In this document: positions 1 through 54,848 of the stretch, piece after piece
Layout of the letters: each line of letters opens with the position of its first letter
How positions within the stretch are numbered: position 1 is the first letter of the stretch
Source of the DNA: a virus
IMG/VR virus record: IMGVR_UViG_3300037346_000580
Coordinates: 64,001 to 118,848 of that record
Reading direction: 5' to 3' (one strand)
Length of the DNA stretch: 54,848 nt
Notes under the pieces: model-generated
What the model saw: the letters and a program-made list of their open reading frames with translations, nothing else
The model's database searches: none
What the model was told of the DNA's origin: nothing
Position numbers and translations under genes: made by a program

Positions 1-104
1 AATGAGATAGGAAGACAATGTATACCGCTCCCACCTATAAGCCATTTAAGTATCTTGGCCTTCTCGTCCAGTTGATCTAAGCAATCCTGTACTGTCATTT
101 CCAT
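1..104 (-). CDS. Hypothetical protein, N-terminal part (runs off the left edge)
   Basis: An ATG at 102-104 opens a frame that stays open to the window edge (34 codons). It begins MEMTVQDCLDQLDEKAKILK, a helical acidic N-terminus. The start overlaps the end of the upstream gene by 10 bases, the usual spacing in this genome. Too little is visible to assign a function. Confidence 0.5.
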   Translation of the reverse strand, partial: MEMTVQDCLDQLDEKAKILKWLIGGSGIHCLPIS

Positions 105-481
105 ATTGATTTCAGATTATCCAATAAATTGGTTTTTATGATATTAGAAAGATGTGGATTTCTACGAATCATCCTCTTCATGCTCTCCTCTGTATATTTA
201 CCTGGCCCATTTTTAATCTGCTTAGAAAACCAACCATCTATTCCAGCTATACCATATGGTGTATAGAATGATGATATTAGTCTATTTCCTACCTTTAAAT
301 TTTTTACCGAATGATCGCAATATGCTAATTCCATCTCTTCGCTATTCTCCTTTGTTGGCTTGGGATATTTTTTTTTAAATGTGTCAGGATATCTATTTCC
401 ATACATTTCACATTCCAGTGAATGTTCCATGTCGATGATTTCCTCCCTAGTCATTTCTGATCTACCCTTAAATTCTCTCAT
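95..481 (-). CDS. Hypothetical protein, 128 aa
   Basis: Complete frame with ATG at 481, six bases after the end of the broken gene upstream. The product is charged and soluble, with an acidic N-terminal half and a basic C-terminus. There is no signal peptide or membrane segment. I do not recognise the family. Confidence 0.7.
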   Translation of the reverse strand: MREFKGRSEMTREEIIDMEHSLECEMYGNRYPDTFKKKYPKPTKENSEEMELAYCDHSVKNLKVGNRLISSFYTPYGIAGIDGWFSKQIKNGPGKYTEESMKRMIRRNPHLSNIIKTNLLDNLKSIWK

Positions 482-487
482 TGTTTC

Positions 488-1480
488 TTAGTTTAAAATT
501 TCAATTTGCAGAGCTGGATCTTCCGCTTCCAATCCCCATTTTGATAAAACCTGTATTCCCCCCTTGACATAACGGAATACTATTGGATCTTTAATAATGC
601 GAACAGTTTTAGCTTCATAATAGCCTTTCTTTTCATCAAAAGTTAATCCACTTAAATCAAAGTGTTCCTTGGGAGCTGCAATGAATAATCCAGTTCTATC
701 ATAGGTAGTCTCTATTGCATCAGCAATAAATCCTTCTTTTATTACTGGATTTTTAATTTTTCCTTTACTTGCCAGATGTCCATAATACCAAAAAGTATCA
801 GGTATTCTATGTGTAGATATTTCACCAAAATGTTACAAATGTATTTTATTCAGTTCAGCTTCAGTAAAAGTGTCACCGCCAAAAAGATTAACCACCTTCA
901 TGAAATCCGATCTTCTTGTCTCCCATTTATTTACAAACTGGTAGGTAACAAGATTCTCTTGTTCATCATAGCTTCTAAGTGTCTGTGCATTCTCAATCTC
1001 TTTTAGATTCTTTCCGGAACAGGCATCCTGTAATGTTTTACTGGTGCATAAACCAATCCATACTTGTCGCATATTCTATCAAGCTCCGATTCAGGAAGAA
1101 ACTTTAGGAATGGATAGGAGCTTGTGTAATATCCAATTCTATGAGCCATCTCATTATTCATATCAATAAGCCCCTCAGATCTCCTGATCTCCCTCTCAGT
1201 ATGTGTAAGATTATAGACTAGAGCATTTTTTTCGAAACCAAGTGATTTTAAACGTAGTGCTTTTTCTACTATAGTGGTTTGAAGCTCTATTTTAACATCA
1301 GATTGGCTATTAATAATCTCTAATGCCTGCTCCAGAATACGTTGTGGAGCTGTATCAAATTCATTATGAATTTCGTCAATCAATCTTTGATCCTCTGGAA
1401 ATATCAGAGATACCCACCACGATTTCCACGTCTTTTTCTGCTGTGGATTTCTTGAAACTTTTAAATAGCTTGCTTATCAT
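488..1480 (-). pseudogene. Broken gene of unknown function (three lesions)
   Basis: Three reading frames join into one protein of about 330 residues. ATG at 1480 (TAATG overlap with the upstream gene) opens MISKLFKSFKKS and stops at a TGA near 1375, where GATT is tandemly duplicated. Removing four bases joins ...RGSKID to EIHNEFD. Near 1013 a run of three A, if four, joins ...YRMPVPE to KNLKEIEN. A TAA at 833-835 then interrupts a frame that stays open for 114 more codons with no internal Met, ending at 488. Each piece reads like coding sequence only in this order. Function unknown. It may be a decaying gene or a poorly assembled stretch. Confidence 0.72.
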
Positions 1481-1844
1481 TATTCAATTATTTTTATTAA
1501 ATTAACTCCCTGAAGATTCTCTGCAATCCAACATTCCATAGAATTAACAGATTTAAAAGATTTTGATATTGATTCACCACCTGACATTTTAATAATTAAA
1601 TGTGGATCATAATATAGTCCTCCCCCTGGCTCTTTTTCATAGTATCCATCAGCTTCCCATTGTTTCTTTGTAAAATAGCTTCGAAGAAATGAAGATTCAT
1701 ATCTTGAATCCCATTCCTCTATTTTTATCAAACCGAAAAATATTGTGATTTCCCAGCCTCTATCCATTTAGAATAATATCCTGACTTTAGAGAGTTATGT
1801 TGGGTAACGCTAGATATTTGATCCTTATTTATTTTTATAGACAT
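1480..1844 (-). pseudogene. Hypothetical protein, 121 aa, interrupted by a one-base frameshift
   Basis: The first ATG after the 1862 promoter is at 1844 and opens MSIKINKDQISSVTQHNSLK, ending ...AGKSQYFSV at a TGA. The downstream frame (1480-1767) continues with FGLIKIEEWDSRYESS. Adding one T to the T5 run at 1736-1740 (coding strand) joins them as ...KSQYFFGLIKIEEW. The 17-base distance from promoter to 1844 equals that at two other promoters here, which supports this start. The internal ATG at 1767 would be the only start if the frameshift is real. Family not recognised. Confidence 0.65.
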
Positions 1845-1861
1845 GGTTTTTTTTTATGTTA

Positions 1862-1895
1862 CAAATATAATAAAAATCCTCGGGAATAAAAAATA
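1862..1895 (-). promoter_or_regulatory. Promoter, CCG-N11-TAnnTTTG type (site A)
   Basis: On the minus strand a T tract is followed by CCG, eleven bases and TATATTTG (box at 1862-1869). TAnnTTTG is the Bacteroidota -7 element. The CCG-to-TTTG spacing of 15 is identical at eight sites. The ATG at 1844 lies 17 bases downstream. The upstream half overlaps a terminator stem. Confidence 0.7.
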
Positions 1896-1908
1896 TTACC
1901 GAGGATTT
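1874..1908 (-). terminator. Terminator of the 1933-2718 gene, overlapping a promoter
   Basis: A perfect 10-bp stem (AAATCCTCGG / CCGAGGATTT) with a 15-base AT loop is followed on the minus strand by ATTTTTATT. It sits 25 bases after the stop of the 1933-2718 gene. The 3' arm contains the CCG of the next promoter. Confidence 0.65.
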
Positions 1909-1932
1909 TTTGAAAAATAAAAATAATTAATA

Positions 1933-2718
1933 CTAATGGTAAATCACAAAGGTCTCGCCTTCGACAAATTTATCAATAATATTTCTTTTGAAATCCTCCC
2001 GCATCTCATTGTCTTCCTTACTGTATTCCACCCACGATCCCCATCCACCCTTACTTTCCGGTGTTTGATGTGAGAAGTATTTTTTCCAATGTTTATTAAG
2101 AGTTTTTAAATCAACAATGCATGCTGAATCCCATATGCCATCCTCATAGAATTTCTTATTAGCTCCCTTTCTTTGGTATCCAACTTCCTCAAATCCTATA
2201 CATGTTTCTATCTCATCTATTGCTGGAGGATCTACTATTGTTATTTTTACCCACTTCTCAGCAAAATCCATTGCTGAGTTCAGATTATAATAGGTAGTCA
2301 TATTACCGCTTGCAAAATATTTATATTTAGGTCTATACCCAAATTTCTTCATCACAGAAGCAAATCTTCTAACATAGTCATTATATAAACTAGAAGAGAA
2401 TAGCTCCTCTTTAGTTTCAAAATATGCTGAGTCCCAATTTCCATTTAGAAATTCATAGGTCTCATATAACTCATGTTTTGAATCAAGATAACTGAAAGCC
2501 GTTTTTTCCCCATATGAGATCCCGGTACATAGAAAATCATCCGGGTCTCTGCCCAATGCTTTTAAAGCAGACTCAGGATCGAAATATGAATTTTTTTTCT
2601 CGAAAGCAAATTCCATGAATACCTCTAATTCTGGCATATCCTTAAGAACATAGTAGTCCTCAATTTTTTCAATATCTGTAACCTTTATTGGTTTATAAAC
2701 TGTTATATCTAGTCCCAT
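1933..2718 (-). CDS. Hypothetical protein, 261 aa
   Basis: Long clean frame beginning MGLDITVYKPIKV, one base after the end of the upstream gene (2720). It is soluble and rich in aromatic residues and acid, with no signal peptide. The MGLDI(T) opening recurs in uncharacterised phage proteins, but I cannot assign a role. It is the last gene of the unit starting at the 3216 promoter and ends just before a terminator hairpin. Confidence 0.8.
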   Translation of the reverse strand: MGLDITVYKPIKVTDIEKIEDYYVLKDMPELEVFMEFAFEKKNSYFDPESALKALGRDPDDFLCTGISYGEKTAFSYLDSKHELYETYEFLNGNWDSAYFETKEELFSSSLYNDYVRRFASVMKKFGYRPKYKYFASGNMTTYYNLNSAMDFAEKWVKITIVDPPAIDEIETCIGFEEVGYQRKGANKKFYEDGIWDSACIVDLKTLNKHWKKYFSHQTPESKGGWGSWVEYSKEDNEMREDFKRNIIDKFVEGETFVIYH

Positions 2719-2719
2719 A

Positions 2720-3037
2720 TTATTCTTCTATTTCTTCCGCTACCGAGTTTCTGACAGCCGTTAAGTTTTCTAAAAATTCATCAATCTCAAAATCCATAAG
2801 GATTATATTAGCCTCCATGTCTCTTGCAAATTGGTGGATGAACTCAGCTGTGTTGGCTGTATATTCACCATAATCCCCGCCGGAGTAGAATTCTTCAAAT
2901 TCCACTCTTAGCTTCTCTGGTATTGAATGTTTACTTAGAAATGAGCTTCCAGAGATAAGATAAAATTCCTTAACCCCTTTCTCATGTAGGATCTTCGATA
3001 AGTCAGTCATGCTGTCTCTAAAATCGCTTACTGTCAT
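2720..3037 (-). CDS. Hypothetical protein, 105 aa
   Basis: The start is taken at ATG 3037 (MTVSDFRDSMTDLSKILHEK) rather than eleven codons upstream, because the ATGA overlap with the stop of the 54-aa gene gives translational coupling. The product is acidic and probably alpha/beta. Family not recognised. Confidence 0.72.
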   Translation of the reverse strand: MTVSDFRDSMTDLSKILHEKGVKEFYLISGSSFLSKHSIPEKLRVEFEEFYSGGDYGEYTANTAEFIHQFARDMEANIILMDFEIDEFLENLTAVRNSVAEEIEE

Positions 3038-3198
3038 AATATAGTTTTTCCGTTTATGTTTAGTGACCATCCATTATCAAAACACCAATCATTAATTTGC
3101 TCATCGTCAGCATTACTAAAGAAACAATCTTTAAATTGCCCTCTCGTACCTTCAAACATTTCACCATTTTCAACCAATATAATGTCAGAATCCTCCAT
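3034..3198 (-). CDS. Hypothetical small acidic protein, 54 aa
   Basis: ATG at 3198 opens MEDSDIILVENGEMFEGTRG and ends with a TGA that overlaps the next ATG. It lies 17 bases downstream of a strong promoter match and is the first gene of its transcript. Aromatic and acidic at the C-terminus (INDWCFDNGW). Function unknown. Confidence 0.7.
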   Translation of the reverse strand: MEDSDIILVENGEMFEGTRGQFKDCFFSNADDEQINDWCFDNGWSLNINGKTIL

Positions 3199-3215
3199 AC
3201 TTTATTTTTATAATG

Positions 3216-3250
3216 CAAATATAAAACAATCTTGCGGATAAAAAAAAATA
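3216..3250 (-). promoter_or_regulatory. Promoter, CCG-N11-TAnnTTTG type (site B)
   Basis: Minus-strand T9 tract, then ATCCG, eleven bases and TATATTTGCA (box 3216-3223). It drives the 54-aa gene at 3198 and the two genes after it. It lies back to back with the plus-strand gene at 3296. Confidence 0.72.
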
Positions 3251-3297
3251 TAGATATATAATTCATGGATAAAAAAAAATATAGATATATAATTCAT
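3236..3297 (+). repeat. Two tandem 31-bp direct repeats carrying a start codon and a late-promoter-like box
   Basis: The unit GGATAAAAAAAAATATAGAT plus the next 11 bases occurs at 3236 and 3267 without mismatch, and a third partial copy begins at 3298. Each unit ends in CATGG, so the start codon of the plus-strand gene is duplicated: ATG at 3265 opens only a 12-codon frame and ATG at 3296 opens the real gene. Each unit also contains AGATATATAAT (3252-3262 and 3283-3293), close to the putative late promoter motif. Confidence 0.85.
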
Positions 3298-4033
3298 GGA
3301 TAAATTAAAAAGACTTTATAACTACATTAAGAAAGACAAGAAAAAGAAAATTCTTTTTTTAACCACTTCGAATAGATGGGAGGGGGAAAAAGAATTACCC
3401 AAATCATCCATCATTGCTGCTGAGCTTAAAAAGAAATTGAAAAATGCAGAAATAATTGACGTTAGTAAACTTAAGATCTTTCCTTGTGAAGGTAATGTCT
3501 CCGGAAAGGATGGCAACAATTGTGGGGTCAAAGATGCAATGCTAAAAAGTAATAATCCCGAAAAATTTATAAGATGCTGGGCCTCAATAAATAATAAAAG
3601 TGATGAAATGCACAAGGTTGCAAATGCTATTTATGATGCTGATATTATCATATTCTTTGGATCCATTAGGTGGGGAAAAATGAATGCTATTTATTCCCAA
3701 ATAATAGAGAGATTAACTTGGCTTGAAAATAGACACACCACCCTGGGTGAATCTAATCTTATTAAAGACAAGGAATGTGGTGTTGTTGCAATCGGGCATA
3801 ATTGGAACGGCGAGCAGGCTATTAAAACAGAAAGGGAAGTTCTTGGGTTTTTCGGTTTTAAAACACCGAGTCAATTATCATTTAATTGGCAATACACTAA
3901 AGACACGAACGATGAAACCCAGAGAGGTTACAAAGACGATTATAGTAAATTCATCAAGGATTTTAACTTCAAAGAAACACTAAACGAATCCATTATAAGA
4001 TTCGGTGAATTTATAAAAAATATAACATCATGA
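3296..4033 (+). CDS. NAD(P)H-dependent FMN reductase-like (flavodoxin-fold) protein
   Basis: A 245-aa protein. After a basic N-terminus, residues 18-30 (KILFLTTSNRWEG) look like the phosphate-binding loop of the NADPH-dependent FMN reductase/WrbA-like fold. A second signature follows near residue 120 (IIFFGSIRWGKMNAIYSQII). It would bind FMN and reduce quinones or flavins in the cytoplasm; the substrate cannot be inferred. The start at 3296 follows the 31-bp repeat. Its TGA overlaps the ATG of the next gene. Family assignment is from motif reading. Confidence 0.68.
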   Translation: MDKLKRLYNYIKKDKKKKILFLTTSNRWEGEKELPKSSIIAAELKKKLKNAEIIDVSKLKIFPCEGNVSGKDGNNCGVKDAMLKSNNPEKFIRCWASINNKSDEMHKVANAIYDADIIIFFGSIRWGKMNAIYSQIIERLTWLENRHTTLGESNLIKDKECGVVAIGHNWNGEQAIKTEREVLGFFGFKTPSQLSFNWQYTKDTNDETQRGYKDDYSKFIKDFNFKETLNESIIRFGEFIKNITS

Positions 4034-4608
4034 AATATCCAAAGAAATATTTAAAAACTAATCCCAACATAATGAAGAGGGAAATTAAAAAACATAAAGA
4101 CAAAGCTGACGATGATGCTTCTGCATATGGTCCATGGGATGCCGATTATAAAAGCAGAAAGACAGGTAAGGGTAAACCTGTGCCCACTAAGACATCTAAA
4201 TATACAAAAAAATTCAAGGAACTCTACGGTGAATCTGAGGAATCTATAAATAAAGAAGCAATCATGGAAAATTTGATAAAATATGACCAGTTTGGATTAG
4301 AAATAGAAAAAGTAGCTTATGATGTTTTTATAGAATGTGCAGATTTAATAGACGAATCGGGGGGATCTTCAATAGAAACAGCATTAAAAAATAAAGCCAA
4401 AAAATCAGGATTCCCATTAGGAATATTGAGGCAAGTTTATAATCGCGGAAAAGCAGCTTGGAAAAATGGGCACATACCAGGGACAAATCCAGAACAGTGG
4501 GGATTAGCCCGTGTTAATTCATTCGTAACTGGAGGTAGAACAACAAAAGTGGGTGACGGTGCTTTATATGCACAGGGTAAGAAAGCAAAAAGTGAAAGAA
4601 AAAAATAA
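4030..4608 (+). CDS. DUF5824-like phage protein, 192 aa
   Basis: The C-terminal 80 residues carry FPLGILRQVYNRGKAAWKNG, then HIPGTNPEQWGLARVNSF. I recognise this as the conserved block of a phage family (DUF5824) often fused to head proteins. The N-terminal half is very basic. It overlaps the FMN reductase-like gene by four bases (ATGA) and is followed by proteins with capsid-targeting-like N-termini. A virion role is likely but its activity is unknown. Confidence 0.65.
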   Translation: MKYPKKYLKTNPNIMKREIKKHKDKADDDASAYGPWDADYKSRKTGKGKPVPTKTSKYTKKFKELYGESEESINKEAIMENLIKYDQFGLEIEKVAYDVFIECADLIDESGGSSIETALKNKAKKSGFPLGILRQVYNRGKAAWKNGHIPGTNPEQWGLARVNSFVTGGRTTKVGDGALYAQGKKAKSERKK

Positions 4609-4664
4609 TCAAAATAAAACACTTATCAGATTTTAATGAATTTAATGGCATCAACGAGGGAATA

Positions 4665-5183
4665 ATGTCAAAATCCCTGATTGCAGGACTTCTTATGGGA
4701 ATAGGTAATCTGTCAGCACAGGAGAAAGACAACTTTATAAGAAAAGCTGATTCTATAAATTCAACTTCGATGACAGCAGCCAAAAAAAGTGCAGCTATAA
4801 GCATTATAAAACCAAACGTTATTCAAAAAATAAAAGCAGCTGCAAGAAAAGCGGAGACGGAGATAAGAAATAGAACCGATCTTGATGCAGCTCAAAAGAA
4901 TAGTGAAATTTCAAAAATAAAAGTTCAAGAAAGGGAAGACATTAAAACTGTTAATGGTAAATGGGGAGATGCAGAAAGGTCAGCAATAAAGGTAAGAGTT
5001 GATGCATGGATAGCAGCAAACCCAGGAAAAACTGAAAAAGACTATTGGAAAGAGCAGGAAAGACTTGCTAAAGCTGACGACGTTCCATTGGATGGTTTAC
5101 AGGGACCAGATTTTAAACCTACCAGTTGTGGTATATCTAAAGCAGCTAGTAAGGAATCAAAAAAGGATTGGAAGAATAAATAA
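4665..5183 (+). CDS. Small basic/helical protein with a possible capsid-targeting N-terminus
   Basis: ATG at 4665 gives 172 aa (MSKSLIAGLLMGIGN). The frame is open upstream and encodes KIKHLSDFNEFNGINEGI, which matches the INE-type N-termini of neighbouring proteins. At the position where this genome normally has TAATG, the sequence is TAATC (4606-4610). The original start was therefore probably an ATG at 4608, now ATC. The mature part is lysine- and alanine-rich and largely helical. Unknown function; probably packaged in the head. Confidence 0.65.
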   Translation: MSKSLIAGLLMGIGNLSAQEKDNFIRKADSINSTSMTAAKKSAAISIIKPNVIQKIKAAARKAETEIRNRTDLDAAQKNSEISKIKVQEREDIKTVNGKWGDAERSAIKVRVDAWIAANPGKTEKDYWKEQERLAKADDVPLDGLQGPDFKPTSCGISKAASKESKKDWKNK

Positions 5184-5190
5184 TTAAATC

Positions 5191-5796
5191 ATGATAAATT
5201 ATAAGAATTTTATAAATGAAGCATCATTGAGTACCATTGGTCTAGAAGATGTGATAAATAAAAAATTTATAAGTATAGTATTATCTGATAGTTACAATAG
5301 AGAATCCTTGATCTACCAATATATGGGAGAGGAAAGTATTTCAGATGAGAATGAAATTGACGACGCTGAATTCAACAATTGGGTCAAATACGAATTGGAC
5401 TATCTAGCATCAGAATTTATCACCAAGGTTAACAAGGATCTTATAAAAAATGGAAAGATTAAAATTTGGAGGGCAATGTCAGTAAATAAAGAATGGGAAT
5501 CCAGATTACAGACAGAAGCAAAACACCTCGGAATATATTGGTCATGGGATCAGGAAGGTGCAGAACCTCACTGGGGGTACAATACGGAACTGCCATTTAC
5601 TACCATAATGGAAGCGGAAGTAGACGAAACCTCTGTCGACTGGTATCCAACAATAAGACTAAATACTGAACCGATTTCCTTTGAGGAGAAGGAAATAAGA
5701 TTGGTAAAAGGTGCCAAAATTAAAATCATATCCATAAAAATCAATGAAAATGAAATAGATCTTTCTGATATATCTGGGGATAGATTTATAGCATAG
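5191..5796 (+). CDS. Putative ADP-ribosyltransferase with capsid-targeting N-terminus (Alt-like)
   Basis: A 201-aa protein. Residues 1-11 (MINYKNFINEA) resemble the T4 capsid-targeting sequence, with an INE cleavage-like site. The rest fits an arginine-type ADP-ribosyltransferase: R94 in KIWRAMS, an aromatic/Ser strand at 114-119 (GIYWSW), and an ExE signature at E166/E168 in EEKEIRLVKGAKIKI, like the ARTT motif followed by a G-x-hydrophobic strand. It would transfer ADP-ribose from NAD+ to host proteins such as RNA polymerase, as T4 Alt does. It is much shorter than Alt (682 aa). It converges on the muramidase gene. The fold is inferred from motifs only. Confidence 0.6.
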   Translation: MINYKNFINEASLSTIGLEDVINKKFISIVLSDSYNRESLIYQYMGEESISDENEIDDAEFNNWVKYELDYLASEFITKVNKDLIKNGKIKIWRAMSVNKEWESRLQTEAKHLGIYWSWDQEGAEPHWGYNTELPFTTIMEAEVDETSVDWYPTIRLNTEPISFEEKEIRLVKGAKIKIISIKINENEIDLSDISGDRFIA

Positions 5797-5813
5797 CTAA
5801 TTCTTAATTAGCT
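5795..5813. terminator. Shared hairpin between convergent genes
   Basis: A perfect 8-bp palindromic stem (AGCTAATT / AATTAGCT) with a 3-base loop overlaps both stop codons of the convergent genes. On the plus strand it is followed by TTTT. Probable bidirectional terminator. Confidence 0.5.
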
Positions 5814-6534
5814 TTTCAAATCTATCATAAACCAATTTTAAATAATCACATCCTGCTTCTGTATTCTTAATTGGTGATAATGGGGCTTTAATTCCACTGT
5901 ACTTTGAGGGATATATTCTTTTAAGCTCTGTCCAAGCACTATCTCCAATCTGAAATAAACCTCTATAAGCTTTATTTGTCTTGGGATCCGGATTGAATCT
6001 AGATTCCTTATAAGCAACTGTTGTTATGAAATCCTTGCTAAATTCTGGAATTTTAGACTTAGCTTTCTCTATTGCTTGTTTAACTTTTGCATTCTGAGGT
6101 TCATTTATCTTAGCTAGTGCCTCCTTTTTATATTGACCCCATGTTGATTGCTGGTATTCTAGGAATGCCTTAACTGCTTCCTTACTTTTTCCATTCTTAA
6201 CTTTGGCGTATCTCGTATCAGATTGAGGCATATTATTAAGAAGCTTATCCCTGGAATCTTGTTGTATCTCAACTTCACCTCTGAGGATATCCATTATATT
6301 GGCAAGCCCGGTAGGACCTTGTTGGTGTGTCAAATAGATCATATGCTCACCTGTTATAAGTGTGGGATCCATAATTTTGGCAGCCTTGACACCAGGCTTC
6401 TTGATTATTGTTTTTTTTCTGCTGAAGAAGTCACCTACAGCTTTTTTAAATCTGTCCCATAAATCGCCAAGACCCTCGTTTATGGTATCATCTAAGAAAT
6501 TATATTCCTCGTATTCTTTTATATGTTTAAGCAT
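5797..6534 (-). CDS. Virion-type lytic transglycosylase (SLT domain) with capsid-targeting N-terminus
   Basis: A 245-aa protein. The N-terminus MLKHIKEYEEYNFLDDTINE carries an aromatic-rich stretch and an INE site like its neighbours. The C-terminal third fits a soluble lytic transglycosylase: catalytic Glu in AYKESRFNP (about residue 178), then YRGLFQIGDSAW. It would cut peptidoglycan between MurNAc and GlcNAc, probably from within the virion during entry. The context with the putative ADP-ribosyltransferase supports a packaged-protein cluster. The late-promoter-like box ends two bases before the ATG. Confidence 0.75.
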   Translation of the reverse strand: MLKHIKEYEEYNFLDDTINEGLGDLWDRFKKAVGDFFSRKKTIIKKPGVKAAKIMDPTLITGEHMIYLTHQQGPTGLANIMDILRGEVEIQQDSRDKLLNNMPQSDTRYAKVKNGKSKEAVKAFLEYQQSTWGQYKKEALAKINEPQNAKVKQAIEKAKSKIPEFSKDFITTVAYKESRFNPDPKTNKAYRGLFQIGDSAWTELKRIYPSKYSGIKAPLSPIKNTEAGCDYLKLVYDRFEKLIKN

Positions 6535-6536
6535 GG

Positions 6537-6547
6537 ATTATATATCC
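6537..6547 (-). promoter_or_regulatory. Candidate late promoter box GGATATATAAT
   Basis: The 11-mer GGATATATAAT on the minus strand is found identically before the genes starting at 44340 and 45289 and nearly identically before 3296. It ends two bases before the ATG of the muramidase gene, so this transcript would be leaderless if the box sits at -10. Confidence 0.45.
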
Positions 6548-6558
6548 GAAAGGTATTT

Positions 6559-6822
6559 TTATAAATCAAATAAACCTTTAAACTTCTCCTTTAAAATATA
6601 AGCTCCAATAGAATACATATAGTTTCTAAGTTCACCCAGTATTGCCTCCTCGGTTTCATCCTGATATATTATTAATGGTTCTAGATCTTTATGATTTAGA
6701 CTTTCTATCCTAATCCATCCCCTCTCTTCCCAATTATCAAGATCGATATACAATCCGAATGTTTTTATTGAATCTATAATAAACTCGTGTTTCTTTTTAA
6801 TTGCTTCTTCCTCAGTGCTCAT
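6559..6822 (-). CDS. Hypothetical protein, 87 aa
   Basis: The start is taken at ATG 6822 (MSTEEEAIKKKHEFI), which overlaps the upstream gene by 11 bases, instead of the longer frame that would read through that gene. Acidic and soluble. Family not recognised. Confidence 0.65.
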   Translation of the reverse strand: MSTEEEAIKKKHEFIIDSIKTFGLYIDLDNWEERGWIRIESLNHKDLEPLIIYQDETEEAILGELRNYMYSIGAYILKEKFKGLFDL

Positions 6823-7222
6823 AATATCTGAAATAATAATTAATTTCACCCATACTAAACGGAAATCCCCCTCCAGTAACAACATCAATATAAACATAGA
6901 ATCTAATTTTATATAGATTCTCATTAAGTAATTCCTTTATAATCGGTCTAACAACTCTAAAGATTTCGTATGGTCCATTAAGATAGCTTTCACCTCTTAG
7001 CGTCATCTTTATTTCCTTCCTATAGGGAAGAGAATAGGGATCGGTTTTAACGATCCCTTGAATATCGATTCTTTTAAAAGTTTCGATAAGAGATTTCTCA
7101 ACTTTTCTTTCAAATTCCTGTATCTTCTCCATATACCTCTCCTCCGTGTGCTTTCTAGCTTCCCAGCCAACTAATGGATGAAGAATCGGAGCCTCTAGAT
7201 TACTTGGTATTTTTCTTTCCAT
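6812..7222 (-). CDS. Hypothetical protein, 136 aa
   Basis: Starts MERKIPSNLEAPILHPLVGW with a one-base overlap on the protease gene upstream. A central helical basic segment (residues 25-50) precedes a strand-rich C-terminus with a glycine loop (VVTGGGFPFS). Unknown function. Confidence 0.72.
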   Translation of the reverse strand: MERKIPSNLEAPILHPLVGWEARKHTEERYMEKIQEFERKVEKSLIETFKRIDIQGIVKTDPYSLPYRKEIKMTLRGESYLNGPYEIFRVVRPIIKELLNENLYKIRFYVYIDVVTGGGFPFSMGEINYYFRYYEH

Positions 7223-7899
7223 TATCTTACTCTTTTCCCCTTCACGATCTCATCAATGATTCCATAATCAACAGCCTCTTGAGCGCTCATCCAAAAATCT
7301 CTTTGTGAATCTTTCTTAACTTGTTCGGGATCTTTATCGCAGAAATCACCAAGTAAATCAAATAGAATGGAGTTTACCTCTTTCCATTCTTTCCAATCAA
7401 TCTCAGCATCCTGGATGTTTCCTCTAAATCCGCCACTTGATTGGTGAAGCATAACTTTACTAAATCTCAATGATGATCTCTTGCCCTTTGTTCCTGCACC
7501 CAAAAGAACAGATCCCATGGAAGCAGCCATACCTGTATTGATTGTAGCAATATCTGATTTGATATAGTCCATAACATCCACCATACTCAATCCACTTTTA
7601 ACAGATCCACCAGGTGAGTCGATGTGCATAATGATGTCTTTCTTTTCAACAGAATCCAAGAACATAAGTTGTGCTTGTACTATTGTTGACATCCTATCAT
7701 TAACTGGACCAGCAACCCAAAGAATTCTGTCCATCATAAGTCTATCAAAAACAGTCATCTGTGTTGCTCTTAATTCTCTCTCCTCGAGGATCATTGGTGT
7801 CATTGATGCCTCCACCTGTTTTGCATGATAGTCCATTGTTAATGAACTAATCCCTTTCTCACTCTGAGCGTACTTTCTAAATTCTGTTCCGTAATCCAT
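7222..7899 (-). CDS. clpP: ClpP-like serine protease
   Basis: 225 aa, the usual ClpP length. The catalytic triad is intact: Ser127 in NTGMAASMGS, His152 in VMLHQSSGG and probably Asp201 in QRDFWMSAQEA. The oxyanion/strand motif MHIDSPGGSV is at 91-100. ClpP forms tetradecameric rings that degrade unfolded proteins with a Clp ATPase; no Clp ATPase is in this window, so it may pair with the host's ATPase or process phage proteins. It sits in the leftward operon between unknown genes. The first 35 residues may be a propeptide. Confidence 0.88.
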   Translation of the reverse strand: MDYGTEFRKYAQSEKGISSLTMDYHAKQVEASMTPMILEERELRATQMTVFDRLMMDRILWVAGPVNDRMSTIVQAQLMFLDSVEKKDIIMHIDSPGGSVKSGLSMVDVMDYIKSDIATINTGMAASMGSVLLGAGTKGKRSSLRFSKVMLHQSSGGFRGNIQDAEIDWKEWKEVNSILFDLLGDFCDKDPEQVKKDSQRDFWMSAQEAVDYGIIDEIVKGKRVR

Positions 7900-7903
7900 G
7901 TTA

Positions 7904-8860
7904 TTAATTTTTATGTTGAAATTCTTTAAATTGATCTAATAGCGATTTTATATTCTCCCTGCCAGCAGGGTTCATTGAGTGAACCACATAATCAGGTAAT
8001 TCTTTCTTGTTGTCTATACAATAATCAACAAGCCATTTTGCACAATCCATACCGGTTTTCTCCATCTTCGGTGGGTTATGTACATATTCAGATCTTTCTA
8101 GATGCTTGGTCTTTTCGCTAACCGTTGATAATTTGTCCTCATATCTCCAAATAAATCCACCAGCAGAATTTCTATCACCTCTTGCACATTTTGCTATATT
8201 TGCATAATGAATACCAAGATGTCTTTCCGCCTCTGCAGTGCTACCATATACATTTAACACAAAACCATCAAGAGAATATTGGGTAACGCTTTTGCTATTT
8301 GCGTGGTTAGATCCGTATGCTGTAAAATTCCTATTCAGATTGTCATGTGAGTGTTTTATATTTTCACTTCCTGTATTCCATTCCAAATTTGTTACAAAAT
8401 TATTGCTTCTGTTTCCATCCTTATGGTTAACCTCGGGCTTATTATCAGAATTTGCTATATATGATTCAGCAACTAATCTATGTATGGATCTATGGTGATG
8501 CTTACCTCCACTTGTTAATATAACAAAACAAGTTCCTGTTTTTTTATTATATTGTACGGAAATCTCCCCTCCCGAGGTTCCTCTTGAAATACTATCCCTT
8601 CTAACCCTACCGTCACGGGAAACACTATAATCACCAAATCCAACAACTTTCATCCATTCTGGATAATAGTCTATATCGGAAAGATCATGATCAAATGATA
8701 TAAATTCAGGAATTCCCCTTTCTGTTATGGCTGAAATAAATTCTTCATAGTTTTTAACTATTACCCATTCCCACTTGGAATATATCCCTTCATTCCCCTT
8801 CATGTATGATATGCAATCATAAGGATGCCTGACGTCGTCCAAAAATAAATTATACTTCAT
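7904..8860 (-). CDS. Cyclic-phosphate receiver-like protein with an HNH homing endonuclease inside it
   Basis: A 318-aa single frame. Residues 1-65 (MKYNLFLDDVRHPYD, then FISFDHDLSD) and 250-318 (EKTGMDCAKWLVDYC, VHSMNPAGRENI) form the two halves of a cyclic-phosphate processing receiver-like (cPPR) domain found in phage RNA-repair contexts. Between them lies a homing endonuclease: NUMOD4 at about 66-90 (PEWMKVVGFGDYSVSRDGRV), HNH at about 120-172 (NHKDGN at 145-150, then NLEWNT) and NUMOD1 at about 190-240. No intein splice motifs (N-terminal Cys/Ser, C-terminal His-Asn) border the insert, so the product is either a fusion or the host domain is split. RNA ligase and kinase genes lie nearby. 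Confidence 0.82.
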   Translation of the reverse strand: MKYNLFLDDVRHPYDCISYMKGNEGIYSKWEWVIVKNYEEFISAITERGIPEFISFDHDLSDIDYYPEWMKVVGFGDYSVSRDGRVRRDSISRGTSGGEISVQYNKKTGTCFVILTSGGKHHHRSIHRLVAESYIANSDNKPEVNHKDGNRSNNFVTNLEWNTGSENIKHSHDNLNRNFTAYGSNHANSKSVTQYSLDGFVLNVYGSTAEAERHLGIHYANIAKCARGDRNSAGGFIWRYEDKLSTVSEKTKHLERSEYVHNPPKMEKTGMDCAKWLVDYCIDNKKELPDYVVHSMNPAGRENIKSLLDQFKEFQHKN

Positions 8861-8861
8861 T

Positions 8862-9099
8862 TTATTTAATTTTTATAAAAGCATCGCCATTGCTGACAAG
8901 ACTATTGATTAGTAGATATTGTGATAATGAATATTTATGCCTACCCCTGCAAATATCAATTGAATTTAATATTGTTCCTGCGGTTATTCTTTTTTTTATA
9001 TAGCGATTTATTAAATTCCAGTCTATATTCACGATTTTTGCCCAATATTGATTTATTAATATCTGATAGCATTCTTGACATGTTTTCTTTACCCTCCAT
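8862..9099 (-). pseudogene. Small hypothetical protein, about 78 aa, with a frameshift at an A8 run
   Basis: ATG at 9099 opens MEGKENMSRMLSDINKSILG and runs to an A8 tract (8990-8997), after which the frame ends within 16 codons. Removing one A gives ...KSLYKKRITAGTILNSIDI, then CRGRHKYSLSQYLLINSLVS, ending at 8862, two bases before the next gene. The restored frame fills the gap exactly. Transcriptional slippage on A8 could also restore it. Function unknown. Confidence 0.65.
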
Positions 9100-9101
9100 C
9101 T

Positions 9102-9485
9102 CTATAATGTTATATTAAATCTTTCTTTCATTGCAGCCATTGTTTCTTCCGGAACATTATGTTCGTTTACTCCACCGTGTCGGTTTTCTACTATTAACGA
9201 AAATACAGTATAGCCCAACTCCTCAGCGAGAATATAGTATGCTTCCATCTCCCATTCTTGTGTAAATGTATTGGAAACAATAACTTTAAGTCCCCATTCC
9301 ATTGCTCTTCCGCATTCAAATTGACACCACTCATGTGCATCTTTAACTTTTTCTGGCTTCCAATCATATATTCCATCCTTATTAACATGATACATATCGG
9401 CTTCGAGATGGGTTCCACCTATTGACACAGACAGTGTAGATTTTCCTGCTCCTGGTAATCCTCTTAATAAAAATAACTCCTTCAT
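9102..9485 (-). CDS. P-loop kinase, polynucleotide-kinase-like (AAA_33 type)
   Basis: A 127-aa protein with Walker A GLPGAGKST at 9-17, then a substrate-like LEADMY (28-33) and a C-terminal ENRHGGVNEHNVP segment that fits the lid/arginine region of the small phage 5'-OH kinase family. It would transfer phosphate from ATP to a nucleic acid 5' end or a small molecule. It is near RNA ligase and the cPPR-like gene, which suggests RNA repair. No phosphatase domain is fused, unlike T4 Pnkp. Confidence 0.72.
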   Translation of the reverse strand: MKELFLLRGLPGAGKSTLSVSIGGTHLEADMYHVNKDGIYDWKPEKVKDAHEWCQFECGRAMEWGLKVIVSNTFTQEWEMEAYYILAEELGYTVFSLIVENRHGGVNEHNVPEETMAAMKERFNITL

Positions 9486-9784
9486 ATCGGTTCTCCTTTT
9501 TCAAGTTCTTCTTTCCGGTTAAGAAGATCCAGTTCTTTTAATATCTTGACTTTCCATTCTTTCTTAGTTGTTCGATTATCTGTACATGACATGTTTATTT
9601 TGAATGCAAGCTTTGGAACCTCAATCTGAACGGTGGTACCAAAGATTTTTAAGATATCACACCAGCCAGATTTTACCCTTTTAGTTACGATCTCTGTTCC
9701 CTCGTAGAATTCCGTCCATTCCCACTCTTCATCACCCATCAGCTGGTACTTAAGTACCCTTCCATCTATATTAATTTCCTTCAT
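9482..9784 (-). CDS. Hypothetical protein, 100 aa
   Basis: Begins MKEINIDGRVLKYQLMGDEE. The ATGA-type junction couples it to the kinase gene, and it starts at the last base of the phosphoesterase gene. It has a compact beta-rich N-terminal part with many Trp and a charged C-terminal helix. Family not recognised. Confidence 0.72.
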   Translation of the reverse strand: MKEINIDGRVLKYQLMGDEEWEWTEFYEGTEIVTKRVKSGWCDILKIFGTTVQIEVPKLAFKINMSCTDNRTTKKEWKVKILKELDLLNRKEELEKGEPI

Positions 9785-10428
9785 TATTCTCCGTCCGTAT
9801 GATGATCCTTTGGTAATGATAAGTGCATTTTAGGTCTTCCTTCCAATGCCTTAAGTATTTCGTTCAATGAATATGGCTTGTAGTTATTACCATCTACGCC
9901 AACATCCATTGCTCTACCTTTGTGTATTTTTAAATGGCCAGGTAAATGAACATGACCATGGAGATGCTGATATCCCTTTCCGAGTCCATCCCAGCTAGCT
10001 ATTGGAAAATGACAACATTCGAATGTGTATTTCTTAGTTTCCTTACCCTGAGGAACACGAAGTTCAATTGTTTCAAGTTTATTGACACTAGCAAAAAGAT
10101 CCCTTACATTTTCTTTGTTGTTAGCTATATGGTGATCATGGTTACCTAAAAATAAATGAATAGTTTTACAATTTATTCTATTTCTGAATTCAGATATTGA
10201 TTCTATTCCGCCAAAGCTCCAGTCGCCCAGATGTATTAATATATCATTCTCACCCACTGCTGCATTAAACTCGTATACTAATCTATCATTCATTTCATTC
10301 AAAGAATTGAATTTTCTGGTTCCTCTTCCCTCCGGCCACTGTGATGTAGCACTGCATATATTACTGTGATTATAGTGAGAATCGCTGGTGAAGAATATCT
10401 TCTGATGCCCTTGCAATATTATTTTCAT
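9784..10428 (-). CDS. Calcineurin-like metallophosphoesterase
   Basis: A 214-aa protein with the metal-binding motifs of the family in order: SDSHYNHSNI (15-24, D16 and H18), HLGDWSFGG (66-74), LGNHDHH (94-100) and HGHVHLPGH near 157-165. It would hydrolyse phosphomonoesters or phosphodiesters using two metal ions. Substrate unknown; given the nearby RNA-repair genes, 2',3'-cyclic phosphates are possible but this is inference. Overlaps the next gene by one base. Confidence 0.85.
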   Translation of the reverse strand: MKIILQGHQKIFFTSDSHYNHSNICSATSQWPEGRGTRKFNSLNEMNDRLVYEFNAAVGENDILIHLGDWSFGGIESISEFRNRINCKTIHLFLGNHDHHIANNKENVRDLFASVNKLETIELRVPQGKETKKYTFECCHFPIASWDGLGKGYQHLHGHVHLPGHLKIHKGRAMDVGVDGNNYKPYSLNEILKALEGRPKMHLSLPKDHHTDGE

Positions 10429-10429
10429 A

Positions 10430-10690
10430 CTAATTGAATTTATAGCTTTCCTTAATTATTTTAGCTTTTTTTCCCTCTTTTGTTAATTTTAACAATATTC
10501 TTATTGCTAAATCGTCATGGCCTCCAAATTCACCATATTCATTTATTCCATGACACCCTGGGTGGAAATCCCAAAAGTTCCCTGACATTACACATTTATC
10601 GTCTATTGCTACCGCCGCCATCTCGCAAGATCTGTCAGATTGTACCAATATTATAATTTCTTTTTCCCCCTTGTTATTCAACGTTTCCAT
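10430..10690 (-). CDS. Hypothetical protein, 86 aa
   Basis: Starts METLNNKGEKEIIILVQSDR. It contains a Gly/His-rich centre (FHPGCHGINEYGEFGGHDD) that could bind metal. The 5' end overlaps the upstream gene by 17 bases. Family not recognised. Confidence 0.7.
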   Translation of the reverse strand: METLNNKGEKEIIILVQSDRSCEMAAVAIDDKCVMSGNFWDFHPGCHGINEYGEFGGHDDLAIRILLKLTKEGKKAKIIKESYKFN

Positions 10691-10889
10691 CTATATTCTT
10701 AGTTTGTGATTTAAAGTATCCTCTAACCCTCTTTTGCCACTTTTTCTTATCGAACCTGCCATAAGCACGGCCTTTCTCCGACATGCTTCCGATCGGTCTC
10801 GTAATATGAGATATACAGCTTTTGCAATCGTTGATTCCCTGTAATCTAGAATCTGCTCCAGCCTTATGTCTTCTCCCCTTATTTTTCAT
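10674..10889 (-). CDS. Small basic protein, 71 aa
   Basis: The start is taken at ATG 10889 (MKNKGRRHKAGADSRLQ), which overlaps the end of the 51-aa gene by 11 bases; a longer frame begins three codons upstream. Strongly basic with a CxxC pair (DCKSCISH), so nucleic-acid or zinc binding is possible. Unknown function. Confidence 0.65.
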   Translation of the reverse strand: MKNKGRRHKAGADSRLQGINDCKSCISHITRPIGSMSEKGRAYGRFDKKKWQKRVRGYFKSQTKNIDGNVE

Positions 10890-11034
10890 AATCTGCAATC
10901 TGGGTTTTTAACTCCTTAATTTTATCCATCACATCATGTCTTCGGTAACCCGGCTTCATTGGATGAACTATATGTTGCTCCAATTGGGCAATTGCAAACT
11001 CTAGCTTTTCTTTTTCTATTTGTTGCTGCGTCAT
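10879..11034 (-). CDS. Small coiled-coil protein, 51 aa
   Basis: ATG at 11034 opens MTQQQIEKEKLEFAIAQLEQ and ends YEK at 10879. It overlaps the preceding gene by four bases and the following gene by 11. Two amphipathic helices separated by HPMKPGYRRHD. Function unknown. Confidence 0.65.
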   Translation of the reverse strand: MTQQQIEKEKLEFAIAQLEQHIVHPMKPGYRRHDVMDKIKELKTQIADYEK

Positions 11035-11249
11035 TCAATTTCAGGTTCTAAAATTCTATTAATCTCTAATATTTTTTCGTTTCTTCCTCTTATCCTGCCA
11101 GCATTAAATCCAAGATTAAATATCATCCTATGTATTTCATCAATTTGATAATAATCTGGTATTTTAATTTCCATTTCTAAACCAGGAACCCAGAATTTGC
11201 GGTCCTTTATATGGGGGAAACCAAATTTTACTATTTGTGATACTGTCAT
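11031..11249 (-). CDS. Hypothetical protein, 72 aa
   Basis: Begins MTVSQIVKFGFPHIKDRKFW and overlaps neighbours by one base upstream and four downstream. It contains GFNAGRIRGRN, a basic glycine-rich stretch. Family not recognised. Confidence 0.7.
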   Translation of the reverse strand: MTVSQIVKFGFPHIKDRKFWVPGLEMEIKIPDYYQIDEIHRMIFNLGFNAGRIRGRNEKILEINRILEPEIE

Positions 11250-11485
11250 TATTGGATATAATTTTTATTCATTAAACCATTATGTGTTAATACACCAATT
11301 AGCCAATAAATATTAAGGTCCTTGCTAAACATATGTCCTTGGTCCATTTCTACACAATAGTGATCATCCTCTATAATAACTGAACAGTATTCATTAAAAA
11401 ACCCGCGCCCATTATCTTCAAACCCATTCTTACCTAAAAATTCACCTACCTTAGATCTTACCTTATGGTTTACTATTTCTTCCAT
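11249..11485 (-). CDS. Hypothetical protein, 78 aa
   Basis: Begins MEEIVNHKVRSKVGEFLGKN. Alternating strands and acidic residues (CSVIIEDDHYCVEMDQGHMF). Coupled to both neighbours by overlaps. Unknown function. Confidence 0.7.
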   Translation of the reverse strand: MEEIVNHKVRSKVGEFLGKNGFEDNGRGFFNEYCSVIIEDDHYCVEMDQGHMFSKDLNIYWLIGVLTHNGLMNKNYIQ

Positions 11486-11778
11486 TTCTTATTTTTAAAT
11501 AATCTTGTTATTCTTGCCCGCAATGTATAATATTCTGGACTTTCCATCCTTCTGACGAAATCGATTTTTTCGGTGTGTTTCAGATCATCGAATCCATACC
11601 AATTTTTTATATAACTAATAGATTCATTTAATCCAGAAACCTCCGTTCTTTTAGCTACTAGTTTTATGAATTCGTTAGGAACAATATTTGTGTAATTACA
11701 TAAAGTTTCTATTTTGGAATTACTAATCTTATTAGTTCTTTTTTGGTTTAATAAAAAGAATGGTGCTGGTGTTATCAT
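11473..11778 (-). CDS. Hypothetical protein, 101 aa
   Basis: Begins MITPAPFFLLNQKRTNKISN and has a basic C-terminus (RITRLFKNKKWKK). The four-base overlap with the RNA ligase gene suggests coupled translation. Unknown function. Confidence 0.7.
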   Translation of the reverse strand: MITPAPFFLLNQKRTNKISNSKIETLCNYTNIVPNEFIKLVAKRTEVSGLNESISYIKNWYGFDDLKHTEKIDFVRRMESPEYYTLRARITRLFKNKKWKK

Positions 11779-12899
11779 AATTTATTTCTATTTGTTGAAT
11801 AGTTAGTCCAAAATGGTTTTTCATAATCAGGTCTGATCTGATTCCATATTGATCTTGAATAGTCAGAATTTGTGTGATGTGCTAGTAGATATCCACTCAA
11901 TCTATGATGCTTAACAAGACCAAAAAACTCCTTATTATATGCTTTAAGGATCGGAGAATTTCTATCTTCTCTATCTGTTTCTGAAGGCATCTGACTTTTA
12001 ACCTTCTTAATTATAAGTTTATATTCAGCTTTTACTGTTGTATCTATGAAATTAAAATTTGATTTCAGATCATTCTCAATATTAGTAACCCAGACATCAT
12101 ATTCATCAGGTACGTCAATCATTCTTGATCTATAATCGGTACCTTCTCTTAAACATTCCCATATATCCAAATTTGAGAATCTAGTTAAAACTCCATGTAG
12201 TCTAACATATTCCTCGCCCTTGGCCTTAACCCTTGTACCATCAGAGAATCTTATAACGAATCCCTCCTGATTGTCGCATATTAGCGATTTTATTTTTTTA
12301 AGATCTTTTATGCCATCATATCTTTTAGCACATTCAAATCCGGTTCTTTCAGCAATAGCAATTAACTCATTATATGTGGTTTCCCTTCCGTTATCGTTTT
12401 TAAACGCACCAAGAAGAACTAATTTTTCTTCATCACCATAGGAACAAACAATTCTATTCTTTGGATATAGGATCTCAAAAAGAAAAGTGAATTTCTCAGA
12501 GAAAACATCCTTATAAGTTTCATTTCTTTTTAATATCTCCTGTGCATAAATAGCAACATCTGAATAAAAAGATCCTTGTGTTGCCAAATGCCATTCGTCC
12601 ATATAATTGAAAAGTATCCCTAATGATCCATCAAGTTTCTCAAAAACTTCAAATGGAAGATTTGGAAAATTGTCCGACTCTATATTGAAAAATTTCGGAA
12701 ACGTTTTAGCAACAACATTTCCTTCATCATCCAGAACAGTCCCTCTCATATTCATAGTAACATCGTCCCAATTCCATTCGAATTGACAATTACGAGAATA
12801 TTTATAAATAGCTATTGGAAGCTCCTTGTGCTCACATTTATCAAGCAATCCCTTTGCTACATATTCATTGATTGTTTCAATATTGTATCTCATTTTCAT
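11775..12899 (-). CDS. RNA ligase, T4 Rnl1 family
   Basis: A 374-aa protein, the length of T4 RNA ligase 1. Nucleotidyltransferase motifs are intact: motif I FEKLDGSLG with lysine K88 as the AMP-accepting residue, motif III FLFEILYPKNRIV (139-151), motif IV EGFVIRF (212-218) and motif V VKAKGEEY (224-231). It seals 3'-OH/5'-PO4 RNA ends, typically repairing tRNAs cut by host anticodon nucleases. It could act with the kinase at 9102 and the HAD-type phosphatase at 26876. Translation may start at M1 or M3, both inside the preceding gene. Confidence 0.9.
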   Translation of the reverse strand: MKMRYNIETINEYVAKGLLDKCEHKELPIAIYKYSRNCQFEWNWDDVTMNMRGTVLDDEGNVVAKTFPKFFNIESDNFPNLPFEVFEKLDGSLGILFNYMDEWHLATQGSFYSDVAIYAQEILKRNETYKDVFSEKFTFLFEILYPKNRIVCSYGDEEKLVLLGAFKNDNGRETTYNELIAIAERTGFECAKRYDGIKDLKKIKSLICDNQEGFVIRFSDGTRVKAKGEEYVRLHGVLTRFSNLDIWECLREGTDYRSRMIDVPDEYDVWVTNIENDLKSNFNFIDTTVKAEYKLIIKKVKSQMPSETDREDRNSPILKAYNKEFFGLVKHHRLSGYLLAHHTNSDYSRSIWNQIRPDYEKPFWTNYSTNRNKL

Positions 12900-13347
12900 C
12901 CAGTTTTTTTTCGATGTATGATGCTATGTTTATGACAGAATTGTCATCTATCCAATTATAAGAAACCTCATTAAAGACAACAGAAAAATCTCCGTCCGTC
13001 CAATCATAGATTGCCTCGTCAAATGTTTCTATTGTTATAGTTCTAGAATCTAGATCTTTTAATATGGATGTCAACATCTCAGATCTTGAAACCACTCTAG
13101 ATCTTTTTGGTCCAAAATAGAATCTATTCCCCGTTGCTCCGCTTCTTAACATCAAATCGAGTTCAGTATAATCACCAATCAATTTATAATTATCAATAAC
13201 ATAGATTTTGGCAGCTTCAATCAAAGAATTGTGTGCAACCCATATTTTACTATTATTATTCTGAAAATTCATCTCTGAATATTCCTTAGTTGATCTTATG
13301 TGATTTAGAGCTCTCTCCTCGGCTTCTGCCAGATCTTTATTCATCAT
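12877..13347 (-). CDS. Hypothetical protein, 156 aa
   Basis: First gene after the 13364 promoter, with ATG 16 bases downstream of the box (MMNKDLAEAEERALNHIRST). Helical N-terminus, a basic middle (FYFGPKRSRVV) and an acidic C-terminus. Its 3' end overlaps the RNA ligase start by 23 bases. Family not recognised. Confidence 0.75.
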   Translation of the reverse strand: MMNKDLAEAEERALNHIRSTKEYSEMNFQNNNSKIWVAHNSLIEAAKIYVIDNYKLIGDYTELDLMLRSGATGNRFYFGPKRSRVVSRSEMLTSILKDLDSRTITIETFDEAIYDWTDGDFSVVFNEVSYNWIDDNSVINIASYIEKKLDENEIQY

Positions 13348-13363
13348 TTTATTTTTTATATTA

Positions 13364-13400
13364 CAAAAGTAATAAATTCTTTCGGAATATAAAAATAATT
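13364..13400 (-). promoter_or_regulatory. Promoter, CCG-N11-TAnnTTTG type (site C)
   Basis: Minus strand: T-rich tract, ATTCCG, eleven bases, then TACTTTTG (box 13364-13371). It follows the helicase stop codon by a few bases and starts the RNA ligase operon. Confidence 0.68.
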
Positions 13401-13402
13401 TA

Positions 13403-14845
13403 TCAAAATCTTTTTAAAATGTAAACTTTCTTGCTCGATCTTGTATAAGCAGTATATTTAATTCTATTTCTTTCAACAACATTATAGTTTTCGTCAATGT
13501 CATCCTCAATTACGAATGTTGTGTTATATGTACTTCCCTGACTTTTATGTGCAGTTATAGCATATCCATAACTTATATCAGCGAAATTTCTAAGAAAATC
13601 ATAATAATCAAGCCAGCTCCTGTCCCTACCTTTTTTTTCTATCGCCTTCAACTTAAGAAGATTTGCAATTTTGGAAAATTCAGCTTCACTATCCTCATGT
13701 AATATTTCTATGTGGGTCTTCTCTATTTCATCTTCGTCATTGAGATAAGATACTACTGTATCATAGAACTTTAGTTTAACCTCGACAACAGGTGAAAATG
13801 TTTTAAGCACCATATTTTTTTCTTTTATATTCGTCGATTCAACTGAAAATTCATCATTGGTGTTAAATAATATAAGATTTCCCTGTATGATTATAGGGGT
13901 ATTGGCAATCAATTTCTCACCTACCAGGATTTTAGTTTTGCTCCCGTCTTCACCAAAAAGAATCCTTCTGACAATATTATTCATGCTGGTAACCGTTTTA
14001 TTCCTCCATGCTATTATTTTGCAATATTCGGGATCTTTGTTGAATTCTTCAGATTTAAAATATCTAGAAAGTATATCACCAAATCCCCTTCTGGTTTCAC
14101 TATCATTAAGGTTTAGAAATTCTACACCCTCACCGTGACTATTCAATGATGTAATAGGCGGTACTGGATTTCTTTCCGACCAAAGGTCCTCCCTGATCAT
14201 AACAGAGGATTCTATTATTGCATTACCTTCCTTCTGCCTCATTATTCTTTTGAGCTGAAGAGTCTTTATGCCATATACATCCGCTAGCTCGTCTCTGAAT
14301 GGAATACAGTCAGGTTTACCAACTGGTGGAATTTGTGCAGGATCTCCCATACAAATAATCTTTAACCTATCCCTATATTTAAGAACCTCATGGAAAAGCT
14401 CGTCATTAAGCATGGAAACCTCATCTATAATTAAGAGCTTAATTGAGTTGATCTGGGGTTTAAAGTTTTTCTCCTGATTGACAAAAACCTGCTGTCCATC
14501 GTTTGTTATCTTCTCCGTTAAGCCAAGCAGTTTATGTATAGTTTGGAATGTAACTCTAGGATTCCTAAGATTACTAGTTTTCTTTATAACTCTAACTGAC
14601 TTGTTTGTTGGTCCTGTTACTGCTATCTTATACCAAGCACTTTTGGGATGAACGACTTCTAAAATGTATCTAGCAAGAACACTTATACAAAAGGTTTTGC
14701 CTGTACCTGCCCATCCTTTAAGAACGTAAACATTTTCGTCGCTAGTGTCGCATATAAAGTCTCTCAGATTTTCAAAAGCTTCCTTCTGGTCGGAATTTAG
14801 AACATCTATATCAACTATTGGTTTTTTCTTTCTCTTTGGAGTCAT
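13403..14845 (-). CDS. dda: SF1 DNA helicase, Dda/RecD2-like
   Basis: A 480-aa protein, similar in size to T4 Dda (439 aa). Motif I GWAGTGKT is at 44-51, motif II IDEVS at 140-144, motif III GDPAQIPPVG at 167-176 and motif VI-type AITAHKSQGSTY near the C-terminus (UvrD_C_2). It unwinds DNA 5' to 3' and in T4 acts at replication initiation and in displacing bound proteins. The last gene of its unit, it ends just before the 13364 promoter and starts at the last base of the 14845-15195 gene. Confidence 0.9.
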   Translation of the reverse strand: MTPKRKKKPIVDIDVLNSDQKEAFENLRDFICDTSDENVYVLKGWAGTGKTFCISVLARYILEVVHPKSAWYKIAVTGPTNKSVRVIKKTSNLRNPRVTFQTIHKLLGLTEKITNDGQQVFVNQEKNFKPQINSIKLLIIDEVSMLNDELFHEVLKYRDRLKIICMGDPAQIPPVGKPDCIPFRDELADVYGIKTLQLKRIMRQKEGNAIIESSVMIREDLWSERNPVPPITSLNSHGEGVEFLNLNDSETRRGFGDILSRYFKSEEFNKDPEYCKIIAWRNKTVTSMNNIVRRILFGEDGSKTKILVGEKLIANTPIIIQGNLILFNTNDEFSVESTNIKEKNMVLKTFSPVVEVKLKFYDTVVSYLNDEDEIEKTHIEILHEDSEAEFSKIANLLKLKAIEKKGRDRSWLDYYDFLRNFADISYGYAITAHKSQGSTYNTTFVIEDDIDENYNVVERNRIKYTAYTRSSKKVYILKRF

Positions 14846-15195
14846 TAAAATTCTGGGTTTAAGGAAACATCATTGGTCAATTTAAAAACCATATCCAGGA
14901 GGTCAAACATGGTTTTAGTCATTGTATCCTGATTTCTATCTGTTATCGGTTTTGCTAGTTCCTCTATTGTCACAGCAGCATCTCTGCACTCCTTTTTATA
15001 CTTATGATCTCTAATTCTAGAAACACCACTTATTGGCATCCATTGTTTCTGTATCGTCCCGTGCGTCCCTCCCGAATAATCACCTTCAAGTTCAAGCTCA
15101 CATTCTCTAACGCCTACAATCTTTAGCGGTTCTCCATGATCATAGATATCTCTATGATAAACAGTCTGACCAAGTTTGAATTCTGGGTTTCCCAT
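14845..15195 (-). CDS. Hypothetical protein, 116 aa
   Basis: Begins MGNPEFKLGQTVYHRDIYDH, with a beta-barrel-like start (FKLGQTVYHR...EPLKIVGVRE) seen in small SH3/KOW-like regulators, followed by a helical C-terminus. It abuts the helicase gene. Family uncertain. Confidence 0.72.
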   Translation of the reverse strand: MGNPEFKLGQTVYHRDIYDHGEPLKIVGVRECELELEGDYSGGTHGTIQKQWMPISGVSRIRDHKYKKECRDAAVTIEELAKPITDRNQDTMTKTMFDLLDMVFKLTNDVSLNPEF

Positions 15196-15210
15196 GTTTT
15201 ATTATTTTTA

Positions 15211-15834
15211 TTAAGGTTGGTATAGACAAGTTGGATTATCCTTGTGAACGTCTATTTTTGGCCAATGCTTTTCAAATTCATCCAGTCTGAATGGGCTAAC
15301 TATAAGATGCATACCATTCATAGTTTGTATTCTTGTTATATTCTGGATAGCATCTGGTCTATATGATTTAGTTACTGACTCGATTGAAAAAATAACTGAA
15401 TCTACATATATCTCCTTAGTGAATCCTTGCGGTATTTCACTCCAATCCAAATCAACTATCCATGTCTTATTTTTTTCCGATTGATACTTACCTGCACATG
15501 ACGCATAGACGCTCCTAGCCGGCTTATAATTTTCAGACAACACATATTCAACCATAAGCTTTAAAGCCTCGCTAGCGACACGTTTCTCATCCCTACGATT
15601 AAGTCTGAAGTATGCTCTGGCATTCTCAGCTTCACATTGTCTGATTATCATCGGTTTCAGGTCGTCATATTTAGCTAAGCTGTCTATATAATAGTCAGCT
15701 ATGTGTATCATATCCTTCCCAAGATCAGGATTATCCTTACGTCTTTTCAATATTTGAAGAAAATAAAAAGTACCACCGATCGAGAAATCCAGCATACCCC
15801 TTATCTGATCAAAATTATTCATTGGCATTCTCAT
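15211..15834 (-). CDS. Conserved phage protein of unknown function, 207 aa
   Basis: Contains FDQIRGMLDFSIGGTFYFLQ, then repeated charged helices and a strand-rich C-terminal half (TWIVDLDWSEIPQGF). The start could be any of three close ATGs (15834, 15828, 15822), all overlapping the upstream stop. It resembles uncharacterised proteins of other large phages. A nucleic-acid role would be a guess from the neighbouring helicase. Confidence 0.7.
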   Translation of the reverse strand: MRMPMNNFDQIRGMLDFSIGGTFYFLQILKRRKDNPDLGKDMIHIADYYIDSLAKYDDLKPMIIRQCEAENARAYFRLNRRDEKRVASEALKLMVEYVLSENYKPARSVYASCAGKYQSEKNKTWIVDLDWSEIPQGFTKEIYVDSVIFSIESVTKSYRPDAIQNITRIQTMNGMHLIVSPFRLDEFEKHWPKIDVHKDNPTCLYQP

Positions 15835-16234
15835 ATTTTATTTTATTTTTAGTAAATATACAATCCCTACCTATTCTGTGATGCCCATACCACGTTGAAC
15901 ACCATATATGAATTTCACCCTCAGGATCCTTTATGTACTTAAAGACCTCATGGACAGATCCATCCTCGACATTCTTAACCCACAAATCTGGGAAATCCGT
16001 AGAATATGGGAAATCATAGGGTGACTTTGGTACAAGCTTTGCAATTTTTGGTTCACCGCGATCATCCTCTATCAAATAGGCATCAACCCTTTCACCATCA
16101 TTAATAGAATGGATATATTCTGGGGATAGCTGTACTTCTTTCATATGAACAGAATCACCATCCTCTATTAGATATACCCATCTGAATATCCAGTTATTAT
16201 CTTTTCTTACTACGTATCCTTTAGTTGTTATCAT
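15815..16234 (-). CDS. Hypothetical protein, 139 aa
   Basis: The start is taken at ATG 16234 (MITTKGYVVRKDNNWIFRWV) because the longer frame (to 16333) would overlap the C-terminal part of the Nudix gene. Strand-rich, with tryptophan-rich CSTWYGHHRIGRDC near the end. Family not recognised. Confidence 0.72.
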   Translation of the reverse strand: MITTKGYVVRKDNNWIFRWVYLIEDGDSVHMKEVQLSPEYIHSINDGERVDAYLIEDDRGEPKIAKLVPKSPYDFPYSTDFPDLWVKNVEDGSVHEVFKYIKDPEGEIHIWCSTWYGHHRIGRDCIFTKNKIKYENANE

Positions 16235-16619
16235 TCTTAGTTTTTTTATAATCTGATAATGACTTGAAAACCTTAAGATTCCATTCACCATATGTTCCGG
16301 ATACAAGGTCAGTAAAATCACCTCATTTAACAATATGTGGTTCTTCCGTTTCTATATCACCATACCATTCAGTTGCTAGGTATGTATAACCCATGGAGCC
16401 TCTTCTATGTTCTGCGTATATCAATTTTGCTTCCTTTACAATTATACCAGTTTCCTCTAATGTTTCTCTTATAGCTGCTGCCTTATTGCTGATATCCTTT
16501 TTTTCGATTTTTCCGCCTGGCAATCCGAAATCATTATGATCATCCTTCCTACTAACACAAAGAACCTGGCCATTATTATTTAATACTACAACGTGTGCAC
16601 TTGATTTTTTTCTTACCAT
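16221..16619 (-). pseudogene. Nudix hydrolase, 132 aa, interrupted by an in-frame TGA
   Basis: ATG at 16619 opens MVRKKSSAHVVVLNNNGQVL with the Nudix box GGKIEKKDISNKAAAIRETL then EETGI (residues about 33-57; one residue longer than the canonical box). A TGA at 16323-16325 stops it at 98 residues, but the same frame continues as GDFTDLVSGTYGEWNLKVFK and ends at 16221, giving the normal Nudix length. The downstream part matches the usual Nudix C-terminus, so TGG to TGA is likely. The intact enzyme would hydrolyse a nucleoside diphosphate linked to another group. Confidence 0.75.
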
Positions 16620-16621
16620 CT

Positions 16622-16906
16622 CTATATCTTACAAATCGTTTTTGTTGCTTCTTTTACATCCATAGGACTGCTAATTTGGACTTCGTTAAATGTTTCTACC
16701 CAAACCTTGGCACCACACGCTAATGGATTATTTGGTGAATATATCACCCTTGCAGCTTCCTTTCCATCCTGTCCCAATATAACTATATCATTCGAATACT
16801 TATTTCCTTTATGAGTCTTGCAAGTTAATACAGGTCTATCCTCACCCTTAGCATTGGCTTTTATATTATGCTGATTAACATGTATAATTGTTCTTGCTTT
16901 TCTCAT
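16622..16906 (-). CDS. Hypothetical protein, 94 aa
   Basis: Begins MRKARTIIHVNQHNIKANAK, a compact beta-rich protein with NPLACGAKVWVET. Its ATG lies only five bases from the -7 box of the 16912 promoter, so the transcript may be leaderless. Unknown function. Confidence 0.72.
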   Translation of the reverse strand: MRKARTIIHVNQHNIKANAKGEDRPVLTCKTHKGNKYSNDIVILGQDGKEAARVIYSPNNPLACGAKVWVETFNEVQISSPMDVKEATKTICKI

Positions 16907-16911
16907 ATTGC

Positions 16912-16950
16912 AAAGATAAAAAAATGTTGCGGATTAAAAAAATAAATGTG
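16912..16950 (-). promoter_or_regulatory. Promoter, CCG-N11-TAnnTTTG type (site D)
   Basis: Minus strand TTTATTTTTTTAATCCG, eleven bases, TATCTTTG (box 16912-16919). The T tract is also the tail of an AT-only hairpin (AAATAAAT / ATTTATTT) that could terminate the glycosyltransferase gene upstream. Confidence 0.7.
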
Positions 16951-16981
16951 AATTTATTTGGATTTATTGGATAGTTTATCA

Positions 16982-17764
16982 TCAATTAATTGGTATTATT
17001 ACATTGTCCATTATATCAAAGGTAACGTCCTTATAACCAAGCATCTCCAGTTTAAGTCTAGATATATCAAGAGAGGTATTTCTTGTTTCCCCTATTCCAC
17101 CCTTATGACTTATATCAAATTTAAAATTCTCAGATGGAACCGTATATGTAGGTGGATTAAAATGAAAATAAGCATTTATATAACTCTCGTCATTGACTCC
17201 AGGTTCATATGGTATTTTTTTATCCTGAATCTGCCATTCTCTAAGGGTTTTACAAAAATCAACAACCTGATCTTTCTTACCACCAAAAAATGCACCATAA
17301 TGATATGTATATGGTAGTGTGCTATCTAAAGGAACATAAGCCCTGGATAATTCAAATCTATCGAATCCCACACCATTAGCTAGCCATGTTTTGTTTCCAT
17401 AATGCTCACCCCCTACCAGATCACCAATAAACCATTCCTCCGTGAAATTTTCGGACACACTAGTATCTGCATCAAAATAATATAAATAATCGCTACTGCA
17501 TTCTGATAGATTAATTATATTTCTAAATTTATCATTAGTAGCATCAACCCAGCTATCATGCTTGGATGTATAATACTCAAAATTTATATCATCCTGTAGA
17601 TAATCAGAGGGATCTGTATCAGAGAAAAAGTAGAACTTAATCTCGCAATCACCCATATAGTGATGAATAAATTTCTTTATAAATCTGATACCAAGTACAA
17701 AGTATGAATTGGTAGCTAATATGACGATTCCTATTTTTTTTCTTTCCATAAATATTCTACTCAT
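16982..17764 (-). CDS. Glycosyltransferase family 6-like (ABO-type fold)
   Basis: A 260-aa protein. IGIVILATNSYF opens the nucleotide-sugar fold, YLYYFDADTSV (about 92-102) carries the DxD metal motif, HYGAFFGGKK (about 154-163) and PGVNDESYINAYF (about 187-199) match the acceptor and catalytic regions of GT6. It would transfer a hexose or HexNAc with retention. Candidate acceptors are host surface glycans or modified phage DNA; neither is shown. The start may be M1 or M6. Flanked by a terminator on each side, so it is a single-gene unit. Confidence 0.75.
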   Translation of the reverse strand: MSRIFMERKKIGIVILATNSYFVLGIRFIKKFIHHYMGDCEIKFYFFSDTDPSDYLQDDINFEYYTSKHDSWVDATNDKFRNIINLSECSSDYLYYFDADTSVSENFTEEWFIGDLVGGEHYGNKTWLANGVGFDRFELSRAYVPLDSTLPYTYHYGAFFGGKKDQVVDFCKTLREWQIQDKKIPYEPGVNDESYINAYFHFNPPTYTVPSENFKFDISHKGGIGETRNTSLDISRLKLEMLGYKDVTFDIMDNVIIPIN

Positions 17765-17774
17765 ATATCAAAAA

Positions 17775-17803
17775 AAATTCCGGACAAAGCCGGAATTTTT
17801 TTA
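17775..17803 (-). terminator. Rho-independent terminator after the zinc-ribbon gene
   Basis: Stem AAATTCCGG / CCGGAATTT with a 6-base loop, flanked by A and T runs on both sides, lies between the zinc-ribbon gene end (17801) and the glycosyltransferase start (17764). It can work in both directions. Confidence 0.8.
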
Positions 17804-18046
17804 AAAATCATCAAATGGTATTATATTTCGGAGAGGTGGTGAATTCTCACTTAACTTCTGGTTTGGTTGCATTACTGGTGAGCTTTGGACCCACTTAGAA
17901 ATATTTAGGGTTTTAGCTGCTGCTCTCTCGTGATATGCTTTATGTGGAAAAGCTCCGCATGTTGGGCATTCCTTTTCAGGATCAGCTATTTGCTTACCAC
18001 AGCCATCACAGACTTCCTGTTTTTTCCTTTCGTCAATTGCTTCCAT
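17801..18046 (-). CDS. Zinc-ribbon protein, 81 aa
   Basis: Begins MEAIDERKKQEVCDGCGKQI and carries CDGCGK...CPTCGAFPH, a four-cysteine zinc ribbon in residues 13-33. The rest is low-complexity and polar. It starts at the last base of the large gene upstream, so the two are coupled and may act together. Zinc binding is likely; partner unknown. Confidence 0.75.
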   Translation of the reverse strand: MEAIDERKKQEVCDGCGKQIADPEKECPTCGAFPHKAYHERAAAKTLNISKWVQSSPVMQPNQKLSENSPPLRNIIPFDDF

Positions 18047-19314
18047 TAAATGAATCTAAGAGCTCTAGAAACTCTAATTAATTTTCTAGTTGCATCGTCT
18101 ATATCTTCATGTTTAGTAGTAATAGAAACAAGCTCATCAAGATCTGAATTTTTCATTATTCTCTCTCTTATCTCAGCTGATCCATGTTTCATAAGATATT
18201 TAATTAATAATGCATTAGCATTATCCATTATAGATCTGTTGTTATCATCCTCAGGATTAATAAATATAGTAGGTTCTAGCCTTGCAGCAGCTTCAGTAAA
18301 ATAATCGGATAGTAGTCCATTAAGATCAGTTGCAACTTCAATAGTTTCCTGACCCTCGTTTCTTAATATATAAGAATTAGAATTTATTAGCTTTTCATTT
18401 TCATATCTTCCCTTAGCTCTCTTGAATGTTCTAATGAATATAGAAACAAAAACAGAACCAAATATTTCCTCATCCTGTATGTTGCATTTAACAGAATTGT
18501 CACCAGTTCTATAATTAATACTATTAAGTGGGAGACGGTTGGAGTTATTAACTCTCCATATTTCCTGTCCATCATCAAATAATAAGCCCTTACCTTTACT
18601 TGATTTTTTAAGATCGTCATATTTAACTTTTAATATACCGGCAATTGTTTTACCGTATATCTCTCCAACTCTAAATGCTGCTCTTGAATAGAATTTATAC
18701 TTAGGTGAAATGATATCAACTTTTTTGATAATCGTTTCCCTGTTATCAATTCTTCTACCCACCATGCCCATATCTTCAAGATTCTGTATGATAGGTAATT
18801 TCTGAACTGCATTAGCATCAAGGTCTGTTAATTCCTCCCCTCCTATCGCACCTTTCATTCTAGCAAGTATTTCAGGAAATGCCATTTGTGATCCAATTGG
18901 CACAAGCTCATTAAAGTTAAGACTAGGTATGTCTTTTTTAGGTATAATAGCAGCGGGTATATTATTTCTTATGATTCTTAAAAGGAATCCTCTTAGACAT
19001 GCAGTTGGTGTATCAAATCTAGAAAGATTGTATCTTTCAACACCTTTTTTACTTGATGTGTACTCATAGCAATATTTATCATCTGCATCTTTCCATGTCT
19101 CAACAGTTGCCATTGGACCACCTCTTCTTTTAAATATAAGAATATTTGGTGTTCTTTCCTCTACGTAAACACCGATAGAAGCTAGGTCCTTACCCTCGTT
19201 GCTTTCTTCGAATGCTCTATAGATATCGCTGGTTTTATCATTCAGGTTGTCCCATCTCTTCCTAGCCTCAAGAATATATTCCTCGAATCTTATTACCTTT
19301 TGTGTTTTTTCCAT
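18046..19314 (-). CDS. Large protein of unknown function with a capsid-targeting-like N-terminus, 422 aa
   Basis: Begins MEKTQKVIRFEEYILEARKR. The FEEYILEA segment matches the pattern of the packaged-protein group, with an ILE cleavage-like site at residues 14-16. The rest is a mixed alpha/beta protein without signal peptide or membrane segments. It has a basic middle (FKRAKGRYENEKL) and a helical C-terminus. Coupled to the zinc-ribbon gene. Probably a virion protein; its activity is unknown. Confidence 0.7.
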   Translation of the reverse strand: MEKTQKVIRFEEYILEARKRWDNLNDKTSDIYRAFEESNEGKDLASIGVYVEERTPNILIFKRRGGPMATVETWKDADDKYCYEYTSSKKGVERYNLSRFDTPTACLRGFLLRIIRNNIPAAIIPKKDIPSLNFNELVPIGSQMAFPEILARMKGAIGGEELTDLDANAVQKLPIIQNLEDMGMVGRRIDNRETIIKKVDIISPKYKFYSRAAFRVGEIYGKTIAGILKVKYDDLKKSSKGKGLLFDDGQEIWRVNNSNRLPLNSINYRTGDNSVKCNIQDEEIFGSVFVSIFIRTFKRAKGRYENEKLINSNSYILRNEGQETIEVATDLNGLLSDYFTEAAARLEPTIFINPEDDNNRSIMDNANALLIKYLMKHGSAEIRERIMKNSDLDELVSITTKHEDIDDATRKLIRVSRALRFI

Positions 19315-19356
19315 TTTTATTTGTGTTTTATTGGTTCAGTAATTTTAGAATATCTA

Positions 19357-21015
19357 TTATTCATTCTTGATTAATTTTTTAAATTTAGTCAATGACTTAT
19401 CTTTATATTCCAATGCATTTTTCATGCCCTTAATATCGCTTTCTTTCATATGGGGATATTCTCCAGCTTCTATATCCTGCATAATTTCTTCCATAGCCTC
19501 ATACCCCAATAATGATTCGGAATATAGCTTTTTCATTTGCTCCTGTGTATAATCATTCTTAACAAGTTTGTCGAATATATTCCATGCGGCTTCACTAAAT
19601 ATTCCTCCCATGCTATCGGCTCTCTCCCCTCCAAGAAATGCTCTAAGGAAATCTTTCGATGTTAGTCCCTTCAATTCGGAGATTATTTGTGATACAAGAG
19701 CAGATATTTTTTCCCAATGATCCTCTGACATACTTCCGCTTAAAAATCCTCTATTGAATTTTAGAAGAGACGTTATTATATCAAGCGGTGTTAATTTAGT
19801 TGAATCCTTAAAGAATAGCTCAAGAGCAATTTTTATATCAGCCTCCACTGGGAATTCTCTCTCAAATGCTTCTATACCAGCCTGAGGTACACCAATTCTT
19901 CTAAGTAACTCGGAAGCTGGTTTACCTGTATAGTTTCCTCCTCCTGGTGCATTTATTCTTCCGTTTGGTCTATCTGCATCAGTATGAACGGTCCCGTTTT
20001 TATTTATGGTTATACCAACTAAGCTATTTCTTTCCGATGTCGGTATATTGTTATTAATAACGTTTACTTGTACTCTACCTGAACTATAGCTCCAGAAAGT
20101 TGAATCAGTTCTAATACACCATCCAGTTTCAGAGCAAACCAATCTCTGTGCATCCGGTGTTCTCGCAGACATAATTAAGAATCCATCTCTAGCATAAATA
20201 ATACCAGCTTGAGGTCCAAGAGCTTTTATCTTAGCAATAACAGCGTCCTCGTCTTCTCCCCATTTTTCGATGAATTGTTCTGCGTCAAATATTATACCAT
20301 CTAGAGCTTTTACTGGTTCATTATAATCCGGATATGTTCTTACGTCATCGTAAGATCCCATTCTACCTTTAACCTTACCAAATTCATTAACAACACCAAG
20401 ATCAGGATAGAAAAAAGCATCCCATGCTTCTCTACCTTCATCATTTTTAGGCATAAGTTTCAATTGGTTTGATATTTCTTCCAGCTTTTCTAGTTGCTTC
20501 GTCGATGCCTTTTTAGAAACATATTCTTTCATTCTAGGCGTTAATCTATCTGTGAAATTTTTAAGTTTTCTTTTTCTCTCTATATTTGAAAGATCATCTC
20601 TAAGCATTTCCCATCCTGGTCTATAGTCGTCGTCACTATCCTCCTTTTTATCGCTTTTCTTTCTTCTGTCGATTTTTGCATATTCAATAATGGTCATCGG
20701 AAGAGAATTTAGATTATTTTTATTATCTTTCAATAACTCAATAATCTCCTCAAGCTGATCAATTGTTGCACCCTGGTCAATACGGAACATAAGAAACGGA
20801 AATGTATTACCTGGCATCTTATTTTTATCCATAAGATCCTTGATCTCCAAAAATTTCGGGTTATTTGTTATATTTTTCTTTGTTTCATCATCTATATCTG
20901 ATGCCTTAATGTTGTTTTTTTCTGCATAGCCCTTGATTAGATAGGATTTTGCATCCTGTACATTTTCCATTAGAGGCTCGATATCGAAAAAGGTACGAAA
21001 ACTTTGATTCTTCAT
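19357..21015 (-). CDS. Large protein of unknown function, probable packaged protein, 552 aa
   Basis: The start is taken at ATG 21015 (MKNQSFRTFFDIEPLMENVQ) rather than 13 codons upstream, where the sequence is hydrophobic and lies over the divergent promoter. The N-terminus has the Phe-rich stretch and an LME site. Residues about 270-380 contain ETGWCIRTDSTFWSYSSGRV and GITINKNGTVHTDADRPNGR, a compact domain I do not recognise. The C-terminal 150 residues are helical. It faces the two plus-strand genes across a palindromic promoter. Confidence 0.72.
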   Translation of the reverse strand: MKNQSFRTFFDIEPLMENVQDAKSYLIKGYAEKNNIKASDIDDETKKNITNNPKFLEIKDLMDKNKMPGNTFPFLMFRIDQGATIDQLEEIIELLKDNKNNLNSLPMTIIEYAKIDRRKKSDKKEDSDDDYRPGWEMLRDDLSNIERKRKLKNFTDRLTPRMKEYVSKKASTKQLEKLEEISNQLKLMPKNDEGREAWDAFFYPDLGVVNEFGKVKGRMGSYDDVRTYPDYNEPVKALDGIIFDAEQFIEKWGEDEDAVIAKIKALGPQAGIIYARDGFLIMSARTPDAQRLVCSETGWCIRTDSTFWSYSSGRVQVNVINNNIPTSERNSLVGITINKNGTVHTDADRPNGRINAPGGGNYTGKPASELLRRIGVPQAGIEAFEREFPVEADIKIALELFFKDSTKLTPLDIITSLLKFNRGFLSGSMSEDHWEKISALVSQIISELKGLTSKDFLRAFLGGERADSMGGIFSEAAWNIFDKLVKNDYTQEQMKKLYSESLLGYEAMEEIMQDIEAGEYPHMKESDIKGMKNALEYKDKSLTKFKKLIKNE

Positions 21016-21037
21016 AATAATTATAATATTAGATTTG

Positions 21038-21049
21038 GATATATATATC
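21038..21049. promoter_or_regulatory. Divergent late-promoter-like palindrome
   Basis: GATATATATATC is a perfect 12-base palindrome, preceded by G, midway between the genes starting at 21015 (minus) and 21073 (plus). It resembles the GGATATATAAT box seen before other virion-type genes, so one element could serve both directions. Confidence 0.5.
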
Positions 21050-21072
21050 AACATATAAAAATAATAATAGTT

Positions 21073-21462
21073 ATGATTTATACAAAAATTGATGAGTTTT
21101 TATCAGGCAGCCCAAAGGAGGCGCCAGCTAAACCTACACCAACAATTAAGCCTGGAACTGCTCCAGGAAAATCGCCTCAAAGACCTAGTCCTATAAGAAG
21201 AGATAAGCCAGCTGCTGATCCACAACCGAAAGCTGGGGGACAAGAAGCTCCTTCAAGACCGGCACCAACAATTAAACCGGGTACTGCACCAGGAAAAACC
21301 CCGCAAAGACCCAGTCCTATAAGAAGAGATAAACCAGCTGCTGATCCACAACCGAAAGCAATTGCTAAAGACGTTGTTTCTAGATTCATGGTGGAATTAA
21401 GAAAAAATAGAATTCCATTGGAATTTAATTTACCAAAATTAAAAGTTAAATATAATGATTAA
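21073..21462 (+). CDS. Proline-rich repeat protein with a capsid-targeting-like N-terminus, 129 aa
   Basis: The start is ATG 21073 (MIYTKIDEFLSGSPKE), not the upstream in-frame ATG at 21004, which lies within the divergent gene. Residues 1-8 carry an IDE site. The middle is two 42-residue tandem repeats containing PTIKPGTAPGK, PQRPSPIRRDKPAADPQPKA, which is basic, proline-rich and unstructured. The last 30 residues form a basic helix. It overlaps the next gene by eight bases. Likely a packaged or scaffold-associated protein. Confidence 0.7.
   Translation: MIYTKIDEFLSGSPKEAPAKPTPTIKPGTAPGKSPQRPSPIRRDKPAADPQPKAGGQEAPSRPAPTIKPGTAPGKTPQRPSPIRRDKPAADPQPKAIAKDVVSRFMVELRKNRIPLEFNLPKLKVKYND
21136..21361 (+). 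repeat. Two in-frame 126-bp tandem repeats
   Basis: The sequence from about 21136 recurs at 21262 with a period of 126 bases (42 codons). The two copies differ mainly at third codon positions, so the repeat is maintained at the protein level. Confidence 0.85.
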
Positions 21463-22927
21463 GAAGTTTGATGAATATGCAATGGACGAAGCATCATTGC
21501 AAGGAAATCCGGGAATTCCTGGTCAAGGTGGAACCGCTGGAGTACCTGGAAATTATTTACAGGATATTGAAACAAGAGCACAAAATATAAATGCTGAGTT
21601 TCAGAGAAGATTCGGTAGGGAAATACCTATGTTCATGCAATATGTTAGTAGAGCAAGACAAATACAAAGAGGACACGAAGATGCATTAGAAAGACTAGCT
21701 GTTGATGTTATATTAGAACATTATGGCGATATACTGGATGGTGTTAAACTTAATGTAAAATTACAAAGAGACGAAGAGATCAAGAATATGATGAAGGACG
21801 TTCCACCAGAACCACCAACAGAACAAATGCTTAAGGCTCTCGAAGACGAGGAGATAATATCAGAGGTACATAGGAGAAAAATTGCTAATAATATAGCACA
21901 GGGTATGGCAAAAAATACCAAATTAATTCTAAACCTTGAGGATTGTGTGGAAGGATTGGTTACAATTCTTGGAAGAGAACAAGGAGAAGAATATCTAATG
22001 CTTCTTAATAAGATCACAGAAATTGCATCGTTCTTCGATTGGGCAATTCCTATGGATGTACAAAAGGAAATGTGGACAAGAGACAAATCAGGATTTGCTG
22101 GATCTGTTAAGGTTGAATGGGACACACCTGAAGATTCGGATGAATCTGAAAAATTAGCACAGAAAATCATTGATGGTCTAAGGGATAATGACGAGATCGA
22201 TTCGGAGGACGCTGAAGATCTAATGGATTCGATAGGACCAACAATAAATGCATTGGGTACTGAATTTGTTATGTTACTTCATGAAACTGTAAAAGGTGTA
22301 TATGAATTAATAACAGCAGCTGCACTACCATCGGATGATGCAGAGAAAGCAGAAACAATCATTGCAAATACTGATTCATTAGCTGATGAATTAGAGGATC
22401 TTAGATTTGGTCCTGAAATGGCAGCAGATTTAAGGGATTTTATTAATACGTTTAAAGAGTCAGATAAGATAAAAAATCTACATGAATACGTTTTTGGTCA
22501 AATGATGAGAATGCCAGCAAGAGACTTTCTTGAATTATTCAGTAATATATTGGCAGGAACAAAAGAGGGCAGAGAAGGCGTTCAAGAAATCATTGATACA
22601 ATAGCTGAAACATTGAATGATTATGAAATGGAAATGGCGGGAATTAAAGATACTGATGATTATAATAAGTACGATGATGAGGATGATCAATATGCTAATC
22701 CAGACGATGAGGTTGAAGCACCAGCTGAAATATTAACTGACGATGACTATGAGAGTATGTCGCAAAAAGAACTTCATGCATTAATTGATAAATATTTAGA
22801 TGCAGGTGATTATACAAACCCCGAACTTGCTAAGATATCAAGATACATTAATGAATCTAAGCAAGATCATGTTGCTAATAGGATTAACGAGTGTATGAAT
22901 AATAATATGGCAAACGGATATAGATAA
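21455..22927 (+). CDS. Large acidic helical protein, probable virion/core protein, 490 aa
   Basis: Begins MIKKFDEYAMDEASLQGNPG, with an MDE cleavage-like site at residues 10-12 and a short collagen-like stretch (GNPGIPGQGGTAGVPG). The rest is almost entirely helical and acidic. DVILEHYGDILDGVKLNVKL (about 83-102) resembles a segment of structural proteins in other large myoviruses. The C-terminus has an acid-rich linker (YDDEDDQYANPDDE) and a final helix. I infer a head-internal or scaffold-related role; no enzyme motif is visible. Confidence 0.72.
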   Translation: MIKKFDEYAMDEASLQGNPGIPGQGGTAGVPGNYLQDIETRAQNINAEFQRRFGREIPMFMQYVSRARQIQRGHEDALERLAVDVILEHYGDILDGVKLNVKLQRDEEIKNMMKDVPPEPPTEQMLKALEDEEIISEVHRRKIANNIAQGMAKNTKLILNLEDCVEGLVTILGREQGEEYLMLLNKITEIASFFDWAIPMDVQKEMWTRDKSGFAGSVKVEWDTPEDSDESEKLAQKIIDGLRDNDEIDSEDAEDLMDSIGPTINALGTEFVMLLHETVKGVYELITAAALPSDDAEKAETIIANTDSLADELEDLRFGPEMAADLRDFINTFKESDKIKNLHEYVFGQMMRMPARDFLELFSNILAGTKEGREGVQEIIDTIAETLNDYEMEMAGIKDTDDYNKYDDEDDQYANPDDEVEAPAEILTDDDYESMSQKELHALIDKYLDAGDYTNPELAKISRYINESKQDHVANRINECMNNNMANGYR

Positions 22928-22950
22928 TCATAATATATAATAACAAAAAT

Positions 22951-22977
22951 AAAAAGGACTCATATGAGTCCTTTTTT
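22951..22977. terminator. Bidirectional terminator overlapping a stop codon
   Basis: Stem AAAAAGGACTCAT / ATGAGTCCTTTTT with A and T runs on both sides. It lies 24 bases after the plus-strand gene, and the minus-strand gene's TGA (22960-22962) is inside the stem. Confidence 0.8.
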
Positions 22978-23166
22978 ATTGTTTATTCTTTTTAAAAGAT
23001 CTTTCAACCTTATTCTAGATCTCTCCAACTCAAGTTTTTCTTCATCGGAAATTGATTCAGTAGATTCCAATTCTATTATTCTATCATCCAGATCATTTAT
23101 AACATTCCAGACATTCATCTCGAATATTGCCATATCCAAGTCATCATCCGATAGATCTTTAATCAT
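22960..23166 (-). CDS. Small coiled-coil protein, 68 aa
   Basis: Begins MIKDLSDDDLDMAIFEMNVW and is nearly all charged helix with heptad-like spacing (LDDRIIELEST...LELERSRIRLKDLLKRI). The TAATG overlap with the vWA gene suggests coupled translation and possible interaction. Unknown function. Confidence 0.7.
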   Translation of the reverse strand: MIKDLSDDDLDMAIFEMNVWNVINDLDDRIIELESTESISDEEKLELERSRIRLKDLLKRINNKKGLI

Positions 23167-23873
23167 TACTTTGTTTCCTGATCTTTTCTTTGTTCCTCAC
23201 TGAAATCAAGACTTCTTTTAAGACCCTGTAAATCATTTAGTGTTATTTCCTTATCCATATTCATAGCAGCATAGTTTAACTTTGATGACCTATAGTTAGA
23301 GATATTGCTGGAAAATGATGCAAAAGCACTAGCTGTTCCATCATCGGTTGCAGCATATGTGAATGACTTATTACCAGATATACCCATTCCTCCGCCCGCA
23401 GCTATTGCATCCTGGTTGGCTCCTAAGAATAGGAAATACCATCCCTTCTCATCCTCTAGAGTTTTAATCATTGTCATGATAGCATCTCTTTTGTATTCTC
23501 TGCTGGCGTTCTCGGCACCATCAGTAATAATAACAAAAACAACATCCCTGTCAGTTTCAAGCTCATTTATAGTTTTACCGATTGAGTCCAATAAGGCAGT
23601 CACCCCTCTAGGCTTAAAAGTTTCACCATTAATTAATGGTTGTACCTCACTAACAGGAACACTCTTATAATCAACCTCATACCTATCATCAAACTGAACA
23701 AGCGTCATGAATGCCTCACCCTCAGCATTTTGTTGCTCATTAAGAAAAGTATTAAATCCATCTACTGTTGATCCAGCAATCGATTGCATGGATCCTGATC
23801 TATCAAGGACAACAACAATTTCCGTTTGCTTTGCTTTCTCTGCTTGATCCTCCTTAATTTTTTTATTTGTCAT
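23166..23873 (-). CDS. von Willebrand factor A domain protein
   Basis: A 235-aa protein. The MIDAS motif is complete: DRSGS at about 24-28, a Thr in RGVTALLDSIG near 90-98, and ITDGAEN near 114-120. vWA domains bind metal and mediate protein interactions, often with a partner AAA ATPase; an AAA ATPase is at 27787, but not adjacent. The last 30 residues are charged and helical. Cytoplasmic; target unknown. Confidence 0.85.
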   Translation of the reverse strand: MTNKKIKEDQAEKAKQTEIVVVLDRSGSMQSIAGSTVDGFNTFLNEQQNAEGEAFMTLVQFDDRYEVDYKSVPVSEVQPLINGETFKPRGVTALLDSIGKTINELETDRDVVFVIITDGAENASREYKRDAIMTMIKTLEDEKGWYFLFLGANQDAIAAGGGMGISGNKSFTYAATDDGTASAFASFSSNISNYRSSKLNYAAMNMDKEITLNDLQGLKRSLDFSEEQRKDQETK

Positions 23874-23891
23874 TTTTATATAATTTTATAA

Positions 23892-24161
23892 TTAATTTTC
23901 TTCCATTATTTTAATAAAATCACCCTCCTTCAAGGATGGATCCTGTATATCATCGATGTGTATCATTTTGTCCCTATAAAATACTACAGCCTTATCACTT
24001 TTCGGATTTATTGGATTTGTTGCATCACCTTTAATTGATACAACAACTCCTTCGTTCTCATCAAGAAGAATCGATAGAGCTCTAGAAAATATAAGAGATG
24101 AATTCAGCCAATCCTTTGGTGAATCCTTATAACCTTCATCATTTGGTCTTGTGTAATTCAT
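23892..24161 (-). CDS. Hypothetical protein, 89 aa
   Basis: Begins MNYTRPNDEGYKDSPKDWLN. Its C-terminal half is strand-rich and acidic (MIHIDDIQDPSLKEGDFIKI). It lies between the exonuclease and vWA genes, one base after the former. Family not recognised. Confidence 0.72.
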   Translation of the reverse strand: MNYTRPNDEGYKDSPKDWLNSSLIFSRALSILLDENEGVVVSIKGDATNPINPKSDKAVVFYRDKMIHIDDIQDPSLKEGDFIKIMEEN

Positions 24162-24162
24162 A

Positions 24163-24846
24163 TTAATATTTTTTTCTTAGCAATTCGATAACATCCCAAG
24201 CATCCTCTAGTGCATTGTGTGTAACCACTCCTTCAATCCCGCCTCTCTCTTTACATTCTCCAAGAGAAGGTAAACTCAAATCATTCTTCCAATCCACATA
24301 TAGGATAGCAGGATCTAATATTCTCTGTTTGATTCTTATAACCTGTTTCCATCTAGGAAGCTTCTCAAGAAAGAGTTTATCGAATGTTGCAAAATTCTTA
24401 CCAGCCACCGTTATATGTGTTGGTTTTATACTTGAAGACAGAACAGGAACTGATTTACCTTCGGAGTTTAATTTCATAACTCTCTCCAGCATGTTCATAT
24501 TGGGATCAACGTGAACCATCCCGTTAAGATAAAGAAAATGATAGAATGCTTCAACTATGTCATCTCTATGATAGAATTTCATACCAGATGATTTCTCAAC
24601 ATCGGATCTTTCATCATCATTGTTACATGTCTGGTAAGAAACTATAGTTTGTATTAGATCCCGATTCAAATTTATAGCAAAAGGTGATCCTTGTATTTCG
24701 TCATGTTTAATTACACCATGAAACTTTGGACATTTATCAAAAGGTAATGGATTTTCGCTATCCTCTATTATTGCACCTATTGACAAAATTTGATTTGATT
24801 CTGGATCTAATCCGGTGGTTTCCACGTCTATGCTAATAAATTTCAT
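24163..24846 (-). CDS. DnaQ-like 3'-5' exonuclease (DEDDh)
   Basis: A 227-aa protein with the DEDDh residues: D7 and E9 in ISIDVETTGL, D156 in GKNFATFDKLFL, and H210 and D215 in VTHNALEDAWDV. It removes nucleotides from 3' ends; candidates are proofreading, RNase T-like RNA trimming or DNA recycling. An insert at about 60-145 makes it longer than the minimal fold. First gene of its unit, divergent from the endolysin. Confidence 0.88.
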   Translation of the reverse strand: MKFISIDVETTGLDPESNQILSIGAIIEDSENPLPFDKCPKFHGVIKHDEIQGSPFAINLNRDLIQTIVSYQTCNNDDERSDVEKSSGMKFYHRDDIVEAFYHFLYLNGMVHVDPNMNMLERVMKLNSEGKSVPVLSSSIKPTHITVAGKNFATFDKLFLEKLPRWKQVIRIKQRILDPAILYVDWKNDLSLPSLGECKERGGIEGVVTHNALEDAWDVIELLRKKY

Positions 24847-24963
24847 ATCAATATCTTTTAATTGTTTATATTTTTACATAATATTATAAAAAAGTTCCAA
24901 TTAGAAATAAAGTGACGATAATTTTACAGATATAAAAAAATATATACATATAAAAACAAAGTC

Positions 24964-25776
24964 ATGATTTTAAAAATTGGATCCAAAGGAGAGGATATTA
25001 AAAAACTCCAAGCAAAATTAGGTCTAGCTGCTGATGGTGATTTCGGTTCGGGTACAGAAAAAGCTGTAAAAGCATGGCAAGCTGCTAACGGATTAACAGC
25101 TGATGGTATAGTTGGCGATGAAACATGGAAAAAAATGTTTAGTGCAGATAACACATCTGTTTCAATTCATTCTAGCACATTCAAACTTGAGGCTTTAAGA
25201 GGTCACATTCCTGATTCTGTAATTGCACAAATTCCAACAACCGCAGAAAAATTCGGAATTACAAATACACTAAGACTTGCACATTTTTTAGCTCAGTGCG
25301 GACACGAATCTGGAGGATTTAAAGCAGTTAGTGAAAATCTTAATTATTCAGCTGACGGTCTTAAGAAAATCTTTGGTAAATATTTTCCAGGTGCTCTTAA
25401 TGAATCTTACGCAAGAAATCCTGAGAAAATTGCATCAAAAGTTTATGCATCAAGAATGGGTAACGGTAACGAAGCTTCAAAAGAAGGCTTCAAATTCAGA
25501 GGTAGAGGATATATTCAGCTAACAGGTAAATCTAATTACACAGAATTTGATAAAATGGTACCTGAGGACATTATTGCTAATCCAGATTTAGTTGCAACTA
25601 AATATCCTTTAGCCTCCGCAGCTTTCTTCTTTAACTCCAATAATCTTTGGGCTATTTGCGATCGGGGAGCAGACGATGCAACCGTTACTGCAGTAACAAA
25701 AAGAGTAAACGGGGGTACTATTGGACTGTCCGATAGATTGAAGCATTTTAAGAAGTACTATGCTCTTTTAAAATAA
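24964..25776 (+). CDS. Endolysin: peptidoglycan-binding domain plus GH19 lysozyme
   Basis: A 270-aa protein. Residues 1-60 form a PG_binding_1 domain (IGSKGEDIKKLQAKLGL, ADGIVGDETWKKMF). Residues about 75-270 form a glycoside hydrolase family 19 domain with catalytic Glu115 in FLAQCGHESGGF and the conserved FRGRGYIQLTGKSNY. It cuts the glycan strands of peptidoglycan at the end of infection. No signal peptide, so it needs a holin. It is an isolated plus-strand gene among leftward genes, with its own AT-rich promoter region and a downstream hairpin. Confidence 0.93.
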   Translation: MILKIGSKGEDIKKLQAKLGLAADGDFGSGTEKAVKAWQAANGLTADGIVGDETWKKMFSADNTSVSIHSSTFKLEALRGHIPDSVIAQIPTTAEKFGITNTLRLAHFLAQCGHESGGFKAVSENLNYSADGLKKIFGKYFPGALNESYARNPEKIASKVYASRMGNGNEASKEGFKFRGRGYIQLTGKSNYTEFDKMVPEDIIANPDLVATKYPLASAAFFFNSNNLWAICDRGADDATVTAVTKRVNGGTIGLSDRLKHFKKYYALLK

Positions 25777-25801
25777 ACCAAAAACAAGCATAACGTGGTT
25801 A

Positions 25802-25825
25802 AACTTGAGATTTTTAACTCAAGTT
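25802..25825 (+). terminator. Hairpin after the endolysin gene
   Basis: A perfect 8-bp stem (AACTTGAG / CTCAAGTT) with an 8-base AT loop begins 26 bases after the endolysin stop. There is only a weak T run, so termination may be partial and transcription may continue into the small gene at 25890. Confidence 0.5.
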
Positions 25826-25889
25826 CTTCCTCTAATATTACTAAAAATCCCACAGGAAATGGGAGCATCTAACAAATTAATTTAAAAAA

Positions 25890-26030
25890 ATGGCAAAGAC
25901 AAAATCATCATCGGAGAACAAATCAGTTTCGAAATCTTCTAAATCTTGTGATCGTCACTCAAAAAGTAACGAATCAAAAAATAAGAATTCTAAGAATTAC
26001 AAGAAAGCTTACAGAGGACAGGGAAGATAA
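25890..26030 (+). CDS. Small basic Ser/Lys/Asn-rich protein, 46 aa
   Basis: ATG at 25890 follows an A7 run and opens MAKTKSSSENKSVSKSSKSC, ending YRGQGR. It is highly basic and of low complexity, with a stop three bases before a strong terminator. Could be a nucleic-acid binding or virion protein; function unknown. Confidence 0.6.
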   Translation: MAKTKSSSENKSVSKSSKSCDRHSKSNESKNKNSKNYKKAYRGQGR

Positions 26031-26063
26031 AAAAAAGCCGAGCGTATATGCTCGGTTTTTTTT
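26031..26063. terminator. Bidirectional terminator
   Basis: AAAAAAGCCGAGC / GCTCGGTTTTTT stem with a small loop (GTATAT) between the convergent small basic gene and the thioredoxin gene. Runs of A and T on both sides allow function in both directions. Confidence 0.85.
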
Positions 26064-26070
26064 ATCATAA

Positions 26071-26355
26071 TTACTTTGTATGATTATCAATCTTAGCAAC
26101 CAAAACTGCTTTAGATTGAAGACCAGTAACTCTCTCGAGAACCTCACCGTCCTTCTCGAATACAATTGTAGGTATGCTTCTAATTGAATATTTTTCAGCT
26201 AATTCCTTATGGTCATCAACATTTATTTTTTCAACAAGGACACCAGATTTTTCACCATCCCCATATTCATCCATAAGATCTTTAATGATAGGAGCTAATG
26301 TTCTGCAGGGACCGCACCATTCGGCATAGAAATCCATTACTTTTAATTTTGACAT
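26071..26355 (-). CDS. trxA: Thioredoxin
   Basis: A 94-aa protein with the redox motif WCGPC at 13-17 and the cis-proline in SIRSIPTIV. It reduces disulphides and can supply electrons to ribonucleotide reductase. A little shorter than bacterial thioredoxin (about 105 aa), with a normal active site. Last gene of the leftward unit, just before the terminator. Confidence 0.93.
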   Translation of the reverse strand: MSKLKVMDFYAEWCGPCRTLAPIIKDLMDEYGDGEKSGVLVEKINVDDHKELAEKYSIRSIPTIVFEKDGEVLERVTGLQSKAVLVAKIDNHTK

Positions 26356-26359
26356 ATTT

Positions 26360-26872
26360 TTAATTTTTTAATTTTTTGTCTATCTCTTTTCCGATTAGAG
26401 TATAAACATATAAATCCAAATGAGGATTTTTAACAGACCCAATCGGGGGATCTATAATATAAGCCCCATAAGATCTAAAGATCTCATAGAAAGCTTTAAC
26501 ACTACTTTCTTTTATCCCTCTATTGTTACCCCATCCCCATGATCCCTGAACAACTATAAAATTAGCACATGGGTATGCTCTTCTTAGACTCGAAAAAAGA
26601 TTACCTATATCGGAATGTATATTGAAAGCATCATTGGTTCCAATATTTATTATAACATTCGCTACGTCAGAATCAGATTTTCTTACATCCAGCGAACATA
26701 TCAACCAATTTATACCAATCCCTGACTTCCATATAGAAAGCTTTGCATTTTCTGTATGTTTAGATATCAGTGGTGTACAGGAATCCCCAATTATCACATT
26801 CTTTTTTATACTGTCACAATCCTGTCCATAGATCAGGAATGGCAAGAGAAAAAAGAATATGTATTTTTTCAT
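26360..26872 (-). CDS. Secreted SGNH/GDSL-hydrolase-like protein
   Basis: 170 aa. Residues 1-17 are a signal peptide (MKKYIFFFLLPFLIYGQ) typical of Flavobacteriia. The mature part carries a GDS motif (VIIGDSC, S31) and INIGTNDA (N80), matching blocks I and III of SGNH hydrolases. The usual Asp three residues before the catalytic His is absent (SVKNPHLD, His151), so activity is uncertain. It would act in the periplasm or at the cell surface, possibly on acetylated glycans. Unusual cargo for a phage. Confidence 0.65.
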   Translation of the reverse strand: MKKYIFFFLLPFLIYGQDCDSIKKNVIIGDSCTPLISKHTENAKLSIWKSGIGINWLICSLDVRKSDSDVANVIINIGTNDAFNIHSDIGNLFSSLRRAYPCANFIVVQGSWGWGNNRGIKESSVKAFYEIFRSYGAYIIDPPIGSVKNPHLDLYVYTLIGKEIDKKLKN

Positions 26873-26875
26873 TCT

Positions 26876-27442
26876 CTATATATTATCTGTTAAAAATGAC
26901 ATTATTTTTTCCTTTATGCCGGACTGCTTAATACCTTCCCTCATTAATGGGGTTAATACAAAATTTTGAACCCCCCAGTCCTTTCGCATTGACATATCAA
27001 GATCATCAACAGCCACCCAGTGTGTTATTTCAGGGAAGTCTCTGACATATTGGTTTATCTCGAACGATCTTTCCTGTTCGTACATCAAGCTTCTATTCCA
27101 CACAAAATTTTCAGGTCTTTCACAGCCGATAAAACTTCTAGTAACAGCTATTGGTCTTTTAACTATTCCCTGGGATTCGTAATAGTCACCAAGCTCATTC
27201 AGTGTTGCATGTTTTTTCCAATCTGAACTAACCACGATCTCAGCTCCGGTTTCGTCCAATATAGAATTTAGAACTCTAATAGCCTTGGTGTCAAAATTAT
27301 CAAATCTATGAAAAACGTCAACAGTACTCCATGAATTTGCATCGGGATGTAATTTTCTATACTCCTCGTATTTTCTTGTTCTCCCTCCCCAGTTATTAGA
27401 AAGACAAATTACGCCATCGTTATCTAAAAAAATTATCTTCAT
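26876..27442 (-). CDS. HAD-family phosphatase of the RNA-repair type
   Basis: A 188-aa protein with the HAD motifs: IFLDNDGVI (nucleophile D6 in motif I), IVVSSDWK near 70-76 and THWVAVDDLD near 150-157. The short cap and VSSDW motif resemble the HAD domains of multi-enzyme RNA repair proteins. It could remove a 3' phosphate before ligation by the Rnl1-type ligase, or act on nucleotides. Four bases separate it from the SGNH gene. Confidence 0.78.
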   Translation of the reverse strand: MKIIFLDNDGVICLSNNWGGRTRKYEEYRKLHPDANSWSTVDVFHRFDNFDTKAIRVLNSILDETGAEIVVSSDWKKHATLNELGDYYESQGIVKRPIAVTRSFIGCERPENFVWNRSLMYEQERSFEINQYVRDFPEITHWVAVDDLDMSMRKDWGVQNFVLTPLMREGIKQSGIKEKIMSFLTDNI

Positions 27443-27443
27443 T

Positions 27444-27782
27444 TTATTTACCTCTAGTTATCCGGCCAACAAGATCCTTGTTATCCTTTCTAAGTTTATT
27501 TAATTCTTTTTCAATTTTATTCCTACTTTCCATCTCAGATTTCATAGAGACATATTGATCATATTCTTTTCTCTGTTCTTCAGTTAATGGAATTTGTTTT
27601 TCTTTCTTTAGTAATTCCTTCTCAAGCATAGTGACTTTATCCTCAAGCTCATGAATATATGCATTATTCTGTCCCCTCTCTATAAGCATAGCTTTCAGCT
27701 TATTCAGAGCCCACATAACAGCTTCATTCTCGGAATATGTTCTTCTTAATTTAATAAGTACAGTACTATCATATTTTTTCAT
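27444..27782 (-). CDS. Coiled-coil protein, 112 aa
   Basis: Begins MKKYDSTVLIKLRRTYSENE and is almost entirely charged helix (ELEDKVTMLEKELLKKEKQI, KIEKELNKLRKDNKDLVGRI). It is tightly packed between the AAA ATPase and HAD genes. Could be a structural partner of either. Family not recognised. Confidence 0.72.
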   Translation of the reverse strand: MKKYDSTVLIKLRRTYSENEAVMWALNKLKAMLIERGQNNAYIHELEDKVTMLEKELLKKEKQIPLTEEQRKEYDQYVSMKSEMESRNKIEKELNKLRKDNKDLVGRITRGK

Positions 27783-27786
27783 AAGA

Positions 27787-28797
27787 TTAATCTGGGCTTG
27801 ATGTTGTACTAAATCCTACTCCTTTTTGGTTTTTGCTTCTTGGTGTCTTCTTAAGATCTCTTAGATGTTTAAGAGCATCTTCATATTTATTATCCAATAG
27901 GAATACTGATATGAATAATTCTTTCAGATGAGAAATAGACATCCCGTCTGTGTCCTTAACCCACACGCTAAAGTCAATTTTGGCTTCGCTGCCGAGTTTA
28001 TTTTTTAAATAAGACATTCTTACTTCCGGAGACGGAGGAGCTATATAATACCTTCTATCAAAGCGAGAAGGACGGTTAGTGATTCTCTCCGCTAACTTTT
28101 CTGGGTAGTTAGTGGTTGCTATATAAACAACATTCTCAATTTGCTTAATTCCATCAAGCATATTTAGAAGCTGCGATGTAACATAACTACCTTCAGCAGC
28201 TATACCATCTATATCTTCTATGATAACTATAATTGGTCTCTCCGGTTCAATTTGTCTCAATTTTCCAATAACCTCCAGATAACCTCTAACTGTATCCTCG
28301 TCCTTAACATTTATTACTATACCTGACAGATCCCTAATTATATGCTTCATACAAAGTTGAAGAATACCAGATTTACCGCATCCAGGATCTCCATATAATA
28401 GGATTCCTCTTTTGTGCATAAGCTTATATTTGGCATACTCATCCTTTTTAGTCCAGAAACTCTTAAGATCCGTTAGAATTAACTCTATCTCCTTGGTAGG
28501 TAATTCATAAAGCTCGTCAGTGTTAACATCCTGCTTCATAAGACTCCATTCACTAGCTCTATTATTAAAATGTGGTTCATAAAGACCTGGAAATAGAACC
28601 TTCTGGGTTTTTTGAGCTGCTATATAACTACCATCGCCAACTATATTCCACTGGGTAAAATCATTTTTTCTTTTAGTTTCTTCTTCGTCTTCTGGAAGAT
28701 CTGATATAGATCCTGACTGGTGATATTCATTCATAGTATAGGTTTTAAATTTCTTAAGTGTTCGTCTTATTTCCTCAGATCTTTCTCTCTTCGACAT
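27787..28797 (-). CDS. AAA ATPase (Cdc48/FtsH/Bcs1-like)
   Basis: A 336-aa protein with a single AAA module: Walker A GDPGCGKS at 136-143, Walker B VIIEDIDG near 191-198, sensor ATTN at 227-230 and the second region of homology RPSRFDRRY at 242-250 with arginine fingers. The N-terminal 100 residues are a specific recognition domain. It would form a ring that remodels a protein. No protease domain is attached. The vWA protein at 23166 is a possible partner by analogy. Confidence 0.85.
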   Translation of the reverse strand: MSKRERSEEIRRTLKKFKTYTMNEYHQSGSISDLPEDEEETKRKNDFTQWNIVGDGSYIAAQKTQKVLFPGLYEPHFNNRASEWSLMKQDVNTDELYELPTKEIELILTDLKSFWTKKDEYAKYKLMHKRGILLYGDPGCGKSGILQLCMKHIIRDLSGIVINVKDEDTVRGYLEVIGKLRQIEPERPIIVIIEDIDGIAAEGSYVTSQLLNMLDGIKQIENVVYIATTNYPEKLAERITNRPSRFDRRYYIAPPSPEVRMSYLKNKLGSEAKIDFSVWVKDTDGMSISHLKELFISVFLLDNKYEDALKHLRDLKKTPRSKNQKGVGFSTTSSPD

Positions 28798-28990
28798 TCT
28801 TGATTTTTTTTAATTTCTCATATGTATCAATGACCTTCCATCTCTGATATCTAGGTTTTATATAAATATCTTTACTGTTGATCTCACTAATTGTTCCATA
28901 AAAAGGTCCAATTTTTCAACCAATTATAAAACCAATGGTGTTACTTATGATTTCTATCTTTTCTCCTGTTTTATATTTTGTGTATGTCAT
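28775..28990 (-). pseudogene. Small protein, about 71 aa, interrupted by an in-frame TGA
   Basis: ATG at 28990 (TAATG overlap with the upstream gene) opens MTYTKYKTGEKIEIISNTIG and stops at TGA 28916-28918 after 24 codons. The same frame then reads KIGPFYGTISEINSKDIYIK and continues to a TGA at 28775, overlapping the AAA ATPase start. Both parts together look like one small SH3-like beta-barrel. A Trp codon (TGG) in place of the internal TGA would restore it. Confidence 0.55.
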
Positions 28991-29538
28991 TACGTGTGCA
29001 TTTTTTTACCAACAAGCTGACATAAAAATTCAGATACCAAATCCATTTCTGGATTTCTCCATGCATGATTTAGATAATCAACTGGACTTCTATAGTGATA
29101 TCCGTTTCTCATTATATGTTCCTTACACGCTTTAGCAGTAAAGAAACAATTTGAATATTCAGGTTCCTCACTAACGCTACATGCTTTGAGCTCTGTGAAA
29201 TCCTCAATAAAATCGCTGATATCATAGTCTCTGTTCTTCCATTCTATTGTTGAATAGGGATCTTTCCATATTTTAATAAGATCATCGTCGGATGGCCGAT
29301 CAACTCCCATGTCATCCAAATATGATATAAAATCCTTTGCAGATTCAATCTCAAGCGAATTACTACAATCAATCCATATTTGATCATGCCCATTCAGCCC
29401 CCAATCATAAACTCTTTTATCGGATCTAACCTGGAACATATGTGGCATTCTTGTTCCTCTTGGATCCTGTGTTGTCATTTCAGTAGCAAGCTCAATAAGC
29501 TTATCGTACATTTCATCGGATAATTCTATTGTTTTCAT
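28990..29538 (-). CDS. Conserved hypothetical protein, 182 aa
   Basis: The start is taken at ATG 29538 (MKTIELSDEMYDKLIELATE), which gives a TAATG overlap with the glycosylase gene; a longer frame begins eight codons upstream. TTQDPRGTRMPHMFQVRS is a segment I recognise from uncharacterised phage and bacterial proteins. Soluble, acidic, mixed alpha/beta. Function unknown. Confidence 0.72.
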   Translation of the reverse strand: MKTIELSDEMYDKLIELATEMTTQDPRGTRMPHMFQVRSDKRVYDWGLNGHDQIWIDCSNSLEIESAKDFISYLDDMGVDRPSDDDLIKIWKDPYSTIEWKNRDYDISDFIEDFTELKACSVSEEPEYSNCFFTAKACKEHIMRNGYHYRSPVDYLNHAWRNPEMDLVSEFLCQLVGKKMHT

Positions 29539-30356
29539 TATTTTTGTATTTGTGGTACCCAATGGGTCATTCTTTTATCCTTTGTTGTTTCTCTAATGAC
29601 GGTAAATCCATTTTCACATGTTTCTCTACCATACACTCTAAAATAAAATGCGAAATTGCCAACATCCCCATCAATATACTTATATGTGCTGATTGTGGCA
29701 CCTCTTCTGGCATATGAACTTCCAACAACATCCAGTGTTGCTTTATTTAATGCAGAAAACTCAGGATCTCTCAACGAGCCAACCAGCCTATGTGGGGAAA
29801 TCCCGGCTATATAGAGAACCTCAGCTTTTATATAATTTCCAATACCACCGATTAAAGATTGATTCATCAGAACCTCGGGTAGTGTCCGGTTTGGATATTT
29901 CATTAAACGTTCCTTAAATAGAACATCCGATATCTTGTCGCTTAGATGATTTGGCCCGATTGTTCTTTTCTTTTTATTTGTTTCCGCCAAGCTATCAGTA
30001 AATTTAAGTGTACCGAAATTGCGGATATCTGTGAAAAAAACGGAGGCTAATGTGGTTCTAAATTCTATATGACTATGTTTAATTTTGTCATTTCTCCATC
30101 CGCCAGACATACCTAAGGTGTTCCATGCCCACCATTTTCTTCCACTCATACCAGAGAATTCAAAAATTATAAGCTTACCTTGAAACGAAATGTCATCTAT
30201 TTTTGCTGGTAGATCATTTCTGAAGTTTTCCAATCCAACCGGATCACCATGCTTTGCATAGCGTCCGGAATGTATAATAACATCCTCTAATATTTCCTTG
30301 TCTATTGCTTGTTTAAGGGAATAAACTGTTCGTGCTACTTCAGGTAATTCTGGCAT
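29538..30356 (-). CDS. Fpg/Nei-type DNA glycosylase with a degenerate zinc finger
   Basis: A 272-aa protein, the usual Fpg length. It starts MPELPEVARTV, so Pro2 and Glu3 give the catalytic N-terminus after Met removal. The conserved lysine lies in FQGKLIIFEF, and the helix-two-turn-helix at about 164-184 has MNQSLIGGIGNYIKAEVLY. The C-terminal finger has only one cysteine (GRETCENGF...HWVPQIQK) where Fpg has four, so it resembles a zincless finger. It removes oxidised bases from DNA and nicks the site. Confidence 0.88.
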   Translation of the reverse strand: MPELPEVARTVYSLKQAIDKEILEDVIIHSGRYAKHGDPVGLENFRNDLPAKIDDISFQGKLIIFEFSGMSGRKWWAWNTLGMSGGWRNDKIKHSHIEFRTTLASVFFTDIRNFGTLKFTDSLAETNKKKRTIGPNHLSDKISDVLFKERLMKYPNRTLPEVLMNQSLIGGIGNYIKAEVLYIAGISPHRLVGSLRDPEFSALNKATLDVVGSSYARRGATISTYKYIDGDVGNFAFYFRVYGRETCENGFTVIRETTKDKRMTHWVPQIQK

Positions 30357-30359
30357 ATC

Positions 30360-30731
30360 TTATTTTTTTACATAATTAGTTTCTAAATATTCCCAGGTCG
30401 ATTGAACTGAATAACAAATAGGTTCGCCGTTTTCGTCACTAGTTTCCCATCTTGGATCCCCTTCCTCCTTTATTTTTTTCATGACACCATCAACGTTTTC
30501 ATATGTTGCCGATTTGCTCCAATCCTTCTCCCCGAAATCTGCTTCAAAACAGAACCAATCAAACCATCCAGCTCCTTCTTCCCCATATACCTCCCTTATG
30601 AGAAGGCTTATTATAGTTTCCAGATCGTCGCAGAAATTAGCAAGATCTATATCAATTGCAAAAGCCTTGCTGTTTTTTTCACCATGACTCCTCATTCTTT
30701 TGATTATCTCCTCAAACTTAGAATACTCCAT
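30360..30731 (-). CDS. Hypothetical protein, 123 aa
   Basis: Begins MEYSKFEEIIKRMRSHGEKN. Acidic with a tryptophan-rich centre (GAGWFDWFCFEADFGEKDWS). It sits between neighbours with gaps of 3 and 0 bases. Family not recognised. Confidence 0.72.
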   Translation of the reverse strand: MEYSKFEEIIKRMRSHGEKNSKAFAIDIDLANFCDDLETIISLLIREVYGEEGAGWFDWFCFEADFGEKDWSKSATYENVDGVMKKIKEEGDPRWETSDENGEPICYSVQSTWEYLETNYVKK

Positions 30732-31763
30732 TTATTTTACTTTTATTAATTTAGAATATATGACATTACCGTTGCAAGGAAAGTCATAATAGTGTTCAAT
30801 CTCCCAAGTTCCGGGTTCAACCTTCAGTGTAACAACATCAATATAATCATTCTTGAGTGCTTCCAAGTCTTCACCATAGGAATCGAGTACAAATTTATCA
30901 GCACATTGCCATCTCCAAACGCTCATTGAAACGTTACCATTCAATATAAATCCATCAGATACAAATTTTTTTTCTAAATTTTCTGAATCCTCAAGATCCT
31001 TATAAAACATCTTTTTCTCCTTTTCAGTCATTTCATCAAACCTTTCCGGATGATCCTCGTAGTATTTGGCATTATCCCGGGCAGCTGGATAGGTATTACA
31101 AACGTAAATTTCGTCCTTTCCATTACTACAGATATCAGCACTCATATTTCCCATCTGACCGAAACCAACATTTCTTGTTGCTAAATTCTGCATAAGAGCA
31201 TCTCTACCTAAAATTGAATTTATACCAGGCTTACCCCATTCGTTATTAGGGTCACAATATAATTCCTTGGTTCTGAATAAGTTAGAAAAAACTAATTCTC
31301 CGGTTGGAACCTCTATTCTAGAAACCATCTTGGATCTTTCCCTGAGATTCCCGCAAGCACATGGCTTTACATCAGAAATCAGAAATTTTCTTCCTTCCCC
31401 ACTCTTCTCTGATACTATCGAATAAAAATGTTCGTAATCAGAATAAGCGATTGTTTTCTCGTCAATAAGAACAACCCGCAGATTTTCATCACAATCGAAA
31501 CAATACCCATCAATTCTTAATAGATCATCTCCAAACTCAAGATCATCATTAAGATCACTTGTATACCAATTAAGCATTCCTTGATGTTGATTCTCTCTTG
31601 TTTCTGGTTCATTGTCCTTTATCTTTTGTGTGTACTCTTTAATTCTATCGCGCAGATGTCCAACCTCTCTCTCGAGTTTATCTATAAGTGGATTTGTATA
31701 ATGGGATCCCATTATTGTTATACCTCCTTCCTTGAGTCCATCTATTACATGTTGTAATTTCAT
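30732..31763 (-). CDS. Hypothetical protein, 343 aa, with cysteine pairs
   Basis: The start is taken at ATG 31763 (MKLQHVIDGLKEGGITIMGS), one base after the upstream stop. A helical segment at 30-55 precedes a domain with CFDCDENL and CACGNLRERS, which could bind zinc, and a strand-rich C-terminus. No family recognised; possibly a structural or nucleic-acid binding protein. Confidence 0.72.
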   Translation of the reverse strand: MKLQHVIDGLKEGGITIMGSHYTNPLIDKLEREVGHLRDRIKEYTQKIKDNEPETRENQHQGMLNWYTSDLNDDLEFGDDLLRIDGYCFDCDENLRVVLIDEKTIAYSDYEHFYSIVSEKSGEGRKFLISDVKPCACGNLRERSKMVSRIEVPTGELVFSNLFRTKELYCDPNNEWGKPGINSILGRDALMQNLATRNVGFGQMGNMSADICSNGKDEIYVCNTYPAARDNAKYYEDHPERFDEMTEKEKKMFYKDLEDSENLEKKFVSDGFILNGNVSMSVWRWQCADKFVLDSYGEDLEALKNDYIDVVTLKVEPGTWEIEHYYDFPCNGNVIYSKLIKVK

Positions 31764-31764
31764 A

Positions 31765-32132
31765 TTATTTGGTTTTACAGTATTCACTTAGATCCTTCCA
31801 TGTTGGTGTTTCTCCAGGATTTACAAACATCTCCCAGCCATTCTCATACACGTGTCTCTGATTACTAAGCCAATTTTCGTCACTATAGTCAATGTATCTC
31901 AATTCAGTATTTCCGTCCCCGCTCTGGTGCAAATATGCGCTGTCAAATTTTGCTCCGTCAGTTATGAAATGATCACAACTGGATGACCCAGAAAGCCAGG
32001 GTTCCTCGTCCATAACCTCGACATATTTCTTTTTTGCATTAAACCAATCCTTCACAAAATCACCAGAGTCGAATATAAACTCTCCCTTATTGGTATGTAG
32101 ATACCAAAATTAACTCCAGTGTATGTTCCCAT
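31765..32132 (-). pseudogene. Hypothetical protein, about 122 aa, with a frameshift near its start
   Basis: ATG at 32132 lies 16 bases after the 32149 promoter box and opens MGTYTGVNFGIYIP, which ends after 26 codons. The downstream frame, open from a TAA just upstream, reads FWYLHTNKGEFIFDSGDFVK and continues to 31765. Adding one T to the T4 run at 32106-32109 gives MGTYTGVNFWYLHTNKGEF. Without it, only a GTG at 32055 could start the 96-aa remainder. Function unknown. Confidence 0.65.
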
Positions 32133-32148
32133 CGATTATTATTTTATG

Positions 32149-32190
32149 CAAATATAATAAAAAGTATCGGAAATAAAAAATAAATATATA
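32149..32190 (-). promoter_or_regulatory. Promoter, CCG-N11-TAnnTTTG type (site E)
   Basis: Minus strand TTTATTTTTTATTTCCG, eleven bases, TATATTTGCA (box 32149-32156). It starts the long leftward unit and is divergent from the plus-strand gene at 32208. Confidence 0.72.
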
Positions 32191-32207
32191 AATAAAATTA
32201 AAAGATA

Positions 32208-32423
32208 ATGAAACCAAGTCAAGAATATTTAGACATGATCTCTAAAAGACTGGAGGCTATGAATCCAGGTTTGGTAGGTGGGGTTAATATAGGTGGCGAA
32301 TGTATGGAGCCATTCAAAATGCCGAGTTTTATAGACCAGGTCGGGTTAACCGCCATGGAATATCTAAAAAGCAAAAATGAAATAGCTACCGAGCCGGATC
32401 CTTTGTTTCCTAATAGAAATTAA
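32208..32423 (+). CDS. Hypothetical protein, 71 aa
   Basis: Isolated plus-strand gene beginning MKPSQEYLDMISKRLEAMNP, with a glycine-rich centre (GLVGGVNIGGECMEP). Upstream, ATATATAAATAAAA contains TATAAATA, the T4 late promoter consensus, about 20 bases before the ATG. The 3' end overlaps the convergent small membrane gene by four bases. Function unknown; possibly a late gene. Confidence 0.65.
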   Translation: MKPSQEYLDMISKRLEAMNPGLVGGVNIGGECMEPFKMPSFIDQVGLTAMEYLKSKNEIATEPDPLFPNRN

Positions 32424-32548
32424 AATATAAGATTATACAGCCAGACAAATATGTTATATGCTATAGTAAAAATAACAGCCCATGCTATAATAGCAGACCA
32501 GTTTAAGCATCTCATATTTTTTTTCCGACATTCAAATTTCTTTTTCAT
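32420..32548 (-). CDS. Small membrane protein, 42 aa
   Basis: ATG at 32548 opens MKKKFECRKKNMRCLNWSAI. A basic N-terminus is followed by one transmembrane helix (SAIIAWAVIFTIAYNIFVWL). Four bases after it begins lies the end of the upstream gene. Function unknown; small phage membrane proteins of this kind include lysis and superinfection factors. Confidence 0.6.
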   Translation of the reverse strand: MKKKFECRKKNMRCLNWSAIIAWAVIFTIAYNIFVWLYNLIF

Positions 32549-32551
32549 TGT

Positions 32552-32851
32552 TTAATCAGTTACGTATTTCAAATCATATTTCTTAGCTGCAGCTTTAAAA
32601 TGGTGAGTAATAAAATCATCTATTGATTTCCAATCTTCCATTTCACTTGCTTTCTCCCACCAAAGACCTCTTATTTCATTAAGATCTTCAATGGCTCTTG
32701 AAAATTCTAAAACTTCAGTTGTTGATTGTTTAGCTCTGTTTAAAACTTCAATTGTATAGTTCCAGAGGTAAATAGAAGCACTAAGATCCTCATCCATTGC
32801 TTCACATTCTATTAATGTTTGACCTTTAGGGTTTCTTAAAAAGTGTATCAT
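32552..32851 (-). CDS. Hypothetical protein, 99 aa
   Basis: Begins MIHFLRNPKGQTLIECEAMD. Helical and acidic, with RGLWWEKASEMEDWKSIDDF. No family recognised. Confidence 0.7.
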   Translation of the reverse strand: MIHFLRNPKGQTLIECEAMDEDLSASIYLWNYTIEVLNRAKQSTTEVLEFSRAIEDLNEIRGLWWEKASEMEDWKSIDDFITHHFKAAAKKYDLKYVTD

Positions 32852-32863
32852 TTCTTAATTTGG

Positions 32864-33202
32864 TTATTTTTTTATTATTGCCCATTCAACATTTTTTCTC
32901 ATCCATTTTTCTGCATCCATATCAATTTGTTCTTCATCGGTATAAACTGGAGAAATGTCAAAGTAATGAAGCATACCATTCGGTAGAGACATTGGCTTTA
33001 CCTCAACAAGATCCAGCCCAACAGTTTTTGGAAAAACCCTCAGTAACGGGAGGAATAGGTTGGAAGCATTATCAGTTTTATTATACAGATCAGAAACTAA
33101 TGTTCTATCCGCTATTTCAGAGATATGCTCCCAATGTCCCATTAGTTCATTGATACATTTTTCCTTATCTGCGATATTATTTGGATTCTTTCTTTTCCCC
33201 AT
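32864..33202 (-). CDS. Protein resembling the N-terminal part of a T4-like major capsid protein, 112 aa
   Basis: Begins MGKRKNPNNIADKEKCINEL. The segment RVFPKTVGLDLVEVKPMSLP followed by NGMLHYFD resembles the conserved N-terminal block of gp23-type capsid proteins (hydrophobic-P...D-L-hydrophobic-x-V-x-P-M-x-x-P-x-G). The protein ends about 35 residues later, far short of a capsid protein. It may be a paralogous fragment or a small head protein. The resemblance is by eye. Confidence 0.5.
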   Translation of the reverse strand: MGKRKNPNNIADKEKCINELMGHWEHISEIADRTLVSDLYNKTDNASNLFLPLLRVFPKTVGLDLVEVKPMSLPNGMLHYFDISPVYTDEEQIDMDAEKWMRKNVEWAIIKK

Positions 33203-33586
33203 TATCTATATATTTATCCTTTACCTTATCAGAAATCGGTATAGGGTCTCCATTCTCATCTATACGAACGAATTTCATATTTGTAGATAAAATTACTGAT
33301 TGTGTTCCAGAATAAACATTATGTGATCTAGCTTCCATATATAATGTGATGGAGGTGTTACCTATGCTTAATACCTCACCATATATCTTTATAATTTGGC
33401 CCTCCTTAGCTGGCTTCTTAAAAACACATTTATCTATTAGTATGGTTACCATCCTAGGGAATCACAAGCTTCCATAGCATAAACAGCCGCACCTGCATCC
33501 ATCCATGCCATTAGCTTACCACCGAAAAGGTTTCCATGAAATCCAAGATCAGATTTCTTTATTGGGTGTGATGATATTAGCTCCAT
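33177..33586 (-). pseudogene. Acyl-CoA thioesterase (hotdog fold), interrupted by a one-base frameshift
   Basis: ATG at 33586 (TAATG overlap) opens MELISSHPIKKSDLGFHGNL followed by FGGKLMAWMDAGAA, the start of a YciA-like thioesterase, and stops at TGG TAA. The next frame continues RMVTILIDKCVFKKPAKEGQ and ITLYMEARSHNVYSGTQSVI. Adding one C to the C3 run near 33467 gives ...EACDSPRMVTILID, exactly the family pattern. The full protein of about 135 aa would hydrolyse acyl-CoA. It is unusual in a phage. ATG at 33452 alone would give only the C-terminal 91 residues. Confidence 0.82.
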
Positions 33587-33879
33587 TATCTTATTTTTTG
33601 CATATCAAATTCAAAATACTTAATATTTTTCTTTATTATGGTTTTTACTAGTTTTTCATTAAAAGATAAAATCTCGTTAGCATGTTTATATTCCTCTCCT
33701 GTAACTAGTTTTGGATTGATACAATCAACTCTAGTTTCGCCTTCCGTTATTGGGTAAATATAATGTAAAATATCTTCATGAGCACCTAATGATCTAGATA
33801 TTTTATCCATAATCTCAGCTGCCTTTGCTGGAATAACATTACCAACGTTTATATAATGTGCTAATATGATCTTATCCAT
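33586..33879 (-). CDS. Hypothetical protein, 97 aa
   Basis: Begins MDKIILAHYINVGNVIPAKA. The HYINVGN start and acidic helical body resemble small uncharacterised T4-like phage proteins. It overlaps both neighbours by one base (TAATG). Function unknown. Confidence 0.72.
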   Translation of the reverse strand: MDKIILAHYINVGNVIPAKAAEIMDKISRSLGAHEDILHYIYPITEGETRVDCINPKLVTGEEYKHANEILSFNEKLVKTIIKKNIKYFEFDMQKIR

Positions 33880-34388
33880 TATCTTACTAGATTACCTTTT
33901 CTAACTTTAATTTTTCTTTTATAGTATATTTTATCATTAGACATAATAATTATTTCATAATTACCATCGCTAATCGATGACCAAGAATTCATTATACCAT
34001 TTGTAGACATATAACTATCATAATAGAAATAAACTATTCTACAATAGCCAAGCATTGGACTATTTTGTATTTCATAGGAAACCTCGGTATCACCGCAGCT
34101 TTCACCTTTTTTGTTCATATATTCACATAACCTATCCTGATAAACAACAGCTAAACTATCCTCTGACTTCCTGAATTCCAAAAGACTATTAAATTCCAAT
34201 ATACCTACCGTTATCTTTTCACCAACCAGATGGAAATAATAGGTATCGGGAAGTTCGATATGTATACCACCTTTTAAATATCCATGGTCTACACTAAACC
34301 CGTAATTTTTAACATCTAATGTACATTTATCCTGTGAGAAAGATGAAATCGACATAGCTAATAGCGAAAATAATAAATAATTTTTCAT
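33879..34388 (-). CDS. Secreted protein with signal peptide, 169 aa
   Basis: Residues 1-19 (MKNYLLFSLLAMSISSFSQ) form a signal peptide with a typical SQ-D junction. The mature protein is strand-rich with four cysteines (CTLD, LCEYM, ESCGD, GYCRI) that could form disulphides in the periplasm. Family not recognised. First gene after the 34418 promoter. Confidence 0.72.
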   Translation of the reverse strand: MKNYLLFSLLAMSISSFSQDKCTLDVKNYGFSVDHGYLKGGIHIELPDTYYFHLVGEKITVGILEFNSLLEFRKSEDSLAVVYQDRLCEYMNKKGESCGDTEVSYEIQNSPMLGYCRIVYFYYDSYMSTNGIMNSWSSISDGNYEIIIMSNDKIYYKRKIKVRKGNLVR

Positions 34389-34417
34389 ATTTTAATGATT
34401 TTATTAGAAAATATTAG

Positions 34418-34452
34418 CAAATATAAATAATTATTACGGTAATTAAAAATTA
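34418..34452 (-). promoter_or_regulatory. Promoter, CCG-N11-TAnnTTTG type (site F)
   Basis: Minus strand ATAATTTTTAATTACCG, eleven bases, TATATTTGC (box 34418-34425). It begins at the stop codon of the DHFR gene. The ATG at 34388 is 29 bases downstream. Confidence 0.68.
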
Positions 34453-34833
34453 TTTTTGATTTTCTTTAAAATTATATTCAAATATTTTACATTCTGTATT
34501 CAGAGCAGAAAGATCAGGATACGCCGTATCGCCAGCAGATTTATTTTCTATTCTTGATATGTGAAGCTCTGTAAACAAATGACAGTATTTTTCATAAGTT
34601 TTTTTACCTCCTATACACCAATCTATACCATCAGTTATAATAACTCCTCTTTCGTCGCTTACTACTGTTCTACCAGGAAGAGGTGGCATCTTCTGAGCTG
34701 TATTATGACCTACCAAAAGGGTACAACCATCAGTCATTTTTTTAAAGTGTTTTAGATCTTCAGAACATCTCCAAGGAAGTGAATCATTCAGACCAATATA
34801 ATCTAGTTCATTTACTGCTATTATTGCTTTCAT
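34450..34833 (-). CDS. folA: Dihydrofolate reductase (short phage form)
   Basis: A 127-aa protein, shorter than the usual 160. It keeps MKAIIAVNELDYIGLNDSLP and W-R-C-S-E-D-L-K-H-F (substrate site), LPGRTVV (NADPH site), WCIGGKKTYEKY and LHISRIENKSAGDTAYPDL. It reduces dihydrofolate to tetrahydrofolate, regenerating the cofactor used by ThyA, encoded 1 kb upstream. No frameshift explains the short length; the loops are trimmed. Confidence 0.85.
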   Translation of the reverse strand: MKAIIAVNELDYIGLNDSLPWRCSEDLKHFKKMTDGCTLLVGHNTAQKMPPLPGRTVVSDERGVIITDGIDWCIGGKKTYEKYCHLFTELHISRIENKSAGDTAYPDLSALNTECKIFEYNFKENQK

Positions 34834-35008
34834 TATTTAATTGTTTTTTATATATTTCTAATTGTAAGCTATCTCTTTGGAATCTTATATGTTCCCTATG
34901 CGATTTTAGATCCGAACTTTTTTTCAATTCATGACCAAAAGTAAACAGGCCAAGTATAAATAGGGAGGCTATCGCAAATAAGCCGATTGTTTTTAAATTT
35001 CTATTCAT
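34808..35008 (-). CDS. Small membrane protein, 66 aa
   Basis: Begins MNRNLKTIGLFAIASLFILG: one transmembrane helix at about 7-25 followed by a charged helix. Topology suggests an N-in inner-membrane anchor with a periplasmic helix. It overlaps the DHFR gene by 26 bases. Function unknown. Confidence 0.65.
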   Translation of the reverse strand: MNRNLKTIGLFAIASLFILGLFTFGHELKKSSDLKSHREHIRFQRDSLQLEIYKKQLNNESNNSSK

Positions 35009-35014
35009 AACTAC

Positions 35015-35773
35015 CTATTTGAAAACTCTGTCTCTTTCCATTCTCCTTAAACATTCTAATGCGGTCTCTCCCGCTCTGAATTCATAGCTACATCCCGTGC
35101 ATCCACCTTTCCAACTACCACTTCTTTCCCCAACCTCACCACTAAACTCTATCTCCAAATAATGATGGCATTTTACATGCAACCCAAACCACCTTCTCCA
35201 ATATCTTTTCTCCTGATATACCGTTGCTATTCTTTCCTGGATTTCCCCGAATTTTAGTGTGTATGTGTATGGATATTCATCTAAAACCATTTCATTTTTC
35301 CATTTTTCTTTATCCCAAAAATCATCTCCTCTTTCCTCTTTCCTCCATCCCGATTTATGAAGGACCTCTCTTTTTAGAAATTTATATCCCCACGGAAAAT
35401 CGAAACTCAATTTAGAAAATCCTCTAACCAAAAATTGATTAGGAAATCCGCTATCCGCATGGTAGAACATAAGGCCATAGGTCTTAGATTCTGCAGTATT
35501 ATTTCTTCCAGTATCATATGGCAGATGCATATATAAGCTTCCCCAGCTATAAAAGCATAGAAATAGAGATACTGGGATTAACCATAAGCTTATGAATGGA
35601 AGGATCAGAGCTGCAAGTGTCGTTAGATTTGTGTTTATCTGCGGTCTTGGGTCAAAGTAACCATTATTTTCATAAGTTAAAGAGAATCCAGTTCCTTTGT
35701 CTCTATTCGGATAAAAGCTTATCCATTTTTTGTAATCCTCAGTTTCTGCGTAGGTGAAGTTAAATTTTATCAT
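35015..35773 (-). CDS. Membrane protein of unknown function, 252 aa
   Basis: Begins MIKFNFTYAETEDYKKWISF. One or two transmembrane helices at about 48-75 (TTLAALILPFISLWLIPVSL) separate the N-terminal domain from a large soluble part rich in aromatic residues. The C-terminal GSWKGGCTGCSYEFRAGETA followed by LECLRRMER is a conserved-looking motif I know only from uncharacterised phage proteins. Confidence 0.72.
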   Translation of the reverse strand: MIKFNFTYAETEDYKKWISFYPNRDKGTGFSLTYENNGYFDPRPQINTNLTTLAALILPFISLWLIPVSLFLCFYSWGSLYMHLPYDTGRNNTAESKTYGLMFYHADSGFPNQFLVRGFSKLSFDFPWGYKFLKREVLHKSGWRKEERGDDFWDKEKWKNEMVLDEYPYTYTLKFGEIQERIATVYQEKRYWRRWFGLHVKCHHYLEIEFSGEVGERSGSWKGGCTGCSYEFRAGETALECLRRMERDRVFK

Positions 35774-35788
35774 TTTTAATTTTTTATA

Positions 35789-37033
35789 TTAATTAGAGAG
35801 TGGAGCTTTAATTGTTGGATGTGATTGGTAATCCTCCATTTCAAAATCACATGGTAGTAATCTTTGGATTAATTCATCAATTGTATTATATGGAATCTCA
35901 TCTAATGCTGGACAATCAAATGTTGGTAAAGGATAAGGTTCACGTGTTCTCTTTGGCGTAGGCTCATAATATTCATCATCGTAGTTAGGTAAATTATTAG
36001 GATTAAAATTCCTCTCCATGCCGGTCTCATAGTTAAGACGAAACCATTCATTATATCTTTCTTCTCCGGTTAATTCTCTACCAATTTGTTCTTTTGCCTG
36101 CTCGATATGATTAGAATATAAGTGGGTATCTCCTAAATTTCCAATTAGTTCATCAGGAACCATATTAACTACTTTAGCAATGATTTCTAATAATAAACCA
36201 TAAGAGGCTATATTGAATGGTAAACCTAAAAATGTATCTACAGAGCGTTGATTCCACATTAAAGATATTGCTCGTGTTGGAATTTCGCAATCATTCATTA
36301 GTTTAGCGTTAAACCCTTTGATATATTTCTTATCCTCTATCTTAAATCTTTCAGTTGATTGAAATATGTTACATCTTTCTTCGTAACTCAACTCCCTAGT
36401 ATAAACTTGAAATCCGTAATGACATGGGGGAAGTACTTGATTCTGGAGATCCGATGGATTCCACGTCGTTACCATTAATCGTCTACTGTCGGGGTTTGTT
36501 TTTATGTCGTTTATTAAGTTTGCGATTTGGTCTATACCTTTTTCATAGACTCCAGGATTGGTTATTTTTTCTTCTCGAGTTGTTTTAGTTAAACCGAAAT
36601 TTCGCCATTGTGCACCATAAATTTTCCCTAATTCTCCAAATTTATTACTAAATTCTTCATCATTTTTTATTTTATCAATAAACTCTGTCTGTGATAAGCA
36701 CCCATCGGTATACGGCCCAGAAAATGGCGGATTTTCCTTTAACCAATTACCTTTATATGCCTGATAACAATCGCCATTCCAGATATTACATCCATTATCA
36801 ACCAAGTATTTGATATTAGTATCACCACGGAGGAACCATAGTAACTCAGTTACGATTCCCTTAAAATAGAGACGTTTTGTAGTCAATAGCGGGAATTTAC
36901 CATCATTAAATTTATATCTAATAGTTCTACCAAATACACTTAATGTTTTCCCGTTACGGGTTTCTTTTTCAACTCCGTTCTCTAATATATCCTTCAATAA
37001 TTCAATATACTGTTCGTCTAGACCATTTTTCAT
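35789..37033 (-). CDS. thyA: Thymidylate synthase
   Basis: A 414-aa protein, longer than the usual 264 because of insertions at about 90-125, 145-165 and 212-250 and a C-terminal extension of about 70. Key residues are present: R-R at 184-185, catalytic Cys204 in VLPPCHYGFQV, RSVDTFLGLPFNIASY (263-278, Asn274 for dUMP) and NLGDTHLYSNH. It methylates dUMP to dTMP. Its ATG overlaps the homing endonuclease stop (ATGA). A separate 5' fragment of another thyA lies at 38119, so its N-terminal part may have been brought in with the endonuclease. Confidence 0.95.
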   Translation of the reverse strand: MKNGLDEQYIELLKDILENGVEKETRNGKTLSVFGRTIRYKFNDGKFPLLTTKRLYFKGIVTELLWFLRGDTNIKYLVDNGCNIWNGDCYQAYKGNWLKENPPFSGPYTDGCLSQTEFIDKIKNDEEFSNKFGELGKIYGAQWRNFGLTKTTREEKITNPGVYEKGIDQIANLINDIKTNPDSRRLMVTTWNPSDLQNQVLPPCHYGFQVYTRELSYEERCNIFQSTERFKIEDKKYIKGFNAKLMNDCEIPTRAISLMWNQRSVDTFLGLPFNIASYGLLLEIIAKVVNMVPDELIGNLGDTHLYSNHIEQAKEQIGRELTGEERYNEWFRLNYETGMERNFNPNNLPNYDDEYYEPTPKRTREPYPLPTFDCPALDEIPYNTIDELIQRLLPCDFEMEDYQSHPTIKAPLSN

Positions 37034-38055
37034 ATTATAATAAAATTAAAATTTATACCTGCATTTAAAATTGAATCTCTTTTTAATAGATTCTTTTTCT
37101 TTTCCTTATTGAATGTGTATGTTGACTTTACCTCAATAACCCTATTTTCTGATTTGATGTAAATGTCTGGATAATATCTATGTTCTTTATTTTCATATAT
37201 ATAGTGAAAAAATCCAATACAATCAATTATATTTTGAACTCCTACCACAATATCATGCTCATCATAATCAATAACTAATTTAGCTAATACTCTTGGTTCA
37301 TATCCTTGAACTCTAACGACCTTTCCTGACGGAAATTCAAAATCATAATACGAATATCCACCTGATTGTTGTTTTGCATTTATATAATCCACTTTCGAAA
37401 CCCATTCTTTACCATGTTTCTTAATAGCAGTTTCGACACACATATCATACCATTCTGATGTTTTGGAAAAATATTCAACATTGTATTTTTCTATATTGGT
37501 ATTTTTCATTTTAGTAAATAATTCTGGTGATGCCATTCCAACTCCTCCATATTTTTCAATACATGTATTATTCCTTCTATCCGAAACATCTTTATTTCTC
37601 ATAGCATAATCACCCCAATTATTAATATGTGATTGTTTATTTTTCTCAATAACACATGGTAACTTAGATGCTATATCAACGCCGTATTTTTCTAGATTAG
37701 TACTTCTTCTTCTATCTTGTATTTCAGTAACTTCATATATACTTTTATTAATCCATTTTTGTTTCATTTTATTAGTAACAGATTCATTATTATTACTACA
37801 TTTACTAGAACAATATTCATTATAAACATTTATTAAAATATTTTTATTACATGTTCTACACAATTTAGGTGTGTTTATATAACCTTCTTTGATATAATTA
37901 AATCTAAATCTAAGATGTGTATCTTCTGGTAAAAAACTAGTAGTTTCTAATAAAGTATCTAAATATATTTTATTATGTGAGATTTTTATTTTTTTAGTGT
38001 TAATTCCGCCTTTTTTATTTGTAAAATCTTTTAGAAGTTTATCTATAATATCCAT
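37030..38055 (-). CDS. Homing endonuclease next to thyA (zinc finger, EKYG repeats, VSR-like C-terminus)
   Basis: A 341-aa protein. A treble-clef finger at about 65-86 (CRTCNKNIL...YCSSKCSN) is followed by repeats of the form N-x-E-K-Y-G/N (NLEKYGVDIAS, CIEKYGGVGMAS, NIEKYNVEYFS) that bind DNA in free-standing phage endonucleases. The C-terminal FFHYIYENKEHRYYPDIYIK and VIEVKSTYTF match the PD-(D/E)xK/VSR-like nuclease core (D-x-n-E-x-K). It would cut a thyA target and spread itself. Its translation may be controlled by the hairpin at 38059-38133. The TGA overlaps the thyA start. Confidence 0.82.
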   Translation of the reverse strand: MDIIDKLLKDFTNKKGGINTKKIKISHNKIYLDTLLETTSFLPEDTHLRFRFNYIKEGYINTPKLCRTCNKNILINVYNEYCSSKCSNNNESVTNKMKQKWINKSIYEVTEIQDRRRSTNLEKYGVDIASKLPCVIEKNKQSHINNWGDYAMRNKDVSDRRNNTCIEKYGGVGMASPELFTKMKNTNIEKYNVEYFSKTSEWYDMCVETAIKKHGKEWVSKVDYINAKQQSGGYSYYDFEFPSGKVVRVQGYEPRVLAKLVIDYDEHDIVVGVQNIIDCIGFFHYIYENKEHRYYPDIYIKSENRVIEVKSTYTFNKEKKKNLLKRDSILNAGINFNFIII

Positions 38056-38058
38056 AAT

Positions 38059-38133
38059 GGGTTTCCTTTATTATATATATCTACTAATATTGGAAAACCA
38101 TCAAAAATGTTAAAATTTTTAACAAGGAAACCC
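38059..38133 (-). promoter_or_regulatory. Hairpin that could hide the endonuclease ribosome-binding site
   Basis: A perfect 10-bp inverted repeat: GGGTTTCCTT (in the last codons of the thyA fragment) and AAGGAAACCC just before the endonuclease ATG at 38055. The second arm contains AAAGGA, a rare Shine-Dalgarno-like sequence here, four to ten bases from the start. Pairing would block it. A 15-base palindrome (GTTAAAAATTTTAAC) lies in the loop. Confidence 0.6.
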
Positions 38134-38265
38134 CGTTTTCATATCGTGTCTTATAGTTCTACTGAAAACACTTATAGTTCCGGTTCCAGTTCTATCTGAT
38201 TTTGTTACACCGTTATCTAAAATGTCCTGTAGGAGTGTTTGATATTGTTTATCTAGATTGTTCAT
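38119..38265 (-). pseudogene. 5' fragment of a thymidylate synthase gene (48 codons)
   Basis: ATG at 38265 opens [20 protein letters not shown], then [20 protein letters not shown] and ends DMKTGFPC. This is a canonical ThyA N-terminus (D-R-T-G-T-G) cut off just where the family continues LLTTKR. The complete thyA downstream has its own, divergent N-terminus ending KFPLLTTKR. The fragment is therefore the remnant of the resident gene, displaced by the endonuclease cassette. Confidence 0.82.
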
Positions 38266-38494
38266 TATATTTTTTTATAAACCATTTAATTTTCGTTATT
38301 CTATAAAGATAATACAGGATTATCTTATTTTTGTTTATTGTCCAGACTCTTCTAGTACCATTTTTATCCGAAAGTATCATATATGGGGTGGTTACTAAAA
38401 CATAGGGAGCCCTGATTATTCCAGTTTTAGCCTCAACTGTCTTAGTTTCCACCTTTAGGTTAAGTTCTGGTATTTTATTCTCAATATTATTCAT
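38249..38494 (-). CDS. Hypothetical protein, 81 aa
   Basis: The start is taken at ATG 38494 ([20 protein letters not shown]), which overlaps the upstream stop by eight bases. Strand-rich N-terminus, then a hydrophobic basic C-terminus ([20 protein letters not shown]). It overlaps the thyA fragment start by 17 bases. Unknown function. Confidence 0.65.
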
Positions 38495-38684
38495 ATCTTC
38501 TAAATATAACAACAGCATTAACCAATCTCATAGGTCCTGCATTATTACTAAATATAGTTGGTTCTATTAAATATACGTCCCATCCATCCTCCGCTTCAGA
38601 TCTCAAATAATCAGCGAAAGACTCCGGATCAATGTCATTATACTGAGCTTGCCATGTAACTATTTTTTGCTTTCCTGTTGCCAT
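38487..38684 (-). CDS. Hypothetical protein, 65 aa
   Basis: Begins MATGKQKIVTWQAQYNDIDP, with EAEDGWDVYLIEPTIFSN. A small alpha/beta protein resembling the common DUF that opens with a 'W-x-x-x-Y' strand in phages, but I cannot name it. Overlaps both neighbours. Confidence 0.68.
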   Translation of the reverse strand: MATGKQKIVTWQAQYNDIDPESFADYLRSEAEDGWDVYLIEPTIFSNNAGPMRLVNAVVIFRRYE

Positions 38685-38929
38685 TTTATCCCTGTTTTAA
38701 TTGGTATTAATATTGTTTCAAGAGTTGCTTCGAATGCAGAGGATCTGAATATATTATTTCTTGTCCTTGCCTCCTCAGCAGCTCCCTCGAATAATTCAAT
38801 TGCAGTATCATTGCCTCTATACGTGGAAATCATCTTACCAGCGGAGGGAACACTGATGGGCTTCTTTAGAAGCTGTTCCTCGCAAATTAAATCTATCATT
38901 TCATTTATTTTATTCTCGTATGTTTTCAT
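38660..38929 (-). CDS. Hypothetical helical protein, 89 aa
   Basis: Begins MKTYENKINEMIDLICEEQL. Mostly helix, alternating charge. The N-terminus has a Tyr and an INE near residues 8-10, so it could belong to the capsid-targeting group, but the aromatic stretch is weak and the neighbours are not virion-like. Function unknown. Confidence 0.68.
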   Translation of the reverse strand: MKTYENKINEMIDLICEEQLLKKPISVPSAGKMISTYRGNDTAIELFEGAAEEARTRNNIFRSSAFEATLETILIPIKTGIKWQQESKK

Positions 38930-39254
38930 TCTTTAATTTTTTTAAATCCCCTTCAAGTCTGGTCATAAAGGATTCATCACAATCATCACCAGATAATAGC
39001 CAGTCAACTCTTTGCATATAGATCTGTGCTATCTCAATATGTTTAAGACCTTCCTTAAATTTCAATATCATCTCATCAGAATATCGGTAATGAAATCTAT
39101 CATCAGGATATTTTTCAAGCCAATCATCACTCGCATAGCTATATTTAAGCTCTTCTTCGGTCTTTTCCTTTCCGTTCTTATCAATAAGCTTTCTTATATC
39201 CTCCACAACATCAGTAAATCTATACTGAAGGTATTCCCAGTGACCCCCGCTCAT
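38910..39254 (-). CDS. Conserved hypothetical protein, SGGHW family, 114 aa
   Basis: Begins MSGGHWEYLQYRFTDVVEDI, an opening shared by uncharacterised phage and bacterial proteins. The rest is charged helix with YSDEMILKFKEGLKHIEIAQ. Function unknown. Confidence 0.72.
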   Translation of the reverse strand: MSGGHWEYLQYRFTDVVEDIRKLIDKNGKEKTEEELKYSYASDDWLEKYPDDRFHYRYSDEMILKFKEGLKHIEIAQIYMQRVDWLLSGDDCDESFMTRLEGDLKKLKNENIRE

Positions 39255-39260
39255 ATCTGA

Positions 39261-39692
39261 TTAAATTACTGATATTGATAATATTTTATCACCCGGTTGA
39301 ATTTGATCAATCACATCAATACCATCAATCACCTTGCCAAAGCATGTATGATTACCATCCAGATGTGCTGTATTCTGCCTACTGTGGCAAATAAAGAACT
39401 GCGATCCACCTGTATTTCTTCCCGCGTGTGCCATTGAAAGAACACCTTTGTCATGGAATTGATTCGACGCGGTAACCTCACATGGAATATTATAGCCAGG
39501 ACCACCTTGTCCATTACCATTTGGGCATCCTCCCTGAATAACAAAATTAGGAATAACTCTATGGAAATTTAATCCATCATAAAACCTTTCGTTTATTAAT
39601 TTTAAGAAGTTATTAGCTGTAATTGGTGTTTCCTGATCATATAGTTCTGCAACCATATCACCTCTGTCTGTTGAAATTTTTACTTTACTCAT
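39261..39692 (-). CDS. Cyclophilin-type peptidyl-prolyl cis-trans isomerase
   Basis: A 143-aa protein matching minimal bacterial cyclophilins. Active-site residues are present: FHRVIPNFVIQGG (43-55, with R45, F50, Q53), GGSQFFICHS (95-104) and LDGNHTCFGKV (111-121). It would speed proline isomerisation during protein folding. No signal peptide, so cytoplasmic. Cyclophilins are rare in phage genomes. The likely clients are phage structural proteins, by inference. Confidence 0.92.
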   Translation of the reverse strand: MSKVKISTDRGDMVAELYDQETPITANNFLKLINERFYDGLNFHRVIPNFVIQGGCPNGNGQGGPGYNIPCEVTASNQFHDKGVLSMAHAGRNTGGSQFFICHSRQNTAHLDGNHTCFGKVIDGIDVIDQIQPGDKILSISVI

Positions 39693-39852
39693 TTTTTATT
39701 TGTTTTGTAGTCTATAATAATTGTCTAATTTGGGCTCTCCCCGTTTTCTATTTTTCTTGAGTTCATAAACTCATATCCGGATTCATTTTCTACTGAAGAT
39801 CACCTAATTAAAGTTAGGATTATCCGATCCGAAACCAGCTCTTACATTTTCA
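39693..39852 (-). other. 160-bp gap with coding-like fragments but no intact gene
   Basis: An 18-codon frame (MANENVRAGFGSDNPNFN) starts at 39860, overlapping the upstream gene. Short stretches in two other frames (ENESGYEFMNSRKIENGESP and YELKKNRKRGEPKLDNYYRL) also look coding. They cannot be joined with a single change, so this may be a more decayed gene or chance. Confidence 0.3.
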
Positions 39853-40335
39853 TTAGCCATTTTTCACTGATTCTAAAAATTTTATAATATCGGAGACTTC
39901 TCTGTGTATGACCTCCGTTTCGTCCTGATATCTAACGATAATTGACGGTACCATGGATCTTTCAGTTATCATTTGCATATCAGTTATTAGATTTCTCACC
40001 AGATCTACCTTGTTAATGCTAAGAAGAAGCTCAGTTATTCTATTAACAATGACAGGAAGATCAACTATGCCTATAAACAAGTCAAGTTTTTCACTTCCTG
40101 GTTTGCAGTCTTGTCCCCAGTCGGTATATCTGTATTCCTTACCATAACTTGTCATTACTGAGAAATCACCTCTAGTAAATTCAAACATTTTCAAGCTGTC
40201 CCACTCCTCTATAATTTCAAGATGGTCGTCAACTATGATAAATTCATCATATTTTTTATATGCCCTTACTACATCACCTTCAAAATTTAATAAACCCAGA
40301 TGTGGCAATTTTCTGTCTTCCCTTGATATTTTCAT
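39853..40335 (-). CDS. Hypothetical protein, 160 aa
   Basis: Begins MKISREDRKLPHLGLLNFEG. Strand-rich first half, then helices (NRITELLLSINKVDLVRNLI). It overlaps the upstream gene by four bases. Family not recognised. Confidence 0.72.
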   Translation of the reverse strand: MKISREDRKLPHLGLLNFEGDVVRAYKKYDEFIIVDDHLEIIEEWDSLKMFEFTRGDFSVMTSYGKEYRYTDWGQDCKPGSEKLDLFIGIVDLPVIVNRITELLLSINKVDLVRNLITDMQMITERSMVPSIIVRYQDETEVIHREVSDIIKFLESVKNG

Positions 40336-40565
40336 AAATCTAAATAATACATTGATTTTTTACTGCTGTAACATCCTCCATTCCTGCCATCATACCATTC
40401 ACCGTCGCCGATATGATATACTGGAAATTTCTCACCAGTCTTCTCATCAAATCTCCAATCTACCTTGGTTATCTTTACAAGCTGGGAATTCTGTTGAGCT
40501 ATTGGAGTGTATCCATCAAGATGCACTGTATCACCAGCTTCTCTTAATTTTTTATAATTCTCCAT
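40332..40565 (-). CDS. Hypothetical protein, 77 aa
   Basis: Begins MENYKKLREAGDTVHLDGYT, with HIGDGEWYDGRNGGCYSSKK. A small beta-rich protein, translationally coupled on both sides. Unknown function. Confidence 0.7.
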   Translation of the reverse strand: MENYKKLREAGDTVHLDGYTPIAQQNSQLVKITKVDWRFDEKTGEKFPVYHIGDGEWYDGRNGGCYSSKKSMYYLDL

Positions 40566-40995
40566 TTGATTTTATTTTAATTCCATGAACGGTGTAATAT
40601 ACCATATCAACAACTCTATCAGAGGATACACCAGATTGCCTATATTCTATTATGCTATTAACATGGGAATAATTTTCCTTTATATGAGATACAAGCTCTT
40701 TCTTGAGCTTCTTTGGTTTTATAGCTGAGAAGTTCTTATTAAGATCGGTGTTTCTAGATATAGGTGTTTTTGTAAGTCTGCATTTTTGAGAATTTCCATT
40801 ACAAATAAAAACCGTCTCAACTTTAAGACTAACAAGTCCAAGCTCTTCCGGATCTATATCATATCTCCAAGGTTTATTTATTTCAGTAATCTCCGAGGTG
40901 TGCTCATCCTTACATTCTTCAAAAGCTTCAACAAACTCCTGGTCATTCCAGATTGTTTTTTCCTCTAATTTTTCGTTGATAATTTCACTACCCAT
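40552..40995 (-). CDS. Hypothetical protein, 147 aa
   Basis: Begins MGSEIINEKLEEKTIWNDQE. Acidic helical first third, then a basic region (ISRNTDLNKNFSAIKPKKLK). Upstream is a 129-bp AT-rich gap in which I see no gene or clear promoter. Unknown function. Confidence 0.72.
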   Translation of the reverse strand: MGSEIINEKLEEKTIWNDQEFVEAFEECKDEHTSEITEINKPWRYDIDPEELGLVSLKVETVFICNGNSQKCRLTKTPISRNTDLNKNFSAIKPKKLKKELVSHIKENYSHVNSIIEYRQSGVSSDRVVDMVYYTVHGIKIKSNGEL

Positions 40996-41124
40996 ATGTT
41001 TATTTTTATTGATATACTATTATTAATACTTTTATCTATTGTTTATTTATACGTACATGAACTAAAATTCATTTTACTCTAAAACATATACATTTAAAAA
41101 TAGATCCGCTTAAACAAGCTTATT

Positions 41125-41418
41125 TTAATCCATGTCTGGTCCATCATAATCCCATTCGCAACATGGCCATCTCCTACCCTTACCGTCGATATTAGCCCAT
41201 GAGGTTTTTTCCTCATTAGTCCAAATCCAATCAACTCCTTCCTTAGTATCATCATCCGGATGAATCCCGCCAGGAGGATGATAATGTTCAGCAACTACTG
41301 AGTATTCGTTACACGAACAACCTCGATCAACATGTTCCTCACATTTTTGGTAATCTACGGGCATATAAAACCATACCGCGGGGGAATCACAATCATCGCA
41401 TTTCTCTATTTCACTCAT
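41125..41418 (-). CDS. Cysteine-rich, probably zinc-binding protein, 97 aa
   Basis: Begins MSEIEKCDDCDSPAVWFYMP. It carries KCDDCDSPA, KCEEHVDRGCSCNEY and WPCCEWDY, a pattern of Cys/His pairs seen in a conserved small family of unknown function. Probably binds one or two zinc ions. The start overlaps the lipoprotein gene end by four bases. Confidence 0.75.
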   Translation of the reverse strand: MSEIEKCDDCDSPAVWFYMPVDYQKCEEHVDRGCSCNEYSVVAEHYHPPGGIHPDDDTKEGVDWIWTNEEKTSWANIDGKGRRWPCCEWDYDGPDMD

Positions 41419-41633
41419 TTTATGTACTGTCTTACAAATCTGGTTTGCCTATTATTTAATACAATAATATACTTTCTTCCATTCTTAGTTTGATAAACCT
41501 GAAATCTCATGGTATCTATATAATGCCACTCGTTTGTGTATGAATAATAATAAATCCTTTCCTCCACTGTTTTACAGGAGAATAAACTCAGCAGTAAGAA
41601 TAAAACGAATAAATTTTTAATATTACTTATCAT
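41415..41633 (-). CDS. Small lipoprotein, 72 aa
   Basis: Begins MISNIKNLFVLFLLLSLFSC: a hydrophobic signal segment ending in a lipobox (LFSC, Cys20). The mature part is 52 residues, strand-rich and basic at the end. It would be lipidated and exported, and could act in superinfection exclusion or lysis (for example as an outer spanin), but neither is shown. Confidence 0.75.
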   Translation of the reverse strand: MISNIKNLFVLFLLLSLFSCKTVEERIYYYSYTNEWHYIDTMRFQVYQTKNGRKYIIVLNNRQTRFVRQYIK

Positions 41634-41859
41634 TATTTTTTATTTCCGTGGATTTTTTAAAATTCAAAAGTTCCATTAACATCTTTCTTACATTATATCC
41701 GAGCTCCATGTCATTAGGTAACGAGTTTATATGGGTATCAGATATCTCTATAACTATGCCGGATCCATGCTTAGATGAGTCCAGCATATCAGGTGAACAC
41801 GTCTTAATGATTCCAGTTTTTTCATTATATTCAAATTCGTTATTTTCGTTATTATTCAT
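41623..41859 (-). CDS. Hypothetical acidic protein, 78 aa
   Basis: Begins MNNNENNEFEYNEKTGIIKT. Polar, with a short helical C-terminus. Overlaps both neighbours (11 and 8 bases). Function unknown. Confidence 0.68.
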   Translation of the reverse strand: MNNNENNEFEYNEKTGIIKTCSPDMLDSSKHGSGIVIEISDTHINSLPNDMELGYNVRKMLMELLNFKKSTEIKNNDK

Positions 41860-42343
41860 GCTTTATGTATTTTTTTCTCTTTGGTTTCATTTTATATTTT
41901 AACCACCATCCAAATTCCCTAATTATCACTATTTTTACATTTGCCAGATAATTACTAAATTTTCCGATAGGACTATAATCCCATTCAACATCAGTAATAA
42001 AGTTCTCCATATAGATTCTAAGCTCCTTTAATTCATCACCCGTTACTGGATCCGCCTCCGATATCTCCGTTACATAAATTATTCTATCAAATATGGTTGT
42101 TTCTTCTTTCCTATATTCCTCAGTTATTATTTCTTTTGGAGTTCTATATTCAATTACATTTGAGCAAAGATTCTCTATCTCAGAAAGACAAAAATCTATA
42201 TCACCAATCAATTCACCATAGGTAAATACTCTACTTCTGGCATGGTCTATCATTACCTCGAATGCCTGAGACCCCTTAGTGTTCCCACTGAATGCGGTAT
42301 AGAACGTATACCATCTACTATTTGACCATCTTGAATATGACAT
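41852..42343 (-). CDS. Conserved hypothetical protein, 163 aa
   Basis: Begins MSYSRWSNSRWYTFYTAFSG, an opening I associate with a widespread uncharacterised phage/bacterial family. The body is acidic helix, and the last 15 residues are strongly basic (KYKMKPKRKKYIKHE). Function unknown. Confidence 0.72.
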   Translation of the reverse strand: MSYSRWSNSRWYTFYTAFSGNTKGSQAFEVMIDHARSRVFTYGELIGDIDFCLSEIENLCSNVIEYRTPKEIITEEYRKEETTIFDRIIYVTEISEADPVTGDELKELRIYMENFITDVEWDYSPIGKFSNYLANVKIVIIREFGWWLKYKMKPKRKKYIKHE

Positions 42344-42354
42344 TAGTTACTAGT

Positions 42355-42777
42355 TTAAATCAAATGGAGTAGAATATAAGAAATCTTATACCCTGCAAAT
42401 GCACCGAGGGCGGATGGGAATGGAAAAACAATAAGTTTTCCAAGATCTGTTACGTATTTTGGTCTATTTACAATTTTACCCATAAATGAATAATATAGGA
42501 AATAACCAAATAAAACAGCAATATCTGTTCGTGTAGCTATAAAAACAACAAGCATGGCACCAAGAAACCCAAATATAAAATTATCTCTTATACCTTCCCA
42601 AATCTCGTGAGGTGTAGCCTTCTTATATTCTCCAACAATCCTATCTATATTTGATTTTTTATTTTTAAAATAAACATTATAGAATGATTTATTATTATTT
42701 TCAGCCCTGGGTGTTTTTTCTGGTTCTTTTTCAGTCCCTATTATTTCACTCATATGATCATTAATTCTCCTGCTCAT
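42355..42777 (-). CDS. Membrane protein, 140 aa
   Basis: Two to three transmembrane helices lie in residues about 68-135 (FIFGFLGAMLVVFIATRTDI, VLFGYFLYYSFM, FPSALGAFAGYKISYILLHL) after a polar N-terminus. The start may be 42777 (17-base overlap with the upstream gene) or 42753 (7-base gap). Next to another small membrane gene. Function unknown. Confidence 0.7.
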   Translation of the reverse strand: MSRRINDHMSEIIGTEKEPEKTPRAENNNKSFYNVYFKNKKSNIDRIVGEYKKATPHEIWEGIRDNFIFGFLGAMLVVFIATRTDIAVLFGYFLYYSFMGKIVNRPKYVTDLGKLIVFPFPSALGAFAGYKISYILLHLI

Positions 42778-42910
42778 CCTCTTTATTTTTAAAAAAATCG
42801 TCCGCTTTATAATCGGGAAAGTTTTTATTCATGTGGTTTATTCCGGTAACCGCTATAAAGCAGCATACTATAAGTGCTACTATAACTATTAATATAAATA
42901 CCCAATTCAT
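42761..42910 (-). CDS. Small membrane protein, 49 aa
   Basis: ATG at 42910 opens MNWVFILIVIVALIVCCFIA: one N-terminal transmembrane helix followed by a charged tail (NFPDYKADDFFKNKEDEQEN). Function unknown; size and shape fit phage membrane regulators. Confidence 0.68.
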   Translation of the reverse strand: MNWVFILIVIVALIVCCFIAVTGINHMNKNFPDYKADDFFKNKEDEQEN

Positions 42911-42938
42911 TATTTATTATTAATTACTAAGAACACGG

Positions 42939-43571
42939 TCAGTCCCACCATCCCTCTATTTGAGTGTCAATTATTTTAAATAGGAGGGATTTGGCTCTTT
43001 GATGATTCAAATGTGCCATGCTAAGTGCAATGACGTGTTTATCATCCTCTCTACCTTCGAGCGAGGTAAACCCATCACCATTCATTACTCTTTTGTAAAC
43101 AAGAGGGTATTTTTTAAAATAATCATCATATTTTTCCCAAATGTTTTCACTCTCCCATGTCGAGTTTCCAGTGCCATCGTTACATGACTCGAACCAATGT
43201 CTATCTTTAGAATAATCCATATATTCTAATGTATAAACGTCGTCCTGTATATTCTGTATCAATTTAACACAAATTCTCATGTTACGAGCATCCTGTTGAG
43301 CTCTTGTGTGAAAATCCCTTCTCCCTATATAATTAGCCTGTGAAACCAATTTATGTTTCATCATCTCAAAGATGTAATGTCCGTCCCAATTACGATCTTT
43401 CCATATTACTGGAAACCAATAGACAAGGTTCTGAATCCCCCATTTAATTTCTTTATGCAGATATCTACCATCATTGTCCCACCACAACCACATTCTTCTA
43501 AAAAAGTTGGGTCTTGGTCTACTTTTTATGTCCTCAAAAAAATCCCGAGTATCTTTATCAGAATCTACCAT
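42939..43571 (-). CDS. Conserved phage protein of unknown function, 210 aa
   Basis: Begins MVDSDKDTRDFFEDIKSRPR. WGIQNLVYWFPVIWKDRNWD, FEMMKHKLVSQANYI and the ending LNHQRAKSLLFKIIDTQIEG then WWD form a pattern I recognise from many uncharacterised phage proteins. Mostly helical and soluble despite its many Trp. TAATG overlap with the upstream gene. Confidence 0.75.
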   Translation of the reverse strand: MVDSDKDTRDFFEDIKSRPRPNFFRRMWLWWDNDGRYLHKEIKWGIQNLVYWFPVIWKDRNWDGHYIFEMMKHKLVSQANYIGRRDFHTRAQQDARNMRICVKLIQNIQDDVYTLEYMDYSKDRHWFESCNDGTGNSTWESENIWEKYDDYFKKYPLVYKRVMNGDGFTSLEGREDDKHVIALSMAHLNHQRAKSLLFKIIDTQIEGWWD

Positions 43572-43744
43572 TACGTAAATCTTAATATTAGATTAGTAGC
43601 AAAGCAAATAAATGCTATTACATTAGCTGCAAGTTGTATCTTATATAATCTCATTTCTTTCTTCTTATTGAAAAAATAAATTACCCAAGAACCCAATAAG
43701 AATACCCAGCCTAATACGTTTAATACTAAATGTGTTGTTTCCAT
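43571..43744 (-). CDS. Small membrane protein, 57 aa
   Basis: ATG at 43744 opens METTHLVLNVLGWVFLLGSW. Two transmembrane helices are separated by a basic loop (FFNKKKEMRLYK), so both ends face the periplasm. It starts 19 bases after the 43764 promoter box and is coupled to the next gene by TAATG. Confidence 0.68.
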   Translation of the reverse strand: METTHLVLNVLGWVFLLGSWVIYFFNKKKEMRLYKIQLAANVIAFICFATNLILRFT

Positions 43745-43763
43745 AGTTAATCTTTTTAAAATG

Positions 43764-43800
43764 TAAATATAATATAAAAATTCGATTAAAAAAATAATCA
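43764..43800 (-). promoter_or_regulatory. Promoter, CCG-N11-TAnnTTTG type (site H, weaker)
   Basis: Minus strand TTATTTTTTTAATCG, then the same 15-base spacing to TATATTTA (box 43764-43771). Two positions differ from the consensus (TCG for CCG, TTTA for TTTG). It starts the unit of small membrane genes. Confidence 0.6.
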
Positions 43801-43832
43801 GATATTATATTTAAAATAAAATTTATGTTCCA

Positions 43833-43865
43833 CAAAAAAACCAGCTTAATAGCTGGTTTTAGTTT
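43833..43865 (-). terminator. Rho-independent terminator after the acidic-repeat gene
   Basis: Stem AAAACCAGCT / AGCTGGTTTT with a loop of about five bases, followed on the minus strand by seven T. It lies 14 bases after the acidic-repeat gene. Confidence 0.82.
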
Positions 43866-43878
43866 TTTATGTCTGATA

Positions 43879-44340
43879 TTATAACTGTTGTTTAGTTGTT
43901 TCTTCCCCAGTCTCAACTTCCTCTTCATCTTCCTCTTCATCTTCCTCATCCTCTTCAGTTTCATCCTCTTCAGTTTCAACCTCATCCTCTTCAGTTTCAT
44001 CCTCTTCAGTTTCAACCTCATCCTCTTCATCATCAGATTCAGTTGGATCATCAAATTCACCAATTAACCATTCGGAAACTTCCTGAACATCATCCTTAGA
44101 TGTTGCTATATGGTCAGAAGCCCAATCATGCCCATTATTTAAAAGTTCATCAACCTTATCCGGATCCATCTTTAATATTTCATCAACATGATGTTTTATC
44201 GTTGCAAGATTTCTAAAAAACATATAATGCTTTCTATCGTCATTATTGCTCTCGTTCGTTACTGCTAAAACAATCTCGTTATTTACGATTTCGTGTTTTT
44301 CGCTATTTTTGAATTGTTCAAATGAAGCTATTCTTTCCAT
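43879..44340 (-). CDS. Acidic-repeat protein with a capsid-targeting-like start, 153 aa
   Basis: Begins MERIASFEQFKNSEKHEIVN, with the aromatic-rich start of the packaged-protein group (cleavage-like site less clear). Residues about 100-145 are Glu/Asp-rich repeats (ETEEDETEEDEV) encoded by imperfect 18-30 bp DNA repeats. Such acidic tails occur in DNA-mimic and scaffold proteins. A late-promoter-like box lies 17 bases upstream. Virion or scaffold role inferred. Confidence 0.68.
   Translation of the reverse strand: MERIASFEQFKNSEKHEIVNNEIVLAVTNESNNDDRKHYMFFRNLATIKHHVDEILKMDPDKVDELLNNGHDWASDHIATSKDDVQEVSEWLIGEFDDPTESDDEEDEVETEEDETEEDEVETEEDETEEDEEDEEEDEEEVETGEETTKQQL
43925..44035 (-). repeat. 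Short imperfect DNA repeats coding for Glu/Asp runs
   Basis: CCTCTTCAGTTTCATCCT and CCTCTTCAGTTTCAACCT alternate several times, with simple TCTTCCTC units at the end. The array is prone to length change and lies inside the acidic-repeat gene. Confidence 0.8.
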
Positions 44341-44357
44341 CTTTGTGTATTTTTTTA

Positions 44358-44368
44358 ATTATATATCC
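44358..44368 (-). promoter_or_regulatory. Candidate late promoter box GGATATATAAT
   Basis: Exact match to the 11-mer found at 6537 and 45396. It lies 17 bases before the ATG of the acidic-repeat gene, the best-placed of the three. Confidence 0.5.
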
Positions 44369-44416
44369 ATACGGATTAATTTTTATTATATCGAGGTGCC
44401 TTTGTACGATATTATA

Positions 44417-45289
44417 TTAGTCCAGTGACTCTCCGCAAGTTGGACAGAATTTCCAGTTTTGTTTTTTCATTCTAGTACCACACCCTGGACAGTATGATCT
44501 GATTTCAGAAACCTCCACTGGTTTAGCGGATCTTGGTAATACCTTATATTCAGAAGTCCAAGATGCATAGGAATTATAAGTTCCATTATCATTATCGAAG
44601 CTCTGTTTAGATTTGCTACCTTTCTCTATTCTCCCAGTTTCTATACTATCTGATGATTTAGACACTGTATTATTAGAGCTAGTTAAATAGCCTAAAGTGT
44701 TAATAGTAACTGGATTCTGAGCACAAAAATATGTATTCGTTGTTCCGCTTGTGTAAGATATATTACCGCTTGTCGTAGTAGTAAATGTTGATACTGGTGC
44801 GGTATAATTACCATAGTCTCTAAAAATACTATTAGCAGGAATAGTTAATGTACTTGGGAATTGTGTGAAGGTTGTTGTTCCCGTATTAACCCATGCAAAG
44901 TTTTGAAAATACTCCGCGTGGAAATCAACCTTAAGATTACCATTCTTTAAAATTGCCTCCTTAACTCCCTTTGTGCTCTCAACCTCATAGGTCGAAAAGA
45001 TAAGCTTTTTATTCTCATCTATAAACCTATCAAGGAAATATCTCTGACCTGGTTTTAAAACCAATCCGGAGGAACTAATGATTTGACCATTTATGTAGAT
45101 CTTAGCTACATAAGAAATTTGTGTGGGATTATAGAGCTCGATTTGAAACTCTTGTCCATCATCCAGGTAGACTTTTTCAGCTCCTGTGTTTACGTCATAG
45201 ATTTTCTGACGATTGCTGGATACTGCGATCCAGGCTTGTGGTTTCTCAACGGAAAGTCCGTTGAGAATACCAGGTTTTTTGTTTTTCAT
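44417..45289 (-). CDS. Probable virion surface protein with a C-terminal zinc ribbon, 290 aa
   Basis: Begins MKNKKPGILNGLSVEKPQAW. The middle is a beta-rich domain (FQIELYNPTQISYVAKIYIN, GLVLKPGQRYFLDRFID) I know from large DNA viruses and phages, followed by a Thr/Ser-rich stretch. The last 30 residues are a zinc ribbon (YCPGCGTRM...FCPTCGESL). A candidate late promoter lies about 105 bases upstream, giving a long leader. Structural role likely; no enzyme motif. Confidence 0.65.
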   Translation of the reverse strand: MKNKKPGILNGLSVEKPQAWIAVSSNRQKIYDVNTGAEKVYLDDGQEFQIELYNPTQISYVAKIYINGQIISSSGLVLKPGQRYFLDRFIDENKKLIFSTYEVESTKGVKEAILKNGNLKVDFHAEYFQNFAWVNTGTTTFTQFPSTLTIPANSIFRDYGNYTAPVSTFTTTTSGNISYTSGTTNTYFCAQNPVTINTLGYLTSSNNTVSKSSDSIETGRIEKGSKSKQSFDNDNGTYNSYASWTSEYKVLPRSAKPVEVSEIRSYCPGCGTRMKKQNWKFCPTCGESLD

Positions 45290-45395
45290 TTTTACCTTAT
45301 TTATTTTTTAAAATCCCATCGATGCTCATTCGAACATCTCAAAGGTTGTTAAACCCGGGACATCAAGTACTAAAGGCACCTTCAATACAATTGAT

Positions 45396-45406
45396 ATTAT
45401 ATATCC
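45396..45406 (-). promoter_or_regulatory. Candidate late promoter box GGATATATAAT
   Basis: Exact 11-mer match on the minus strand, immediately after the stop of the 45407-45856 gene and 107 bases before the ATG at 45289. The leader between contains no gene. Confidence 0.45.
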
Positions 45407-45856
45407 TTACCAGGAATCTTCATCATAATCATCATAGGAACCATACGAATCACTGGAATCTTCATCCCATTCCTCTTCCTCTCCTATAAATCCTCTATCA
45501 TGTTCTTTAATGACGCTTGACCATACGTCGCCATCCTTAAACCAAACATATGTCTGATCAGGAATTTCACTTACCCATTCGATCTTCGAATCACTTACCC
45601 ATCCACCAGAAATGAATGAATCCAAATTTTCAATAAGTTCCTCAACCTCGCTCAATATATCATTATCGAAGGGTTGATCCTCTATGTAGATCTCAATATA
45701 CCCATTAAAATTCACATCTAATTCTGCACTAAATAAAGTACAAAATTTTAAGAAATCCTCATTGAGCTCAAGATTTGATTTGATCCCATCTATCTGATCT
45801 CTTAGAAATTTTTTATTTGACGTTAGGTCAACAGTTAAAAAATAATTACTTTTCAT
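45407..45856 (-). CDS. Acidic hypothetical protein, 149 aa
   Basis: Begins MKSNYFLTVDLTSNKKFLRD, a compact alpha/beta domain, followed by a tail rich in Asp, Glu, Ser and Tyr (EWDEDSSDSYGSYDDYDEDS). The acidic tail recalls the neighbour at 43879. Function unknown. Confidence 0.7.
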   Translation of the reverse strand: MKSNYFLTVDLTSNKKFLRDQIDGIKSNLELNEDFLKFCTLFSAELDVNFNGYIEIYIEDQPFDNDILSEVEELIENLDSFISGGWVSDSKIEWVSEIPDQTYVWFKDGDVWSSVIKEHDRGFIGEEEEWDEDSSDSYGSYDDYDEDSW

Positions 45857-45915
45857 TATTAACTTTTTTAGTTGTATATACCAAAAAAATATAATTTTTT
45901 ATTGGAATTTTGAAA

Positions 45916-46239
45916 TTATTCTTCGATTTTTTTACCTCTACCTAATTCGTCTCTCTTTTCATTGCTCATAGATCTAGCAAATAATCTAAGTGTTTTATTA
46001 CCATCAACTGACTGGAATACTATTCTACTCTCGTTATTTGCCTTCAACATGAAAGTTAATTCACCTGGTTCGCTTTCGCTATTACTCCATGCGATTGAAA
46101 TTGGCTCTTCGTCATCAAATTGAAAGCACCATTCCGCTTGATCGAAATACTCTATACCAATAGCTTTCTGTATTTGTTCCTCGTCCATTATGCTAAATTC
46201 ATCAGCAACTATAAACTCTTTTTCTGTGTTGTTTTCCAT
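45916..46239 (-). CDS. Hypothetical protein, 107 aa
   Basis: Begins MENNTEKEFIVADEFSIMDE. Strand-rich acidic body (ISIAWSNSESEPGELTFMLK) with a basic end (DELGRGKKIEE). One base from the RNase HII gene. Function unknown. Confidence 0.7.
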   Translation of the reverse strand: MENNTEKEFIVADEFSIMDEEQIQKAIGIEYFDQAEWCFQFDDEEPISIAWSNSESEPGELTFMLKANNESRIVFQSVDGNKTLRLFARSMSNEKRDELGRGKKIEE

Positions 46240-46240
46240 A

Positions 46241-46844
46241 TTAAATAAAATTTTGACAAAATGTCTTTCTGTGATATTTAGTTATACCTATTTCTCTTAT
46301 TGCTTTTATATGATCAGCAGTACCGTAACCAACGTTAGTTACCCATCCATATTTAGGATATTCATTATCTAATGATTTCATTAACATATCCCTATATACT
46401 TTAGCAAGTATTGATGCCGCTGCTATTGATTGTATTTTAGAATCACCCTTTATTACACACTCGTATGGTATGCCGTTATATCCAGGAAATTTATCACCGT
46501 CTATGTATAAAAAATCCGGTACTTTACCACAAGAATCTATCGCTCTTTTCATAGCTAGAAACGTAGCTTGTAGTATATTTATTCTATCAACCTCCTCTGG
46601 TGAAGCTGCACCAATTCCCCAGCAGATAGCATTATCCATTATTAGTTTCTCTGCCTCCTCTCTTTTCTTAAGACTCTTAATAGTCTTACTGTCTTTTATC
46701 CTGGGATCACTAAATCCTGGTGGCAATATAACAGCTGCGGCCACTACCGCTCCGGAAAGACATCCTCTACCTCTAGCCCACCTCATCAACGCCAGCTATG
46801 TATTTCAGCTCGCGAAGTTGAGGTGGATCATTTTTTATTATCAT
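46241..46844 (-). pseudogene. rnhB: Ribonuclease HII, interrupted by a 7-base insertion in the active-site motif
   Basis: ATG at 46844 opens MIIKNDPPQLRELKYIAGVD followed by EVG and then a TAG. The other frame continues RGRGCLSGAVVAAAVILPPG to the end. RNase HII needs D-E-V-G-R-G-C; deleting seven bases (CTAGAGG, part of a TAGAGG tandem duplication near 46770) restores it. Downstream, DSKTIKSLKKREE, IDGDKFPG and KGDSKIQSIAAASILAKVYR are intact. The enzyme removes RNA from RNA-DNA hybrids. The ATG at 46789 alone would lack the first catalytic Asp/Glu. Confidence 0.85.
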
Positions 46845-46959
46845 TGTTTTTATTTTTAATTGTTTCTCTCATCTTTTCTATTGATACAGTGGAATGTTTT
46901 TTACCATAGTATTAATTTTTTATGCTATATCTCATAAAAATCATGTCTATCTGGTCCAT
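46828..46959 (-). pseudogene. Possible small protein, 43 codons, with an in-frame TAA
   Basis: ATG at 46959 opens MDQIDMIFMRYSIKN, then TAA at 46912-46914. The same frame continues YYGKKHSTVSIEKMRETIKN to a TGA at 46828 that overlaps the RNase HII start. CAA to TAA would explain it. The product would be a small basic helical protein. Weak on its own; counted because other genes here show the same pattern. Confidence 0.4.
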
Positions 46960-46961
46960 CT

Positions 46962-48533
46962 CTATTTTAAAGTTGTAAATTCTCCCTTTATGAAGTTTAT
47001 GTGCTGAGCTTTGCCATCCTCGTGTATAATGACATGGGATTGGAGCCAACCACTAGGACCTATATTATAATTAACCCTTAATTTTGTTGATGTACCAACG
47101 GCTAAAGCTCCGTCTTTTCTACCGGGTGAATGATAGTGTCCAACAACTATTTTAGTATTTAGTTTTCTAAATTGTATCAGAGATCCTCTAGTCCCATTTG
47201 AACCTATATCCCCATGCTGACCAAGTTCCCATCCATTTATAACAAAACTATCACTGCGACCTAATGTTATATAATTTGGGAATTTCTCATTTATTAAATA
47301 AGGTATGATTCCATTTGGAGCTTTACCCTTAAGTAATAGAGCACTATATTCCATATATTCTATGGAATTCTTCATGGTTGAAGCTTTTCTCCAGTCAGTT
47401 CCTTTTAACCATCTGTCCAGAAAATCATCATGATTACTCCTAACTATAATGGTATTATAATCCTTAAATACTTCCAATCCTTCAAGCATCTCATCAACTT
47501 CTCTCCTTAATGAATTAGTACCATCAACTTCTCTCTGGAATTGTATAAATGGATCCTTCGATTCATGGTGGTTGATTGAAAGTCCATCAAAAACATCATG
47601 CAGAATGACATTTTCTGGTCTTATAAGGGAAAATAAATCCAGGGTCTTACTTATCACTCGTTCATCATGCTGTCCGTAGTGTAGATCCCCCAATATCGCT
47701 GCAGACACCCTCTCGATTCTTTTAACCACACCCTTACCATCTCCAGGATCATAAGATGTATTAAAATATAAATCAGTAAAATCCCCATGATCGTCTGCAG
47801 TAACTTGTCTAGCAAAAAAAGTGTCCTTGTCTTTTATTTCTATAACAACAAAACCAAGAGTATGATGAAATTCACCCTTCTTACCGGCTTTTGAGTCTGT
47901 GTAGTTATTAACTGTGCATGCACCAGTCGTCATCATCATTTTTGGTAGATTACCTTCCAGTACGGGAATAGTCTCCATATGCACTCTAGGTGATCCAAAT
48001 ACGCAAGAGTTTATACCGCTCATTCCCTGAAGACCGGTCATAGGATCTACTGCGGTCGGTTGTATCTTAACATCTGACATAATCCACATATGCTTATGAA
48101 CTTCGTGTCTTCCAGCATCTAGATACTCTTCGATCCGTTCAGACCAAGTGTCATAATTTATATCAGTAAATATGGAGGTTGGGTTTTTATACCTCCCAGC
48201 TATTATATGAATATCAGCATTCAGAAAATCCGCATAAGCTTCCATATTTTCAACAAAGGTTTCATGTACGGGTGTATCATTCTGAGCCCACGTTATAATG
48301 AATCTTTTCTTCCTCTTATTGAATTTTCTTTCTTTAGCTTTTATAAATTGTGGGGATTCCTGTAGAGCTTTCTCTGTTATTCCTAGCTTAGAAGCCCAAG
48401 CCTGAACAGTTCTCTCAGATTTACCGAGATAGTTTTTAAGCTTTAGCATTCTATCATCCCAAGCTAAATTTCTATCCCAATAAACATCGGAAATTATTGT
48501 AATCTGTTCTGTAGTTAGATCTGAAAATTTCAT
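46962..48533 (-). CDS. Helix-turn-helix plus metallophosphoesterase protein (T5 A1-like), 523 aa
   Basis: An N-terminal domain (about 1-60, LGKSERTVQAWASKLGI) looks like a helix-turn-helix. The C-terminal half carries the calcineurin-like motifs: ILGDLHYGQHDE, VILHDVFDG, IIVRSNHDDFLDR, GQHGDIG and KIVVGHYHSPG. The arrangement resembles the T5 pre-early protein A1, needed for host DNA breakdown; that analogy is tentative. It would be a metal-dependent nuclease or phosphodiesterase. A box resembling the late motif (AGATATAAATATC) lies upstream. Confidence 0.75.
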   Translation of the reverse strand: MKFSDLTTEQITIISDVYWDRNLAWDDRMLKLKNYLGKSERTVQAWASKLGITEKALQESPQFIKAKERKFNKRKKRFIITWAQNDTPVHETFVENMEAYADFLNADIHIIAGRYKNPTSIFTDINYDTWSERIEEYLDAGRHEVHKHMWIMSDVKIQPTAVDPMTGLQGMSGINSCVFGSPRVHMETIPVLEGNLPKMMMTTGACTVNNYTDSKAGKKGEFHHTLGFVVIEIKDKDTFFARQVTADDHGDFTDLYFNTSYDPGDGKGVVKRIERVSAAILGDLHYGQHDERVISKTLDLFSLIRPENVILHDVFDGLSINHHESKDPFIQFQREVDGTNSLRREVDEMLEGLEVFKDYNTIIVRSNHDDFLDRWLKGTDWRKASTMKNSIEYMEYSALLLKGKAPNGIIPYLINEKFPNYITLGRSDSFVINGWELGQHGDIGSNGTRGSLIQFRKLNTKIVVGHYHSPGRKDGALAVGTSTKLRVNYNIGPSGWLQSHVIIHEDGKAQHINFIKGEFTTLK

Positions 48534-48577
48534 TAATTGATTTTTAATGTTTAATGATATTTATATCTATTAACAAA

Positions 48578-48614
48578 ACAAAGGTTTCAGTATTTTTCTG
48601 AAACCTTTGTCTTT
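48578..48614 (-). terminator. Rho-independent terminator
   Basis: A 13-bp stem (ACAAAGGTTTCAG / CTGAAACCTTTGT, one wobble allowed at the loop) with an AT loop, flanked by AAGAC and TTTTGTT. It lies just after the 48629-48880 gene and ends the small-gene unit. Confidence 0.82.
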
Positions 48615-48628
48615 TTGCGGTATATTTA

Positions 48629-48880
48629 TTATAAATTATCTATATTCATAGTTTCTGGACTCTCGTGGAGAGTTTCATCAAGGTCTTTAAAGAAGTCAAG
48701 AATATATTTACATTTCTCAAATTCCTCAGTATATTCATAATATTTTAACATTGATGATTCTATTTCCTCTCTACTGGATAATATTTTTCTGGACATCATG
48801 CTCTTCTTCCCGTATTTAACCATACTGTTGAATGCGCTCTCAAAAACATATCTCTGATTTTCTCTATTGTTTATTGTCAT
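48629..48880 (-). CDS. Small helical protein, 83 aa (paralogue 1 of 3)
   Basis: The start is taken at ATG 48880 (MTINNRENQRYVFESAFNSM), overlapping the upstream stop. The C-terminal half has YYEYTEEFEKCKYILDFFKD, which aligns with the ends of the next two genes. The E-x-(F/Y)-(E/D)-(K/R)-C motif resembles the UVR motif that pairs UvrB with UvrC. Function unknown. Confidence 0.68.
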   Translation of the reverse strand: MTINNRENQRYVFESAFNSMVKYGKKSMMSRKILSSREEIESSMLKYYEYTEEFEKCKYILDFFKDLDETLHESPETMNIDNL

Positions 48881-49067
48881 CACTATTATTAAATTGTATT
48901 CTCATAAGATTTAAAAGATCCCGGCACTTATCGTAATCCTCAAGTCTTTCGAAAGTTTCCATACATTCTCTTATTTCTGTGATTGTTTTATTCTTTCCGT
49001 GTGTGCTCATTATGTCAGAATATAATTTAAGAGATGTCTCGTATATCAATATATCTGAACTTTTCAT
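48864..49067 (-). CDS. Small helical protein, 67 aa (paralogue 2 of 3)
   Basis: The start is taken at ATG 49067 (MKSSDILIYETSLKLYSDIM), which gives an ATGA overlap with the upstream gene. The C-terminal ECMETFERLEDYDKCRDLLN matches the motif of its two neighbours. Function unknown. Confidence 0.66.
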   Translation of the reverse strand: MKSSDILIYETSLKLYSDIMSTHGKNKTITEIRECMETFERLEDYDKCRDLLNLMRIQFNNSDDNKQ

Positions 49068-49360
49068 AATATATCTAGATTGATTATATCGGAGCATCTT
49101 TCATACTCCTCCCTGGTCTCACACCAGCTTAAATATTCTCGTAGAAAAATTGGGAATTCCTCACTATATATGCTACACATGAATATTTGGTAAGTACCAG
49201 GATTATTTGGGTCATTGTCTGCAGAGGTAAAAAGTGAAGCCATATCTCTATCCTTCATTATTGCAGATTTTACCTTCTCATAGAAAAGATCACCAAGATA
49301 CATACCACTTTTATCCTTTATATCTATAAAATCACTAAAAGTGCTAGAATTTATCTCCAT
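49064..49360 (-). CDS. Small helical protein, 98 aa (paralogue 3 of 3)
   Basis: Begins MEINSSTFSDFIDIKDKSGM and ends EYLSWCETREEYERCSDIIN. The ending aligns with the previous two genes, while the N-terminal part is longer and different. Function unknown. Confidence 0.68.
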   Translation of the reverse strand: MEINSSTFSDFIDIKDKSGMYLGDLFYEKVKSAIMKDRDMASLFTSADNDPNNPGTYQIFMCSIYSEEFPIFLREYLSWCETREEYERCSDIINLDIL

Positions 49361-49363
49361 GAT

Positions 49364-49750
49364 TTATCCACCTACTCCAAATATTACTTTAGCAGCTACC
49401 GCTATTAGTGCACCAAAAAGAATCCAGAGTGCCTGGTTTACACCCTTTTTCCAAGTTTTCATTTCCTGGATATCTATAGTAAATTGCATATAATTGTCGT
49501 AGCGATCCTGCTCCTGCATTCTAAATTTAGTATTCTCGTTTACCTTTACTATAACGCCATCATCGGGATCCAATAATTTCTTCTTTATGTCAGACATATC
49601 GTCCTTGATAGATTTTTGTTCTCTTTTTAAATCATCCATACTCGTTTGAAGAACTTTTATTTCACCGTTAGGCATACTAGATTTGAGATCTTTGATCTCA
49701 CCTAATATTTCCTTCATTAGAAAAGCTTGTGTTATTTCTTTTTCGTCCAT
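49364..49750 (-). CDS. Coiled-coil protein with C-terminal transmembrane helix, 128 aa
   Basis: Begins MDEKEITQAFLMKEILGEIK. Residues 1-60 form a coiled coil (MDDLKREQKSIKDDMSDIKK) and about 108-124 a transmembrane helix (ALWILFGALIAVAAKVIFGV). This layout resembles XhlA-like lysis-associated membrane proteins, so it is a candidate holin or holin partner, but it is far from the endolysin gene. Confidence 0.65.
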   Translation of the reverse strand: MDEKEITQAFLMKEILGEIKDLKSSMPNGEIKVLQTSMDDLKREQKSIKDDMSDIKKKLLDPDDGVIVKVNENTKFRMQEQDRYDNYMQFTIDIQEMKTWKKGVNQALWILFGALIAVAAKVIFGVGG

Positions 49751-49822
49751 ATTTTATTTAGTTTATCTCCCAATAAACCAAAAATTTATTTGACTTATAT
49801 ATCAAAGTAACACATCCGATTT

Positions 49823-50044
49823 TTATCTAATAACCTTATTTATTGGGAAATCTATTACTATATCTGGGAGCTCCACAAAGACATCAAATCCCTCTGTGTC
49901 AGAAATAAGTTTAAAAATACCATAATAATCATCATCGGGACCGCCAAAACCATCCTCTAGTATTTCTATCCCCATTAGAGAAATTATTTCACATACTCCT
50001 ATATGTGATCTTGGATCGATTGTTTTTATATAGTATTCTAACAA
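49823..50044 (-). CDS. Hypothetical protein, 73 aa
   Basis: Begins MLEYYIKTIDPRSHIGVCEI. Acidic alpha/beta protein with FGGPDDDYYGIF. Four bases from the upstream gene. Function unknown. Confidence 0.68.
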   Translation of the reverse strand: MLEYYIKTIDPRSHIGVCEIISLMGIEILEDGFGGPDDDYYGIFKLISDTEGFDVFVELPDIVIDFPINKVIR

Positions 50045-50048
50045 AACT

Positions 50049-50336
50049 TTATTTTTTGTTTAATATTGCATTTGTTGGTATATCGGAATGTATTAGATAG
50101 TAGGTATTATCTGATTCATTAACAACAACCATTCTGTCACTATCCGCTGATCCTATTAATCTGAGAGTTAGGCAATCGTATATAAATTCACTATCCAGAT
50201 GTGAATGCTCAAGCTTAGATCTTCTTATGAACTTATTCTGATTTCTCTCATACATTTTAGCATAATGCTTCTTTATACTTTCCGATGGTTCGTTAATCTT
50301 TTTAAAATCCGGACCTAATATTATTGGTTTTTCCAT
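50049..50336 (-). CDS. Hypothetical protein, 95 aa
   Basis: Begins MEKPIILGPDFKKINEPSES. Basic helical first half and a strand-rich second half (RMVVVNESDNTYYLIHSDIP). Two bases from the thymidylate-synthase-fold gene. Function unknown. Confidence 0.7.
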   Translation of the reverse strand: MEKPIILGPDFKKINEPSESIKKHYAKMYERNQNKFIRRSKLEHSHLDSEFIYDCLTLRLIGSADSDRMVVVNESDNTYYLIHSDIPTNAILNKK

Positions 50337-50338
50337 TG

Positions 50339-51118
50339 TTATAATTTTGATTGTTTTAGTATTCCTTTTTCGCTATTGAAACAATGCAGTGAAACTATAT
50401 GCATCGCAAAATATCCAGGTTTAACGTCCTTCCATCTTTCATAATCCCTTAACTTAAGCATGTCAAGTACATACATAAGTTTTCTACAAGCCATATAAAC
50501 ATCATCTCTGAAATGTCTTATATAATCGCAAGATCGAATATAATAGACAATGTGTATATTCTCACCTCTCCTCATAAAATGATAGCCAATTGTGCAAGGC
50601 ACTCTCTCACCATGAACCGTTCCAGTATCTTCAGGAAACCATATAGGTAGGAATGCCTGTCTTGTAAAAGGTTCTCTTTCCATCAAATCTATAACATCCC
50701 CAAAATCACCATACGCAAATCTAATCCCGGAAAGCTTAGCATCTTCACCATTCTCACCAGAAAACTTCGGCCAAATTCTCTCCGGATATGTGTGTGAGAA
50801 TTTCTCATGTCCACCGAACTGCTCATTGTTCTTTTGAGCAAATGGCCACCATTGATGGGAGGGTGGTGGATTCATTGGCAGTCCGCTGACTCTCTCAAGA
50901 AAGTGATCATCAGCCCAAGGAAGGTTTGGTCTAACCTCACTCTTAAGCTCTTCTAAAGTTTCAGGAACAAAAAACTGAAATGAATGATTCATGGTTTCCC
51001 ACATATCATCGGGGGATTCTATTCCCTGCCATTTTTCAGTTTTAACAACATATCCATAGTTGGATAGTCTTTCCTTTGTCCATTTTATTGCTTCGGCAGG
51101 TTTAGAGAAAGTTTTCAT
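50339..51118 (-). CDS. Thymidylate-synthase-fold enzyme, possible dCMP hydroxymethylase
   Basis: A 259-aa protein. The core matches thymidylate synthase: R153 and W160 in EPFTRQAFLPIWFPED, the nucleophile Cys175 in ERVPCTIGYHF, RSCDYIRHFRDD (195-206) and a His in VSLHCF (244). Where ThyA has Asn (RSxD..GxPFN), this protein has Asp206. In T4 gene 42 dCMP hydroxymethylase the equivalent Asn is Asp, which favours dCMP. So it may hydroxymethylate dCMP for modified DNA. A true ThyA is present separately at 35789. Inference from aligned motifs by eye. Confidence 0.62.
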   Translation of the reverse strand: MKTFSKPAEAIKWTKERLSNYGYVVKTEKWQGIESPDDMWETMNHSFQFFVPETLEELKSEVRPNLPWADDHFLERVSGLPMNPPPSHQWWPFAQKNNEQFGGHEKFSHTYPERIWPKFSGENGEDAKLSGIRFAYGDFGDVIDLMEREPFTRQAFLPIWFPEDTGTVHGERVPCTIGYHFMRRGENIHIVYYIRSCDYIRHFRDDVYMACRKLMYVLDMLKLRDYERWKDVKPGYFAMHIVSLHCFNSEKGILKQSKL

Positions 51119-51176
51119 TTATAATGTTTGTATTTTTATATGATAGAAACATCAATAAATTTCGACAATATTAAAA

Positions 51177-51884
51177 CTATTTAGGAAAAAATATCTCATT
51201 AGTGGAAGGATCCCATTCAAACACAAAAGGCTTGTGTGCATAGTTATAATCCTCGTTAAGAACAGAAGCATTAAAGAAGTGCGTATCGCCATCAAAAACA
51301 TACCCATAGCCAGTGTGTATATGGCCACATATATGAATCTTTGGTTTTATCTCCTTTATCCTCTCGATTAACAGTTCACATCCTAAGTTCTCTTGTCTTC
51401 TTCCCTCGACGGTATCCAAGTATCCGAAAGCTGGTCCATGAGTTATTAGTATATCAGTAAGTTCAGGAATAGCTTCCCATTTGGACATAAGACCAGGTCC
51501 ATTCTTAGGTAGATTAAAAGCCCAGTCATAAAACCAGGGTTGCCAGGGAGAACCATAGATACTAACAAAATTATCCTGATTTCCATCTATAAAATGGGAA
51601 TCACTCTCGTCCTGTAAATAAGTAATATTTGGGTATTCGTTAACTATCATATTTGATTCGAGAGGAAAATTCTCAAATATACGATCATGATTACCAGCTA
51701 TGAATATTTTGGTTTCGTACCGGTCTAAAGAATTAAGCCATTTACAGAAATCATGTAATTCTTCCTTTTTATACCCTGTACCCATTATATCACCAGCAAA
51801 AAGAAGAAGATCCCCACCAGGAAGATCTTCTGTTATTTGATGATGTTTGCAATGAGTGTCAGATATTAATGTGATCTTCAACAT
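51177..51884 (-). CDS. Calcineurin-like metallophosphoesterase (MPPED-type)
   Basis: A 235-aa protein with all family motifs: LISDTHCKHH (6-15), FAGDIMGTG (29-37), IAGNHDRIF (62-70), LITHGPAFG (145-153) and ICGHIHTGYG (184-193). This arrangement matches the MPPED1/2-like phosphodiesterases. Substrate unknown; cyclic nucleotides or 2',3'-cyclic ends are known for relatives. Three phosphoesterases occur in this window. Confidence 0.88.
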   Translation of the reverse strand: MLKITLISDTHCKHHQITEDLPGGDLLLFAGDIMGTGYKKEELHDFCKWLNSLDRYETKIFIAGNHDRIFENFPLESNMIVNEYPNITYLQDESDSHFIDGNQDNFVSIYGSPWQPWFYDWAFNLPKNGPGLMSKWEAIPELTDILITHGPAFGYLDTVEGRRQENLGCELLIERIKEIKPKIHICGHIHTGYGYVFDGDTHFFNASVLNEDYNYAHKPFVFEWDPSTNEIFFPK

Positions 51885-51950
51885 ATTTTTAATTTATTTT
51901 TTTATATTTTTCCAAACTAATTCTTCATATTCATAATATAATCTAAGAAA

Positions 51951-52064
51951 TTACCGTTTGGTTTTTTTGCCGTTGATATAGTCAAACATACACTTCCTGG
52001 TTAATGTTGATACGAGCTTTAGCTCATAAAAAGTTCAACAATCACCACATCTGCTATTGTTCAT
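51951..52064 (-). pseudogene. Small cysteine-containing protein, 37 codons, with an in-frame TGA
   Basis: ATG at 52064 overlaps the upstream stop and opens MNNSRCGDC, then TGA at 52035-52037. The frame continues TFYELKLVSTLTRKCMFDYI and ends KKTKR at 51951. A Trp at the stop would give a C-x2-C...C small basic protein. Only weakly supported alone. Confidence 0.45.
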
Positions 52065-52563
52065 TCACCGAATCCTGTAAAATTCTGGATAATGCTGTTT
52101 CTATATTCTTAGATGAAGCTTTCTTAACCAGCGAGGATCTTTTAACAAATTCTATATTACTTCTCAAAAATATATCGTTCATATTACTTAGAAATTTCTT
52201 ATGATCTGATACAACATCATTATCCATTGCCTCTATCTCACTCTCTATCCTAGCAATCACGATTTCAAAAAGTTGGCTACCTATCCTTTCGTTTATTGTA
52301 ATATTAACAAAATTTATTCTTACCTGTCTATTCGTCAGAGCAATCACATATTTTTTGTCCTTCGTCTGGATTCTTATAGTTTTGCTATTGATGGAATATA
52401 TAATCTTATTTTCAGGATTTTCCAGTAGATTTTTAATAATTGATTTTATCTGTCTCTCCTCCCTGTTCATCTTGGGTGTGATATAAAGTATATCCCGCTT
52501 AACAGTTCTACCAAACTTTGGAAGGATTAAACTTATTCTCTTCTTAACATGTCTAAAGCTCAT
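52054..52563 (-). CDS. Hypothetical basic protein, 169 aa
   Basis: Begins MSFRHVKKRISLILPKFGRT. Basic N-terminal half with strands (IIYSINSKTIRIQTKDKKYV) and a helical C-terminal half. First gene after the 52584 promoter. Family not recognised; nucleic-acid binding is plausible from charge. Confidence 0.72.
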   Translation of the reverse strand: MSFRHVKKRISLILPKFGRTVKRDILYITPKMNREERQIKSIIKNLLENPENKIIYSINSKTIRIQTKDKKYVIALTNRQVRINFVNITINERIGSQLFEIVIARIESEIEAMDNDVVSDHKKFLSNMNDIFLRSNIEFVKRSSLVKKASSKNIETALSRILQDSVNEQ

Positions 52564-52583
52564 CTTTTTATATTTTAGTTATG

Positions 52584-52620
52584 CAAATATATTACAATGT
52601 TACGAAATAAAAAAATTATT
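52584..52620 (-). promoter_or_regulatory. Promoter, CCG-N11-TAnnTTTG type (site G)
   Basis: Minus strand AATTTTTTTATTTCG, 15-base spacing, TATATTTGCA (box 52584-52591; TCG for CCG). It begins at the stop of the ATP-grasp gene. The ATG at 52563 is 20 bases downstream. Confidence 0.66.
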
Positions 52621-53356
52621 TTTGATTTTTTAATATTTCCTTCATTCTTCTCGCACATAATAACGCGTAATCTCTACCATCCATTCCATATGAACCAATA
52701 GCCCACATGTCATTAACCTCAACCAGTCTGGTTAGACCATTAGAGTCGATACCAACATCCAATGTATATGCAGAAGGGCATTCAATGTAATCTTTAACCA
52801 TATTCTCAACAACGGACCAGCTGATATGCTCCTTCCATGTTCCTTTATAATGCTTAACATCATATATTTTACCACGACTAACAAAAACCCTATATTCGGA
52901 TAGAAACTCAATCACTTCAGATTTTATTACCTGCGTATCTGGCTGACATTTATCAAACATTACAAGATATTCAAGATGCTTAGGATTAGAAACAACATCA
53001 CCAGTAAACATCTTAACCTCATTTGCAGGCTTAACAAAATATGGAAAATCTGTTCCAAGATCTCTAAATGTCATCGTTTCTATTTTTCTACCCATATATT
53101 TCATAAGCTGCACCGGATATCCAATATATTTAGGTGTATCCACTCCACATGCTTCAAAGAATTTTTCGGTACCCTGCACAGAGCCTATGCATATATCTGT
53201 ATTAGGATCGGGGTTTCGCATCACTAGGGTATGTTCAAGATCATCACCGTCGTAAGGAACTATATTATATCCCATATCGATTAACGGTTGTTTTGCTATA
53301 TAAACAAAATCATCAAGCCATTCGCCATTTATTTTTTCCAAAAATGCTTCCATCAT
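52616..53356 (-). CDS. ATP-grasp protein, R2K-type
   Basis: A 246-aa protein. FPYFVKPANEVKMFTG (about 105-120) carries the ATP-binding lysine, SEYRVFVSRGKIYDVKHYKG (about 153-172) the central strand, and YTLDVGIDSNGLTRLVEVND (about 197-216) the metal-binding Asp/Glu/Asn. This fits the R2K clade of ATP-grasp ligases found in phages, thought to add amino acids or peptides to a target. Substrate unknown. The start may be M1 or M2. Confidence 0.8.
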   Translation of the reverse strand: MMEAFLEKINGEWLDDFVYIAKQPLIDMGYNIVPYDGDDLEHTLVMRNPDPNTDICIGSVQGTEKFFEACGVDTPKYIGYPVQLMKYMGRKIETMTFRDLGTDFPYFVKPANEVKMFTGDVVSNPKHLEYLVMFDKCQPDTQVIKSEVIEFLSEYRVFVSRGKIYDVKHYKGTWKEHISWSVVENMVKDYIECPSAYTLDVGIDSNGLTRLVEVNDMWAIGSYGMDGRDYALLCARRMKEILKNQK

Positions 53357-53387
53357 ATTAGATTAATTAATTTATCTTTTTATTATA

Positions 53388-53420
53388 GTATAAAAAAAAG
53401 ACTCATACGAGTCTTTTTAA
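53388..53420 (-). terminator. Rho-independent terminator
   Basis: Stem AAAAAGACTC / GAGTCTTTTT with an AT-rich loop (GTAT) and T8 on the minus strand, between the 53447 gene and the ATP-grasp gene. Confidence 0.82.
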
Positions 53421-53446
53421 TTTTTTATATTTATTAATAGCGAATA

Positions 53447-53812
53447 TTAACTTAATAGCATTTCATCACCACCTTTTTTATCCTTATTCTTTGGTTTCTT
53501 ACCTTTTTTGGATTTGGGTTTGGTGACAACTGGTTCTATAGGAAATTCTGGTTTCTTTTTCCTGGTTGACTTTTTTTTCCCCGATTTAATAGCCATCTCC
53601 AATTCATTACTTAATATTTTACTAAGAACTTCCACCGCATCAATTGAATTCGAAGGGAATACCTTAATTCCATCTTGATTTTCTTCGAATTTCATATCAC
53701 TATCATAAAACATTTCGTTCCTTTCCTTGATTCTTTTCTTTTTTTCTTTTTTTATACCAATTAATAATATTACAATAACTAATAATAATGCTAATATAAC
53801 TAAGATTCCCAT
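53447..53812 (-). CDS. Membrane-anchored lysine-rich protein, 121 aa
   Basis: Begins MGILVILALLLVIVILLIGI: one N-terminal transmembrane helix, then a charged helical region and a lysine-rich tail (KKKSTRKKKPEF, KPKSKKGKKPKNKDKKGG). With the tail in the cytoplasm, it could bind DNA or RNA at the membrane. Function unknown. Confidence 0.7.
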   Translation of the reverse strand: MGILVILALLLVIVILLIGIKKEKKKRIKERNEMFYDSDMKFEENQDGIKVFPSNSIDAVEVLSKILSNELEMAIKSGKKKSTRKKKPEFPIEPVVTKPKSKKGKKPKNKDKKGGDEMLLS

Positions 53813-53888
53813 TTTTTTATTTTAATTTTTCATCTTTATCTTTCTATACCAATTCAGTATAGTGATATTTTTGTTTCCTGCTATTTCT

Positions 53889-53924
53889 GTACCTTACCTT
53901 ATCTATACATCAAAAGTAAGGTAC
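53889..53924 (-). terminator. Hairpin downstream of the tmRNA
   Basis: A 9-bp perfect stem (GTACCTTAC / GTAAGGTAC) with an 18-base loop begins 15 bases after the tmRNA 3' end. There is no T run, so it is either a weak terminator or a processing/stability element. Confidence 0.5.
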
Positions 53925-53938
53925 AAAATCTCGCAAAG

Positions 53939-54400
53939 TGGACCAAGAGGGATTCGAACCCTCGTCTTGTTCAGATAGTCAAAGGACTCATTCACAGGCT
54001 TAGCTACATTTTCTAACGAAGCGAAATATATTATTCAGTTAACAGAGTTCCGAACAATCAACCAACCCAGTGATATTATTTATCCTGACACTAAGGATTT
54101 TTCTTTCGCCCCCTGTATAGATCTCTAGGATCTGGATGCTCAAGGTACGCCTTGACGACGACCGAAGTCTTGAGGGAGCCACCCGGATTTTCACATTTAC
54201 TTTCCTTGGTAAGTGAGACCAGGTCGGTTAAGCCGCTATTGCAAACTCAGCCTTAGCTGCGGGAGCACCAAACGCGTTGATAGCATCCCAAACATTGTTT
54301 TTGCCGTTTAAAGCTTTGTATAGGTTATTTAAGAGTTTCCAATACTAACTCTGCCTGCATCTCAAAGAACGAACTCTGCCAATCAATACCGTGTTGGCCC
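53939..54400 (-). ncRNA. ssrA: Transfer-messenger RNA (tmRNA) with a 25-codon tag
   Basis: The 5' acceptor strand GGGCCAA (54400-54394) pairs with TTGGTCC (53946-53940) before discriminator A (53939). The third pair is G-U, the alanine identity element. The T arm has stem GAGGG/CCCTC and loop TTCGAAT; a D-like segment (CGGTATTGATTGG) follows the 5' strand. CCA is not encoded. The tag frame starts at GGC 54305-54303 and ends at TAA 54230-54228, reading GKNNVWDAINAFGAP...EFAIAA. It rescues stalled ribosomes with SmpB. At 462 nt it is long, and the tag exceeds the usual 9 residues of Bacteroidota, though its GKNN start resembles their GENN. Confidence 0.9.
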
Positions 54401-54848
54401 TTGTTTATTATTAAAGAAACAATCTTATGATTTGTTTCGTTTTTCTTGTATAATTTTATTTATAAGATTTAATAATCTTGGGGTTAACATTATCTCAGTT
54501 AACGTTTGTGGCTTTACGAGGTTTGGGGAAAGCCTTCCCAAATTATTGATTTTGAACTAATTATCCAAGCACAAGACCGATTTTTGAATAAAGACTAAAT
54601 CCCAAATCTTGTAAAACCATTGTTGTAGGTAGTTGTTATTCTTTTCGATTAGTTCTTTATTATACAAATATTAATCTATTTTTGTTAAAATTTTGATAAA
54701 AACGATAAATACAGAGTAACTTGGACTTTAAATTAAGTCCAAGTGCCACCGCCTAATAATCTTGTCCTTGTTTTCATAATGATGTTTTTTAAGTTATACA
54801 AATATACTACAAATATACTACAAATTTTATTCCAAAGCATAATTTTTT
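54401..54848. other. 448-bp region without an intact gene
   Basis: No intact frame is seen. On the minus strand, a short frame (MVLQDLGFSLYSKIGLVLG) is followed in the same frame, after two TAA, by FGKAFPKPRKATNVN, suggesting an eroded small membrane protein. A perfect 10-bp inverted repeat (ACTTGGACTT / AAGTCCAAGT) lies at 54719-54744. Tandem TATACTACAAA units at 54795-54820 give repeated TATATTTG boxes on the minus strand, possible promoters for tmRNA transcription. Confidence 0.45.

Follow-up and report, generated by a model that had tools for sequence, protein, structure and literature searches.

The window, a stretch of 54,848 bases covering positions 64001-118848 of a 118,848-base virus record, very probably harbors a working tmRNA gene that encodes a tag of 25 amino acids. 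A phage origin of the record fits its PHROGs matches (a Dda-like helicase, a thymidylate synthase and an RNA ligase/tail-fibre catalyst). The one-piece gene (ssrA, 53939..54400, minus strand) runs from the G at 54400 to the discriminator A at 53939, and the CCA end is not encoded, since the discriminator is followed by CTT. Rfam model RF00023 matched positions 53936-54400 over its full length (1-374 of 374) with 51.6 bits (E 1.7e-17; cut-off 47), and this is the single tmRNA in the whole 118,848-base record. ARAGORN did not report the gene at 54400-53939. The first-pass annotation had proposed a tmRNA here on the letters of the DNA; the covariance model places its ends at 53936-54400 with no shorter tag frame, and its relatives keep the frame, the acceptor stem and the T arm.

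The features expected of a tmRNA were located on the same strand. The acceptor stem is formed by GGGCCAA (54394..54400), which carries G3 of the alanine G3-U70 pair, and UUGGUCC (53940..53946). A pairing check across 17 tmRNAs found all seven pairs of this stem in every one; positions 4-7 show more than one kind of pair (compensatory changes), and G3-U70 is invariant. The T arm GAGGG-UUCGAAU-CCCUC (53947..53963) has five of five pairs, which covary among the relatives; the alanine G-U pair and T arm described at first pass thus both stand. Pseudoknot 1 (54318..54351), with stems GAGUU/AACUC and GUAUUGG/CCUAUAC (one mismatch), was read from the sequence and aligned to the Rfam model. The frame-setting UAAAC (54306..54310) lies directly 5' of the resume codon, within a UUUAAAC that places U-A-A at -5 to -3, an arrangement kept in all 16 phage tmRNAs compared. 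In E. coli the frame is set by A86, an A four bases 5' of the resume codon (PMC2481249), and the window tmRNA likewise has an A four bases 5' of GGC and an open tag frame with a stop. The reading frame (54231..54305) comprises 25 codons, GGC AAA AAC AAT ... GCG GCT, followed by the stop codon UAA (54228..54230), so that positions 54305-54228 encode GKNNVWDAINAFGAPAAKAEFAIAA, which ends in the degron-like AIAA already pointed out at first pass. Because the RNA belongs to the tmRNA family, it would be expected to rescue ribosomes and to append this 25-residue tag; charging with alanine, SmpB binding, peptide tagging and expression are predictions. Elsewhere on the minus strand of the window, an R2K-clade ATP-grasp protein is encoded near the tmRNA (52616-53356), and a thymidylate synthase gene adjoins a homing endonuclease (35789-38055), where the matches suggest an interrupted gene.

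To find relatives, we searched with a pattern for the 5' part of the RNA, which gave seven other virus contigs, with a tag pattern, which gave five more, and with a 3' pattern, which gave a wider set. The 25-residue tag was found in the same frame of a homologous tmRNA in 13 other viral contigs of 10-434 kb from other samples (L002-L013 and L022, some of them identical in sequence; for L002 only the tag and the 5' part are seen, as the locus ends there). The tags of these 13 contigs share the form GK..VW[DE].IN.FG.P[VA].....A[VIY]AA, and the class to which they and the window's tag belong is called class A hereafter. Most relatives score 48-65 bits against RF00023, with L004 at 41.4, under the cut-off of 47. 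The tag frame is open at identical length in nine of nine distinct alleles, and the other two frames contain internal stops in the relatives. ARAGORN detected a single member of the clade and truncated its tag to EVEYAVAA. A nucleotide search with the window tmRNA against phage records gave no match, a tblastn search for the tag among phage records gave chance matches only, the strict tag pattern matched no cellular genome, and the tag motif occurred in no phage protein outside the tmRNA itself.

Long tags also fall into other motif classes. The pattern FT[FY]EDA[MLI]AFV (class B), first reached through the 3' end of the RNA and not through the tag, was present in 47 viral contigs, and all but about one (approximately 46) read as a tmRNA tag of 23-34 residues. 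A third class (class C), EDMMSIPTS (N.EDMMSIPTS[IL]T), was found in about 16 viral contigs, and the 735-kb phage LR756501 has it as well. The C-terminal ends vary among long tags (YAVAA, EELVLA, NEVVLA, LLAA, EVLEVA, MELV); the class motifs were demanded by the search patterns, so that their invariance is partly built in, and the variation of the ends is not. The tag of the 254-kb contig L165, FWSLVNETVNTPV, resembles the window motif (p 0.0015 against L022 by shuffling), and a pattern for L165-like tags had no viral match. By eye, the 24-residue tag of the 636-kb phage LR756504, NSFEQSILNELFAPV, is also like the window motif, a likeness that did not pass the shuffle test. Since an internal segment is kept across many phages and other long-tag classes exist, the long tag is no peculiarity of one phage. 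The long-tag phage tmRNA is a new form of trans-translation. In five further loci (L015, L016, L024, L025, L030), a phage tmRNA with a 14-residue tag is followed downstream, after a few hundred bases, by a GOLLD giant RNA.

Two cultured isolates, the Cellulophaga phages phi38:1 (L173) and Calle_1 (L174), also contain a tmRNA. ARAGORN gave them the tag AQIEANMEAVNAILNLEVAVGV of 22 residues, using a later start; taking the GGA that follows UUUAAAC as the resume codon, in line with the other phage tmRNAs, gives GNNTNAVNAQIEANMEAVNAILNLEVAVGV. The tmRNA of phi38:1 and Calle_1 thus appears to encode a 30-residue tag, and these phages offer a cultured lead for a direct test of a long phage tag. The phi38:1 record carries no tmRNA annotation at this stretch.

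The likely hosts are Bacteroidota. The sampled Bacteroidota tmRNAs, with the frame found by ARAGORN or by regular expression, encode tags of 9-10 residues such as GENNYALAA; ARAGORN mis-called three others, one of which (L154) reads by hand as GEGNYALAA, and a strict nine-residue pattern was matched in 14 of 61 Bacteroidota genomes. The comparison with host ssrA proposed at first pass therefore sets 25 residues against shorter cellular tags, and 10 residues is the commonest tag length in the 2025 tmRNA database (PMC11915505), where the passages found treat very short tags and not long phage tags. One Bacteroidota bin holds both forms, a cellular tmRNA with GEANYAMAA and a 254-kb phage-like contig with the 24-residue tag GNTTFWSLVNETVNTPVTEELLAA. 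The nearest cellular relatives of the phage ClpP (see below) are from Bacteroidota at approximately 50% identity, in a search whose patterns may favour that phylum; a closer match, of 78%, is on the 254-kb contig in the Bacteroidota bin, which is probably a phage. In a Prochlorococcus single-cell assembly (L072), a ClpP is 63% identical to the phage protein and possibly belongs to a phage or a contaminant.

We assessed whether protein partners of trans-translation and proteolysis accompany the long tag. An SmpB gene is present in nine of the ten 25-residue-tag records searched (G000-G007 and G012), including that of the window; the one exception, G014, is a fragment of 55 kb. None was found in six records with other tags, an absence that weighs little because all six are fragments. 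The phage SmpB exceeds the NCBI equivalog cut-offs (NF003843, 167.4 bits against 130; TIGR00086, 163.3 against 119.1). The ClpP-like protease noted at position 7222 in the first-pass annotation proved to be a real ClpP of 225 residues (7222..7899, minus strand; PF00574, 193.6 bits), in which GMAASMG, MLHQ and RDFWMSA align to solved ClpP with the Ser-His-Asp positions kept. It scores 244.7 bits against NCBIfam PRK14514 (under the NCBI equivalog cut-offs) versus 65.9 against a head-maturation model, and a mere head-maturation protease was rejected on these scores. A full-length ClpP occurs in all nine SmpB-bearing 25-residue-tag records, and in G012 the two genes lie approximately 40 bases apart. 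At 7904-8860 on the minus strand of the window, an ORF with a cyclic-phosphate receiver domain is split by HNH/NUMOD homing-endonuclease domains; its relative in L043 is uninterrupted.

An unfoldase was found in four of the largest relatives (G001, G002, G005 and G007, of 373-434 kb). Its Pfam matches (AAA, AAA_lid_9, UVR, AAA_2 and ClpB_D2-small) describe two AAA+ modules with a UVR middle segment, and its closest solved relatives are ClpC proteins, with 6em8 as the best match. The N-terminal Clp_N domain is absent both by Pfam and by alignment, and we therefore term the protein ClpC-like only. By reading of the sequence, a loop carries VGF or SGF where ClpC has its ClpP-docking tripeptide, and on this basis docking to the phage ClpP is putative. 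No unfoldase was detected in the window's own 118,848-base record, which is a fragment, and the unfoldase link consequently rests on the relatives. Lon as the tag-reading protease was rejected, as none of 14 records encodes it, and no ClpS adaptor was found in nine records. G008 and G009, which are fragments with 24-residue tags of another class, gave neither SmpB nor a Clp_C-type unfoldase.

More distant phages that carry SmpB were compared for the same components. The 636-kb phage LR756504, with its 24-residue tag, encodes a ClpC-like protein without the N-domain and two full ClpPs, plus a ClpX-like ORF match. The 735-kb phage LR756501 (L169) has SmpB, a 33-residue tag and a ClpC/ClpB-like unfoldase with the N-domain; no ClpP-loop tripeptide is visible in that unfoldase and no ClpP match was found in the record. 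Lak phages combine a 10-residue tag, DDEIDFRMAA, with a ClpX-type unfoldase and ClpP. In this comparison, which covers few lineages, tag length is associated with the type of unfoldase. The ClpX gene of Lak-C1 (L172) bears a long intein-like insert beside the Walker B region, which Lak-B5 (L171) lacks.

The explanation that we favour, with slightly better than even confidence for the whole, is that the phage encodes a set for trans-translation and proteolysis of which the tmRNA is the RNA component. The alanine-charged tmRNA, carried by the phage SmpB, would enter ribosomes that have stalled on a message that is broken or lacks a stop codon, and translation would restart at GGC to add the 25-residue tag. 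The tag would have three parts: it opens with the GxxN start shared with Bacteroidota and closes with a degron-like [FYL]A[VIY]AA, and between them stands an insert of approximately 16 residues (VWDAINAFGAPAAKAE), which most likely acts as a second recognition or engagement element. During infection, tagged proteins would then pass to the phage ClpC-like unfoldase and ClpP, either in addition to the host ClpXP or in its place. We put at a little under even chances the proposal that the phage Clp machine reads the insert; the first-pass idea that the phage's own ClpP receives the rescued proteins is a plausible hypothesis. More tentatively, phage tmRNAs of the three classes (NVW[DE].IN.FG.PV, FT[FY]EDA[MLI]AFV and N.EDMMSIPTS[IL]T) may have evolved a second, internal tag signal that sends rescued chains into Clp proteolysis under phage direction, an infection-specific disposal channel independent of the host degron code; we regard this wider proposal as a minority possibility. 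Several findings count against the favoured explanation: the AA-COOH degron is kept at the tag end and might be read by host ClpXP unaided, the 735-kb phage has a long tag without a ClpP match, the 636-kb phage has a ClpX-like ORF, and the correlation of tag with unfoldase covers few lineages.

The strongest competing explanation, which we judge unlikely but serious, is an ordinary phage tmRNA whose AA end is read by host ClpXP, with the extra residues as a flexible extension that aids unfoldase engagement and has no dedicated reader. It is consistent with the AIAA and AVAA ends, which are like the host ALAA and AMAA, with the differences in insert residues among phages, and with the long tags of L018 and L019, for which no SmpB or ClpC-type unfoldase was detected. 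However, NVW..IN.FG.P would not be expected to persist in a neutral spacer, and in the other classes the motif is kept while the ends vary (LVLA, VVLA, EVLEVA, MELV); the motif itself was required by the search pattern, so that the ends alone vary free of that bias.

Improbable, in our assessment, is conservation of the insert mainly as RNA, by which a hairpin in the tag frame would shape the tmRNA and the peptide would be a by-product. In class A, the core of the insert shows zero synonymous changes among nine alleles, and GGGA...UCCC and AUCAA...UUGGU are kept nearly throughout; selection at the RNA level is therefore possible for this clade taken alone. Against it, the class A tag region folds no better than shuffled sequences (z 0.15, 0.10, -1.14), and in the candidate hairpin 8 of the 11 pairs are invariant and the covariation is no greater than in shuffles, so that a conserved class A hairpin was rejected for want of covariation support. 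At the peptide level, the amino-acid changes within class A are conservative (BLOSUM test, p 0.033 to <0.001 in seven of eight pairs); a simple synonymous-excess test on the counts of altered residues was not significant for most pairs, L004 against L022 being the exception with an unusually low count. In the 23-24-residue tags of class B, amino-acid changes are scarce (p 0.0006-0.014), while synonymous sites vary freely and one hairpin pair fails in 10 of 30 variants, which also argues against the hairpin. In class C (L023, L069 and L216-L230), the hairpin-capable GGATATGATGAGTATCC is kept in 14 of 15 variants, and a role of the RNA is possible there because the DNA is nearly constant; the exception, L230, has synonymous changes and can form a different hairpin.

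It is very improbable that the main effect of the RNA is to titrate away host SmpB or to obstruct host tmRNA, with tagging secondary, in the manner of the minimal form of mycobacteriophage DS6A. Inhibition by a phage tRNA-like domain has precedent (PMC4131195), but the tag frame and stop are conserved here and the phage brings its own SmpB. Least credible of all is that the gene does nothing for the phage, being either a host gene that was captured or is decaying, or what is left of an attachment site. The frequent use of ssrA for integration (PMC12595487) and the position of the tmRNA close to the end of the record would fit this reading. Against it, many phages retain the complete RNA with covarying stems, the tag frame is preserved, SmpB is co-encoded and the strict tag pattern matched no cellular genome.

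In most accounts the ssrA tag figures as a brief degron that hardly varies. In the viruses described here the tag is far longer and contains conserved internal motifs, and it is accompanied by genes for SmpB and ClpP and, in close relatives, for a Clp unfoldase. If the phage machine reads the tag, the virus would replace the disposal end of host quality control, and such phages would be a source of tag-protease pairs that are new and orthogonal. The pattern escapes standard detection, as ARAGORN misses or truncates these long tags.

We found no description of long phage tags in the open-licence literature. Phage tmRNAs as such are reported from 402 of 18,146 phage genomes (PMC9004378). Mycobacteriophage Bxz1, Bacillus phage G and other phages likewise carry ssrA genes, and mycobacteriophage DS6A has a minimal form (PMC4131195). 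In huge phages, tmRNA and SmpB genes are already known, the tmRNAs having been identified by ARAGORN (PMC7162821). They resemble the present system in being phage-borne trans-translation genes; the passages found in that paper do not describe the tags, its main text does not mention Clp genes, and ARAGORN misses or mis-tags the window clade. The cellular tmRNA of Bacteroidota shares the one-piece form, the GGC resume codon, the G-x-x-[NT] start and the hydrophobic AA end, whereas its tag has 9-10 residues against 25 in the phage, which has approximately 16 residues between GKNN and FAIAA. ClpC of B. subtilis and S. aureus has the same two AAA+ modules, UVR-type middle segment and ClpP-loop-like tripeptide, but it also has Clp_N, which the phage protein lacks, the alignment beginning at ClpC residue 155. 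Mesoplasma florum has a longer SsrA tag that is read by Lon (PMC9382460), and the likeness lies in a lengthened tag with its fate shifted to a different protease, as proposed here. In contrast to the Lon of M. florum, the phage records lack Lon and the tag has an AA-like end, and the partner would be a ClpC-like unfoldase with ClpP.
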